In this document: positions 1-64,000 of the stretch, one piece after another | How positions within the stretch are numbered: position 1 is the first letter of the stretch | Layout of the letters: every line of letters begins with the position of its first letter | Origin: Pollenia angustigena | Taxonomy: Eukaryota; Arthropoda; Insecta; Diptera; Polleniidae | Assembly: GCA_930367215.1 (NCBI GenBank) | Contig: OV884057.1 | Span: 205,457,621-205,521,620 of the forward strand | Direction of reading: 5' to 3' | DNA: 64,000 nucleotides | Notes under the pieces: generated by a model | What the model saw: only the letters and a program-made list of their open reading frames with translations | Told to the model about the DNA's origin: nothing | Databases searched by the model: none | Translations under genes and position numbers: made by a program

Positions 1-2
1 CG

Positions 3-1046
3 AGGAATGAGACTCAGGGTCACTCACGGATCCTGGGTGAGATTGAGGCTGGTGGCTATTGCCTGGGACCGCCGGGATCCACTGATTATGTTAGCACCAG
101 TTTGGATTTTGGTCGGTTGCCAGAGGTAATAATGCCCTCTAGGGAGAGCTGGTCGGGCAGGGGCAGATTATTTGGTGCATTTGCTATTTTCACTGATGGC
201 TCGAAGATGAGGGGCACGGGTGCAGTGGTCTACATTGAGGATCTGAACATAAGAAGGTCATATAGGCTTCCTGACGACTGCAGTGTTTTTCAAGCGGAGG
301 TTCTGGGGGTCTGGAGGGCCGTGGAACTGATGAGGGACAACATTGATAGGGGCTCGGAGGTCACTATATATGTGGACAGCCAGGCGGCTCTTATGGCCGT
401 AAGGGGCTGTTATGTGAACTCCAGGCTAGTTGATGAGTGTAGGAGGGCTCTGAGGGGAGCCTTAGGGGAGTATCTGCTAAGGTTATGCTGGGTGCCGGGT
501 CATTGCGATATAGGCGGCAATGAGATTGCTGATGAGTTGGCAAGACAGGGCTCAGAGATGGAGGATCCTGACTGTGTGGAGGCGGTTAGGCCTCCATTGG
601 GCTTCTATTTTGGTAGAATTAGGGAATGGATACTGAGCGTGACCAATCGGGCCTGGGGGAGCCGAACGGACTGTCGGGTATCACGGACACTGTGGCCGGT
701 GCTTAGGAAGTCCGATTCGGTGTCGCTGTTGGGCAGGAGCAGGGTCTGCGTTAGGACCATGATAGGAATTATCACGGGCCACTGTATGATAGGCAGGATG
801 GCGGTGAGGATGGGATCCGACTTGTCGGATATATGCAGGTTGTGCGAGGACCCTGAGGACTTGGAGTCAGTTGAGCACTTTCTGTGCCACTGTCCCAGGT
901 TGCAGGGTAGCAGGTTGAGGTGGCTGGGCAGTAGATTCCTGGGCGAATTAGGGGATGTCTCGGGTTGCGGACTCGAGAATCTGATAGGATTCGTAATGGG
1001 GATGGCCTGGCTGCGCGAGGGGAGACTGGGTGCTAACCGCACGTAG
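3..1046 (+). CDS. LINE ORF2 C-terminus: RNase H domain plus CCHC motif (partial)
   Basis: The reading frame is open from base 3 to the stop ending at 1046, so the protein continues beyond the left edge of the window; no true start is present. Counting from the codon at 102, RNase H acidic residues are visible as D32 (FTDGS), E66 (FQAE), D92 (YVDSQ) and D144 (GNEIADELA), with the VPGH motif near residue 131. A C-x2-C-x10-H-x2-C motif follows at about 245-262, as at the carboxyl end of many I/LOA/Outcast-type non-LTR retrotransposon ORF2 proteins. The role in the family is removal of RNA from the cDNA hybrid during target-primed reverse transcription. The base composition is clearly GC-richer than the neighbouring DNA, which suggests a fairly recent insertion. 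The clade assignment is inference; the RNase H identity is firm. Confidence 0.88.
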   Translation, partial: RNETQGHSRILGEIEAGGYCLGPPGSTDYVSTSLDFGRLPEVIMPSRESWSGRGRLFGAFAIFTDGSKMRGTGAVVYIEDLNIRRSYRLPDDCSVFQAEVLGVWRAVELMRDNIDRGSEVTIYVDSQAALMAVRGCYVNSRLVDECRRALRGALGEYLLRLCWVPGHCDIGGNEIADELARQGSEMEDPDCVEAVRPPLGFYFGRIREWILSVTNRAWGSRTDCRVSRTLWPVLRKSDSVSLLGRSRVCVRTMIGIITGHCMIGRMAVRMGSDLSDICRLCEDPEDLESVEHFLCHCPRLQGSRLRWLGSRFLGELGDVSGCGLENLIGFVMGMAWLREGRLGANRT

Positions 1047-1228
1047 GGCGGATTTGGTTTAAGTGGGATTTCTCTCGGGTTTGGTCCTTTACCTTCTTTT
1101 CTTTCCTTTCTTTTCTACCTATCTTTCGGATCTGTCTTATGCTTTTGCTGCTTACTTCACCTACTTTATACCTTCTTAGCTATCTCTAATTAAGGCGTCA
1201 CAATGGACCATATTGGTCTCTGGGTGAA

Positions 1229-1250
1229 GGTGTGAAGGAAACTTCACACC
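1229..1250 (+). other. Perfect 9-bp hairpin with GAAA tetraloop in LINE 3' UTR
   Basis: GGTGTGAAG pairs perfectly with CTTCACACC across a GAAA loop of the GNRA class. It lies just upstream of the repeat tail, where many LINEs carry the RNA structure recognised by their own reverse transcriptase. Function is inferred. Confidence 0.7.
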
Positions 1251-1257
1251 GGCCTTT

Positions 1258-1277
1258 CTACCTACCTACCTACCTAG
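1258..1277 (+). repeat. CTAC-type tetranucleotide tract
   Basis: Four and a half CTAC units terminate the LINE 3' region. I read this as its simple-repeat tail. Confidence 0.7.
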
Positions 1278-1564
1278 GTTTTTATTTTACGCATTTTTAA
1301 CAAAAATCTTATGGGTCGATTACGGATGGCAATTGAACTGAAGTTGAGTTGCCAGCAGCGAAATTAGAAAATAAAATTTGGCTTACAAATACCATTGCAT
1401 GGAGCCGGAACGAAAAGCTGTATCAAGTCTTAATCAAAATACACCCAATTAATTTTAATTAATCAAAGTTATGTTTATCGATTTTAAATTTTACGGGTTA
1501 AAACTCCTATAAAATTAAAATATTTTTTAAAAAAAGGGTCTCAAATAAATAAAAACTTTTATTA

Positions 1565-1673
1565 TGTGTAGTTTATAGAACACGAGCGCCTTACTCGTCC
1601 GTTCAAATTACATTTAAAACAAAAACCAATTTCGAACGGACGAGAAAGGCGCTCGTGTTCTATAAACTACACA
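1565..1673. repeat. Foldback hairpin with 40-bp arms
   Basis: Arms 1565-1604 and 1634-1673 are inverted copies matching at 39 of 40 positions, separated by 29 nt. The arms contain CG-rich segments unlike the flanks. It is either a very small MITE or the residue of one. No target duplication was identified. Confidence 0.85.
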
Positions 1674-1905
1674 TTAAATTAAGTTTCTCGTTATTTTTTT
1701 AATAAGTAAAATAATTACATATTTTGATATGTTTTTTTAATTTTGTAATGAATATTTACCTATAAAGTGCAAATAACCCTTGTGTTGCAATGCAAATTTT
1801 AATGTTTTTCAATTAGCTAAAGGCATTTCGAATTTGGTTATATTTTTCACATTTGGTAACTTTTTCAAAAAATTTGGTTGTAAAATTATATGCGTTTATT
1901 TCTCT

Positions 1906-2070
1906 CTTCAATCACAGCGGGCAGGAAGCAAATTATTATTCCATTAAAATGGCGACAAAAACCAAAAGCGCGGATTTGTTTGTGATTAAAAATGTATTCA
2001 AAAGCCGTTTGAATTGAAATCCTTGCTGCTCCTTTTATTGAGATATTCACTTTTTTCGATTTTTGCGCCA
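1906..2070 (-). repeat. Dispersed repeat, inverted copy of 11088-11256
   Basis: The reverse complement of this segment matches 11088-11256 at roughly 90% by eye. Both copies keep an open frame that includes the conserved string GAARISIQTAFEYIF. The rest of 1281-2788 is AT-rich, apart from the hairpin at 1565-1673 and the decayed coding segment at 2080-2610. The family is not recognised. Confidence 0.8.
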
Positions 2071-2079
2071 ACCAGTACT

Positions 2080-2610
2080 GATGATGAGCTACTTTTGAAT
2101 AATGTAACAGGTAAAAAAACTCGAATATCCATTAACAAAAAATCTCCAAAGGAAAAAATCTTTTCTCCTGAAAGATTATATAATTTTCAAGCTAATACTG
2201 CATCATCTTCAAATTATATGAAAAAATTAGTCAACTTCATTCGTAGCAAAGTTGGAAGGAAATCTGTTCCTTCGAATTATAACCACCCTATGCAAGAAAA
2301 ACAAAAGCTAATGGAAACTTTACCGAAAAACTTTTTCTAATTTCGAGACTAAAGAAGGAAATTCACAAAGACCGGTTGTTAATGCTAACGCTAGTGAACT
2401 TCTTCACTTTGTTTTTGAACAACGGAACGTGGAGCAAATACAGGAAACTAAAATAAATTATTGGCAGATGGAGGTCAAAACTTTTTGAAAATTTCGTTAT
2501 CTATTTTATCTGAAGAAGAAAATGATTCAAACGATTGTGAAAATAAAAACTTAACCTTTTATTCTTCTGGGGGAGACATTGGAAATAAACGCAAATTAAA
2601 TACCCCGTAA
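2080..2610 (+). pseudogene. Decayed coding remnant of unknown transposon-like gene
   Basis: Two reading frames in succession look coding rather than random. One runs to the stop at 2338-2340 and is rich in Lys, Ser and Asn. The second, 2461-2610, reads LADGGQNFLKISLSILSEEE and ends KRKLNTP-stop. The change of frame and the intervening stops indicate decay. The DGGQ-F-LK-S motif resembles uncharacterised proteins I recall from repetitive arthropod gene families, but I cannot name it. Adjacent to the inverted repeat at 1906-2070 and probably part of the same element. Confidence 0.4.
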
Positions 2611-2788
2611 AAACTTCACCTACTTTTTCAAAATGAATAGCTTCTTTAACTTATTATTTTGTAGCTTTGTTTTATAACTACATCTATAACAACTTTTATA
2701 ACTACTTTTTTCTGGATGTAAGTATGTAGTAGAGGTCTGCATATGTGCGATTAAACGACACATGAATTCACATATCAAACAAGCAAGT

Positions 2789-4822
2789 ACCCAGCTAGCA
2801 TTTGGAAGATTATTTAACGAGCGCGATCATTTCGCGACTCTTATTTTAATCGTGCAGACGATTGTTGGAGCAAAAATACATTTTACTCGTCCAAATGATG
2901 CTTTTGCGATTCATTTTTACGATTGTTAAACGAGTTAATCGTAGTTAACTAATTTTGGCGACCTTTGAACGATTGTTATTTAACCGTAATCGTATATTAC
3001 TCTTGTAAATTATGTTTTTGCGATCATTATGATGATTGTTGCATTGTTGTTTTTTTATGTTATTCCACAATCGTTGGTTAAGTATTCTGACGATCATTGA
3101 ACGGTTTTTATTTTACCGTAATCACATATAAATATGTATTTTTATACCCTCCACTACAATTAGTTGTGAAGAGGGTATATTAAGTTTGTCATTCCGTGTG
3201 AAACTTTTTTATTATTCATCTCAGACCCCATAAAGTATATATATTCTGGGTCCTTGAGCAATTCTAAGTCGATTTAGTCTATCTGTCCGTCTGTTGAAAA
3301 CACGCTCACTTTTGAACAACTCAAAAGAAATGAACAAACTTGGTGCCAAATTGCTTGTAGTTATCCTAAGCAGTTTGGGATTGAAATCCAGCAAAATCGG
3401 TTCAGTAGGACCAGAGCTTTGAATCAAAATATGGAACCACCACCTAAAAAAATTGATAATGTTGTTACAAAAAATAACATAAATGCTAGAGCAAGGCACG
3501 GAATGAGATAAGATTTTGCAAAAATTTGTTTTATTTAACTGGAAATCACGCTGCTAAATTTCGTGATGATCCGTCCATAATTTTCCCTAAGCCCCATATA
3601 AACAATACTCCCGGAAAACAGTTTAGTACGCCTAAAACCGTAAAAAATAACGCTAGCGTAACAAATTTTGGCTCGTCACAGTTTTATAGGACTATAAATG
3701 ATACTGTGAAATTTCGTGAAGATCGGTACATAATTTACCCTAGACCCCATATAAACCCTACTACCGGAAAACAGTTTAGTCGCCTAAAACCATAATTAAT
3801 AACAAATCGTCACAGTTTAAGATAATAATAACATCATACAGATATTACTTCTTAAACATTCGAACTGTCGGTGGAGGGTATCAAAGATGCGGTACAGCCG
3901 AATATAGCACTCTAACTTGTTTATTATTTATTTAGCTGTCACTTACAAATTCTTAAACATTTTTTGATTAAAACAAACTGAACCGCAACAGAACAGAAAA
4001 ACTAATCAATTTCATAGGTTTTTTTATAACAAAAACAAATCAGCTGATTCGTTACAGAACAGAAAGTAAAGACTAACTGAGCCTTAAAGCAATACGATTG
4101 AGAAGCAAGCGAGAAGAAAAAATCCTGAGCGATGATGTGGCTGCAAAGTTAAGCTGGCGGGGAACCCAGAATTCAACAATTTTGTATAAAACAAATTATA
4201 ACAAGTAAGTGCTTTTTATGGCATGCTCTTACAGCATTCACATTTTTTTTTTCTTTTTCTTTTCAAAGATGTCTGTCATTCGAAATTCCCCAAAATCGAT
4301 GCAGGGATGAATAATGTGCTACAGCAACACTTTGTACATGCTGCTGACCGACTACGGAAGGGTAACCGAACCAAAAAGGGTGACGAAATTTAATAGATGA
4401 TATTAAAATTAATTTAATTTGGATTTTTTTGAATTTATTATTAAAGAATATAAAACTTAAAAAATGCTTTTTATTTTATATCTCACTGTTATGCATTAAG
4501 AATCAATTAAAGGTATTTTTGGCGATTGTTTCAAGATTCTTTTAAAGTAGGACTAATAGAATCTAACACGATTGTTTTTTGCGCATCGTAGAAGACACAT
4601 TACGGCGATTTATTCAAGGCTCGTTTGAAGTAGGAATGAAATAATCTTACACGATTATTTTAGGCGCATCGTAGACGACTCATATGGAAGAGTCGCCGTA
4701 AGGACACAGTTTCTTCAGTTGAACTGAACTTGCGCGATCGGAGTACGATATCGCGGACGATTAATTTAATCGCCTGCTCCGGTCGTGAAAGATTCTTCTA
4801 CGATCGAAAATGCTAGCTGGGT
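2789..4822. mobile_element. 2.0-kb non-autonomous DNA element with ACCCAGCTAGCATTT termini
   Basis: The left end ACCCAGCTAGCATTT (2789-2803) recurs inverted at 4808-4822. The flanking trinucleotide AGT is repeated on both sides (2786-2788, 4823-4825). Alternatively the element is CCCAGC...GCTGGG with a TA duplication of Tc1/mariner type. Subterminal regions contain repeated CGATTGTT and GCGCATCGTAGA motifs. No transposase is visible. A second element (3144-3881) is nested inside. Confidence 0.65.
3144..3881. mobile_element. Nested element with ATACCCTCCAC inverted ends
   Basis: ATACCCTCCAC at 3144-3154 is inverted at 3871-3881. The interior has the 'GACCCCATAAAGTATATATATTCTGG'-type block found widely in fly genomes (from memory, not searched; only described here) and two imperfect direct repeats at about 3548-3640 and 3698-3790. 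No protein is encoded; short open frames here are incidental to the direct repeats. Confidence 0.6.
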
Positions 4823-4995
4823 AGTGTGTTGTGTGTGATTTTAGAATCATACACAATTAATTGTGTGTAAGTAATAGCCTATGTGTGCAAAGCGTTCAAT
4901 TATTTATGTGAGTGTTTTGAGAGAAATATTTGATACAGGTATAAATAACAAATTTGCTCTTTAGTAAATAAACTTGTGTGACGATGTACATATTC

Positions 4996-5132
4996 AGCCT
5001 TATTCCGGTTGTCGTTGTCGTAATCGATCAAGTCGTTTTTTGTAAGAGATTAAGGAACACTGGTGTGTGTTACTTTAATCTCTTACAAAAAACGACTTGA
5101 GCGATTACGACAACGACAACTGGAATAAGGCT
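4996..5132. repeat. Foldback MITE, GCCTTATT family
   Basis: 58-bp arms (4996-5053 and 5075-5132) are near-perfect inverted copies around a 21-nt loop containing GTGTGTG. The termini AGCCTTATTCCGG and the inner motif TAATCTCTTACAAAAAACG link it to the elements at 36361, 46511 and 62463. Confidence 0.85.
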
Positions 5133-5154
5133 TATTGTGTTTTATCAACACAAC

Positions 5155-6096
5155 CAGGGTTGTCAGATTTTTTTAAGCTCCATCGCCAAACCGGAAGTCA
5201 GAAATCGCCGAAAATCGCCAAACGTCGATTTTGTTCAATTTTTGTAAAATTTTCTTTTTTTTTTTTAATTAAATTTTGCATAGAAAAAACGCTAGTATAA
5301 TTTTTCAGTTAAAAATCGCAAAAAACTGAGAAAAAATACAAAAAAGTCGCCGAAGTAAATTTTGTTTTGTTTCTGTAATTGTTTTTTTTTAAATAACATA
5401 AAATGGAGATCATAATGTATTCAGTTAAAAACTTAAATTAACTACACAAGTCTATAAGATCGTACACTTCAGCCTCACCGATTTCATTACTGGAGTTTTG
5501 ACCTACATACTATTAGAATTACATACATACTATTAAGCGGCTTATACACTTGCAATAAAATTGTTAAATTTTTCGTATTATACAATTATATCGCCAATGT
5601 GTATTTTATATCCGTAGGTGGCTCAATATATTGGCAACAATCAAAATACTTTTGATTTTTATTGCACAACATAAAGAAAGTGAAATGTGTTGGCAACATT
5701 GTACAATGCTGATTATGTTATTTCTATAGGTTATGTTCACCTTTTATTGAATGAATAAAACCATTGTACGACTTATTGCATAATAAAGGACAAAATGGAA
5801 ATAATATGGCGAATATCATTAACCATAATATTGCAAGTGTATGAGCCGCTTTAGAATTAAATAGTGACTGAATATAAAATTCACTTAATATGTTTTTTTA
5901 TTATATAATAACAAAAAATGACAGATTGTTAAACAAAATCGCCGAAATATTATAAATAGTAAAAATAGCCAAGTTAATCGCCAGTTATATCAGAAATCGC
6001 CATAAAAGTCGCCAGTCGCCAAATGGGAAATCCCATCGCCAAACACGTTTCAAAATCGCCACGTTTGGCGAGAAATCGCCATATCTGACAGCCCTG
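5155..6096. mobile_element. hAT-like non-autonomous element with 8-bp TSD
   Basis: Ends CAGGGTTGTCAGAT (5155) and ATCTGACAGCCCTG (6096) are inverted. The flanks carry a perfect 8-bp duplication AACACAAC (5147-5154 and 6097-6104). CAGGG ends with an 8-bp TSD fit the hAT superfamily. The interior is dotted with AATCGCC repeats. A second MITE (5536-5850) is nested inside. Confidence 0.85.
5536..5850. mobile_element. Nested MITE with AGCGGCTTATACACTTGCAA ends
   Basis: The left end AGCGGCTTATACACTTGCAA is inverted at 5830-5850 with one substitution. TTA is present on both sides (5533-5535, 5851-5853), a 3-bp TSD compatible with the PIF/Harbinger group. Confidence 0.7.
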
Positions 6097-7150
6097 AACA
6101 CAACATGTGTTTTGTGTTTTTAATTTTTTTTTTTTTATCGTATTGAAAACAAAATATTAGTAAAAAGATGTTGCATTAAAAAGTGATACAAACTTTTTAT
6201 GCGTTGAGCATATTATGCGTGCGCGAAATTCTGTTTAAAATAGCAACTCAAATATTTTCGTTAAGCCGTTATGACAAAACATTTTTTATTCATTGAATTG
6301 AAATAGAATTGATGGAATGAAACGGTAAATTTTAAAAAGAGTAAACTATAAAAAATGGAAACAGTTTTTTAGTTTTTTTTTTTTGTTATTGTTTTGTTTA
6401 TTTTATTAAAAGTTGTCAACGTTTTGTTTATGAGAAACACAAAAACAAAACAAACAAAAAAGCGGTAAGTCGCTGAATTTGCCCATAAGCCGCTAATTCA
6501 GCAACACTTTTAATATTTTAAGCTTGAAATGTCAATTTTAAATTGAACAATTTTATTATTTTTTTGACATTTACTGTTTCTTTCTATCAATTCTAGGTAT
6601 ATCATCCATAAATAAAAATATAGTGTAATAAGTGCTTAAGAATTATTGCCTTTGTAGGTATACTGGTTTTGTCATATTTTAAAATATTTTTTTTTATAAT
6701 ATTATTATTGTTATTGTTTTTGCATAGGTATAAAAAATACATTTATTACAACCATTTCATTTTATTACTTTTTTTGTTAAAATTTTAACTTTCCTCTTCA
6801 CTTAACAAAATAAGAAAGTCAAGAAACACACGAATGATTATTGTGATTTTTAACTTCGCTCAGGGTTTTTTATTGTAACCCAGCAAAAAACTTTGGAAGT
6901 TGTTCGAGTAGAAGGGATATTTTCATGACTTCTTGAGCACTTAACTACTTGAATGAATTAAGAATGCCTTCCAAAATTCGAATAAATTTTTAATAAGTGC
7001 ACACATGAAAAATTACATGCAATGCACCCATTCAACTCTTATGAAGGAATTACAATTTTTCACTATAATTAGGTATTCTTTGAGGATTGGTAGGGGACGA
7101 ATATTATATACAATTGACTTTAATGATTGAGTTAAATTTTTTTAATATAT
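6097..7150. other. AT-rich DNA without genes
   Basis: No gene recognised. A segment near 6505-6580 resembles 30955-31018, so a dispersed repeat is likely here. Confidence 0.5.
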
Positions 7151-7399
7151 ACATATGGAGGGCTCAGAGCTGAAGCGAACCAAGTCAAAAATGAAAATTC
7201 GATAATATTTTGAGTTTGAGTAAGTGAATTTCCATTTATTTCTGGAGCCATTGACATGGGTTTATTACCGTTACCTTTGGAACGAACAAATTTTTGATTT
7301 AGTCCGTTACAGAACTCGATAGAGTTAAACTTTGCGAAGAATTTCACACCAGTTTTATTTTATGACTTGGTTCGGTTCAGCTTTGAACCCTCCATATGT
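7151..7399. repeat. Foldback MITE with ACATATGGAGGG arms
   Basis: Arms 7151-7187 and 7362-7399 are inverted with a few mismatches (CGAACCAAGTCA against TGACTTGGTTCG). The ends ACATATGGAGGG and CCCTCCATATGT are perfect. No transposase. Confidence 0.75.
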
Positions 7400-7457
7400 A
7401 AATACATTTAATATTAATATGTATTTAAATTTGTTATATTTATTTATTTATTTATTA

Positions 7458-7575
7458 AGGCCTATGCAATAGGCCTGCTTACCTCTGCAACAATACAAAA
7501 GACAACAGGCATTTTATTTGTGTAAAATTTACCCGCCGTTGTCAAAATTTTACTACTACATAGGGAAAACAAAAG
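7458..7575 (+). repeat. Truncated copy of the CAAGGCC-family MITE
   Basis: It matches 15286-15404 closely, beginning AAGGCCTATGCAATAGGCC and running through the CAACAGGCATTTT block. The right inverted end is not recognisable. It is preceded by a TTTA tract at about 7436-7456. The MITE-flanking DNA from 7576 to 8180 holds no gene. Confidence 0.7.
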
Positions 7576-8180
7576 TAACAATGTTTTTTATAATACATTC
7601 CCATAATGCATATAAAAATTAATATCGAGCACCAATGAAAATACGTATTAAAATCATTATTGATTCATTGCTTTTCATTCACACTGATTTCAGTTAATAT
7701 TCCAGCTCAATGAAAACCCCGATCTAATCACTGAACTTTCATTGGTTCTAAGCAATATTTTTAATGACGAGCCGTTTACCTAAATGTGAACCCATGCTCG
7801 CCAACGACACGCTAATGTTAAAATCATGCATGTTTCACCTAAAAAGAACCAGTGCATTATCCGCGGAACCCATGCTTTTACTACTTCTTTTGCATGTCTT
7901 TTTTTGCTGGGAATATGTATGAATTTGAGTTCATCAAACAATAATAGAGAAACCAGTTATGCCAACTTTTTGAGAGCAAAAAGCACTTTAAAATTTAAAA
8001 AAAAGCACTAAAAAGCACTATTTTGAACAAAAAAAAAGCGTAAAAAGCACTAAGCCATTTTTTAAATTTAATTAAACACAAAACAAGTTGCATGCGGCTG
8101 TGCCGAATATTATATACCTCCGAAATTTAAAAAAAGGCGATGGCGTTGATGGGTGACCATTTTCATTTAAAATTAAATAT

Positions 8181-8340
8181 ACAGTACCTCGTTTCTGTAT
8201 TTCTCGCATCGTAAAATTTCTTACATGAAGTGTGAAACAAAAAATTCCATCGTTTCTCGATTTATGAGATAAAAGTGTTTCTGTATTTGAATGCGAAAAC
8301 AGACACAACAAATTCTGTTTATACTGGAATATTTCCAGTA
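8181..8340 (-). repeat. Dispersed repeat, inverted relative to 10790-10970
   Basis: The reverse complement shares ATACAGAAACACTT, the GTTTCACACTTCATG block and GCGAGAAATACAGAAACGAG with 10840-10970. Family unknown. Confidence 0.7.
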
Positions 8341-8395
8341 ATTAAGTGTCAAATAAAAGCGAAACGTCAACAAAAGAAATAAATATAATAAAAAC

Positions 8396-8700
8396 GGGGC
8401 TGCCAGATTTGACGAGTTATTGTCATTTTAACAACTTTTTGTTCCGAAATTAGCAAAGTGACGATTTAATGATTTTTCTAAAAAAGTGACGAAAGCCAAA
8501 ACAAAATCAAAAATATTTTATAATTTTGTTGTTACTTTCTATAGAAATTCATATTGAATTTTAAAATTTCAAACACTTCATATTTTGTGGCGTTGAAAAT
8601 TGAAAAACAAAATGAATTTCTGTAGAAAGTAACAACAAATTTATAAAATACTTTTGATTTTTTTTTTTTTTGCTTTCAATGAAATTGTTGGCGTTGCCCC
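8396..8700. repeat. Foldback MITE with GGGGC ends
   Basis: Arms around 8490-8552 and 8612-8670 are inverted (TTGTTGTTACTTTCTATAGA against TCTGTAGAAAGTAACAACAA). The outermost ends GGGGC and GCCCC frame the element. The DNA from 8701 to 9717 is AT-rich with no gene recognised. Confidence 0.65.
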
Positions 8701-9717
8701 TTAGTCTTCGAAATAAGATAGTTTTAAATAGTTTAATATGTTTGTTTATTAGTAAAAAAATATCTTTAAAAACAAGACAGCTTAAATTTTTTTATTTATC
8801 CCTTTTATGAAAATTGTCCTCGAAGTTGTTTGCCTCTTCCCTGAAAAATGTATCGGCAAAAGCAAAATTTCGAGGGAAAGAAATGGACCGATTTGGCTTA
8901 TTTTGAACATTTAATACTTCTTATATACATTAACAAAATATGATTGATATTTGGGTGTATCCAAAGTAACGGCCGTTTATTAATGTGCTGTTTTTAAATG
9001 TCTGAAACAAACATCATGTTTTGTAAAATTTTGCACAGGATATGTCAAGTTAAATATCTGATTTAATTCTTTGAAATGTTTTGTTTAAATAATACATTAT
9101 AAAAATTACAAGTTTTTTGCGTGTGAATTCATTTATTATCGGTGACAAAAAAAAATATATTTTTGTTAGTATAAATAAAATTAAAGTTAATCTTTAGGAA
9201 TATGACACGATACATTTATTTTGTATAATACCGGAAAAATTAATTCAAAATAAAAATTTTATTTTTGAGCTATAAGGGGTCAATTTCTGTGGAAACACCC
9301 TTTTAATATTCGTATCTTATATGGACATTTTTGGGCCAAAACCATTATTTCTTCAAGAAAAAAAGTTGTTTGTCTGTAACCCGTTCATTTAGGAACCGAT
9401 TTTTTTAACTAAAACTACCAGCTGTTCTACTAAGTCTATTTCAGGTAAAAAAAAGAAAAAAATTTATAGGAATAGGTAAATTACAGATTTATATCTCAGC
9501 CATTTGTAAACCGATATAGTTAAATTTCAATAATATACTACATACGATATAAATATAAAACAACGTTGTCACTATGAATTCTAGGTTTTTCACAAAGCTG
9601 ATTTAATTAAAAAATTTATCTATTTATCTATTTTAAATAAGGATGTATGTTTATTTTATTAAGCTTGGCTTCTTTTTGCTTTTGTAAAAATATTGGCCCA
9701 TAATCATAGTCAAACGC

Positions 9718-9821
9718 TAAAGTCGGTTCTATTTAAAAACAACTTTAAAATAAAAACATTCTTTTAAATATTTTGCTACCATAGTCGAAACTAAAGTATG
9801 TTTTAAATTGAACCGACTTTA
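9718..9821. repeat. Small foldback
   Basis: TAAAGTCGGTT at 9718 is inverted as AACCGACTTTA at 9821; the arms are about 22 bp. The stretch from 9822 to 10789 has no recognisable gene; open frames there are short and AT-driven. Confidence 0.6.
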
Positions 9822-10789
9822 ACTGGGTGCCACCTCAAATGTAGCAAATTTTTCATACAACATACAAAAAAATATAAGCAAGTGGCAACTTAAAGCAGCC
9901 GACATTGAAAATTAAAATATAAATAAAACACTGCATATCTTGTACGGTTAAAACACGCAATATGATTTTATGTAGAAAGCAACAACAAAATTACAAAACT
10001 TTGTGTAAAACGCTAGGCAATTTTGACACAAATTTATCTGGCAGCGCTGATTAAAACCAAAACAAGAAAAGGCCAAAAAAAATTTAAAATAACAAAATAT
10101 AACAATGGTTTTTTGCATAGTATAATAAGTACCAGGTAGGTTCATTAGAGAGAGTTGTCAATTTTTTTACCCATGTAATGTCAAACAAGAGAAATAGAAT
10201 AAAAAATAAAACAAATTACCGAATGACATACAGAACAATTTTGTTTATTTAAAAAAAAGTAATATTATGAAGGACACAAATGAATAAAAAAAATTTACCG
10301 GAGAATTTATAAGCATACATCAGAAATTCGTCTAATCCTTTTACAGGAATAACAGATGGTTTAGCACAGGGCATCAAACGGGCACGTTTTGATTTTTGAT
10401 TCATATGAAACATTTTTGTCAGATTTAAAAAATTATTTTAGTAACTTTTTTATTTTACTTTTAGAATTTATTTTACTTTTTGGCATTTTTTTTTTGTTTA
10501 AAATAAATTTGACATTCTATGGGTTTTCTAATTGAGAACAAAATTTCTAATGACTATACCTTGTATTATTCTACCATGGTTTTTTGTTTATTTTCATCAT
10601 ATAAATTATGCATTCATCATTTATATTCCTTCTATTTTTTTATTTATTTAAAAAAATAGTATATAAACATATTTTAAATTCAAAATATCTACATTTTGTT
10701 TTTCTCGCCACCAATTTCAAATGCGACTTATTTTGACAGTTCTTGAAAGAAACTTTTCGCAAAACATTGTTATAGAAACACTTTTTCTC

Positions 10790-10970
10790 GCATCCTTCCA
10801 ATAATTGCTGGAAAATTATTAAAATGACAGATAATTCTCGCCAAGAAAAGATACAGAAACACTTGCGTGAGAAAAACCATTTTTTGTTTCATTTCACACT
10901 ATTTTTGTTGCAATTCACACGTTTCATGCGGAAAATTTTACGAAGCGAGAAATACAGAAACGAGGTACAG
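10790..10970 (+). repeat. Dispersed repeat, partner of 8181-8340
   Basis: See the partner at 8181-8340. Together with 11088-11256 it suggests one longer element present here in plus orientation, and at 1906-8340 in minus orientation interrupted by about 6 kb of later insertions. Confidence 0.65.
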
Positions 10971-11087
10971 GTATGTGATGGAAATCGATCGATTTCAAAA
11001 CGAGCGTTTTTAAAAGGTGTAATGAATTTCGAACGATTTTAAAATCTATTTCTGAATTAAGTCTTAAATTTTTGTTTCTTTTAGAAA

Positions 11088-11256
11088 ATTCTTCCTGCGC
11101 AAAAATCGAAAAAAATGAATATCTCAAGAAAAGGAGCAGCTAGGATTTCAATTCAAACGGCTTTTGAATACATTTTTGATCACAAACAAATACCCGCTTT
11201 TTGTTTTTGTCGCCATTTTTATTGAATAATAAGTTGCTTTCTGCCCGCCGTGCAAT
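11088..11256 (+). repeat. Dispersed repeat, partner of 1906-2070
   Basis: About 90% identical to the reverse complement of 1906-2070. The two copies share an open frame. 11257-12125 is otherwise AT-rich and without a recognised gene. Confidence 0.8.
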
Positions 11257-12125
11257 ATTTCGACTTTAATCCAAAACTTTCCGATGTCCATCTTTGACAA
11301 ATTATCTATTTCTTGCTCTGTAAAATAAAGTTCAAAAGTTTTCCATTCTTGTAAACGAGATTATCACAAAGTAACGTTAAAATCAAAGCTGACGGCGAGC
11401 GATGACTCAAAGAAATTTCACAACTTGTAGTGTTGCCGTATTAACAATTTTAGTAGTATGCTATCACAAATCGAAAAATTTTGTATACAGTTCTCCAACA
11501 TTACTGAAAAGTCCCTACGTTTTAATGATTTTAAAAAATCTGTCCTTTTTCCCCTACGGACATTTTTTTAAAAGAAAATCCCTACGATTTTTCCCTACTT
11601 ATAATATTACTGATAAAGATAAATTTGTTTAAAGTTAATCAAATATACACATATTGGAACTTTGTCATATACATTTTTGGCATTCTGGTTCGATAAGGAA
11701 AGAATAATCATTATAAAAAAAATGAGGAGAAATTTATATAAAAAGTTTCCCAAACAACATCAAGATTGTAATTTATTTTAGAAATTGTTCAACAAAAAAA
11801 TGTAGCTTTTTATATTTTTATCGCTTGATATAGACTAAAAAAGATGAAAAATAAATATCACTTATTAACCCTAAGATTCCAAGAAACCGAGCTTTATAAT
11901 ATGTTATTTAGAACCCATCGTTAGTTGGGTAAAAGTACCTAACTTTATAAACAAAAGATAATTAATTTTAATTTAGCAATTTTGAATGTTTCGGTTCCGA
12001 GATTAAGCAGCCTTAACATGTTTTAAACTAATTTGAAACCATTACAAAAATGCTATTTACTAAAGAGTTTTACAAAGGAACGGCAAAAAACATGTTGAAC
12101 CTTTCTAAAGATCATCTTCTACCTC

Positions 12126-12250
12126 TTATTGTGCTACAGTTCGGAATAAACCTAAGCTTGTTGCACTATTTCCCTCCATTCTTCTGTATTTTCGCCTTTT
12201 TGTTAGCAGTTACGGAACCCATAAGTCGTAGGACTTCTTTGAAGCAGTTG
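12126..12250 (+). repeat. Direct repeat copy 1 (TTATTGTGCTAC...)
   Basis: It matches 12917-13040. The following segment to about 12420, with TTGTTGTTGTTGTAACAGC and CGGGAACGAAGC, resembles a sequence I recall from other fly intergenic DNA; class unknown. Its last part (TCGTTTGG-TTTTGGCCGTCC) recurs at 13040-13075. Confidence 0.65.
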
Positions 12251-12504
12251 TTGTTGTTGTAACAGCTCGACTTGTATTGGTGTTGGTGTTGCTGAGTTGA
12301 CAATCTTTGGTCGGTGCAGTTGATGCTCCGAGTCGTTCCTGTACGTAGACCCAATTGTCGCGGGAACGAAGCAGTCGAATCGTTTGGTTCTTGGCCGTCC
12401 CGTTCATCTAGAGCATCTAATATCATAGGTTTGAAAATAGGTTTGATTTATACCTATCACATTTATATTTTAAATACAAAATTCCGTTCTTCACTAAGCA
12501 CTTA

Positions 12505-12694
12505 AGGCCGGGTTTTTGAAATGTAGATTTAGTTTAAACTTAGTTTACGGTAGTCATAATCTCTTATTTTTCCGGGGAAATGGGATTTTATTTTATTATT
12601 TCATTAAAGATTGTTTACAAACTTGGTAATGGCGGCACAAATCTGTTTTCAGATTAACTAAACTTAGTTTAACTGAGATCTCAAAAAACCAGTC
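12505..12694. mobile_element. MITE with GGCCGGGTTTTTGA ends
   Basis: The left end GGCCGGGTTTTTGA is inverted imperfectly as TCAAAAAACCAGTC. TTA lies at both borders (12502-12504, 12695-12697). The inner blocks TTTAGTTTAAACTTAG and CTAAACTTAGTTTAACT continue the inverted repeat. Confidence 0.6.
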
Positions 12695-12697
12695 TTA

Positions 12698-12916
12698 GGC
12701 CTGTTTTCACAACTTACCGATAGCTAAAGGTAGGATTTTATCGGCCATATAAAAAGTGTTCCATTATAACAACTTTACTTTAACCTACCAGGATGGATGA
12801 ACCTTAATCTACCTAATCGCCCACTTTAGGTTAAAGTGAAGTTTTAATAATGGAACACTTTTTATAAGGCCGGTTAAAGTCTACTTTTAGCTATCGGTAA
12901 GTTGTGAAAACGGGCC
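12698..12916. mobile_element. PIF/Harbinger-like foldback MITE, TTA duplication
   Basis: GGCCTGTTTTCACAACTTAC (12698) is inverted at 12916 with one change; the arms of about 90 bp are near-identical. TTA is duplicated (12695-12697, 12917-12919). GGCC termini with a 3-bp TWA duplication fit PIF/Harbinger. The element abuts the previous MITE and the second direct repeat. Confidence 0.8.
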
Positions 12917-13080
12917 TTATTGTGCTACTGTTCGGAATAAACTTAAGCTTATTTCACTATTCTCCTCCATTCTTCTGTATTTTCGGCTTTTTGTTAGCAG
13001 TTACGGTATCCATAAGTTGTAGGACTTCTTAAAAGCAGTCTAGTCGTTTGGTTTTTGGCCGTCCGGTTAGTCTAGAGCTG
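12917..13080 (+). repeat. Direct repeat copy 2
   Basis: Second copy of 12126-12250, beginning at the TTA duplication of the MITE, then sharing the GGCCGTCC segment. 13081-13616 has no recognised gene. Confidence 0.65.
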
Positions 13081-13616
13081 CCATCGGCAACCTATACTAT
13101 TACATTTTGCGATTATATGCGTTGTACGAATTTTACATATGTTGTTGTTAATGTTGTTTAATTCTCTGCAATATGTGTGCACATGTACGTAGTAAAAGAG
13201 CATACAAGAGAATAAAAGAGAAAAGAGAAAACGCGGCGCCCTGATTTTGCCGATGGCAGGTCTAGAGCATCGTCTTCTGCGGTCTGCTGCCATACATTCG
13301 CGCAACATACCCAGGTTTTATGTGTTTAAAAATGTCCTCTCGAACTATCGAGAACATAGTTCGTGGAGTCCGTTCGTGCTCCCCTTTACTAGATATATGG
13401 AACCAATTGTGGTAGAACTCATAATTTTGTATTAATTTATTTTAAGTTTTTGTTTTAGTTTCAGGTTAATAGTTACTGAAGATTTCCAAACAAATTTCAA
13501 TACCGCACAGTATCTGCGGTACTAATATATCATTTGCCACACGTACTTAAATACGAAGTGATAAATAAATACTCGTACAAAAAATCCTGCGTAAAATACT
13601 GGAAACCTTAAAATAC

Positions 13617-13831
13617 ATATCGCTCCTTTATTGCAACATAGTCATATCTCAAAAAAAAGAATCAATCTTAGAAAATTGCGATTAAAGTTTTCAAAATGTA
13701 CCTAAAACTTCGGTTCAGTTTGAGATATAATACTTACTTTTTTACATATAAAGAAGCTATGAAGAAACACTTTTGATTACGTAACTTAAAATTTTTGATT
13801 TTTTGAGATATGACTAAAAAAGGAACGATAT
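13617..13831. repeat. Foldback MITE with ATATCG ends
   Basis: Arms at 13617-13658 and 13797-13831 are inverted (AGTCATATCTCAAAAAA against TTTTTTGAGATATGACT). No gene is present to 14087. Confidence 0.7.
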
Positions 13832-14087
13832 GGTCAATATGATTAGCAAAGTTAAGCGTCCATCAATGTATACCCCTAAACATTTAATATGATCGACAAT
13901 TTCCAACGTCGACTCGCCAATAGATAGGTACATATATTATTTTCATATAAAATTTGTTTAGAAATACCAAACATCAAAGAATTTTTTATTGATTTACATG
14001 AACTAAAATTCTTTAAAGTTTGCCAAGATGTTTTCGAATAAATTTTTCACTTGATTTCTTGTTTAAAGAATTTTTAATGTTTTATAA

Positions 14088-14868
14088 CACTGCTATACAA
14101 ATTTTTAATTTGGAAAAATACCAAGAACACCACATGCCTAGATAAGTTAATTGGGACCTCCTGAACACGAAAATCGCTGTAATTTTATTTTCCTAAGTAC
14201 CGTTTTTTAGATAACGGTACTTTTGTGTTTTTCGGTGTTTGTCCCACTCAAACACTTGTGGAGCCCAACCAAATTCCGATCGAAATAAATGGCATATCGT
14301 TAAAAAGGTAATCGAATGCCTTTTCCATCGATATGCTACAAATTTCTATCTGATAAGAAATGGCTGAGTAATGGCACCTCAAAGTTAAAAAAATGTAAAT
14401 TTTTTACGTTTTTTTAAAAATTTTTCATTTTCATTTCGTTTTTTTACTACGTTATATTAAATATTTGGAATGTTTTATTTCTTAACCAAATAGTATATTT
14501 AATTACCAACATTTCGGATGAAAAATAAAGTTTTTATTAAGGATTTTGTGGAACGACAATATTTTCATCTCATATAAAATTCCGTGTTTTTTAAATAAGT
14601 TTAAACTGATGGATTTAAAAAACACGGAATATCGATGGAAAAGGCATTCGATTACCTTTCCAACGATATGCCACTTATTTCGATCGGACTTTTTGGTTGG
14701 GCTCCACAAGGGTTTGAGTGGGACCATACACCGAAAAACACAAAAGTACCGTTATCTAAAAAACGGTACTTAGGAAAAAAAAATTACAGCGATTTTTGTG
14801 TTCAGGAGGTCCCAATTAACTTATCTAGGCATGTGGTGTTCTTGGTATTTTTTGGCTGTAAACCAGTG
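14088..14868. mobile_element. 781-bp foldback transposon with ~260-bp inverted arms
   Basis: Arms of about 260 bp (14088-14345 and 14620-14868) are inverted copies at high identity. The outer ends are CACTG and CAGTG. TAA is repeated at both borders (14085-14087, 14869-14871). The arms include a private palindrome (ACCGTTTTTTAGATAACGGT). Open frames of 74-78 codons on both strands are mirror images of the arms, not genes. The non-arm centre is only about 270 bp. Confidence 0.85.
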
Positions 14869-15051
14869 TAATCTATTTCAGCATCCACATCAGAGAACGG
14901 ATTTCTGCGATTGCAAAAAAATCGCAGTAAATGAACACCAACAAATACACTCGCTTGCGGTCATACAATCAAACTTGCGCAACCGCAAACATTCGCTGCT
15001 GGTTTGCAGTCATTCCAATAATGCACATCGTGCTTTGTTTTTTATTCCATC

Positions 15052-15566
15052 CAAGGCCTATCCCAAGGTATATTTATAACAGGTAGCCGCGAGATTTATT
15101 TATTTTTTATTGTTGTTTTGTGATACGAACTGTCAAACAGCAAAGGGGTTGAAAAGAGACAAAAAAGACAAGATAAAGGCAAAAAACTTATTTACTATAC
15201 AACATTTGACAGTTCGTATCACAAAACAAGCAAATAAAAAATAACCAGCTGGCTTTCCGAGACTACCTGCTATAAATATACCTTGGCCTATCCAATAGGT
15301 CTGCTTACTTCTACAACAATACACCAATACAAAAAACAACAGGCATTTTGTTTGTATAAAATTCCTCGCCGTTGTCAAAATCTTACTACTACATAGGCGA
15401 AACAAAAGGAAAAATGTGTTTTGTGTGCATGTATGTGTGGCAAATAACCAAAAAACGTAAACAAAAATATACATGTATAAGGAAAATGTAAACAACTTTT
15501 GACATCGTTGAGGAATAAACCAAATAAACATCTGGCTTCTTGCGCAGACCTATTGGATAGACCTTG
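15052..15566. mobile_element. CAAGGCC-family MITE interrupted by another MITE
   Basis: The left end CAAGGCCTATCC (15052) and right end TATTGGATAGACCTTG (15566) are inverted. The left end is split by the element at 15064-15285. The outer duplication is degraded (ATTCCATC against ATTTCATA, 6 of 8), consistent with an older insertion. Relatives lie at 7458, 31937 and 37475. Confidence 0.75.
15064..15285. mobile_element. CAAGGTATATT-family MITE, perfect 8-bp TSD
   Basis: CAAGGTATATTTATAACAGG (15064) is inverted at 15285. A second inner inverted pair is TTGTTTTGTGATACGAACTG and its complement (15113, 15230). The duplication GCCTATCC is perfect (15056-15063, 15286-15293). A sister copy is at 30260-30483. 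Confidence 0.9.
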
Positions 15567-15854
15567 ATTTCATAGTTTAGCTTCATTTGTCAATCAATAT
15601 GTTTGTGTGTTTGGTCCGACAATGATTGTTTTGGCAAAGAAAAAAAAATACAAACAAAAAAGCCAGAAATCAAGCAATTATTACTCATGTAAGCATTCAG
15701 CAGTTACTATGTAGTACAAGAAAAAAAAATTTAAATGAAACTAAACGCACATATGTAGGTACAAACAATTTCATAGAAACAGAAGACTTTTTTTATCATC
15801 TTAAAAAGTACAGTAGTTCTTTATGTACAATGTATTCTTGTTATTGTTGTTTTT

Positions 15855-15931
15855 ATTGTTGTTAATTTTAACAAACCGTCTCATCGAGTGGTTTATTGTT
15901 GTTAATGTTAACAAAGCGTCTCATCGAGTGG
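15855..15931. repeat. Two-copy 40-bp tandem repeat
   Basis: TTGTTGTTAAT-TTAACAAA-CGTCTCATCGAGTGG occurs twice in succession with three differences. It lies in the presumed last intron or 3' region of the ICT1 gene; function unknown. Confidence 0.7.
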
Positions 15932-16194
15932 ACAATGACTACTTGAATGCAAAAGTATAAGAATGTGTGCCTTTTGACTTTACACAAGTTATATTGCGTG
16001 CGCAACGAAAATGCAAACAAAGCACTTTCAATAAAAACGCACACATGCAAAAATCAAATGTGTACGAAACGATGTAAAAATTACCAATGTTGAACTTTGT
16101 TTTTCAGGCGAAGAGTGAATGTAAATTTGAGCGTATGAATAAATCAAGAAAAATAGTGATTTTGCAGTTCTCTGCTCCACATACCTTTTTCTAA

Positions 16195-16863
16195 TTTTTT
16201 CTAAAGTGTCTTCTGATGTTACAGGGGCTTCAAATTCAAATTCTCGTATAACGGTTCTTAATTTTTCTAAAGCATCAGCTAGATTCATTTGCTGAGAACG
16301 AGTCAAATCACTTTTGATGACATAGTGACCATCTTTAGTGATTTTATTTTGTAGCTAAAATTAAAAAAAATAACAAATTCAGGAAAATATATAAAAAAAA
16401 ATCAATTCTAGAAACTCGAAAACCTTACACCATTCAATAATTTTTCCCTGGTTTTTTCTGGTATCCAATCAGCTTCAGCTAATTTAAAACGCACATCAAC
16501 TTTAGTGTTGACAGTGTTCACATGTTGACCACCGGGCCCTGAACTACGACTGTAGGTGATTTGCAATTTATTTAAGGGAATAAAGCCAGAAAATTTGTCT
16601 CCCTTACTGGAGTGCTGCAAAGATTTAGCAAAAGATGTATAAATTTAATTTTTAAAGTAAAAAGTTTCTGTCTGCAATCATGTATTTTAAATCATTACTT
16701 GTGGCGGTGTATAAAGTTGTATGCGGCTATTAGGATATATTTTGTCCAGTGATAAATCACTCTTGAAAGACAAATTCCTTCCTAGAACAGCAGCTGACGT
16801 ATATGTTTTTTCCAAGTTTGAGTGATTTAACACCGAAATAAAACATCTACAGATCTTATTCAT
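16195..16863 (-). CDS. ICT1: Mitochondrial peptidyl-tRNA hydrolase ICT1 / mRpL58 (C-terminus not found)
   Basis: Class-I release-factor-like enzyme that hydrolyses peptidyl-tRNA on stalled mitochondrial ribosomes and is a component of the large subunit. Three exons are resolved on the minus strand: 16863-16699 (55 codons), 16614-16429 (62 codons) and 16354-16195, with junctions AA|GTAATG, GCAG|CAC, GT|GTAAGG, TTAG|CTA and AG|GTATGT; all phases agree. Residues 1-40 are basic and Ser/Thr-rich, as in a mitochondrial presequence. The catalytic loop reads [11 protein letters not shown] with GGQ at residues 83-85. Exon 3 ends in ...[10 protein letters not shown], where the family normally continues with a basic tail; that last exon was not found downstream (15.0-16.2 kb is full of MITEs). 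Upstream at 16945 is an AACAGCTGTT-type E-box. Confidence 0.9.
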
Positions 16864-16938
16864 TTCAAAAATTGAAAAAAAATTAAGGGAATTAAATAAA
16901 ATTCACAAACGTTCTCCGTTTTCGTAACACTAGTCAAA

Positions 16939-16956
16939 ATTGAACAGCTGTTTGAT
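16939..16956 (-). promoter_or_regulatory. E-box-like AACAGCTGTTTG upstream of ICT1
   Basis: A CAGCTG core (16945-16950) lies about 80 bp upstream of the ICT1 start codon. CAGCTG motifs are common in fly housekeeping core promoters; a similar CAGCTG lies upstream of Trm1 (23199). Assignment is inference. Confidence 0.35.
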
Positions 16957-17700
16957 TTTTACATTAATTTGAGTTGCCAACAGTTTAAAGTAGTTTGAAA
17001 GTCATTGAACGCTTAAAGCTGCCACATCAGTGATGCCAGTCCTGGGACACTAAGCGCGAGATGAAATTTGAAAAACGGTTTTAATAGGGCTAAATTGAAA
17101 TATATAACGGTTCAGTACATTACATATCGTGGCAGATTTTTTTTTAAAAAAGTGCAAAAAATTTCTGTAAAATATTAAAACAAAAAATTAAGATACAACT
17201 GTAGCTTTTTACATCCTGCTATAATTGGTCATTGTGTTGTAAAATCTGCAATACTTGGTCAAAATCGTCTTCATTTAATAAATCACTACCTATTTGATAT
17301 TATTAAATTGTTATATATTTATTTTAAATTAATTGATGACACCAAAAGCCCTCTCTAATTCAGCGTTTGAGTCCGAATATATCAATATAATTATAGCAAA
17401 ATTAAGAGATTCCTTTTTCTTCTTTGAACATGAATTGGCGTTCAAACGATTCATGTCATGTTGACGACATGTTTTTTATTTTGTATAGTCGTGCGTATGC
17501 ATGTGTGCTTTTTTGATATGGAAAACAATAACAAAATTAAACAACGAATGATAAAGCAAAACGTAAAGACAGTACATGCATCTGTGTACTTGTTTCTTTT
17601 CCCCTCGTCCCTCTCGCCTATAAAGTAGCAATCTTGTCAATAATACATGAGCCGTATGAACACAGACTTAGTAAAAAAACTAGGTTTGCTTATATAAAAA
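16957..17700. other. Intergenic, no gene recognised
   Basis: AT-rich sequence between the ICT1 promoter and a foldback element. No coding signal or clear repeat was seen. Confidence 0.5.
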
Positions 17701-17862
17701 ACTACCCTACAAGAAATGAATGAGCGTTGGTGTTAAGAAAATGATAGAAGGAAATGACCGAAATCAAATGGTGTTAAGAAAATGATGGAAATCATCATAT
17801 CATTTTCTTAACACCAAAGTGAAAAATGTGACTACTCGCTCATTCATTTATTATAGGGTAGT
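17701..17862. repeat. Foldback MITE with ACTACCCTA ends
   Basis: ACTACCCTACAAGAAATGAA is inverted at 17862 with two changes. An inner pair GGTGTTAAGAAAATGAT is perfectly inverted (17728, 17816), and one arm block is also repeated directly at 17771. Confidence 0.8.
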
Positions 17863-18016
17863 TTGAATACAAACTTTGACAAGTCGACCACCGAAAAAAA
17901 CCCCATAGGTTGACTTGGCCCCACCCTCTAGTCAATTCACCTTGATCACTGACCTAGCATTAAGTGCCGGATCACACACGTCAAGTTTGACTCATCAAGT
18001 CTTTAGTTTTAACGCT

Positions 18017-18735
18017 GGGACTCCACGTAGCAATTTTTATTGCTAAGTACAAGCAATAACGTCGGCAGAACAATGACAGAACAATGGAGCAATAATTGCT
18101 GATTATATTGCTGGAGAACACTTGTTATTGCTTTGCCATAAATTTGCAATTTTCACCGCGAGTAGTTGTATAAAGTTTTGTGCCTTTATTTATAACAAAT
18201 GTTTCATGTTGTGTTTTGAAGTGATTGTTAAATTTTCTTTTTAAATCAATAAATTAAATTAATAAAATAAAATATTTAATTGCAATTGTCGTAGCTGTGT
18301 TTTGTATTACTTTTTTGTTTACTTGCGTATGAAAATTGTATTGTTCTATTGAAAAAATAAAAATATACAAAAAAAAAAAAAAAAAACAAATGTGTCGTTT
18401 GTTTTTGTTAATATTGACGTTTATTTAAAAATATAATATATAAACACTTTTTCTGTATTTTGTTGAAGTATTTTTTCACTTGGCGGCTTTTTCTTAATTG
18501 CTTTTTAATAAATAAACACACTAACAAATAAACAACCGTACAGAGAAATGAAATGTCAGATAAATTACAACTGATTTGACAGCAGATTGCTAAGCAATAA
18601 TTGCTCAAGCAATAAGAAGAGCAATCATTGCGCAATGGATTGCCACTCATAGCAATATGCGGTCTATACGTCGCAAATTTTATGGAGCAATCAAATTTGA
18701 CGTTTGCCGCAATAAATATTGGTACGAGGAGACCC
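18017..18735. mobile_element. Foldback element with GGGACTCC ends
   Basis: GGGACTCCACGTAGCAATTT (18017) and the complement of 18709-18735 match at about 24 of 27 positions. Both subterminal regions are rich in GCAATAA/TTATTGC repeats, a feature of elements with clustered transposase sites. No transposase frame; the 118-codon open frame inside is not convincing. Confidence 0.65.
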
Positions 18736-20545
18736 GGGGTAAGGAGAGAGGGGAAAAATGGCATTCTATTTTTTGGAAATTATTATATTAAAACGATATA
18801 TTAACAGAGACCGGGTTTTAAAACTATTAAAACCAACTTTTTTCTTGTAATAAAAAAACGTGTATGTTCAAAAAATTATATTTATAGGTACTTGTAGATC
18901 TTTATATTTGAAAAATAATTATTTGTATTTTTATCTTGAGTAGATAAAACTACTAAAAATCGTTCTTGATATCTTACTCAATAATTTAAAAATTTTATTT
19001 TGAAAACGTGTTATAATAAGTTTATTATGCCATGGATGAAACTGAAAATATTTTCAATTACAACCATAGTATAGCCATTTGGGTGAGTTGTCAGTATTTA
19101 CCCATGTGGCAAACATGTGAAAATTTTACGTTTGTGCAAATATTTTGTGTTGTCACTTGCGGTGTTTGCTGTTTGGACAAACATTAGAAGCAATGTTTGC
19201 AGAAATATTAAAAATTTTTAATATTTGGCAGACATGTTGGATATTTGTCAAACTTTTTGTGGCGTCTAATGCTAAATGTATTCAATTCAATTAATTTTTA
19301 ATGTTAAATAAAATTTTTTTAGTAGTATTGCTTGCCACAAATCAGCTCGTTGTTTCAATCACTTTTTATTTTAAATTTTTTGCCTTTATTTTATAATTTC
19401 TTCTGCGTTTTAAGAAAAAAGCAACCAAATTGCCGCAGCACTATTGGCATCTGCATTCATTGAAAACAAAACAAAAATAAAAATTAATGTTTGTGCGGAG
19501 AATATTTGTGATGTTTATTGGCAAACCCCAAACGGAAACAACGTGTGTGCTTGCCAAGCATTTTGTGTGGTTTATAATGCCCTTTAATCTAAGATATTAT
19601 TAATACATTTTAAAATTCTTGTTCCTATGACTAGTGGTAAAAATATAATACTTAAAGCATCATGTGCACATTGGCAAACATGCTTCTAGCATTAATGGAG
19701 TCTGCCTGGAAATCCACGTTAAACCATTTTATATCGTTTAAGAACTTGAAATGTTCACAACTTCAGAAAATTTCAAATGTGGAGAATTAGAGTTATAATA
19801 ACGACCCACAAACACATCCATTTAACGCGTAAAATATTAATTGGCTTAGCCATTCAAGAGTGTTCTGGAAATCGAAAAAGCAAAACAATAAAATTTTTCA
19901 GTTGTTTAAAATACTCTTTTAAACTAATTTGTATAATTTTTATTATAAAATTCAGTTTAATAAAGAAATAATTGTATAATATTTGTCGTAAAATTCCTTT
20001 ATTACGGAAATCTTATTAAAAAATACATTTAAAATTTTTGGGTTTTTTGTTTTCGATTTCCAGAACACCCCTGAATATGTTTGTGGACATACATACGTTT
20101 AAAAGTATTTTTACTTCACAGAGTTTTAACAGGTCAACCTAAACAAAAGGGGCAAACGTTTTTTAGATGAGAAAAATTCTGCTGCTTATTAATTTTAAAT
20201 AAAAAACTGATCTTTACTGATCACTAAATCAGATTTTTCAGCCGTCCGATATTGCATTTTCGCTATACATAATTTGTTTCATATATATTGTATTTAAATG
20301 AGTTTTGTACATAAAAAATCTTACAGATTTTATATATGTACTAGTCACAAAGCCTGTCCCTGCCAGGCATAAAAATCTTTTAGATAAAAACTAACATAGT
20401 AACGCTCATAAAAGAAATTAAACAAAAAAAAATTATTATTCAATGTTTGAATACATTTAATAGGTATATGAAGAAAAAATATGTAAAAAATAACAATAAG
20501 TAAAATATAACAATGAGTAAGTAACTTAATTATAATACTTCTTTA
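18736..20545. other. AT-rich intergenic DNA
   Basis: No gene recognised. 19050-19700 contains many copies of short TTTGTGCAAATAT, TGGCAAAC and TTGTCAAAC motifs that look like a decayed repeat, but no ends were defined. Confidence 0.4.
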
Positions 20546-20740
20546 AAGGCCCAAATACATTGATCAAAATACTCATCAAGCATTGTGGTAGTATTAGTGG
20601 AAATGTGTTTGTATGTGTCACACCGACGATGCTGGATGGAAAATCAAAAAATTTAGATATGACGGCGAATATTACGTCAAGCACACGTACACGATGAATT
20701 CGCCGGCTGGACAAGCATTTGACAAGTGTATTTTGGCCTT
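20546..20740. repeat. Foldback with AAGGCC ends
   Basis: AAGGCCCAAATACATTGATC (20546) is inverted at 20740 (GACAAGTGTATTTTGGCCTT) with a few changes. No target duplication was recognised. Confidence 0.6.
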
Positions 20741-20799
20741 AAAAACAACATTTTTTGAAAATACTGATGAGCAACCCTGTTTTAACATACCCTGTTTTC

Positions 20800-21330
20800 C
20801 ATCTACATGCATCACTTTTACTTTAACATCATATTTTTTGTCACTCTTGAGAAAGCAACGTACAATTGTCCATGACTAAAAACTGGTTTGGGTAAATATA
20901 TCCCCCCTCTCTAACGTTTGACCTTGAGCTTTATTGATGGTGATGGATAACGCCAACCTTATAGGAAACTGTCTCCTATGCAAAATAAATGGTAGGTCGG
21001 GATTTATGGGAGCCAAATCAATCCTCGGAATAAATGCGCATATTAGATTCTGTGACTATTGTGTAACTTGCAGTCTTGTGCCATTGCATAGCCCTCTTTT
21101 AGTGTTTAAAGCATGATAATGGCTCCCACCTTGACTTGCAACTTATGAGGAGGCATTCCAGATGGCGATAGACTGTTTAAAAGCTCCACCGGATAATTTT
21201 CCCGTTCAGCTATGCTATTGCTCTCCACCCTGTCAACGCTCAAAATTGTGAAACATTCACCCTCTAAAAGACTTAGTACTTCTTCATTAATTTGGCATAC
21301 TTCATCATTCTTAGGGCATAAATTTTAATT
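20800..21330 (-). pseudogene. Helitron helicase C-terminal fragment
   Basis: Reading on the minus strand, the PIF1-like helicase domain of Helitron Rep-helicase proteins is recognisable in order: NEEVLSLLEGE (about 21300), LSPSGMPPHKLQVKVGA, GLCNGTRLQVT, FIPRIDLAP, the ITINKAQGQTLE helicase motif (20910-20940) and the terminal FSHGQLYVAFSRV motif (20850-20884). A one-base expansion of a C run at 20902-20907 shifts the frame between the last two motifs, and an in-frame stop follows GTRLQVTQ. The Rep nuclease domain and both Helitron ends are missing, so this is a dead fragment. The open frames on the plus strand here are shadows. Confidence 0.88.
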
Positions 21331-21618
21331 TAATACTTAATTTAATTTACAATACTGTTCTACATCAGACGGCTTTAAACATTCACCGAATATATTTTGA
21401 ACGATTGAGTTTTCAGCCTGCAAAAAATATAAGAAAAAGTGAATGGTTTATTCAATGACCACGCCCACCGCCCACAGACCGAAAATAGAAAATCGGGCTC
21501 CGTCTTGCACCAGTGGAGCAAATGAGCTTTACGTATGCCAAATTTCATCTTTCTGCGACGTCTGACGGCTTCAAAAAGCCGCGGAAAGAGAACCGGACAT
21601 ACATCCGGACAAACAACG

Positions 21619-21661
<43 letters not shown>

Positions 21662-21811
21662 TTGTTGCAGAAACAAATCTATCAATAATTTCCCTAAAAA
21701 GAAAAATGTTTGTTTTACATTCTCAATATAAGCCCGATTTTTTTTTAAACTAATTTGAGATTAGAGCCCCAAATCTGGTAGCCCTGCTTTAGTCAACTGT
21801 TTTATACATGG
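21331..21811. other. Possible further Helitron-derived DNA with TA microsatellite
   Basis: No gene. 21480-21610 is GC-richer than its surroundings and may belong to the Helitron, but no motif is clear. A TA tract occupies 21623-21655. Confidence 0.4.
21623..21655. repeat. (TA)n microsatellite
   Basis: About 16 uninterrupted TA units. Confidence 0.9.
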
Positions 21812-22133
21812 CAAGGCGAATTTAACAAGGTAAGTTCAGCTCTACAACTACAAAAAGCCCCATGTATTTTCTTGCCATTTAATAGGCGGCTGCCAAAAAT
21901 TCTGACAAGGCAAAAATTGATTGAATAACAAAACAAAAATTTTGTTTGGGTAATAAAAGAGATTATTAAATTCTCTTTAATTACTCTCAGTTTTTCTAAG
22001 AAATTGTTTCGGTTATTTTTGCGCAAAACATTAACAAAATTATATTTTGACGTTTCCCTTTTTTTTTTAATACGCCGTGGAGACAGCTGATGAACGGCTG
22101 ACGAGTTGAGTTTACCTTGTTGAATTCGCCTTG
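21812..22133. mobile_element. CAAGGCGAATT-family MITE
   Basis: CAAGGCGAATTTAACAAGGT (21812) is inverted at 22133. Further copies of AATTCGCCTTG at 22150-22160 and 22252-22262 suggest a cluster of broken relatives. The best-defined sister is at 22631. Confidence 0.75.
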
Positions 22134-22630
22134 AATTCATATATATATTAATTCGCCTTGTTTTTGACATTACATGACCGAAAAATACAAACAAAATACA
22201 TGTTGTTTTTTGTGTTGTTGACTTGTTGTAGTCTCGCCGCCACCTGAAGTAAATTCGCCTTGGTCAAATCAATTTATTTTGTGTTTTTTTTTTTTAATTT
22301 TATTAAACAAAAGTTTGTTCTCTACAAATATTTAAATATTTTAATTCTGCTGAATATTTTATTTGAAAATAATAATTGCACTTTTAAGTTTTTATACATA
22401 CAAATGAAAATTTGTTTTAAAAAACAAAGAAAATTAGAAAAAAACGAATGGTGTATAACTATTATTTCTGTTTATTAAACATGAAACAAAATAGCTATTT
22501 AAATATGTAAATGAATTTTACAATTTATTTTAATAAAATTAATGCGTATATTCATTCATTAAAAGAATACAAATTTATCACAGTAATGCAGTTTTTTTTA
22601 TCAAGAACAAAAATTGGAATTAAGCACGAC

Positions 22631-23070
22631 CAAGGCGAATTTATAAAGGTGACCGCATCATGAGATAGAGTTATGCTAGCTATCCCTTTTTATTGAAAAA
22701 TACTATGTATTTTGTTTTTGTAAAAAATTAGAGTGAATGTCAAAAATATTTGTTGAAAATATAAAAAATTAAATTTTTTTGTTAATAAAATATACACAAT
22801 TGCTTAAGAAACTCCTCAATTGCAAATTAATTGTGGCTCCACTTATTCCTTACGCATCATCAATTTCATGTGTTTATATTTTTTTCACTTTTTTTGTTTT
22901 ATATAATTTAAATAAGTTTTTTTTTTTTCAACTATTTAAATTTTTATTGAATTTTAAATTTGAATTAATTTTTTCACAAAATGTAAACAAAGCTTGACAT
23001 TCAGTATACACACAAAAAAATAAACAATAAACAGATGACTGGAAAATGTCACCTTTATGAATTCGCCTTG
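22631..23070. mobile_element. CAAGGCGAATT-family MITE, perfect 8-bp TSD
   Basis: CAAGGCGAATTTATAAAGGT (22631) is inverted at 23070. The 8-bp duplication AGCACGAC flanks it (22623-22630, 23071-23078). The interior is AT-rich without coding capacity. Confidence 0.9.
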
Positions 23071-23198
23071 AGCACGACGAACAAAATCTTATTAATTAAG
23101 AATATAGATTTTAATATTTTGAACTAGATTTGGCACAAGGGCCTTGATTTGGCCGCTATATTTGATTTGTTTTTGACATCACTGATAAGCAGTAACAT

Positions 23199-23204
23199 CA
23201 GCTG
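23199..23204 (+). promoter_or_regulatory. CAGCTG motif in presumed ancestral Trm1 promoter
   Basis: This lies just left of the hAT-like insertion. If the insertion is removed, the motif would sit about 90 bp from the Trm1 start codon. Assignment as promoter is inference. Confidence 0.3.
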
Positions 23205-23553
23205 TGCAAAAAAACGTGCAATAGGGATGGGCAAATGTAAAAAATATATATTGTCGATATTTCTTAAGAATATTTTTATAATTAATTAAAAATATCGATA
23301 TATCGAAAGTATTTAGCTGAAATTATTGTAACCAAAAACTAACTTATGTACAAACATATTACATGTAATTCCACTGTAACTTGTTATTGTTTTGTTTTGC
23401 TATATTAAATTTAATTCTACAATAAAAACGAATATTCAGTATAAACAAAAAAAGAAAGAATAAAAAAACTGTGGTAAAGCGTTAAGCAGAAAGGGAAAAG
23501 TGGAAATCGGTGCTCGCAAAGGTTGTGTTTTATCACCACTTCTATTTAATATA

Positions 23554-23852
23554 CGGGCATGTTCTGACAATCGCAAAGCGCTAAATATTGGCGATTCTGA
23601 CTTAAAATCGCAAATTTGAATTTGAATCGCAAGAAGTTTGGCGACTTAAAATTGAAAAAGAGAACTAAAATATTTGTAAAAAAAACTATGGCAAATCGCA
23701 AGCTTAACGCACGAGTTCGAGAACACCATAAAATAAATCTTTCGTTTTCAAATCGTGCGATTTATCACAAAGGGACCAATAAGGACCCAAGTGAGCTGTC
23801 TGTTGATAGCTGCCCATGGAACCTAAATCGTGCAATTGTCAGAACATGGCCG
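23554..23852. mobile_element. CGGGCATGTTCT-family MITE in the LINE
   Basis: CGGGCATGTTCTGACAATCG (23554) is inverted at 23852, with ATA on both sides. The interior includes a segment (23763-23826) with TATCACAAAGGGACC that recurs at 48505. Family members: 35475, 47243, 56223 and 61632. Confidence 0.75.
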
Positions 23853-23968
23853 ATAGTCGATCTTTATTACGCATCTTTATTACGATGATATTTGCCTATT
23901 AGCTCACAGCTTCTCAGATCTTGCATCAAATCTTCGAAATATAACAACAGGTGCAGCTGGACTTAAGA

Positions 23969-24214
23969 CACAAAGCATACAGAGATGAAAAAAATGACGT
24001 ATGAAAAATGCCCAAATCATTTGTGAGGGCAGCTTTCGAAGAAAAAGAAATGAAAATGTTTTTTTATTGTAAAGTTGCAATGTTTAAAAACAGACCGCTA
24101 CTATCAACACGGATTGCGTAATCAAAACAAAAAATGCAAAAAGGGCAGCTTTCGAATAAAAAGACAGAAAAAACACAATATTTTCTGTCTCGTGACGCCT
24201 CTGTATGCTCTGTG
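23969..24214. mobile_element. CACARAG-family MITE, perfect 8-bp TSD
   Basis: CACAAAGCATACAGAG (23969) is inverted at 24214; the duplication ACTTAAGA is perfect (23961-23968, 24215-24222). It lies within the LINE fragment. Confidence 0.9.
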
Positions 24215-24366
24215 ACTTAAGATTAAAAAAAAGCCAAAGCAGTGCAAGTTGATGCGAAGTCTCAGAAATTATTTACAATAAGAAATAATTTCCAAAAATG
24301 GCGAGTCAAATGAATACATTGACAACCGTGTACAGGAAGCGTGACAAACTTTCGGTCGTTTAAGAC

Positions 24367-24549
24367 TATTGTAATCTCAGTATTAAATTTCGATGAATAA
24401 AAGGCAAGACGTTTTATAAAAAACAATTAAATATTTATTGAAAACAATAAATAATATTTAGAAACGATTTCATATACAATTAATATTCAACTGAAAATTT
24501 TTGAGAACATTTTCTGAAACTTATTTTTCTGATTGCTTTTATTTCAACA
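24367..24549 (-). repeat. copia 3' LTR (183 bp)
   Basis: On the element strand it begins TGTTGAAAT and ends ACAATA. It is intact, unlike the 5' LTR. Confidence 0.9.
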
Positions 24550-24565
24550 CCCCCTCTCAATCAGA
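24550..24565 (-). other. copia polypurine tract
   Basis: GATTGAGAGGGGG on the element strand directly precedes the 3' LTR; second-strand primer. Confidence 0.8.
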
Positions 24566-27500
24566 TAATCCAATAACATTTCTAAAGTTTTGAAAACGAA
24601 ATGTATCTGTAGCTTTAGTAAATATATCTGCTATCTGTTCACTTGTTCCAATATGCTCTATCTTGATTTTATTACTGTCACGAACGAAATGATGTGTTAT
24701 ATCAATATGCTTTGCACGTTTACTTCCCAAATTTGTTGCCATTCTAATACAACCACGATTGTCTTCATACAATATAACTGGTTTATCTTCCGGCATGATA
24801 TTGAGATCATGAAGTTTTCCTTTTAACCAAATAGCTTCCGCATTAGCCAAACTCAGAGCCATATATTCAGCTTCACTAGAAGATTTTGCTACAGTTTGTT
24901 GTTTTTTGCTGCACCATGAAACAGTACATCCAAAAACTTTAAAAACATATCCGCTCACTGATTTTCGATCAGTTGCATCTGATGCCCAATCAGCATCAAC
25001 AAACCCAATAATGGGTTCATTATTTGTGACTTTTAAATGTAGCTTCATCAGCGATGTTCCCTTTAAATATCGAACAATTCGTTTTAAATGCTGCCAATGA
25101 ATTTCATTTGGATTTTGCTGGAACCTTCCCATATAGCCAACAGGATAGCAAATGTCAGGTCGAGAACATAACATTATGTACATTTAACTACCAATTAGCT
25201 CTCTATAAGGTTGGCTGCATTCTGATTTAAGGTTTTTAGTTAATTGCAATCCTTTTTCCATTGGACTTTTAACTGTAGTGCATTCAACCAGTCCAAACTT
25301 TGATAATATTTTTTCAATACCTGCATTTTGCGAAATTAAAACTTCTTTTCCCTTATGTTGGATCTTCATGCCAAGAAAAAATTTAAGAACTCCGCAATCA
25401 GTCATCTCAAAACGTTTTGATAAATCTTTCTTAAACTTTTCAATACTTGTTAATCTACTACCAGCAATAAGTAGATCATCAACATACATTATAATAATTA
25501 GATCATCATTATGGTTTTCATTTTGTTTTTTTATAAAGGCAATAATCATGTTTGGATCTTTTAAATCTCAGTGAAAGAATAAAATTGTTAAATTTCATAT
25601 TCCAACATCTTGGAGCTTGCTTTAAGCCATACAATGATTTATTTAATTTACAAGCCATTATATCATTTGCTTGAACTCCCTCTGGTATTTTCATGAACAC
25701 GTCTTTTTGCAGATCACCATGTAGAAAAGCAGTCTTTACATCTAAATGATGAAAAATATATTTACGATGCAAACCAACAGCTTACACTACACGTATTGTT
25801 GTCAATTTAGCTACAGGTGCATACGTTTCAAAGAAATCAATACCTTGCTTTTGTTGAAAGCCTTTTGCAACCAGTCGAGCTTTATATTTTGTTGGATTGC
25901 CACTTTCATCTAATTTAATACAAAAAACCCATTTCGAATTTAAAAGTTTAATATTTTTAGGAGCTTCTACGATTTTCCAGACTTGATTTTTGTCCATGGA
26001 CTTGAGTTCTTCAGAAACTGCTTGCAACCATTTATCAGCATCATCAAGTTTAATATCACGATATGTTTCTGAAATTGTTTTGTTTGTAACAGAAACTTCA
26101 AACCCAGTTATATAATTTAGTAGTTTTCTAGGCGCGTATCTTTCACGATTAGTACGACGGACTGGAACAGCTGCATCAGAGAGAGTTTCATAATCTTCAG
26201 TTAAATCTACATCATCATTATCAACTATAACTCTGTTATCAGTATTTAATTCATCTACAGTTTCATCTTCGCTGATGTCAGTTCTTGCTACTGCAACTTC
26301 ATTTTCGTCATATATTGATTCAGTTATAGATAGAGCACCATCACATTCATTTTCCCCCTCTTGCTCATGTCTTCTTTTAACAGTAACAACATCATTTAAA
26401 GTTCCGTTGTTTAATTGCATGAAGGAAAAATGTTTTCTTCAAATTTTACATCTCTTGCAATTATAACTTTTTGTTTTTCCATGTCCCAAAGACGATAACC
26501 ATTGGGAACATATCCAACCATTACACACTTTTTACTTCTTGCATCAAGCTTTTTGCGACACTGACGTGGAATCCAGGCATATGCTTTACAACCAAAAACC
26601 TTTATTTTTTTAAATGTTGGCTTGACACCTGGCCACATCTCTGCGGGGGTCCTAAAATTATCAAGACATCTTGTCGGACAACGATTAATTAAATAAACAG
26701 CCGTCAAAGCAGCTTCAGACCACATCGCTTTCGGAGCATGAGACTGAATTAACATTGTTCTTATCTTCTCTGTTATTGTGCGGTTAAACCTATCCGCAAC
26801 TCAATTTTGTTGAGGAGTGTACGGCACTTTCGGTTCTACTTGTATACCTTTGTTTTTGTACCACTCATGTTGTTGTTTAGATAAGTATTCTGTACCTTGA
26901 TCAAATGTACGCTTTGAAATAAAGTTTCCACTAAACATGCTTGTAGCAAGGGCTTCATATTCTTGCAAAGATTTGAAAACGTCAGAATTTTTCTTGATTA
27001 GGTATATCATCGCAAAATGTGAAAAGTCGTCTATGAAGCTTACGAAATATTTATATCCGTTCCAAGTAATTGGATCAAAAGGTCCACAAACATCAGAATG
27101 TATTCTTTCCAAAACCCTTTTAGCTCTAACACGATTATCATCAAAAGGTTCTCTACACTGCTTACCTTCAATACACACGTCACAAAAACCAAGCGAATTT
27201 GATTTCAGACAAAGTCCACTAATAAGATTAGCCTTTTCTATCTTTCGAAGTGTATTTTCACCAATATGCCCAAGTCGACGATGCCATAAGACAACATTAT
27301 CTACAGTATTTAATAATGCAGATGAACTGTTTACATTAACGGTTAGTGAATATAAATTTTCACATAAATTGGCCGTAGCAATTACTTCTTTGTTCTTCAA
27401 AATAACCGCTTTATCATTCAAAAACTTTACTACTATATTGGCATTAGTAAGTTTTCTAACTGATAGCAAATTATCACGTAAATCAGGAATATAAGTACTT

Positions 27501-29160
27501 CTTTAATCTCAAGTGGTACACCTTTGTTACTTATGCCGTTTATTTCACCATATTGTTTTGCTATTATAAATTCCTTGTTTTTGGCTACATTAATTTCAAC
27601 CGGATTTTTCATCTCCTTCATATATTTAAAACACCATTTTTCATTTGACATATGATCACTTGCTCCAGAATCCAACTTGAAAATAATATGTTTGCTGTTA
27701 TCATTACACTTTTGTTTTAGTTTACTGTTAACCATGAAGCAAACACTTTTATTTTTAACCATTTGCACTTCAGAGTTTTTACAATCACGGGCCTGATGAC
27801 CAAACTTGTTGCAATTGAAGCATTTACCATTGAACTTCTTGAACTTTTTGGACTTCTTGCCAACAAAACCAGTTTTCTCTTCAATATCTTCTTCATATCG
27901 GTCAGATATTTTTGCTTCCTCTGACATTAACCTCTCTTTAACTAAATTAAACGTTAGCTTACCCTCTTCAACATTTTACAGTGCAGTTACCAATGGATCA
28001 AATTTTTCTGGGAGGGTTAAAAACAATTGTGCTAATAAATCAGAGTCTTCAATGGTAGCGCCGGTCATCTTCAATTGTCGTATCAAGTTTTCAAATGTCA
28101 TTATGTGGGCAATCACATTATCACCTTTGTTCATACGCATTCTTTATAATTTTTTACGCAATAAAAGTTGATTCTCCAACGATTTCTTTGCAAACACAGA
28201 TTGTAAGCTATCCCACATATGGGCACTTCCAAGATTGTAAACGGGACATTCGCACACGTTTATATTGACAAAACTGTAAAAAACAACCTGATTTTCATTT
28301 TTTAAATTAATGATTCTTTTAACTCTCAATAAGCTCTTTAATTTCCGCAAATGAAATTTTTCGCTTACTGTCGAGGTTTCCGAGATAATTGCAAAAAACC
28401 AGTGATTGTAAACGGGACAAAAAACGGAAGTGGGTTTTAAGGGGTAACCGTTTAAACAGTGATTTCTGCGAAACCTGACACAATATTTTATTGGGATTAA
28501 TTTTAAAATGTTGCGTACTAATGTGCCCTAAAAATGGTTTCGATTTCAAAATAAAATATGAATTACATTTTTTTAAATAAATTGTTAAAGAAATTGTAAA
28601 CGGGACAATTTTTCCACCATGATTTAAAATTTTTTTATGTTGCTATTAATATTCCTTTTTATAAGAAACTTAATAAAAAATGTTTTTCAGATCATAAATA
28701 TGCCTTAGATTAGAATATTGTTGTTCCAAATGCATATTTTCTAATATACACAAGTATGTGCTAAAAGTTGTAGTACTTCGTTTACCATTTATCTTTTTTT
28801 TCGAATCAATTAATATTTACGCATATATTAAAAAAATATAAACAATTCTCTAAATAAATCTTGAAAAGAAAAAATTTTTTTTTTCCATTTGTTGTGGTTG
28901 ACGTTTTTTTGGAAATAGCCATATCTTTTGCCGTATTCTTTTCGCGAACATAACACAAACAATCTGAATGTAGAAATCCAGCCAACCGATATTTTTCTTT
29001 CTAATCGTTCTTCATAAAATTGCCATTCAGTCCTGCATCTAAGGGTGGATTGCCGGTTAGGACTTCTAATAATCCCAAAGAGTCCAAATGCAATTTTACG
29101 CGAAACTGCCAATCATTGAAACCCGAGCCATTAAACTGCGGAATTTTCGGAAGATTCTTT
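24557..29160 (-). pseudogene. copia gag-pol polyprotein, broken
   Basis: Domains in order on the minus strand: Gag start (PQFNGSGFNDWQF, about 29145) running to NTAKDM, then across an insertion to WDSLQSVF (28215); CCHC knuckle CFNCNKFGHQARDC (about 27800); protease DSGASDHMS (about 27660); integrase with the HRRLGH zinc region and GPFDPITWNGYKYFVSFIDD (27300-26800); RT with HLDVKTAFLHGDL (25750) and YVDDLL (25480); RNase H to 24557. At least three frameshifts (near 25530, 26415, 27450) and three in-frame stops (near 25184, 25780, 26801) inactivate it. Plus-strand open frames here are shadows. Confidence 0.92.
28221..28920. mobile_element. ~700-bp insertion in copia gag
   Basis: The Gag frame stops at ...NTAKDM and resumes at WDSLQSVF exactly across this segment; ATAT flanks both sides (28217-28220, 28921-28924). 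Imperfect inverted ends GGGCACTTCC and GGAAATAGCC. Inside, the 12-mer GTAAACGGGACA occurs three times (28238, 28406, 28597). Type unknown. Confidence 0.7.
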
Positions 29161-29161
29161 T

Positions 29162-29176
29162 GAGTCGCCCATAACC
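29162..29176 (-). other. copia primer-binding site (tRNA-iMet half-molecule type)
   Basis: The element strand reads GGTTATGGGCGACTC directly after the 5' LTR. Drosophila copia uses GGTTATGGGC, complementary to an internal part of initiator tRNA-Met. Confidence 0.88.
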
Positions 29177-29283
29177 TATTGTAATCTCAGTATTAAATTT
29201 CGATGAATAAAAGGCAAGACGTTTTATAAAAAACAATTAAATATTTATTTATTCAGCAGCCTTCGATGGCTGCGAGTGTAAGA

Positions 29284-29344
29284 CGGCAAAACTATCTGAG
29301 GAGATCGAGTGGTTGCGATCGAAACATGTCATAGTAACCTGCCG
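29284..29344 (+). ncRNA. Type-I hammerhead ribozyme, repeat 1
   Basis: Stem I outer CGGCA (29284-29288) pairs TGCCG (29340-29344); stem I inner ACTAT (29291-29295) pairs ATAGT (29331-29335). Core CTGAGGA (29296-29302) matches CUGANGA. Stem II GATCG/CGATC (29303-29307, 29316-29320) has an 8-nt loop. GAAA (29321-29324) is followed by CATG and the cleavage triplet GTC; predicted cut after 29330. Stem III is minimal: CATG is self-complementary, suggesting cleavage as a dimer, as reported for minimal type-I hammerheads. All invariant core positions are present. Confidence 0.82.
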
Positions 29345-29847
29345 GCCAGGGTTCAACCCCTAGCCACGTCAAGAATGAAAGATTATCAATAACAATTTTA
29401 ATTAATTTTCATGTTGTAAAATTCCTTTCTTCATAAAATAATTTAATGAAAATTAAATTTGATGAACTTAAGCCTAATTAAAAATATTGAAAATTTGGAT
29501 TAAAAACCATAAATAGTTCAACAAAATAACCACAATACTAATTACTGTTAAAGCTAAGGCACGAGCTCTATGTGTACATTTGTCCTTCAAGTTGTGCTGA
29601 AAAAGGTCAACAGAAAAGAGAAAGACAAAATGAAAAAACAAAAAAATGTACTTGGACTTCAAGAAAAAAATTCTTGACAAAGTACGAAAAAACAGAAGTA
29701 AGGAAAAAACATGTAAAATCAATTAAAATGGATAATCATTCAGGAAAAGCAAATTTCGATCTACCAAATGTTAAAAATACAAATTTGGTTTAAGGATTGA
29801 TATTTGACTATTGACGTCAGCAGCCTTCGATGGCTGCGAGTGTAATA

Positions 29848-29908
29848 CGGCAAAACTATCTGAGGAGATCGAGTGGTTGCGATCGAAACATGTCATAGTA
29901 ACCTGCCG
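29848..29908 (+). ncRNA. Type-I hammerhead ribozyme, repeat 2
   Basis: Same structure as the first copy with every paired and core base conserved: CGGCA 29848-29852 with TGCCG 29904-29908, ACTAT 29855-29859 with ATAGT 29895-29899, core 29860-29866, GAAA 29885-29888. Predicted cut after 29894, 564 nt from the first cut. Confidence 0.82.
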
Positions 29909-30133
29909 GCCAGGGTTCAACCCCTAGCCACGTCAAGAATTGAAAGATTATCAATAACAATTTTAATTAATTTTCATGTTGTAAAATTCCTTTCTTCATA
30001 AAATAATTTAATGAAAATTAAATTTGATGAACTTAAGCCTAATTAAAAATATTGAAAATTTGGATTAAAAACCATAAACAGTTCAACAAAATAACCACAA
30101 TACTAATTATTTATTTAAAACAATAAATAATAT

Positions 30134-31595
30134 ATTCAACATTTTTCATTTTTCGAATTTATTCTATTGTAGTGTATGCATACTTATGCACATCACTGTA
30201 CTATATGTAACATAAAACCCTAATACAAAAATTGTTAAAGGTGTTATGATACTTGCTATCAAGGTATATTTACACAAGGTTAACTCGTTGGCCCATATGT
30301 TTGTCAGCTGTTTACCCCAGTTGGAACCCAAACGTCAAATTTCGTGTACATGAGCCAAAATTTGTACATGTGTGCATGTGTTTTATATGAAAACAATTTT
30401 GACAACTCGGTTCCACTCGCTTATTTTTATAGAGCAGCATGTCTACACTCCCCGATGAGTCTACCTTGTGTTAATGTACCTTGCTTGCTATTTTTTGTAT
30501 TGGATTTTTTTAGGATTGACTGAATGAAACAACAAATGCGAGAAAGAACAAGAAATACAATTTGATAAACAAACCCTTTTTTCTGATTGACATTTCTCAT
30601 GTTTATTTTTTTCTTTGACCAAAACAAAAAAAAAATGGTAAAAGCTTGGGCAGATGAAACTATTTGGTTTTTGATCAGTGAAATAAAGCAGGTGCCCTTC
30701 ATATGGGATTTCAAATCATAAATTTTCAATTAAAGAAAATACCCCGATGTAATTCGTAATATTTTACATTATTTGCATTAAATTTTATTGTTTAAAAAAA
30801 AAAATTGTTTGTGATTCCAAATAAAATGTAAACAAAACAAACAATACTGCCCACGTTTTTTGCCCACAAAAACCCGTCAAAAAGCTAAAAATCGCAAAAA
30901 AAAAAAAAGTTAAAACCCGCTACTTTCGATAAAAAACTAAAAAAATTGGCAACAGTGCTAACAATTAATCTGGAAATGTCAATTTTAAGTTAAAAATTTT
31001 TGTATTTTTTTGACAGTCTTAGATTATTTATCGATAACACATGTATATTTGTTTGACATTTCAAGATTTTTTTATGATATAATCATACTCTTTACACTTA
31101 GTCAGTTTTCCTATGCAAATATATTTGCACTGTTCTCCAATATAGAAAAAAATACAAAAAATAGCAAGCATCATAACAGCTTAAGTTTAATTTAAATAAA
31201 AGAAATTTATGTTAAGTCAGCAGAAATTGTCACAACAGAAATATTTGTAAGTGTTTTAAGAAAATTAAGTTCAATAAAATTTATTTTTAGCGAGAAATGC
31301 TGACTAATAGAATATTTTAGTATATAAGCTAGTATAATTATTCAATAAAGGCAGAATTAATTCAACTCTCAAATAGACTTGTTTTACTTCTCAAAAATTT
31401 CGTGCATTTTAATGCTCGGCAAAAAGCGGCAGAAGTGCTAAGAAAATACTGAGCTAAATTTCAGTTATGTATTTTATAGTCTATAAAGTAATTTCTGAAA
31501 AATTGAAGGAATAGAACTATTACAAAAAAGCTTTATAAAATACATAACTGAAATTTAGCTCATAGAATAAATTCGAAAAATAAAAAATGTTGAAT
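30134..31595. mobile_element. 1.46-kb element in copia LTR, 34-bp inverted ends
   Basis: ATTCAACATTTTTCATTTTT (30134) continues for 34 bp and is inverted at 31595 with one mismatch. ATAATAT is duplicated (30127-30133, 31596-31602). No transposase is visible. It contains the MITE 30260-30483 and a foldback at 31450-31561 (GAGCTAAATTTCAGTTATGT and its complement). hAT-like by TSD length; inference. Confidence 0.75.
30260..30483. mobile_element. CAAGGTATATT-family MITE, perfect 8-bp TSD
   Basis: CAAGGTATATTTACACAAGG (30260) is inverted at 30483; CTTGCTAT is duplicated (30252-30259, 30484-30491). Sister of 15064-15285. Confidence 0.9.
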
Positions 31596-31936
31596 ATAAT
31601 ATAAAGTAACCTTCGGAAGGAAATAATTCCCAGTTTTTACAGTAAATAATATTTGGAAACGATTTCATATACAATTATTTTTCAACTGAAAATTTTTGAC
31701 AAAATTTTCTGAAACTTATTTTTCTGAATGCTTTGATTTCAACAAAGACCCATTTGGAATTTATCTTCACTCTCTTAGCCCACAAAGTTAAAAATATTTA
31801 ACACAAATGTGAAGTCCACTCTCCTCTACGGTTGCGAGACATGGAACGCTACCCCTCTAGACATGCAGAAGATCCAGGTGTTTGTGAATCAATGTTTTCG
31901 CAGGATATTGCGAATAATCTGGCCTAGAGTAATGCC

Positions 31937-32373
31937 CAAGGCCCATTGAAAAGGTCTGCGCAAGAAGCCTGATGATCATTGTTTTCGTTCTTTTGAGCTT
32001 TCAAAAGTTGTTTAAATACACGTTTTTTCCTTTTGCATTGTATATGTGGTAGTAAGTTTTTGACAGCTTAAAAGAAAAAGTTTTTTGTTTTTGTACAAGT
32101 AAGCCACAAAGTATACAGAGATGAAAAAAGTGACGTATGAAAAATGCCTAAATCATTTGCGAGGGCAGCTTTCGAAGAAAGAAAACTATTTTTGTTAGTG
32201 AAGTGACTGTGCGTAAAAACAGGCCGCTACTATCTACACAAATTGCATAATCAAAACAAAAAACGCAAAAAGGGCAGCTTTCGAAGAAAAAGACAGAAAA
32301 AAACACAATATTTTCTGTCTCGTGACGCCTCTGTATACTCTGTGAAGTAAGCAGACCTGATAGATGGGCCTTG
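31937..32373. mobile_element. CAAGGCC-family MITE in LINE, perfect 8-bp TSD
   Basis: CAAGGCCCATTGAAAAGGTC (31937) is inverted imperfectly at 32373 (GACCTGATAGATGGGCCTTG); GTAATGCC is duplicated (31929-31936, 32374-32381). It is interrupted by the MITE 32105-32344. It is nearly identical to the target of the gypsy insertion at 37475. Confidence 0.9.
32105..32344. mobile_element. CACARAG-family MITE nested in CAAGGCC MITE, perfect TSD
   Basis: CACAAAGTATACAGAG (32105) is inverted at 32344; AAGTAAGC is duplicated (32097-32104, 32345-32352). Confidence 0.92.
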
Positions 32374-32392
32374 GTAATGCCCAACAACAGGC

Positions 32393-32637
32393 CACAGAGT
32401 ATACAGAGGCGTCACGAGACAGAAAATATTGTGTTTTTTTCTGTCTTTTTCTTCGAAAGCTGCCCTTTTTGCGTTTTTTGTTTTGATTATGCAATTTGTG
32501 TAGATAGTAGCGGCCTGTTTTTACGCATTGTCACTTCACTAACAAAAACGTTTTCCTTCTCTTTCTTCGAAAGCTGCCCTCGCAAATGATTTAGGCATTT
32601 TTCATACGTCACTTTTTTCATCTCTGTATACTTTGTG
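32393..32637. mobile_element. CACARAG-family MITE, opposite orientation, 7-bp TSD
   Basis: It begins CACAGAGTATACAGAGGCG and ends ATACTTTGTG; AACAGGC is duplicated (32386-32392, 32638-32644). It is nearly a mirror of 32105-32344, only 48 bp away, so the two could form a long hairpin. Confidence 0.9.
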
Positions 32638-33028
32638 AACAGGCTGTGGAAACAATCCTACCAACAATTCATGGCCACAGAAATAAAAAAAAAACGTAAA
32701 TGGCGGTGGATTTGCCACACTTTAAGAAGATCAAGGAATGACATCACAAGAAATTCCATAGACTGAAAAATTCACAATGAATTTTCTTGTATTAAGAAAC
32801 GAAATTGATTACTTTGGAAAATAATCTTTTTCCCGTGTATAAAAAGATCGTCGTAAATAAATATGGGTATTTTAAATATCTTCTATATATGTATATATAT
32901 CGACTATTTTTTTCAAATATCGATGTTTCGATTGATCGATAATTATTGCCTATCCCTAACGTGCAAAACGATTTGTTTTGAAAAGGTGTTTTTTTTTGTA
33001 AATATTTTTTTAAAATTATTACAGTAAA

Positions 33029-36000
33029 ATGGATGTGGACCAGGAAGAATTTAAAGTATTTATTAATTACCTAATTTATGAATTATTAAACTTTTTTTTA
33101 TTTATTTTTCTCCTTATAGACCACCATTAACAAAATTGTACGAGAACGTTCAGCTGAAATTGTTTCCGGGGGCAATGTTTTCTATAACCCTGTACAGGAA
33201 TTTAATCGTGATTTAAGTATTTCTGTGATAAATGTGTTCTTTAAACGTTTGCTTAAAGAACGCCAAGAAAAACTTAAAAAGAAAAGCAGAAAAGATTCAA
33301 GTGGAAATGCCAGTCTAGAGGCAACTAATGAAGCATCGGATGATGATAAGCAATATGTTGCTGGTATTAAATATGAAAATGGTTTAAGAATATTAGAAGC
33401 TCTTTCGGCTACTGGTTTGCGAAGTATACGTTATGCCAAAGAAATTGCAGGAGTAAAGGAAATTATAGCTAATGATTTGTCCAAACAGGCTGTGGAGGCC
33501 ATTAAAGAGAATATCAAACATAACCAAGTAGAACATTTAATAGAACCAAGTCATGCCGATGCAATGTAGGTATAATATAATAACTTTGTATACTACATAT
33601 AATATATTTTAATTTTTCATTAGGACTCTTATGTATTTATCCACCTCAAACGGCAAACAATTTGATTGTATTGATTTAGATCCTTATGGCTGTCCAAATC
33701 GTTTTCTTGATGGTGCCATACAATCGCTTGTAGATGGTGGTCTTTTGTTGGTCACTGCCACTGACATGGCTGTTTTGGCAGGCAATGCCCCCGAAGCCTG
33801 TTACGTCAAATACGGATCGGTGCCTTTGCGTATGAAGTCATGCCATGAAATGGCTTTGCGTATTTTATTGCATTGCATTGAAACTCATGCCAATCGTTAC
33901 GGAAAATATGTCGTTCCTTTACTCAGCATTTCTGCAGATTTTTATGTTCGTATTTTTGTACGTGTATTTAACAGTCAAGCTATGTGTAAATTTAGCATGA
34001 GTAAACAATCAATGATTTATCAATGTTGTGGCTGTGACACATATACATTGTATCCTTTGGGAAACATTAAACCCAATCCTACTGTCTCAAATCCTACTCA
34101 AGTGAAGTTTGGCATTCCTACAGGACCACCGGTAGGCTTGAACTGTGAACACTGTGGACATAAGCATCACGTAAGTAACATACGATAAGAACATCATTTA
34201 AATTCTTTTTACTGTTTTATTTTAGTTAGGTGGTCCAATTTGGTCTAATCCCATTCATGACAAAACCTTTGTTAAGCAATTACTTGATGTCATCGATGAT
34301 ACACCTTTATGTGATTTGGGCACTCATAGACGTATAACTGGCATGTTGACCGTAGTACAGGAGGAATTGGAGAATGAACCACTTTACTATACTTTAGATA
34401 AACTTTGCTGTGTTTTGAAGTTAGAAATTGTGCCCATTTTAAAATTCCGTTCGGCTTTGCTAAACGCCGGTTATCAGGTTTCATTTTCCCATGCCTATAA
34501 GAATTCAATCAAGACAAATGCACCCGCTTCTGCTTTATGGGACATTTTAAGATGTTGGAATAAACGTCATCCTGTTAAAGAAGAGCGTATGATCGAAGGC
34601 ACTCCTATAAAAGCAATATTAAGTAAAGAATGTTCACAAGAATACGATTTTGATACTATGCATCCGGATGCAAATCCTAAAAGCAGAAAGCAGGCTTTGT
34701 CCAGATTTCAAGCGAATCCAACAGCACATTGGGGTCCTGGTACGAGAGCAACCATAATGTAAGTTTTTCCTTAGAGCCAAATATGTTTTCTCCATCTAAG
34801 CTCAATTTAAAAAACCTTTAGCTGTTTTTGGATTTTTTTCAAATTCTAATATAAAAAATTTAATTTTAGTTAAATTAAATTTTATGTGTGGTTTATAGAA
34901 AGAGAATAAACAAAGTTTTTGTTCACTGCAATATAGCAAAGTTGTAAACCATAATACAAAAGTTAAGAAATTATAACTCAACTGAGTTGAGTTGTAAACC
35001 GTAATAGGGGCCATAGTTCTGTGATATTAACATTAAGTTTAACTTCGGTGTTTGAGTTGTGTTTCATTTATTAATTATTTATTTATTTCTGTGTCGTGTA
35101 GTCCAGTTTTTTATATTAAATAGTTGAAACGTGCAATACAAATGTAAAGCCTAATTCATTATAATGGAATAAAAATAACCCCTGATGAAGTTCGAAAAAA
35201 GCGAACGAAACATTGGGAAAACAAATAAAACAACAATAAATGGTTTTTATTTACATTTGTTAAAAGGCTATTGATCATAATTAGCCCGCGAGAAAAACAA
35301 AAAACCTCAATAATAATAATATTAAATAAGCATTGATCAAAAAACAAAAATAGAAATATTAAAATGATATCGTCAAAAATTTTTAATGACTACAAATTCG
35401 ACGACTCTCGTAATAAGGCTGATTGTTTTTGGATTCATTGGTCGCACAAGGAAAAATATGTTATTGCTTATATACTGCCATGTTATGAAAATCGCACGAT
35501 TTGAAATCGCAAAACGCCAGACCTATTTTATCGGCTCCTTAACTCGTGCGTTTAGTTTGCGATATGCCATGGCTTCTTACAAATATTCTAGTTCCCTTGA
35601 GCATATTTTTGCAATTTGAAGTCTACAAACATCTTGCTATTGCAATTAACGAAACAGCTCTTATGCGATTTCAAGACAGAATCGCCAAAGTTAAGTGTTT
35701 TTCAATTGTCAGAACATGCCCGATACAGTTTCCACTTGTCACATTTAAGTATGAAAAAAATCGAATGATCACAGATAAGTGGCCTGCTCATCGATTTCGA
35801 ACGAAGACTTCGTTCGCTTAACTAACATGCATAAAAAGTTTTCGTTCGGAAATATATGAACAGGCAGTAACTTTTGGTATAAAAAAAAACAATTTTTGGT
35901 TGGAAAAATAGGTGATTGCAGATACAACGTGCTTTTCCCGATTAGAGCGTTAAAAATACACTACAGCCATTTTTAGTTTTTACATTTTGGTATTTAAAAA

Positions 36001-36326
36001 ATCGATTTTGGGTTGAAAATAGAGGTAAAAACATTTTTATCTCCTCTTGGTGTCATTTTGGTGTGAAAAACTAGTTTTTAGAGAAAAACTAGTTTTTAGA
36101 GAAAAACTAGGATGTCACAGATTAACTTTTTTTTACTAACATTTTTTATTTTTATTAATTTTCTCATTACAGGGTTGGAGAGGATAAAGTAGCCAAAAGT
36201 TTTCGCAATCAAAATAAAAAACAAAAACATAAAGCAGAAGAGACCCCAGATCTAAATGCAAATAATGAAGACGTTGAGGAACAAAAAACTAAACAAGCTA
36301 AATTAGAGTTTACTGACAAAAGCTGA
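33029..36326 (+). CDS. Trm1: tRNA (guanine26-N2)-dimethyltransferase Trm1
   Basis: SAM-dependent enzyme that makes m2,2G at position 26 of tRNAs in nucleus/cytosol and mitochondria. Five exons: 33029-33055, 33120-33565, 33624-34170, 34226-34758, 36173-36326; all junctions are GT-AG and phases add to 568 codons plus stop. Motifs: NVFYNPVQEFNRD (residues 28-40), SAM motif LEALSATGLRSIRYAKE (101-117), the family signature DLDPYG (175-180), then Cys pairs CCGC (292-295) and CEHC (332-335) followed by GHKHH, and a Lys-rich tail with possible nuclear targeting. ATG 33029 has an in-frame stop upstream at 33011. No clear mitochondrial presequence; TTATTACAG just before the ATG could be an acceptor for an unseen 5' exon. 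Intron 4 (1414 bp) is loaded with repeats. The 9.7-kb transposon nest lies 62 bp upstream. Confidence 0.95.
34880..35013. repeat. Partial GGCCCCTATTACGG-family MITE in Trm1 intron 4
   Basis: It ends GTTGTAAACCGTAATAGGGG, shared with 49242-49398 and 58216-58372, and holds the same AACTCAACTGAGTTGAGTT palindrome. The left end is diverged (TATGTGTGGTTTATAG). Confidence 0.7.
35182..35211 (+). ncRNA. Hammerhead-like motif in Trm1 intron 4 (degenerate candidate)
   Basis: CTGATGA, one A, stem GTTCG/CGAAC around AAAAAAG, then GAAAC. Only a 3-bp stem I (CCC before, GGG after) and no canonical NUH cleavage triplet are seen, and the extra A breaks the first stem-II pair. Similar CTGATGA...GAAAC motifs occur in terminal repeats of Penelope-like elements. 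Probably a dead relic. Confidence 0.35.
35475..35722. mobile_element. CGGGCATGTTCT-family MITE in Trm1 intron 4
   Basis: CTGCCATGTTATGAAAATCG is inverted imperfectly at 35722 (TGTCAGAACATGCCCG); ATA flanks both sides (35472-35474, 35723-35725). Confidence 0.7.
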
Positions 36327-36360
36327 TTTTATTAATAAGATAAAAGGAAAATGTTTTATT

Positions 36361-36547
36361 TAATCGGCCTTATTATGAGATTAGTTGTCGTGTTCGAAGT
36401 CGTAGTCGTTCGAAATTGTTGTCACATATTTTCAAACAAATATGTAGAAAGTTTGTCGTATTTGTGTCGATTACGACAATTATAATACCAATTTTTAAAA
36501 ACTACTGGTTTTCGACTTCTACAACGATACTCATAAATATGCCGATT
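36361..36547. repeat. CGGCCTTATT foldback between convergent genes
   Basis: AATCGGCCTTATTATGAG (36361) and the complement of CATAAATATGCCGATT (36547) define a foldback with GTCGT-rich arms. It lies 35 bp beyond the Trm1 stop and may contribute to its 3' UTR. AATAAA-type signals occur at 36588 and 36603. Confidence 0.65.
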
Positions 36548-36620
36548 ATGTATTAAACTAAATTTACAAATATTTTTTATTTTGTAAAATAAACAGAAAA
36601 TTCAATAAAAATGTTTAGAA

Positions 36621-37193
36621 TTAATAACGGAAGAAATTGCCATCAGCTGGTTGACGTGAATACCCATTATTTACCAATTGGGTATGAGGGCCACTATTAA
36701 TAAGTTTTACGCTATGTGGTGACATCTTTTCTTTAATACCGCCTATAAAAAAATGTTTTAAGTTTTATGTACTTTAGTTATTCAAAATTACATTTTATAA
36801 CTTGCCTATTTTTAAAGGATGTCCTATCAACTCGGGTTTCTCCAAAGGTATATCTTGAGTATTTCTTAAAACACGAAAGGTTTGTGGCATTCTTTGACAT
36901 GTTTCCACTTGTAATACGAAGTCTACTTTTTCCGGAAAATACTCACGTGAATGCATGTAACGTGATTGCAATTGAAAATCCAATGAATCTTTTGGTATTT
37001 TTGTTGAAGGCAAAAAACGTTTACAACCCCGTACTGAAGCTAAGGTTTGATGATAAAAAAGTCGTTCGTGGGGTTTTAAATTTGAATGCCAGATTTTGTT
37101 CTTCTCGACATGAGGAGGTTTTGGCATGGGACAAATAAGATGTCCTTCTCTTTCCAGATACGGGGAGTAGGAATAATTACGTACTCTTAACAT
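36621..37193 (-). CDS. CFAP276: CFAP276 (C1orf194)-like axonemal microtubule protein
   Basis: Two exons on the minus strand, 37193-36806 and 36742-36621, give 169 codons plus stop, the same length as I recall for human CFAP276. Family-like features: IPKDSLDFQLQSRY in the middle and the C-terminal SGPHTQLVNNGYSR...DGNFFRY, a pattern seen in small microtubule inner/associated proteins of motile cilia. In flies this would be expected in sperm or chordotonal cilia. The intron has a GC donor with the otherwise perfect consensus AG|GCAAGT and a TATAG acceptor. The ATG at 37193 is chosen over an in-frame ATG at 37331 because only the former gives the family length. It is tail-to-tail with Trm1, 294 bp apart. 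Confidence 0.8.
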
Positions 37194-37387
37194 TTTAAGA
37201 AAATATTCCCTATTGCCAAAAATTTTACTAAAGTACTCTTTTTTAGATTTTAAAATATAAACAACTCTAGTATTGTTTGACAGAAATAAACAAAATGTTG
37301 CTAGGAAATGAAAAGCATAATAAAAACACAAAGAAAATCACACTTATTGAGTTTGGTGGTTTGGTGTATTAAAATAAGCCCACGACG

Positions 37388-37442
37388 GTTTGGTAATAGA
37401 TTAAAGAAACAACTTCACGTTCTCTTTAATCTATTACCAAAC
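37388..37442. repeat. Perfect 19-bp inverted repeat
   Basis: GTTTGGTAATAGATTAAAG and its exact complement are separated by 17 nt, with the TAATAGATTAAAG core of the GCCTTATT foldback family. Confidence 0.75.
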
Positions 37443-37538
37443 AATCGGAAGGGTGGATGTTTTTCAGTACAGCCCAAGGCCCATTGAAAAGTTCTGCGCA
37501 AGAAGCCTGATGATCATTGTTTTCGTTCTTTTGAGCTT

Positions 37539-38210
37539 TGTTACGAACCTTGTGTCGGCCTCTAGACTCCATCATTCCAACTAACTCAAGCGGCATCATC
37601 TCTGGGAGTAGTTCTCAACCCTTGCAATGGCCAAGATTCACCACAAAATAAAAATGAATAACAAAAAAACAAAGAAAAACTACTTTACACCGAACGTAAC
37701 TATTACCCATAGGAAGACAGATGTAAATCTTCAATCGCCCATACCCAACCATGGCCGCATATCATCCACCTTAAGTTTAACGCGGGCCCCACTACCCGTC
37801 CATCACATCCTATCCATCAACAATCCCAAATAATAGATTACTCAATCATAATTTTTTCCATTTTTTAAAACAATATCAAATTTATTATAATATAACTATT
37901 ACTAAACATAATTAAACTTTAATAAAAACACAAAACATAAACTTAACTTAACTTATTAAACAAACGCAAACCACACTAAAAAAAACAACCATCAATCGCA
38001 CAACAATTCAAAAACAAAGAAGACAAGCAGCAGGAAACCATGGACAAAAAAACTCAGGTAAGAAACCACAATTATTAACAACCAGCTCATTCAGTTTCTT
38101 TCTCCTAGGACCTAGCCAGCAGCGCACAACGAATCTCAACACCCCACACTTGACGCCAAACACCAACACAAGTATATACTTTGGTGCTTCTTAAACCTAC
38201 CCCCGCAACA
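37539..38210 (-). repeat. Gypsy 3' LTR (672 bp)
   Basis: Plus-strand ends TGTTACGAACC and CCCGCAACA. Confidence 0.93.
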
Positions 38211-39601
38211 AAACTCCGATTTCGCTGATGATAGTCAGAGGGAGCGGTGTGCGGTAATGTTTGTGTGTGTGTGCCCAACGTGGGGAACTCTCACACCCTG
38301 AGATTCTATAGCCGGGCAATTACAACAAAACAAAGTACATGCAATGATGGCAAGTTTGGATCAAGGGTAACAAAACATCTTTATTTTACGAAAAATTATT
38401 TCACTTCAAGGTAATCAACCACCTCCAATTCTAATATACAACCGACTTTTGAAATCCAGGTAATAAAATAGTGCATTCTTTTACCAACAAAATATGTACA
38501 TCAATAGTAAATCTATGACATAGAAAAACAGATATCAATATTAGGACGAAAACAAATATGTAAATAAAATTTTCATTAAAAAAAAATTAAATTGTTTTCT
38601 TAACCTAATATTGCACTTAACTAAACTATATCACAGATAAACATTATTGCACTTTAATTTGTTATATGGTAAATTGCACATTATTTCCGTAAAATTTTTA
38701 TTTGCCTTTACAGTTGTCTAAATGAATGAATTCTTAAATTCAATGATGAGTTACAAACATGTACTTGTGATATCATACAACCATCCAATATACGGACACA
38801 ACGCTATTAAAATATAAGTATACATATTAACCAAAAATACTCAAACTTATACTGCACTGGCTGCTACTGTCACTGTTCCGAGAAAACCATTATCCTGCTT
38901 TCTTACTTCCCCTGTCTAATAAACAATTTTTTCTAAATATGAACCATGCACCTACGTGAATAAACGCCGACCTATTGCTTTTATCACAAAGAAAATGCAT
39001 AGTGGCTCTCCAAACGCTACCGATTCCCAATAATTCTCGTAATTGGTTCCTAACCAATTGTAGCACCATTGGCGCAAACATAAATTAAACGAACGCTTTT
39101 ATTAAAAGCTTATTATCAAAAAAAACATTTTCTTACTAATCAAAAATAACTTAATACTAAATACAAGAACCGTGTTTTACTTGGAAATGCCTCTATCATC
39201 CTCTCACTCGTCAAAAGCTCCACATAAGTACATGGAGTAACTTCTAAAAACTTTCATATAGAAATGTTTCTGAAATCAACGTACATATTCCATAAAAATG
39301 TTCTTACGGAAAGTAAAAAAATCTTTTGGTATAAGTTATTACTTTGTTAAATCTTTTTATCTTCTTTTACAGCTTTATATTATACTTTCCCTCGGAAAAA
39401 TTGTGTGCTACCAAACTGCACGGTACAAAAATTTTGACGCATAAACGTGTACATGTATTTCCTGGACATCACAACATTTAAACTACCCTATATTGCACCT
39501 AAAGGAATAACGGTAAGTGAAAATTATCCTACCTCATCACATAATCTCCTATCCAAAAAAAAAATTGTTAATAATAAAAACAAAACATTTTCCATTCCCA
39601 C
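38211..39601 (-). other. Gypsy element 3' noncoding region
   Basis: 1.4 kb between the pol stop and the 3' LTR. No env-like frame; only short random frames. No strong polypurine tract is seen beside the LTR. Confidence 0.6.
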
Positions 39602-42600
39602 CTATGATCGAATATCCTTCGAATGATATACCCCTAGTGAGTTGCCATTTAGTGTCTCCAGTTCATACATGTTGTTTCCTATAGCTTTGACGACCCTACA
39701 CTTTAAAAATTTCCTACAAAATTTAGAATTTATGTTCTTGCTGAAGCTACTTAAAATTGTATTGCGTCTATATACCTCTTGTCCCGGCACAAATCTTACT
39801 ATTCTCGCTTTTCTATTATATCTTTCAGCGCTTTTCTCATAGGCCTTAGCCATATTTTGACTCATTTTCTCCCGGATCAATTGTATTCTGTCATTTGCGT
39901 TCAATTGAACAATTTCATGATCCGTAAGAGATTTGAGTTTTCTTCCAAGTTTGTAATCTGCGCCACTGCTAAACATGTGGAACCCAAATAGCGCGAAAAA
40001 AGGCGTAACACCTGTTGCACTATGCACTGAAGTTCTTAGAGCGCATTCGATCTCAGATAAATACAGATCCCAATCGCGATGGTCCTTGTCCAGGTATGCA
40101 CGTATAGCAGCTAAAACTGACTGGTTAACACGTTCACTAGCATTGCTTTGTGGTGAGTAAACAGCAGTTTTAAGGTGTTGTATTTTATATATATTCATTA
40201 AACTTTCGAAGTTCTTTGAAATAAATTGACTACCATTATCGGTGTGAATGACTTCAGGCACTCCAAATTTGTGAAATATTTCACTCACGAGAAAGTTGAT
40301 TATGTTTGCTGTTGTGGCTTCTCTCATAGCCTTTAAAAATATAAATTTCGTAAAGTGATCTACAACAATGAATATATAGCAATTGCCTTTTTTGGATCGG
40401 GGATATTTTCCCATAAAATCTAAATATAGTTTTTGAAAGGGTCTTTCAGTTATTACCTGTTGCCCTATTTCTGGTCTCATATTTATATTACTCGGCTTTG
40501 TTTCTTTGCATATTTGGCAGTTAGAAATAAAATGTTTTACTTGTTGAATAATTTTAGGCCAGTAAAAATATCTTCTCAGTCTTTCTAATGTTTTAGTGAT
40601 TCCTCCATGAGCTGTTGTCAAAGTTGAGTGGGCGTTTTCTATCACAGGTTTTGTTATGTTTTCAGGAATCCACAATTTCCACGGTGTACCTTCTTCATAC
40701 CGGTCATAACATGTCTTTTTATACACTAGGCCATTTTCTACTTTTAAATCCGGTAGCATTTCGTTATTTTTCTTTATATGGGCTACTAAATCTTTATACT
40801 CGTTGCTTTCAAATTCTGTTGTTTCAAATCCCAATAAATTAGTTACATCTATTTCATCTAGATTGGGAAGTCTTGATAACATATCTGCAACGATGTTTTC
40901 TGTGCCTTTTCTATGTTCAATTTGGAAGTCATACGATTGCAGTTGTAATGACCATCTAGCCAATCTACCCGTCAGATCTTTTAAGGACATTAGCCATTTT
41001 AGACTGGCGTGATCTGTCACGATTGTAAATGGCATCATTTCAATATATTGCCTAAACTTTTTTACTGCCATTACAGCAGCTAAGCACTCTTTCTCAGTTA
41101 CCGTATAATTTCTCTGACAACCGTTTAGCTTTTGTGAATAGAAGGCGATGGGATGTCCTCTTTTTCTCCACTTAATTGATAAAGTACAGCACCAATGCCG
41201 TAATCACAAGCGTCACATTGAATATAGAATCTTTTGGAAAAATCTGCATGCCTAAGTACTGGAGCTGTAGTTAAAGATTTCTTCAGATTATTAAATGCCA
41301 TTAGTGCCTCTGACGTCATTTCAAATTTCTTTGCTTTTTTCAGAGTTTCTGTCAGCGGAGCTGCTATGACCGAAAAGTTTTTTATGAAGCGGCGGTACCA
41401 GCCTGCCGTTCCTAAAAAGCTTCTTACCTCTCTTATTGATCTTGGAACATTCATTTCCGTAATCAATTTCACTTTTTCCGGGTCAGTTCTTAAAAGGCCA
41501 TTCCCTATTATGAATCCCAAATATTTCAGTTCCCTAAAACAAAAATGCGATTTACTTAACCCTATTGTCAAATTAGCTTTCCCAAGACAATCTGCTACTT
41601 TTTCTAATAATTCCAGATGTTTTTCAAAATCATTAGAGATAATCAAAAGATCATCCAGGTATATAAATACATTCTCTTTCAACTCTTGTGGAATCACTCT
41701 ATCCATTAATCGGCACAAACGCTGGGCCGCGTTGCAAAGTCCAAATGGCATAACCCGAAATTGGTAATGTGGCCTGCCAGCAACTGTAAATGCTGTATAT
41801 GGCCGGCTTTCTGGCTCTAATTCAATCTGCCAGAATGCATATTTTAGATCGACGCTACTTATAAAGTGAGTCTCGTCGATTCTACTGAGAATGCCATCGA
41901 TGTTTTGCAACGGGTAAGCATCCTTTATCGTTAATTTATTTAACTTCCTAGCATCAAGACATATTCTGTTTTTTCCTGGCTTTCTAACGACTGTGATTCT
42001 GTTGTTCCATGGGCTCTCACTTAGTTCTATTACTCCTAATTTAAGCATGTTGTCAATCTCCTTATAAGTGATTTCCTGCACTGCCGGAGAAATCGGATAA
42101 TACCTATCCTTAACTGGTTCAGCACCCTCAATCAACTTAATATTATGCTTAACCAAACTAGTTTTACCTAAGCCTTTAACCTCAAAGGTACCAAACTTCT
42201 CTATTACACTGTCCAGTCTCCGTTTCTGACTCTCATTCAATTCATGCCTACCTAACTTATTTTCCGCTTTGAAATCAACAAAATCTTCTACAACCTTACT
42301 AATATCTATTTCACCTACACCCATAACCTCCGGAGCCAAATTAAACGCCCGCCAAAAGTCTATACCTAAATATAGTGACTGCTCTAGGTCTGGACAAAGA
42401 TAAAAAAGTATGTTTTCTCGCTCCCCTTTGTACCCCACGGACGCATTCACTCTTCCTAAAATCCTATGGTACTGACCACCGGCCGTTCTCACGCTATAGA
42501 ATATAGGTGTTATTTCTAATTCTAACTCCTCAGTTATCTCTCTGCAGCCTTTCCCTAGTATGCTGACAGATGCTCCACTATCCAGTAAGCCCCTTATAAT

Positions 42601-42969
42601 TTTTCCCTCAATTTCTACATCTAAATAAATTCTATTATCTTTACCACTTTCTCCTGCTCTATTCACTGACTCTATGATACAATTTTTTCTATCACGCTTA
42701 ACTTTGTACAACTCTCTTATTTTTCTGATTCGTTCCGATACGGGTTTCCTAACATTTTCCGAATTAAATATTTCTGCTCTAACTTTTTCGTAATACTGTT
42801 TCCTAACCTCAAGTGGAATTAAATGTTTCATTTCCGGTAAGAATTTTCGCCTATAACTATTTTCTAATAATTTTTCATTTTCCCCTTCTAGTTTTCGACC
42901 GCAGGGTTTTTTGCTGGACGTTGGTCCCTGCTCATTCCAAGGTCCCTCATTCTGTTTCCCTGTTGACAA
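39602..42969 (-). pseudogene. Gypsy pol (full-length copy), one-base deletion
   Basis: Pol continues from the gag overlap. Domains counted from 42969: protease LLDSGAS (D130), RT with FISSVDLKYAFWQ (D374), MPFGLCNAAQ and YLDD (437-440), RNase H FYIQCDACDYG (D585) and TDHASLKWL, then integrase: HHCC zinc region with C-x2-C (NCQICKE), catalytic D in LYLDFMG, D in HTDNGSQF and E in ASERVNQ, and a C-terminal GVYHSKDIR. Relative to the duplicate copy at about 50104, one T is missing at about 41155-41157, within RNase H, which ends the first frame at 41125 and splits pol into 41125-42969 and 39602-41071. Mature roles: Gag-Pol cleavage, cDNA synthesis, integration. Confidence 0.93.
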
Positions 42970-44426
42970 TCAGGGCATTTTGGCGCAATCACATTAGCTT
43001 TCCCACACCTATAGCAAAATAGCGATCTCTCTGACGAATTACAGTCGCGAAATCCGTGTCCAGCCATTTTGCAGTTCCAGCACGTCAAAAGCTTCTTTTG
43101 TGCTATTTTTATGGCAGCTAGATCCTCTAAACTCTTCCCATCTTCTTCAAGGCTTTCAAAAACCACCTCATTAACGCTTCTTATTGGCCTTTGTGGCTGG
43201 ACACTATTTCTTATTTCCCTTTTTGGAAAATTTCTCTCTGCTTCTAGGCATTCAAGTCTTAATTGTTCCACTGAAGAGACTGAAATAGGATAAACAATCT
43301 TGGCTATGCTTTCCCTCACATTCCTTTTCAAAATTTTAATCATATCGAACTCAGGTATTGGTTGGACAAGTCTGGCTCTCAATTTACACATAATGTGTAA
43401 GAACACCTCAAGAGTTTCATTTGGCTGTTGATTCCGTTCCACCAAATCTCTAATTATTTCCAAATTGGAAGAGTTAGCACGATACTGATTCAACAATTCG
43501 CATCGCAACGTTGGCCAATTCATTACCCCATGAGTTCTGATTAGTAGCCAATACCAATCTTTTGCTGGGCCTGTTACCAATAGATGAAAATCTCTTAAAA
43601 TTTCTTCCCAACTTATGCTGTAGTGTGCCTGCAAATGCTCGATTCTAAATATAAAATCTTCGATACTTAGGTGTGAATTATTGCCGTTGTACACTATCCC
43701 CCACTTATCAACACGTATATTTATTTTCTCAGAATTTCCATTATTATTTTCTGATGTTATACGACTGCCAGGTGTAACCCTACTCTCTGTAATTGGATCA
43801 ACGTTTATGGCTTGGTTTCCATTAGGCATATTTCCCATGGTTGCCAAATGTCCATTGTTTGCCATTGTTCGGAAATTAACGTTGCCCAAAAAACCTATTG
43901 GAGCTGTCCGAAAATTTTCCCTGGGCTCCATAGGAAAAATTGTATTTCCTATGGGATTCCCTTGACCACTCACCCGTTGACTTGTAGATGGTTGTGAATC
44001 TACAGAACCCTGAGATCTCACAGACATTTCCCTAACGACCTTAGTGAGCTCTCCCATCGATTTTCTAATTTCGCTCACTTCATCCTGGACCAATTTCTTA
44101 ACCCTTTCTTCTAATGCTCTCTGAACCATTAGAGTCTCATCGACCACTAATTCCCTAACCTGAGGATCAATGGCCACATTCGGGACATTCACAGATGGAC
44201 CATGTGTACCTGATGCGCCGGAAGTTTTTGGCATTTGTGTTGGTCTAGTATTAATACTTCCCGATAGATCCCTAAAACTGTCGTTTTCGGAAGCCATTTG
44301 TGCCCTTCTATAAATCCTCCTCTGTTTAGGTTGCTTCACCGTTGAATTATTAAAGCTACTACGATTTAAAGATCTCTTCCTGTTTCGCGATTGAGCCCTA
44401 TCTTCTCTATTCATATCACAAAACAA
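42888..44426 (-). CDS. Gypsy gag (full-length copy), 512 aa
   Basis: Structural protein of the retrotransposon particle. Basic N-terminus (RNRKRSL), a Gln/Asn/Ser-rich middle, capsid-like region with WPTLRCELLNQYR, and a C-terminal nucleocapsid. The first zinc knuckle CWNCKMAGHGFRDC (449-462) is canonical CCHC; the second, CYRCGKANVIAPKC (471-484), has Val where His is expected. The start at 44426 is the first ATG of the frame after the leader. The frame overlaps pol by 82 bp. The duplicate differs by Leu/Phe at the residue encoded near 43398. Confidence 0.9.
   Translation of the reverse strand: MFCDMNREDRAQSRNRKRSLNRSSFNNSTVKQPKQRRIYRRAQMASENDSFRDLSGSINTRPTQMPKTSGASGTHGPSVNVPNVAIDPQVRELVVDETLMVQRALEERVKKLVQDEVSEIRKSMGELTKVVREMSVRSQGSVDSQPSTSQRVSGQGNPIGNTIFPMEPRENFRTAPIGFLGNVNFRTMANNGHLATMGNMPNGNQAINVDPITESRVTPGSRITSENNNGNSEKINIRVDKWGIVYNGNNSHLSIEDFIFRIEHLQAHYSISWEEILRDFHLLVTGPAKDWYWLLIRTHGVMNWPTLRCELLNQYRANSSNLEIIRDLVERNQQPNETLEVFLHIMCKLRARLVQPIPEFDMIKILKRNVRESIAKIVYPISVSSVEQLRLECLEAERNFPKREIRNSVQPQRPIRSVNEVVFESLEEDGKSLEDLAAIKIAQKKLLTCWNCKMAGHGFRDCNSSERSLFCYRCGKANVIAPKCPDCQQGNRMRDLGMSRDQRPAKNPAVEN
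42906..42912 (-). promoter_or_regulatory. -1 ribosomal frameshift site A AAA AAC
   Basis: On the element strand the gag codons read GCA AAA AAC CCT, so the heptamer sits in the X XXY YYZ register; 18 nt further on is the gag stop and pol is in the -1 frame. Both copies keep it (second at 51856-51862). Confidence 0.85.
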
Positions 44427-45560
44427 AATTTTTAAAAGCTTTGAACTTTATCAGATCACTTCAAAGTATTGACAGTAATAATTTTACCCACGCAAAATAG
44501 AAATAATGTTCAAAAAAAAATTTATAATATTGATACCAAAAGTATAACAAACAAAAAAACAATACGCAAAATGCAAATTATAAAATAAAAATAATCAAAA
44601 TACTATATAAATACTAAAATAAATACCGCAAAAAAATAATAAAAAAAAGAAAAAAAAATATAAATAAAATATAAAATAATTATTACGAATACTAAAATAG
44701 CAAAAATAATAAAAAAGAAATAAAATATTAATAAAAAAAATAAGATTAATTAAATAGCAAAAGTACTAATAAAAATAATATAAATATAAAATAATTAATA
44801 CGAGTAATAATATAGAAAAATAACTAAAAAAAAAAAGAAATAAAATACTAATAAAAAATACGATTAATTAAGTAGCAAAATAATTTAAAACAAATAAAAA
44901 AAACAATTAAAAAAAACTAAAAAGAATTTCGTATTTGTAACAAAAAAAAATTAGATCAATTCCAATGACGTATATAAATATATAATAAATTTGACATATT
45001 ATGGGATTGTTGAGTGGCGACGGTTTGACGGTTACTAATTATTGATTCTCCAACTAGAGCTATGGTAATATTTCGTTCAATCGACAACTACAAAAAAAAA
45101 CTGAATCTATAAACAGTTTCACCTGTGCTCTAATGTCACTACACTTCCACAACAAAGAGGCCAGTACACAATCTCCATCCACACAACAGACCACTGATTT
45201 GTACCCAGTGCGGCTGCCGATGATATCATTGTAACTGCTCCACAGGCGTAACTTCCAACAAACAAACTAAATATACAACAAAAATCGAAATAGGGTAAAC
45301 ATTTAGAATGAATTGCCTTCCATTAACTAAGATTACACCTTCTTTGCGTCTGAACTATTAGCAAAATTTTACCTGGCATATTAATAATATTAAGCCTCAT
45401 CGCACAACTGACTTTTTGATTCCCTAAACAAAAACGGCTGCAATTCTATCTTAATATACTAACCTACCAGAAAAATGTTTACTTAGGGCTATTTTAAAAA
45501 ATCTAGAAGTCTATTACCTAGTGTTTTGATAACATACACTAATAATTCTTTTTATTTAAT
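44427..45560 (-). other. Gypsy element leader, with A-rich tract
   Basis: Noncoding leader between primer site and gag. 44510-44960 is an extreme A-rich (plus strand) low-complexity stretch of AATAAAATA-type repeats. Confidence 0.7.
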
Positions 45561-45577
45561 TTCAGTTTGGGCGCCAT
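45561..45577 (-). other. Gypsy primer-binding site (tRNA-Lys type)
   Basis: Element strand TGGCGCCCAAACTGAA, a few bases from the LTR end. Confidence 0.8.
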
Positions 45578-45581
45578 TTTC

Positions 45582-46253
45582 TGTTACGAACCTTGTGTCG
45601 GCCTCTAGACTCCATCATTCCAACTAACTCAAGCGGCATCATCTCTGGGAGTAGTTCTCAACCCTTGCAATGGCCAAGATTCGCCACAAAATAAAAATGA
45701 AAAACAAAAAAACAAAGAAAAACTACTTTACACCGAACGTAACTATTACCCATAGGAAGACAGATGTAAATCTTCAATCGCCCATACCCAACCATGGCCG
45801 CATATCATCCACCTTAAGTTTAACGCGGGCCCCACTACCCGTCCATCACATCCTATCCATCAACAATCCCAAATAATAGATTACTCAATCATAATTTTTT
45901 CCATTTTTTAAAACAATATCAAATTTATTATAATATAACTATTACTAAACATAATTAAACTTTAATAAAAACACAAAACATAAACTTAACTTAACTTATT
46001 AAACAAACGCAAACCACACTAAAAAAAACAACCATCAATCGCACAACAATTCAAAAACAAAGAAGACAAGCAGCAGGAAACCATGGACAAAAAAACTCAG
46101 GTAAGAAACCACAATTATTAACAACCAGCTCATTCAGTTTCTTTCTCCTAGGACCTAGCCAGCAGCGCACAACGAATCTCAACACCCCACACTTGACGCC
46201 AAACACCAACACAAGTATATACTTTGGTGCTTCTTAAACCTACCCCCGCAACA
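45582..46253 (-). repeat. Gypsy 5' LTR (672 bp)
   Basis: Nearly identical to 37539-38210; also duplicated at 54532-55203. Confidence 0.93.
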
Positions 46254-46510
46254 GCTTTCAAAAGTTGTTTACATACACGTTTTTTCCTTTTGCTTTGTAT
46301 ATGTGGTAGTAAGTTCTTTTGTACAAGTAAGCATACCTGATAGATGGGCCTTGGTACAGCCATATCAAGTTTTTGATCAAAAATAACGTGAGATATGTGA
46401 TTAAAAATATTTATAATTATAAATAAAAACTTGTAATTACAAGTAGAATTATGACACATTTCTAACACACGCGGTTAATTTAGGTAACAAAAAAAAAATT
46501 TAACAAAATC

Positions 46511-46826
46511 AGCCTTATTACGTTTGTCGTTGTTGTAAACGACTAATGCTAGCTGTGTATAGGTATCTATGATTTTCAAAATTTTAAAACGTATTTCTTA
46601 CCTATGGGCAAAAGTGTAATGTATTTTACACCACCGATTTTCGATAGTTGATTCACGTAGGTAAAATTAACGTTTAAATTACCACAATAGTGGTACCGGA
46701 TAGGTAAAGCTAACTGTTAGGTACTAACACAAGTAGATATCTGTTTGTAGAAATTACGGGCATATGTAGATTAAGAACACGGGTTGTGTTACTTTAATCT
46801 ATTACAGCGACAACCGTAATAAGGCT
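46511..46826. repeat. GCCTTATTACG foldback (duplicate 55491-55806)
   Basis: AGCCTTATTACGTTTGTCG and its complement CGACAACCGTAATAAGGCT define the ends. Confidence 0.75.
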
Positions 46827-47242
46827 GAATGAATATCAATTATGATATGACTCACATTTTCACTTTTGAGTAATAACAATAGGTAAATGAGCGACATAGT
46901 CGTCCTAATTACGAGTCTCTTTGTCGCAGTCGAAACACAGTCGATTTTAAAAATTTATATTACGGTTGTCGTAAACGACACAAATACGAAAACATTTCTT
47001 TGTGATTTATATGGTCATTGTAAATTTTAATTATCGATAAATTTACATAGAAAGACATTTTAAGATTTTTTTAACTATTCACCTGACATTTATGTTTTTT
47101 GGCATGCCAAAGCCGGATATGATTTCAGTTTTCTCCTATAACGTCACATTTATCAGACAGCGGTACATTTGTGTTTTTCGCTGCATACTTCTCTTTCAAC
47201 CGCGTTCCAGAGTCAAAGTCTGATTCAATTAAAATTAATTAT

Positions 47243-47480
47243 GGGGCATGTTCTAGAAATCGAAACGAAGTGAAATTTAATCGAACGAGATTTTAAGTTT
47301 GATTATTTACAAAATTACCATAGTTTTTCCTGGTTTTAAGAGTGGTTCTTGTAAAGCTTATTGGTATTCACAAAATGAAATTGATAAAATAGAATATTTG
47401 TATGACCTTTCAGTACAGGGTCGTTTTTAAAATTTTCTAGATTTCAAATCCACTTTATTTCAATTTCTAGAACATGCCCG
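47243..47480. mobile_element. CGGGCATGTTCT-family MITE (duplicate 56223-56460)
   Basis: GGGGCATGTTCTAGAAATCG is inverted at 47480; TAT flanks both sides (47240-47242, 47481-47483). Confidence 0.75.
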
Positions 47481-47771
47481 TATATCTTTTTTGAAAGGCT
47501 ACAAAATTACAACTAGTGGCTAAATGACTTTGATCGAAAAAAAATGACTGAGTCAAAGTGGATCAAAGCTTAATTTTTATGAAAATGTTACTATGTAGTT
47601 TTTCGCCAACTGTTGGCATTTCGGACGATGTTTTGTACCACAATTAATCGACCTTATTGCCTAAGGCAGAGTTCCCAGTTTTATTTTAAGCCTTATCCCC
47701 AATTTGCGATTTTCATCCCCAAAATAACAATTTTCTTATCCCCAAATTTTCTTAAAAATAAATTACATAAC

Positions 47772-48014
47772 GATACCTACCCGCAAGAATGTATTAAGCG
47801 ACACTTTTTTCGAAATTGACTTTTTGATGTGGAACTATGCTAGAAGTTTAGCGCCTGGGTTTCGCTGCCCTATCATGGATGGAAAGGAAACTAGAGTGAA
47901 AATAAAATTGTATCAACCGTCAAGTTCTCACTGGAATAATATTGCACCCTGTAATTTGTATTATCCCACACAATTTTAGAAATGTCGCTTAATACATTCT
48001 TGCGGGAAGGTATC
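47772..48014. repeat. Foldback with 32-bp arms (duplicate 56752-56994)
   Basis: GATACCTACCCGCAAGAATG... at 47772-47803 is inverted at 47983-48014, 31 of 32 matching. Confidence 0.85.
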
Positions 48015-48192
48015 TTTCTTTGTATTATCTCATATTACGATGTCATGTGCGACATTGAAAAACATCATTTTCTATCAGTGCGTCGAAAGTAAAAGTAGAA
48101 AGCTCATCAAATTACCAGGCCAAACAGAGATTTTTTATAAAATTAAAATAAAAAAAAATTTCTGTAAAATAGCAAGATTTGTGATCTTGGTA

Positions 48193-48310
48193 CAGTAGAC
48201 GCTCACAAATTAGAGCTTTCAGTAATTCGAACGTCCAGAAATTAGAGTCAGTGTTTGCAATACATTAAACGCTCTAAAATTCGAATTTAAAATTCTAATT
48301 TCAGAGCGTT
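48193..48310. repeat. Truncated pogo-like MITE end (duplicate from 57167)
   Basis: TA then CAGTAGACGCTCACAAATT, matching the inverted ends of the element at 59280. The right end is not intact; the segment continues with AATTCGAA-type blocks. Confidence 0.6.
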
Positions 48311-48570
48311 TTTTTTTTGTTATTTGAACACAAGAAATCCGCAGTTTATTTTTATTCTGTTTGAACATAGTAAAACTAAAAAGGGGAATAACCAATTCAT
48401 ATATGTTTTTTCCTTATTGAATTGTTATGTTTTGTTGCCATTAATTTTTTTTATATTCATATTTTTAATTTAAAAAAATATATTTCTGGTGAATACTGGC
48501 AAAGGGTATCACAAAGGGACCGCTAAAAGGACCCAAGTGAACTGTCCTCGTGTCGGCTGCTCATTGAACA

Positions 48571-48642
48571 TAACCTATCGACAACGCCTATCCACTATGG
48601 ATTTTAATCGGCCTTATTGTGCAAGGCGTTGTCGATAGGTTA
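48571..48642. repeat. Small foldback (TAACCTATCGACAACGCCT)
   Basis: 19-bp arms 48571-48589 and 48624-48642 enclose a CGGCCTTATT motif. Confidence 0.7.
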
Positions 48643-49241
48643 GGCACTTATTGTGGTTGTCGTATACGACTGTCGTTTTTTGTAATAGATTAAAGTGACA
48701 CACAACCTGCCAGTGCAGGACAAAAAATTGCCTCAACACTGTTTGTCTGCTTTCACACGTTTCATCTTTTGATACTCAACTCCTGTTTTTAGGCGAGAGA
48801 AGAATGGGGGTTAGTACGGAGATGCCTGTACTCGGTCAGTACGCTTTGTGTTTTTATTCGTTGGTATATGCACAGCGAAGGCTGCATGTAATTTTTTTTC
48901 TTTTTCTCTTTGATTCGCTGTTAATAAAATTGTTGTTGTTTTGAACCGAAAAAAGTTGAAACCGATTGCTGCATGTGATTATATTGACATCTTTATAAGG
49001 AGATAAAGGCGTTGAGCATCAACAGATGAAACGTGAAAATTCAGACTTTCTGTTCACATATGTAGGCGTTAAGCGTTCCATAAGTTTAAATATTTCAAGC
49101 CTATTTCGTAATCAGCTTTTACTAATGGTACATGCTTGTAAATATCAGGCATGTGATGACAAATGATCGTTTTCAAAACGACCGCTTATAAATCTATGTC
49201 TGTAGTAGTCTTAATTTGTTGTTCAAAATACAGTTCAATTA

Positions 49242-49398
49242 AGGCCCCTATTACGGTTTAATTCTTAATTTTTGTATTATGGTTTGCTACTTTTCTAAAT
49301 TGCGGTGAACAAAAATATAACAAAAATTACAACTGATTACAACCAGTTGTCTTTATTACAACTCAACTGAGTTGAGTTGTAAACCGTAATAGGGGCCT
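49242..49398. mobile_element. GGCCCCTATTACGG MITE (duplicate 58216-58372)
   Basis: AGGCCCCTATTACGGTTTA is perfectly inverted at 49398. Flanks TAA and TAG are compatible with a 3-bp duplication. A partial copy is in Trm1 intron 4. Confidence 0.8.
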
Positions 49399-49618
49399 AG
49401 GATATAAAATAAAGTTTTAAATATGTACAGAAAAATAGATGAAAATGTATTAGAAATCAGTTTTTGAAGAAAACGATATGTATAATCATTTTTAAATAGT
49501 TGTTTTCAAAAACGTTTTTCACCACATACCTGTATATGAATTATATATAACATGCCAGATGGCGACTGTGATTATTCGAAAAAGTTTATTTTGGCGCCTT
49601 TTAAGCACAAGATTGGCT

Positions 49619-51919
49619 TTAAAAAGAGTTATAAAGCAGAAGAAGAATGAATGTTCTGAAAATCTTTTTATACACTAGGCCATTTTCTACTTTTAAATCC
49701 GGTAGCATTTCGTTATTTTTCTTTATATGGGCTACTAAATCTTTATACTCGTTGCTTTCAAATTCTGTTGTTTCAAATCCCAATAAATTAATTACATCTA
49801 TTTCATCTAGATTGGGAAGTCTTGATAACATATCTGCAACGATGTTTTCTGTGCCTTTTCTATGTTCAATTTGGAAGTCATACGATTGCAGTTGTAATGA
49901 CCATCTAGCCAATCTACCCGTCAGATCTTTTAAGGACATTAGCCATTTTAGACTGGCGTGATCTGTCACGATTGTAAATGGCATCATTTCAATATATTGC
50001 CTAAACTTTTTTACTGCCATTACAGCAGCTAAGCACTCTTTCTCAGTTACCGTATAATTTCTCTGACAACCGTTTAGCTTTTGTGAATAGAAGGCGATGG
50101 GATGTTCCTCTTTTTCTCCATTTAATTGATAAAGTACAGCACCAATGCCGTAATCACAAGCGTCACATTGAATATAGAATCTTTTGGAAAAATCTGCATG
50201 CCTAAGTACTGGAGCTGTAGTTAAAGATTTCTTCAGATTATTAAATGCCATTAGTGCCTCTGACGTCATTTCAAATTTCTTTGCTTTTTTCAGAGTTTCT
50301 GTCAGCGGAGCTGCTATGACCGAAAAGTTTTTTATGAAGCGGCGGTACCAGCCTGCCGTTCCTAAAAAGCTTCTTACCTCTCTTATTGATCTTGGAACAT
50401 TCATTTCCGTAATCGCTTTCACTTTTTCCGGGTCAGTTCTTAAAAGGCCATTCCCTATTATGAATCCCAAATATTTCAGTTCCCTAAAACAAAAATGCGA
50501 TTTACTTAACCCTATTGTCAAATTAGCTTTCCCAAGACAATCTGCTACTTTTTCTAATAATTCCAGATGTTTTTCAAAATCATTAGAGATAATCAAAAGA
50601 TCATCCAGGTATATAAATACATTCTCTTTCAACTCTTGTGGAATCACTCTATCCATTAATCGGCACAAACGCTGGGCCGCGTTGCAAAGTCCAAATGGCA
50701 TAACCCGAAATTGGTAATGTGGCCTGCCAGCAACTGTAAATGCTGTATATGGCCGGCTTTCTGGCTCTAATTCAATCTGCCAGAATGCATATTTTAGATC
50801 GACGCTACTTATAAAGTGAGTCTCGTCGATTCTACTGAGAATGCCATCGATGTTTTGCAACGGGTAAGCATCCTTTATCGTTAATTTATTTAACTTCCTA
50901 GCATCAAGACATATTCTGTTTTTTCCTGGCTTTCTAACGACTGTGATTCTGTTGTTCCATGGGCTCTCACTTAGTTCTATTACTCCTAATTTAAGCATGT
51001 TGTCAATCTCCTTATAAGTGATTTCCTGCACTGCCGGAGAAATCGGATAATACCTATCCTTAACTGGTTCAGCACCCTCAATCAACTTAATATTATGCTT
51101 AACCAAACTAGTTTTACCTAAGCCTTTAACCTCAAAGGTACCAAACTTCTCTATTACACTGTCCAGTCTCCGTTTCTGACTCTCATTCAATTCATGCCTA
51201 CCTAACTTATTTTCCGCTTTGAAATCAACAAAATCTTCTACAACCTTACTAATATCTATTTCACCTACACCCATAACCTCCGGAGCCAAATTAAACGCCC
51301 GCCAAAAGTCTATACCTAAATATAGTGACTGCTCTAGGTCTGGACAAAGATAAAAAAGTATGTTTTCTCGCTCCCCTTTGTACCCCACGGACGCATTCAC
51401 TCTTCCTAAAATCCTATGGTACTGACCACCGGCCGTTCTCACGCTATAGAATATAGGTGTTATTTCTAATTCTAACTCCTCAGTTATCTCTCTGCAGCCT
51501 TTCCCTAGTATGCTGACAGATGCTCCACTATCCAGTAAGCCCCTTATAATTTTTCCCTCAATTTCTACATCTAAATAAATTCTATTATCTTTACCACTTT
51601 CTCCTGCTCTATTCACTGACTCTATGATACAATTTTTTCTATCACGCTTAACTTTGTACAACTCTCTTATTTTTCTGATTCGTTCCGATACGGGTTTCCT
51701 AACATTTTCCGAATTAAATATTTCTGCTCTAACTTTTTCGTAATACTGTTTCCTAACCTCAAGTGGAATTAAATGTTTCATTTCCGGTAAGAATTTTCGC
51801 CTATAACTATTTTCTAATAATTTTTCATTTTCCCCTTCTAGTTTTCGACCGCAGGGTTTTTTGCTGGACGTTGGTCCCTGCTCATTCCAAGGTCCCTCAT
51901 TCTGTTTCCCTGTTGACAA
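49619..51919 (-). pseudogene. Gypsy pol, duplicate copy, truncated at junction
   Basis: Protease, RT and RNase H are in one frame, without the one-base deletion of the full copy. The frame is cut at 49664, where it enters duplicated flank and stops at 49619; integrase and 3' LTR are absent. Element-specific substitutions include Ile for Val (49786) and Ala for Leu/Ile (50413). Confidence 0.92.
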
Positions 51920-53376
51920 TCAGGGCATTTTGGCGCAATCACATTAGCTTTCCCACACCTATAGCAAAATAGCGATCTCTCTGACGAATTACAGTCGCGA
52001 AATCCGTGTCCAGCCATTTTGCAGTTCCAGCACGTCAAAAGCTTCTTTTGTGCTATTTTTATGGCAGCTAGATCCTCTAAACTCTTCCCATCTTCTTCAA
52101 GGCTTTCAAAAACCACCTCATTAACGCTTCTTATTGGCCTTTGTGGCTGGACACTATTTCTTATTTCCCTTTTTGGAAAATTTCTCTCTGCTTCTAGGCA
52201 TTCAAGTCTTAATTGTTCCACTGAAGAGACTGAAATAGGATAAACAATCTTGGCTATGCTTTCCCTCACATTCCTTTTCAAAATTTTAATCATATCGAAC
52301 TCAGGTATTGGTTGGACAAGTCTGGCTCTCAATTTACACATAATGTGAAAGAACACCTCAAGAGTTTCATTTGGCTGTTGATTCCGTTCCACCAAATCTC
52401 TAATTATTTCCAAATTGGAAGAGTTAGCACGATACTGATTCAACAATTCGCATCGCAACGTTGGCCAATTCATTACCCCATGAGTTCTGATTAGTAGCCA
52501 ATACCAATCTTTTGCTGGGCCTGTTACCAATAGATGAAAATCTCTTAAAATTTCTTCCCAACTTATGCTGTAGTGTGCCTGCAAATGCTCGATTCTAAAT
52601 ATAAAATCTTCGATACTTAGGTGTGAATTATTGCCGTTGTACACTATCCCCCACTTATCAACACGTATATTTATTTTCTCAGAATTTCCATTATTATTTT
52701 CTGATGTTATACGACTGCCAGGTGTAACCCTACTCTCTGTAATTGGATCAACGTTTATGGCTTGGTTTCCATTAGGCATATTTCCCATGGTTGCCAAATG
52801 TCCATTGTTTGCCATTGTTCGGAAATTAACGTTGCCCAAAAAACCTATTGGAGCTGTCCGAAAATTTTCCCTGGGCTCCATAGGAAAAATTGTATTTCCT
52901 ATGGGATTCCCTTGACCACTCACCCGTTGACTTGTAGATGGTTGTGAATCTACAGAACCCTGAGATCTCACAGACATTTCCCTAACGACCTTAGTGAGCT
53001 CTCCCATCGATTTTCTAATTTCGCTCACTTCATCCTGGACCAATTTCTTAACCCTTTCTTCTAATGCTCTCTGAACCATTAGAGTCTCATCGACCACTAA
53101 TTCCCTAACCTGAGGATCAATGGCCACATTCGGGACATTCACAGATGGACCATGTGTACCTGATGCGCCGGAAGTTTTTGGCATTTGTGTTGGTCTAGTA
53201 TTAATACTTCCCGATAGATCCCTAAAACTGTCGTTTTCGGAAGCCATTTGTGCCCTTCTATAAATCCTCCTCTGTTTAGGTTGCTTCACCGTTGAATTAT
53301 TAAAGCTACTACGATTTAAAGATCTCTTCCTGTTTCGCGATTGAGCCCTATCTTCTCTATTCATATCACAAAACAA
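51838..53376 (-). CDS. Gypsy gag, duplicate copy, 512 aa
   Basis: Identical in design to 42888-44426, with Phe for Leu at the codon near 52348. The slippery heptamer is kept at 51856-51862. Since no 3' LTR follows, this copy cannot be a complete element. Confidence 0.9.
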   Translation of the reverse strand: MFCDMNREDRAQSRNRKRSLNRSSFNNSTVKQPKQRRIYRRAQMASENDSFRDLSGSINTRPTQMPKTSGASGTHGPSVNVPNVAIDPQVRELVVDETLMVQRALEERVKKLVQDEVSEIRKSMGELTKVVREMSVRSQGSVDSQPSTSQRVSGQGNPIGNTIFPMEPRENFRTAPIGFLGNVNFRTMANNGHLATMGNMPNGNQAINVDPITESRVTPGSRITSENNNGNSEKINIRVDKWGIVYNGNNSHLSIEDFIFRIEHLQAHYSISWEEILRDFHLLVTGPAKDWYWLLIRTHGVMNWPTLRCELLNQYRANSSNLEIIRDLVERNQQPNETLEVFFHIMCKLRARLVQPIPEFDMIKILKRNVRESIAKIVYPISVSSVEQLRLECLEAERNFPKREIRNSVQPQRPIRSVNEVVFESLEEDGKSLEDLAAIKIAQKKLLTCWNCKMAGHGFRDCNSSERSLFCYRCGKANVIAPKCPDCQQGNRMRDLGMSRDQRPAKNPAVEN

Positions 53377-54531
53377 AATTTTTAAAAGCTTTGAACTTTA
53401 TCAGATCACTTCAAAGTATTGACAGTAATAATTTTACCCACGCAAAATAGAAATAATGTTCAAAAAAAAATTTATAATATTGATACCAAAAGTATAACAA
53501 ACAAAAAAACAATACGCAAAATGCAAATTATAAAATAAAAATAATCAAAATACTATATAAATACTAAAATAAATACCGCAAAAAAATAATAAAAAAAAGA
53601 AAAAAAAATATAAATAAAATATAAAATAATTATTACGAATACTAAAATAGCAAAAATAATAAAAAAGAAATAAAATATTAATAAAAAAAATAAGATTAAT
53701 TAAATAGCAAAAGTACTAATAAAAATAATATAAATATAAAATAATTAATACGAGTAATAATATAGAAAAATAACTAAAAAAAAAAAGAAATAAAATACTA
53801 ATAAAAAATACGATTAATTAAGTAGCAAAATAATTTAAAACAAATAAAAAAAACAATTAAAAAAAACTAAAAAGAATTTCGTATTTGTAACAAAAAAAAA
53901 TTAGATCAATTCCAATGACGTATATAAATATATAATAAATTTGACATATTATGGGATTGTTGAGTGGCGACGGTTTGACGGTTACTAATTATTGATTCTC
54001 CAACTAGAGCTATGGTAATATTTCGTTCAATCGACAACTACAAAAAAAAACTGAATCTATAAACAGTTTCACCTGTGCTCTAATGTCACTACACTTCCAC
54101 AACAAAGAGGCCAGTACACAATCTCCATCCACACAACAGACCACTGATTTGTACCCAGTGCGGCTGCCGATGATATCATTGTAACTGCTCCACAGGCGTA
54201 ACTTCCAACAAACAAACTAAATATACAACAAAAATCGAAATAGGGTAAACATTTAGAATGAATTGCCTTCCATTAACTAAGATTACACCTTCTTTGCGTC
54301 TGAACTATTAGCGAAATTTTACCTGGCATATTAATAATATTAAGCCTCATCGCACAACTGACTTTTTGATTCCCTAAACAAAAACGGCTGCAATTCTATC
54401 TTAATATACTAACCTACCAGAAAAATGTTTACTTAGGGCTATTTTAAAAAATCTAGAAGTCTATTACCTAGTGTTTTGATAACATACACTAATAATTCTT
54501 TTTATTTAATTTCAGTTTGGGCGCCATTTTC
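53377..54531 (-). other. Gypsy leader, duplicate copy
   Basis: Same A-rich leader and primer site (54511-54526) as in unit 1. Confidence 0.8.
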
Positions 54532-55203
54532 TGTTACGAACCTTGTGTCGGCCTCTAGACTCCATCATTCCAACTAACTCAAGCGGCATCATCTCTGGGA
54601 GTAGTTCTCAACCCTTGCAATGGCCAAGATTCGCCACAAAATAAAAATGAAAAACAAAAAAACAAAGAAAAACTACTTTACACCGAACGTAACTATTACC
54701 CATAGGAAGACAGATGTAAATCTTCAATCGCCCATACCCAACCATGGCCGCATATCATCCACCTTAAGTTTAACGCGGGCCCCACTACCCGCCCATCACA
54801 TCCTATCCATCAACAATCCCAAATAATAGATTACTCAATCATAATTTTTTCCATTTTTTAAAACAATATCAAATTTATTATAATATAACTATTACTAAAC
54901 ATAATTAAACTTTAATAAAAACACAAAACATAAACTTAACTTAACTTATTAAACAAACGCAAACCACACTAAAAAAAACAACCATCAATCGCACAACAAT
55001 TCAAAAACAAAGAAGACAAGCAGCAGGAAACCATGGACAAAAAAACTCAGGTAAGAAACCACAATTATTAACAACCAGCTCATTCAGTTTCTTTCTCCTA
55101 GGACCTAGCCAGCAGCGCACAACGAATCTCAACACCCCACACTTGACGCCAAACACCAACACAAGTATATACTTTGGTGCTTCTTAAACCTACCCCCGCA
55201 ACA
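54532..55203 (-). repeat. Gypsy 5' LTR, duplicate copy
   Basis: 672 bp; differs from 45582-46253 at about one position (54792). Confidence 0.93.
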
Positions 55204-58200
55204 GCTTTCAAAAGTTGTTTACATACACGTTTTTTCCTTTTGCTTTGTATATGTGGTAGTAAGTTCTTGACAGCTTAAAAGAAAAAGTTTTTTGTTTTTG
55301 TACAAGTAAGCATACCTGATAGATGGGCCTTGGTACAGCCATATCAAGTTTTTGATCAAAAATAACGTGAGATATGTGATTAAAAATATTTATAATTATA
55401 AATAAAAACTTGTAATTACAAGTAGAATTATGACACATTTCTAACACACGCGGTTAATTTAGGTAACAAAAAAAAAAATTTAACAAAATCAGCCTTATTA
55501 CGTTTGTCGTTGTTGTAAACGACTAATGCTAGCTGTGTATAGGTATCTATGATTTTCAAAATTTTAAAACGTATTTCTTACCTATGGGCAAAAGTGTAAT
55601 GTATTTTACACCACCGATTTTCGATAGTTGATTCACGTAGGTAAAATTAACGTTTAAATTACCACAATAGTGGTACCGGATAGGTAAAGCTAACTGTTAG
55701 GTACTAACACAAGTAGATATCTGTTTGTAGAAATTACGGGCATATGTAGATTAAGAACACGGGTTGTGTTACTTTAATCTATTACAGCGACAACCGTAAT
55801 AAGGCTGAATGAATATCAATTATGATATGACTCACATTTTCACTTTTGAGTAATAACAATAGGTAAATGAGCGACATAGTCGTCCTAATTACGAGTCTCT
55901 TTGTCGCAGTCGAAACACAGTCGATTTTAAAAATTTATGTTACGGTTGTCGTAAACGACACAAATACGAAAACATTTCTTTGTGATTTATATGGTCATTG
56001 TAAATTTTAATTATCGATAAATTTACATAGAAAGACATTTTAAGATTTTTTTAACTATTCACCTGACATTTATGTTTTTTGGCATGCCAAAGCCGGATAT
56101 GATTTCAGTTTTCTCCTATAACGTCACATTTATCAGACAGCGGTACATTTGTGTTTTTCGCTGCATACTTCTCTTTCAACCGCGTTCCAGAGTCAAAGTC
56201 TGATTCAATTAAAATTAATTATGGGGCATGTTCTAGAAATCGAAACGAAGTGAAATTTAATCGAACGAGATTTTAAGTTTGATTATTTACAAAATTACCA
56301 TAGTTTTTCCTGGTTTTAAGAGTGGTTCTTGTAAAGCTTATTGGTATTCACAAAATGAAATTGATAAAATAGAATATTTGTATGACCTTTCAGTACAGGG
56401 TCGTTTTTAAAATTTTCTAGATTTCAAATCCACTTTATTTCAATTTCTAGAACATGCCCGTATATCTTTTTTGAAAGGCTACAAAATTACAACTAGTGGC
56501 TAAATGACTTTGATCGAAAAAAAATGACTGAGTCAAAGTGGATCAAAGCTTAATTTTTATGAAAATGTTACTATGTAGTTTTTCGCCAACTGTTGGCATT
56601 TCGGACGATGTTTTGTACCACAATTAATCGACCTTATTGCCTAAGGCAGAGTTCCCAGTTTTATTTTAAGCCTTATCCCCAATTTGCGATTTTCATCCCC
56701 AAAATAACAATTTTCTTATCCCCAAATTTTCTTAAAAATAAATTACATAACGATACCTACCCGCAAGAATGTATTAAGCGACACTTTTTTCGAAATTGAC
56801 TTTTTGATGTGGAACTATGCTAGAAGTTTAGCGCCTGGGTTTCGCTGCCCTATCATGGATGGAAAGGAAACTAGAGTGAAAATAAAATTGTATCAACCGT
56901 CAAGTTCTCACTGGAATAATATTGCACCCTGTAATTTGTATTATCCCACACAATTTTAGAAATGTCGCTTAATACATTCTTGCGGGAAGGTATCTTTCTT
57001 TGTATTATCTCATATTACGATGTCATGTGCGACATTGAAAAACATCATTTTCTATCAGTGCGTCGAAAGTAAAAGTAGAAAGCTCATCAAATTACCAGGC
57101 CAAACAGAGATTTTTTATAAAATTAAAATAAATTTCTGTAAAATAGCAAGATTTGTGATCTTGGTACAGTAGACGCTCACAAATTAGAGCTTTCAGTAAT
57201 TCGAACGTCCAGAAATTAGAGTCAGTGTTTGCAATACATTAAACGCTCTAAAATTCGAATTTAAAATTCTAATTTCAGAGCGTTTTTTTTTTGTTATTTG
57301 AACACAAGAAATCCGCAGTTTATTTTTATTCTGTTTGAACATAGTAAAACTAAAAAGGGGAATAACCAATTCATATATGTTTTTTCCTTATTGAATTGTT
57401 ATGTTTTGTTGCCATTAATTTTTTTTATATTCATATTTTTAATTTAAAAAAATATATTTCTGGTGAATACTGGCAAAGGGTATCACAAAGGGACCGCTAA
57501 AAGGACCCAAGTGAACTGTCCTCGTGTCGGCTGCTCATTGAACCTAACCTATCGACAACGCCTATCCACTATGGATTTTAATCGGCCTTATTGTGCAAGG
57601 CGTTGTCGATAGGTTAGGCACTTATTGTGGTTGTCGTATACGACTGTCGTTTTTTGTAATAGATTAAAGTGACACACAACCTGCCAGTGCAGGACAAAAA
57701 ATTGCCTCAACACTGTTTGTCTGCTTTCACACGTTTCATCTTTTGATACTCAACTCCTGTTTTTAGGCGAGAGAAGAATGGGGGTTAGTACGGAGATGCC
57801 TGTACTCGGTCAGTACGCTTTGTGTTTTTATTCGTTGGTATATGCACAGCGAAGGCTGCATGTAATTTTTTTTCTTTTTCTCTTTGATTCGCTGTTAATA
57901 AAATTGTTGTTGTTTTGAACCGAAAAAAGTTGAAACCGATTGCTGCATGTGATTATATTGACATCTTTATAAGGAGATAAAGGCGTTGAGCATCAACAGA
58001 TGAAACGTGAAAATTCAGACTTTCTGTTCACATATGTAGGCGTTAAGCGTTCCATAAGTTTAAATATTTCAAGCCTATTTCGTAATCAGCTTTTACTAAT
58101 GGTACATGCTTGTAAATATCAGGCATGTGATGACAAATGATCGTTTTCAAAACGACCGCTTATAAATCTATGTCTGTAGTAGTCTTAATTTGTTGTTCAA

Positions 58201-58637
58201 AATACAGTTCAATTAAGGCCCCTATTACGGTTTAATTCTTAATTTTTGTATTATGGTTTGCTACTTTTCTAAATTGCGGTGAACAAAAATATAACAAAAA
58301 TTACAACTGATTACAACCAGTTGTCTTTATTACAACTCAACTGAGTTGAGTTGTAAACCGTAATAGGGGCCTAGGATATAAAATAAAGTTTTAAATATGT
58401 ACAGAAAAATAGATGAAAATGTATTAGAAATCAGTTTTTGAAGAAAACGATATGTATAATCATTTTTAAATAGTTGTTTTCAAAAACGTTTTTCACCACA
58501 TACCTGTATATGAATTATATATAACATGCCAGATGGCGACTGTGATTATTCGAAAAAGTTTATTTTGGCGCCTTTTAAGCACAAGATTGGCTTTAAAAAG
58601 AGTTATAAAGCAGAAGAAGAATGAATGTTCTGAAAAT

Positions 58638-59279
58638 AACTCTTTTGAAAGTGATTTGAGAAATCACAAGAATGGTTTTCCGGAAAAATTTATTTTTTCA
58701 TAAATGTTATTTTAAACCGGTCAGCTAAGTGGCCGCCAATTTAAAATTGCTTGCTTATATTTTTCCACCATTTTAAACAAAGTTAAACTTTTGTGGCTTT
58801 ATTTATTTCTTCATTTTCATTTTAAAACACCCCTTAAATCACAATTGTGATTTTAAAATCACGTGATTTGAAATCTTGTGATTTCCAGAATAAGCCTGTA
58901 AGGACAGAATTCCTTCCAATAAGCCAACTAATTTGAATTGCTGGTTAGTTCGTCATTTAAATATACATACATAGATATTTTATATGCGAGTTTTTAGGTA
59001 CATATTGTATTATTGATTTAAATTTAGGACATGATTGCCGACGCAAAGTGAATATTATATACACGCATTTTCGCTGATTGACCTTTATCCTCCATCGTTT
59101 TAACCAAAACAAATAAGGGCTAATTATCTTTAAAATAAGGTATGGTGGGTCTTCCTGTTTGTTCACAATGGCTAGAAATCCCTCAGAGTTTCACAATTTA
59201 GTTTTTCCCATACGTTTTACATTTGCTATAAACGTGGCCTGCTCGAGAATGAACATCTAACGTGGTTTATAAAGAGGTA
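58638..59279. other. Intergenic DNA after the duplication
   Basis: No gene. AGAAATCACAAG near 58670 and CTTGTGATTTCC near 58874 are weakly inverted, perhaps a foldback. Confidence 0.4.
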
Positions 59280-59775
59280 CAGTATACGCTCGGAAATGCG
59301 AACCACTTTGTTTTTAGGGCGATGCAAATTTCCGAATTATTCGAATTTCTGGACTGTTTTTTTATACAAAAATTTAGGTAAATTTGACCATAAAGATATA
59401 AAAAGCTATGCTTTTTTTAATTTTAGTTTATTTAACATAAAAACTATAAAAAACTTAACGAAATATAACAAAAAATAACAATTCAGTTCAATTGACTTTA
59501 TTTAGTATGTGTAATACAAACACCAAAAAACAGACTTTTAAACTCTAACAACATCAACAAGATCTGTAAATCATCTTTTATAATGGGATTCCCCTTTTTA
59601 CTTTGTAATTGTATAAACTAAATTGTCAAAATTTTAGTGATTACAATAAAAAGAAAAAACAGCTCGGAAATTCGAATTTTGATTCTAATTTTAGAGCGCC
59701 AAATGTAATGAAACTACTGATTCGAATGTCTGGAAATTCGAATTTATGAGAGTTCGAATTTTTGAGCGTCTACTG
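59280..59775. mobile_element. pogo-like MITE, 496 bp
   Basis: CAGTATACGCTCGGAAATGC (59280) is inverted at 59775 (AATTTTTGAGCGTCTACTG), with TA at both borders. Ends CAGTA-ACGCTC plus TA duplication fit Tc1/mariner-pogo. AATTCGAA blocks recur inside. A truncated relative is at 48193. Confidence 0.75.
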
Positions 59776-61631
59776 TACTTTACAAATAAAATTTATTTAT
59801 TTATTATTTTTTTTTTATAAAAAATTAAATGGCTCTCCCGAAAAAAACATTTTCAAAAATATATTATTTTTCTTTAATAAAAACACATTGTATTTTGGTG
59901 ACTTTTTATAATTTTTTTTATTTATATTTTCAGTTGAAAAAAAAAAACAATTGTTTAGAATCTATCCCATTATGCTGAAAAAGATGCGATTAATTTATTG
60001 AAAATAACACAATTACTTACAGATTTCCACAAAATTTCCTTTATTGTGGTTTTGAAATGTGTACCAAACGTCTTGAGATGCGTTGTGTGCCTGCCTCCGA
60101 AATGCCACAAAAACCTGTACTATATATTTTTTTTGTGATAAAAAAGTAAAACGATCGAAAGCGAACAGCAACTTAACACCAACCACAACCATATTATACT
60201 GCAATCAAGGATCTCATAGATTTGTTTCTAAAGTCTCGTTGAAGAAGAGGAGGAATAAAATACTTTTACGAGAAAACTGGAAACCTGCTATGTTACGAAT
60301 TAATGGTTGGGTACAGCAAACTCTAGCAAAGATTAAAAACAGATCACACACAACTCCCAACACCACGAACATACTTTTTATAAGCACCACAACACTAGAC
60401 CTGTTGATTTGGTGCGCACCCATTAAGGAGTACGGTGAAAAGCACAAAAATGTATTTTTTTTCTTTACACAGTACAGCTACCACGCAACAGGATGTTTAA
60501 AAAAATCTTTACTGGGGTGGCTTGTTTTTTGTTTCTGAACAAGACGAAAACTTAGAACTGCCTTTTTTCATTGAACTATAATTATACACCAAAAACTGCT
60601 GACTACTTCTGCGCCGTATGCTGCTTGCTTGTGCTTGTTGAAGGGGCAGTTTAAACAAAATTTTATTACGTTAGAATGTAAGAATGTTAAGAACCAGCCA
60701 AGAAAAGTTTAAGGAATTGGATGGAGTAGGTAGATTAAGACATGTATAATATAGACAAGTTGCAGCAGACAACATAACCAGCAATCGCTTCAGAAGATCT
60801 AACAGCCTTTTGATTATGATGTAAAATTAGCAACAACAGCAGCCGCAGCAGCAGCTACGATAAGCCCGATTAACGCAGCTTGGAGTCTTTTGTGTTTTCG
60901 TTTTGAAACAGGTCTAAGCAGCACGCTCATACTCAACTCAGCTTACTTACTCTCTGCACTTCATCAATTATATTTTTAATTTTTTTCTATTTTTTTATAC
61001 CGGTTATTATTTTGATAATACACACACAACCTCTTCAGCCTGACTGCCTGCTTTCTGCATTAAATAACCAGCCAACAAACCGCTTTAATGCCTGTATTAT
61101 ATAAAATGATTTATAATTATTATAATTGTTTTTTCGTTTTTAAAAATTTTTTTATTAGAAAAAAATAGCAGAGCAAATAAAAAAAATAGTAGTAGAAAAA
61201 ATTAAATAAAAAGTAAGGGCATTTCAAGAATTCTTTCGTCTAATCCTATAAAACCGACATTCTAATCAAATTACTTTATAATGTTTAAAGCAAAAACTGA
61301 TAAGAAGTTTTGTTTTGTTTTTTTTTTTCGATTTTATTAATTGCATCTTAAGAGTTTTAGTATGCTCTAAAACGTCTACTAAAAAGTATTTTAAATCAAA
61401 TACACAATTGTGAACTCAATGTTCTAATTGTAGTATTTAATAGATGTTTAGGTGTATAAAGAATAATACCAATAGAATGTATATGCATTAATTTAATTAT
61501 TAAATATGTATGTGTATCAAAGGTGGCAAAATAATTTTAAATGTGGATTTTGTTTTAGTTGTTTTGAGACACTGTATATTCTATATGAAAAAAAATATCA
61601 ATTTCACCTTTTTGGGTATTTTTTTGTTATA
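59776..61631. other. Intergenic DNA, no gene recognised
   Basis: A 151-codon open frame (60083-60538) is overlapped by another on the opposite strand and shows no family features, so it is not called. A short CAG/CCG run (60833-60856) and a pyrimidine-rich segment at 60900-61080 are the only compositional features. Confidence 0.45.
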
Positions 61632-61869
61632 AGGGGATGTTCTAGAAATCGAAATGTTGTAGATTAAAAATCGAGCCCATTTTAAAACCACCTTGTACTG
61701 AAAGTTCACACAAATATTCTATTTTATCTATTTAATGTTTTTAGTACCAATTAGCTTTACAAGAACATCTCTTAAAACCAGGAAAAACTACGGCCATTTT
61801 GCAAATAATTGATCTTAAAAGCTCGTTCGATTTCAATTTCACTTCATTTCGATTTCTAGAAAAGGCCCG
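61632..61869. mobile_element. CGGGCATGTTCT-family MITE
   Basis: AGGGGATGTTCTAGAAATCG is inverted at 61869 (CGATTTCTAGAAAAGGCCCG); ATA flanks both sides (61629-61631, 61870-61872). Confidence 0.7.
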
Positions 61870-62462
61870 ATAATTTTTGATATTCTTAACTATAAAGAAT
61901 ATTAATGAAGAAATTGAAGAATGTAAAATTCAAAGGAAATGTTAAATACAATCTGAACATTTGTTTACAGCGTAGGTTTTTATCAAACAAAAAACAAATA
62001 AAATTTTGTTTTTTTTTTTTTTTTTTTTGTTTAAAAATGTTTGTGTTGATGTGGTAAATTAAAAGTTAAATATGTATTTTATAATTAAAGGGTTATATAC
62101 CTGCTGATAAGTCAGCAACGTACTTGTTAAAAATAAGTGTGTAAAAATACATGTCCCCAGAAGCCATTTTCAGTAAAGGTTTGTGTAGGAGACCTATAAA
62201 AAAAAATAAAAAAATACTAAATTTTAAAAAATGCAAGTAAGAAAATATAGTCGGACTCTACACCTCTTGCGTGTACTCGATTTCTGATACCAACTATGAT
62301 CTGTTATGGACCTATTATGTCAAAAATTTTAGTAGAAAATTTACTTTAGAATGTTTTTTCGAGTTTTTATGCAATACATACATTTTGTTAATAGAGAGAA
62401 ATTAAAATCAAAAAAATTTTAAAAAATATTTCCTAAAACTAGGAAAATATAATTGAACTTAA

Positions 62463-62605
62463 TTCGCCCTATTTTGTTAGGCGTTGTCGTTAACGCCTGA
62501 GTAATTTTTTATAACAGATTAAAGTTGCACATAAACTGTCTTCTTTAATCTATTACAAAAAACGATAAAGGCGTTAACGACAACGCCTTATATAATAAGG
62601 CCGAA
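62463..62605. repeat. GCCTTATT-family foldback
   Basis: Arms of about 60 bp, TTCGCCCTATTTTGTTAGGC inverted at 62605, with the shared CTTTAATCTATTACAAAAAACG inner segment (described in pieces elsewhere). Confidence 0.8.
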
Positions 62606-63450
62606 TATTAATAGCTCGTTTTATTTCAATTCCTTAATTTCGATGTTTTAAAAATGGGCTACCATTTGTTAAAGATTTCTAACTGTGACAGTATTTTAAG
62701 GAATGTCGGTTTCTTGGTTCTATCAACATACTAATATAAAAAGGAGATTTATAGACACTGAGAGTGATTTTAAGAAGAGGACCACCTACCTTCCTAAATT
62801 TTAGTACAAAGTTTTACGTTTGCGTAAAAGAAGGTTTCAGTTTTATCATTTTATTTACATTCGTTGCAGGAAATGAAATTTTCGGGTGGGGATCTATTGT
62901 AAAAGTTATAGGCAACTATGGATCTACAGGGCTTAAAAAACTGCAGTCGAAACCAAAAACTGTCGAACAAAAACCGAAATTTTGTGTACAACTTTTTGCT
63001 TTTTTAGTGGAAATGACAGCGACTGTTTACATTTAATGAATGAATGAAGTAAAAGCTATTTTTTTTTTTTTTTTTTGCCAATAACTTATTCACTCACTAA
63101 TGAAGATACTCCTCTACTTTCATTGCAAATGAAAGTTGTAATGACAATTTTATTAAAGTTCTTGAGTATACCCAGTATTTATTGCTGAATAATAAACACA
63201 ATTTAATTTTAACTTATTTGAACATTAATGAGTGTAAAATAAATGTAAAATAAATATCATTAAATGTTTTAGGTTTTTTTATATTTTTTATATTGTTGCC
63301 ATCTTATGGGCTACCTCAGTTTTGCCATAGCTTTCTTCCCGAAATTTTTTATTGCAGTAGGTGTGTGTAAATCCCAATATTTTTTAGATTAAGTATTATT
63401 GTTAAGTGAAATTATTATATGAATTATAATTTAAGTTCTTAATTTTACTC
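62606..63450. other. Intergenic DNA, no gene recognised
   Basis: A 90-codon open frame (62764-63036) has no recognisable family features and is not called. Confidence 0.4.
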
Positions 63451-63537
63451 TCGTTCTCATTGTAGACTAGCCAACTAGGCCCTACGGGCTTGCGGCATCC
63501 ATTTTTTTTAATAAATAAATAAATAAATAAATAAAAA
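63451..63537 (+). repeat. LINE-like 3' end with (AAAT)n tail
   Basis: GCCCTACGGGCTTGCGGCATCC followed by T-rich sequence and six AAAT units (63511-63537) looks like a truncated LINE 3' end; the class is not known. Confidence 0.45.
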
Positions 63538-64000
63538 ACTGGAAGAAATTACAGTTTTTCTTCTTTGACTGCAGTTTTTTTTAACGCTGATTTAAAGCAG
63601 AAAGTGTAATTTTAGGAAATCGAACTAATATAAATTCGAAGAACCTGCTTTTCCAAAATTTCTATCAGAGATTTTATTGTACATAAGAGTTATTTTTGTC
63701 GAATTTCAACCCGATATCAGCATAAGTAAATTATTTATGGCAATAAGAAATATTTCCCTATAGTATAGAAGTATAATACATACTCTACAAAATAGTAATT
63801 TTTTAATTGATTTTATACAAAATTACATATCGAAATCATTTGAAAATGTTCTACTTAATGTACTTTTTGAAAGAAAAATAGGAACAGGATATAATTATAT
63901 ATATATATGTGTTCCTCTAACTCCCATTGGAGCATAGGATATAATTATATTAGTCCAAAAAATGATTTCAATTCAAGGTGCGAACAGCCCATAGTGGTAC

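Follow-up and report, generated by a model that had tools for sequence, protein, structure and literature searches.

The window, as we call the whole 64-kb stretch of Pollenia angustigena DNA analysed here, contains a copia element on the minus strand, whose open frames (24557-27927) carry RVT_2, integrase and gag-pre-integrase domains. The left LTR of this element is uninterrupted and represents the empty site; the right LTR lies in three pieces on the minus strand (29176-29250, 30108-30133 and 31639-31744). Between the first two pieces we found an insertion of 857 bp, interpreted below as a retrozyme, which comprises 1.5 copies of a 564-nt unit and has the following landmarks.

29251..30107, plus strand: insertion (comparison with the sister LTR, 9-nt duplication, other genome copies)
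29242..29250, strand not assigned: target-site duplication, left copy (LTR alignment)
30108..30116, strand not assigned: target-site duplication, right copy (LTR alignment)
29253..29544, plus strand: direct repeat A (repeat alignment)
29817..30109, plus strand: direct repeat B (repeat alignment)
24366..24549, minus strand: left copia LTR, empty site (LTR comparison)
29176..31744, minus strand: right copia LTR, split by the retrozyme and a second insertion (LTR comparison)

The left flank (29176-29249) is identical to 24366-24439 of the sister LTR at 74 of 74 positions, and the alignment of both LTRs gives a target-site duplication of 9 nt, TATTTATTT, which is present in two copies around the element and in one copy in the sister LTR, there with its last base changed. 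The first two or three bases of the insertion (ATT) lie outside the unit, and the first two bases of the right duplication copy also continue the unit, a case of microhomology. A preliminary description of this locus had already placed the element in a copia LTR, which the uninterrupted sister LTR bears out, but had given the duplication as 10 nt.

Repeats A and B have a period of 564 and are 98.98% identical over 293 columns; when aligned from 29254 and 29818, 289 of 292 columns agree. The three differences among these 292 columns (1.0%) are located at 29282/29846, at 29940 (an insertion) and at 29514/30079, and they spare the ribozyme core. The two repeats of about 290 bp, each with a full hammerhead core, had been reported before, and we find the motifs at the places claimed. 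The non-coding core between the repeats is present as well, but it measures 272 nt (29545-29816) and not 274 bp. In comparison, the copia LTR pieces differ at 9 of 198 compared positions (4.5%, with 14 positions counted twice), and the smaller divergence of the repeats fits a retrozyme that arrived later than the copia element.

We could also observe other repeats in the window. The right copia LTR holds a second insertion at about 30134-31638, with 41-bp inverted arms (30127-30167 / 31562-31602, 95%), of which the right one stops short of the very end, and with a 14-nt flanking match containing one mismatch (30120-30133 / 31639-31652). A fold-back element occupies 32105-32637; its arms of 166 and 81 nt are 96-99% complementary, and a related copy is found in part at 23964-24221. 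Further downstream (37539-57900), two nearly identical gypsy-like elements are arranged in tandem, with three LTR-like copies (37539, 45582 and 54532) at a spacing of 8.0 and 8.95 kb.

Paired hammerhead motifs and their predicted folding

Repeats A and B each carry a type-I hammerhead motif with a minimal stem III. In both motifs, stem I is made up of two parts, Ib (CGGCA/TGCCG) and Ia (ACTAT/ATAGT), and stem II (GATCG/CGATC) is a perfect helix of 5 bp closed by a loop of 8 nt. The remaining elements are CTGAGGA, GAAA, the palindrome ACATGT and GTC. They display the CTGANGA, GAAA and NTH core and stems I-III with stem I open, as is characteristic of the type-I class. Self-cleavage is predicted from the motif to occur after GTC, at C29330 and C29894.

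29284..29344, plus strand: hammerhead A (motif, descriptor scan; core conserved and stems covarying in other copies)
29284-29288/29340-29344, plus strand: hammerhead A, stem Ib
29291-29295/29331-29335, plus strand: hammerhead A, stem Ia
29296-29302, plus strand: hammerhead A, CTGAGGA
29303-29307/29316-29320, plus strand: hammerhead A, stem II
29321-29324, plus strand: hammerhead A, GAAA
29324-29329, plus strand: hammerhead A, palindrome ACATGT
29848..29908, plus strand: hammerhead B, with predicted cleavage after C29894 (motif, descriptor scan)
29331..29894, plus strand: unit between the cleavage sites, 564 nt, predicted monomer RNA, linear or circular (fold, other copies)

A hammerhead descriptor applied to both strands of the 64-kb window matched just twice, at A and B. 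As a control, the descriptor was applied to 400 windows of 64 kb generated by a first-order Markov model; it produced 8 loose matches and no strict one, where strict means a stem II of at least 5, a stem III of at least 2 and a stem III span of at most 8. The preliminary description had proposed a search with the Rfam covariance models and had named a miss as counting against its reading. A miss is what we obtained: no hammerhead reached the gathering threshold in the window, and none appeared in 28900-30500 at E<=10. Stem III is probably too short for the Rfam models; it has 2 bp with a 2-nt loop here, or forms a 6-bp palindrome in the dimer.

Because ACATGT is self-complementary, a stem III of 6 bp can form between two ribozymes. 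For the double-hammerhead dimer the modelled energy is -30.6 kcal/mol, whereas two monomers lacking stem III have -12.8 kcal/mol each. Folds more stable than the hammerhead are predicted for the monomer (-14.4 vs -12.8 kcal/mol) as well as for the dimer (-35.0 vs -30.6 kcal/mol). For the 564-nt circle we calculated -119.6 kcal/mol, compared with a mean of -88.8 (sd 6.5) in 100 dinucleotide shuffles (z -4.8), and the circle of the opposite strand is predicted to fold better still (-136.4 kcal/mol, a value without shuffles). With 59% of its bases paired, the circle remains below the 'above 70%' given in the consulted sections of PMC4918200.

No coding sequence was detected in the unit among its open frames and in Pfam up to E=10. 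A coding core was rejected since 405 of 2000 shuffled units likewise contain an open frame of 83 codons, and the frame found here lacks a Pfam match in the same range; its two matches to solved structures (E 0.26 and 0.97) were taken as chance. It had also been suggested that the repeats contain a pol III B box. The sequence in question, GGTTCAACCCC, fits loosely, the window holds 18 B-box matches where 21.4 are expected, and no match to the A-box motif is located inside the element. A pol III promoter is therefore unsupported. ARAGORN, run with bacterial settings, found no tRNA in the element.

Hammerhead-like sequences were also looked for in viral data. Matches were found in 116 IMG/VR stretches, one of which (L054) passes when stems of at least 4 are required; it is a single viral-contig match with hammerhead-like stems. 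A closer hammerhead pattern gave 34 matches (32 viral and 2 bacterial stretches), none with a stem II over 2 bp, and phages gave no match.

The repeats of about 290 bp round a non-coding core give the window copy some resemblance to an element with LTRs. Plant LTR retrozymes, as described in the consulted sections of PMC4918200, likewise have two hammerheads in direct repeats, a non-coding core and a monomer RNA from double cleavage, which is predicted here. The element could accordingly be a plant-type LTR retrozyme or a TRIM mobilised by an LTR retrotransposon. However, the plant elements described there have type-III hammerheads, a primer-binding site, a polypurine tract and 4-bp duplications, none of which is found here: by eye, no tRNA primer-binding site follows repeat A and no polypurine tract precedes repeat B, the duplication is 9 nt long and not 4, and other copies vary in unit number and in their 5' ends. 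We rejected an LTR retrozyme on these grounds and consider such an origin extremely unlikely.

Copies in the genome and constraint on the ribozyme

A search of the 1.37-Gb assembly gave 136 element matches in 40 scored of 2526 candidate places. The pattern CTGANGA-N14-24-GAAACATGTC matches the genome 26,532 times, against 1 match for the reversed control. On this sequence evidence, the retrozyme is present in thousands of copies in the genome of P. angustigena. Other insertions and tandem arrays, which such a search had been expected to reveal, are many, and their 3' ends are recurrent. We examined 38 loci chosen by similarity to the window copy and 7 more among the first 100 pattern places, 6 of which were picked for showing both strands; L197-L204 were delimited automatically. 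The units mostly measure 560-578 nt (range 532-591, 112 units).

These repeats have the properties of animal non-LTR retrozymes, that is, small non-coding tandem repeats with type-I hammerheads in many copies, without primer-binding site and polypurine tract (both judged by eye) or other LTR features, and with duplications of more than 4 bp. The elements described in the consulted sections of PMC7229834 (Cervera and de la Pena 2020) share all of this and the low GC content, and the axolotl retrozyme resembles ours in its weak helix III, which favours dimers. In contrast to the published units of 150-450 bp, which is a usual size and no requirement, the units found here are longer, and their stem III is the self-complementary ACATGT. 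Hammerheads in dispersed or tandem non-coding repeats are also known from schistosomes and newts. The newt ribozymes work as dimers (PMC6155905, in part), and the schistosome repeats hold a tRNA sequence (PMC4918200, in part), unlike the element studied here in the ARAGORN search.

At the locus level, the 13 core positions showed 0 of 559 minority letters (165 ribozymes, 43 loci), compared with 89 of 2838 (3.1%) in the rest of the 118-nt region. In the same 43 loci, loop II had 0 of 344 and the stems 48 of 1290. The 165 ribozymes match the 118-nt region over nearly its full length, a requirement that leaves out a second subfamily. Single units do carry changes: ACATGT is intact in 163 of 165 and GTC in 164 of 165, and core or stem III changes were seen in 4 of 24 distinct sequences, once each. 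In 16 of 43 loci, the outer stem Ia pair is disrupted. Core bases that vary freely among copies, named in the preliminary description as evidence against a ribozyme, are thus not what the loci display, and its retrozyme-like element with dimer-type hammerheads is supported.

The pairing of the stems was examined in the 18 untruncated of the 24 distinct sequences (6 were cut at arm ends and left out); these sequences are related and hence do not represent independent events. In stems Ia and II, 94.4% of the cells are paired, a value that none of 500 shuffles reached, and slid structures pair in at most 44.4%. The covariation score was 0.286 vs 0.139 in shuffles (0 of 500 as high), and two-sided changes occur at three pairs, two in stem I and one in stem II. 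Two of the five covariation measures stayed within the shuffles, namely 'pairs changed on both sides' (350/500) and 'further pair types' (483/500). Stem Ib pairs in 75.6% of the cells, because it is shifted in the second subfamily, and 88.1% pair overall when stem Ib is included. Between subfamilies, the stems change together. We conclude from these comparisons of copies that the ribozyme is under constraint.

The second subfamily (L205, L206, L210, L211 and many pattern places) has about 86% identity, with stem II as GATTG/CAATC and stem I as GCCCT/AGGGT.

Head-to-head loci, their outer ends and the template

We numbered the unit from the cleavage site and grouped matches of at least 300 nt into clusters, leaving out L198, L199 and L201-L204, which overlap other loci. 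The resulting 49 clusters comprise 28 complete two-armed loci, 16 single-arm loci, 2 complex ones (L171 and L207) and 3 that are cut by the end of the fetched stretch. Both orientations and both ends are in view in 30 loci, of which 28 are purely head-to-head. All 28 two-armed loci are ordered minus-then-plus, with the 5' ends central and the 3' ends outward, and a pure plus-then-minus locus does not occur among the 49 clusters. The first 100 listed pattern places, taken unselected, formed 46 clusters (19 minus, 17 plus, 10 minus-then-plus and 0 plus-then-minus), so that 10 of 10 mixed-strand clusters have the same order.

The outer 3' ends cluster in two zones, P1 at unit positions 205-230 and P2 at 150-190; zones and limits were fixed after the ends had been seen, and the ends were placed by local alignments that include a few nt of microhomology. 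The positions in the window that correspond to these zones, and the hairpins predicted beside them, are as follows.

29491..29506, plus strand: P2, second 3'-end zone, unit 161-176, inferred reverse-transcription start (outer ends of other copies)
29541..29556, plus strand: P1, main 3'-end zone, unit 211-226, inferred reverse-transcription start (outer ends of other copies)
29495..29521, plus strand: predicted hairpin 1, between P2 and P1 (consensus fold, 40 locus majorities)
29532..29548, plus strand: predicted hairpin 2, ACAATA/TATTGT in the consensus, one mismatch here, P1 on its 3' side (consensus fold)

Of the two-armed loci, 23 of 28 pair one P1 with one P2 end, and none (0/28) has the same zone at both ends. 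In the paired loci, the P1 ends lie at 212-226 and the P2 ends at 158-176 in 21 of 23, with P1 on the left side in 11 and on the right in 12. If each end chose its zone independently, the chance of 23 mixed pairs out of 23 would be about 1e-7. The other five two-armed loci (L188, L190, L191, L196 and L197) combine P1 with an end outside both zones, at 8, 97, 198, 404 or 563, the last one (L190) adjoining the cleavage site. Of the single arms, 11 end at P1, 4 at P2 (the locus L178 contributes two of these) and 1 at 123; the window copy is such a single arm ending at P1, at its right end in repeat B. The pairing of zones also holds in three complete loci of the second subfamily (L205, L210 and L211).

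The predicted hairpins occupy unit positions 165-172/184-191 and 202-207/213-218, with a modelled energy of -4.8 kcal/mol for the 40-locus consensus, a figure without a shuffle control. The sequence leading up to P1 is AC-rich: A and C account for 83% of the terminal 24 nt of the element, a proportion reached in 9 of 564 circular windows.

Exact, duplication-like matches of at least 9 nt between the outer flanks were found in 24 of 28 two-armed loci, where the rate among 756 mismatched flank pairs is 3.6%. For the single-arm loci the figures are 9 of 15, against 4.3% of 210 mismatched pairs (L200 and L206 are not included, and the lengths include microhomology with the element ends). As these duplications surround whole two-armed loci, both arms were inserted together.

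The units of one locus are very similar to each other, irrespective of the arm. For 112 full units from 40 loci (the second subfamily is absent from this set), the mean distance was 0.0050 within the same arm (138 pairs), 0.0045 between opposite arms of one locus (68 pairs, 9 loci) and 0.0329 between different loci (6010 pairs). The within-locus mean was smaller than the between-locus mean in 24 of 24 multi-unit loci, and the nearest unit (n=96) belonged to the own locus in 74 cases and to another in 5, with 17 ties. Unit lengths are mostly uniform per locus, with L160 (567-585) and L178 (570-591) as exceptions, and arms reach 9.2 units. One RNA, copied round repeatedly by two cDNAs, would account for the likeness of the arms.

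Homogeneous tandem units are also typical of satellites, and it is conceivable that the arrays arose at the DNA level from a simple satellite by unequal crossing-over, gene conversion or the insertion of extrachromosomal circles; conversion could homogenise opposite arms too. We consider this very unlikely in view of the duplication-like matches around 24 of 28 two-armed loci, the recurrent outer zones with one of each in 23 of 28, the head-to-head order of every mixed cluster in the unselected sample and the single insertion in the copia LTR, whose sister site is empty.

The form of the RNA template is less clear-cut. In 8 of the 24 multi-unit loci, some outside unit is closer than the within-locus mean, which weakens the case for a circle a little and leaves room for a homogeneous linear source. 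The same retrozyme and enzyme could then use an uncleaved multimeric linear transcript of a genomic array, with cleavage as a side activity. Near-identical unit arrays exist and could be transcribed, and the consulted sections of PMC11167929 report that insertion by a Penelope protein in vitro is independent of ribozyme activity, with unprocessed RNA as the dominant substrate. On the other hand, opposite arms are as alike as the units of one arm, and an arm may comprise as many as 9.2 units, for which one circle is the simplest source, and the ribozyme core has been kept. A linear template therefore seems rather unlikely to us, and a circular RNA is the likely mobile intermediate as judged from the copies. 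Circularisation of animal retrozymes has been shown in vitro with RtcB ligase, and circles of up to >1000 nt are mentioned (PMC7229834, in part).

Penelope-like elements and a proposed route of insertion

The retrozyme is not a Penelope-like element, as no coding sequence, and hence no reverse transcriptase or GIY-YIG endonuclease, was detected in its unit, but it looks inserted like one. We therefore turn to the Penelope-like elements of the same genome. A GIY-YIG search gave 19 matches in 150 scored of 493 candidates, and two loci (L212 and L213) were read. In L213 (C1:122165600-122169900), an open stretch of 778 codons carries reverse-transcriptase (RVT_1) and GIY-YIG domains; the frame is interrupted within the endonuclease domain, where GIY-YIG scores 22.2 bits against a cut-off of 22.6. 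L213 contains three pseudo-LTRs, two in direct orientation (99.5%) and one inverted, and a minimal hammerhead-like motif occurs in all three. The motif is also present in the related locus L212 (GIY-YIG 28.1 bits), where stem II is altered but remains paired. In both loci, the hammerhead-like motif has one extra base before stem II.

L213 shares the layout of the retrozyme loci. It is arranged head-to-head, with an overlap of about 20 nt at the inverted junction, and its left arm stops 32-35 nt before the right one, which leaves a tail on one end only. A duplication-like match of 10 nt, AAATTATTTT, links its flanks; at least 10 nt are also shared by 18 of 1000 random pairs of stretches. The end zones, determined by hand, lie about 99 and 131-134 nt after the cleavage site, compared with about 150-226 nt in the retrozyme. 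This tail rule was seen in one Penelope locus (L213) of the two read. There is no clear homology between the retrozyme and L212 or L213 (best blastn E 0.013).

Published Penelope-like elements have comparable features. The consulted sections of PMC3846280 describe copies with inverted pLTRs, duplications of 8-10 bp and, optionally, a tail of 31 bp on one inverted pLTR. In those of PMC11167929, a Penelope protein cleaves and extends both strands of AT-rich targets in vitro, and synthesis begins at two neighbouring internal sites of an AC-rich stem-loop. The AT-rich targets, 8-10-nt duplications, head-to-head parts, partial tandems, one-end tail, two adjacent internal starts (putative in the retrozyme) and minimal hammerheads in these two sources are all matched by the retrozyme, which differs in lacking coding sequence. 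The footprint of Penelope-type insertion (head-to-head parts, a tail on one end and a short duplication) is thus found in the retrozyme loci, with 5 of 28 exceptions at one end. Many copies here are two-armed and head-to-head with paired end zones, an arrangement that the consulted sections of PMC7229834 do not describe for animal retrozymes.

For rotifer Penelope elements, the head-to-head arrangement has been attributed to self-priming on an antisense template, a proposal based on palindromes at inverted junctions (PMC3846280, in part). The overlap at the L213 junction would agree with it. However, self-priming alone does not predict the second recurrent outer end, P2, and the 28 inverted junctions of the two-armed retrozymes are mixed, 16 with an overlap of 1-6 nt and 12 with a gap of 1 to 387 nt. 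Priming on both strands, moreover, was observed in vitro (PMC11167929, in part). We regard self-priming as an improbable source of the inverted arms.

Instead, we consider it probable that a non-LTR retrozyme is inserted by Penelope-type machinery, with both DNA ends priming on one, probably circular, RNA. The element would be a non-autonomous non-LTR animal retrozyme of 564 nt with a palindromic minimal stem III, whose ribozymes could act as a dimer. Multimeric transcripts would self-cleave, and the monomer would probably be ligated to a circle. A Penelope-like protein acting in trans may make a staggered cut, offset by about 9-14 nt, in an AT-rich target. Both DNA 3' ends would then prime cDNA synthesis at internal sites of the RNA, with P1 serving one of them and P2 the other, at a distance of about 50 nt across the two predicted hairpins. 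Each cDNA may circle the template several times, and both would stop at variable points. Joining of the two cDNAs in the centre, with little or no homology, would yield head-to-head tandem arms between target-site duplications. The window copy would be a single-arm product started at P1.

A more specific reading is put forward tentatively. The retrozymes may be the 'SINEs' of a Penelope-like element, with a protein dimer that binds a single RNA circle at two start sites separated by about 50 nt, so that each cut DNA end is extended from a different site in repeated tours. In the consulted sections of PMC11167929, the start site was equal on both strands, a result that the reading of one site per end would extend or contradict. 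That no two-armed locus has the same zone at both ends is a rule absent from those sections, and it can be tested with the assay used there. We found no description of the end rule or of head-to-head retrozymes in the parts of the literature consulted, and the end rule may be in print elsewhere.

A role of Penelope in retrozyme mobilisation has been suggested before (PMC7761336, in part). Both kinds of element carry hammerheads, occur in tandem and co-exist, which made Penelope a strong candidate mobiliser in the consulted sections of PMC7229834. The way in which animal retrozymes move has been a matter of conjecture, and the insertions described here bear a Penelope-like footprint. The identity across opposite arms provides genomic evidence for one RNA, most simply a circle, that was copied repeatedly in a single insertion. 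If the rule of one site per end is true, it would explain both the optional tail of Penelope elements and the formation of retrozyme arrays.
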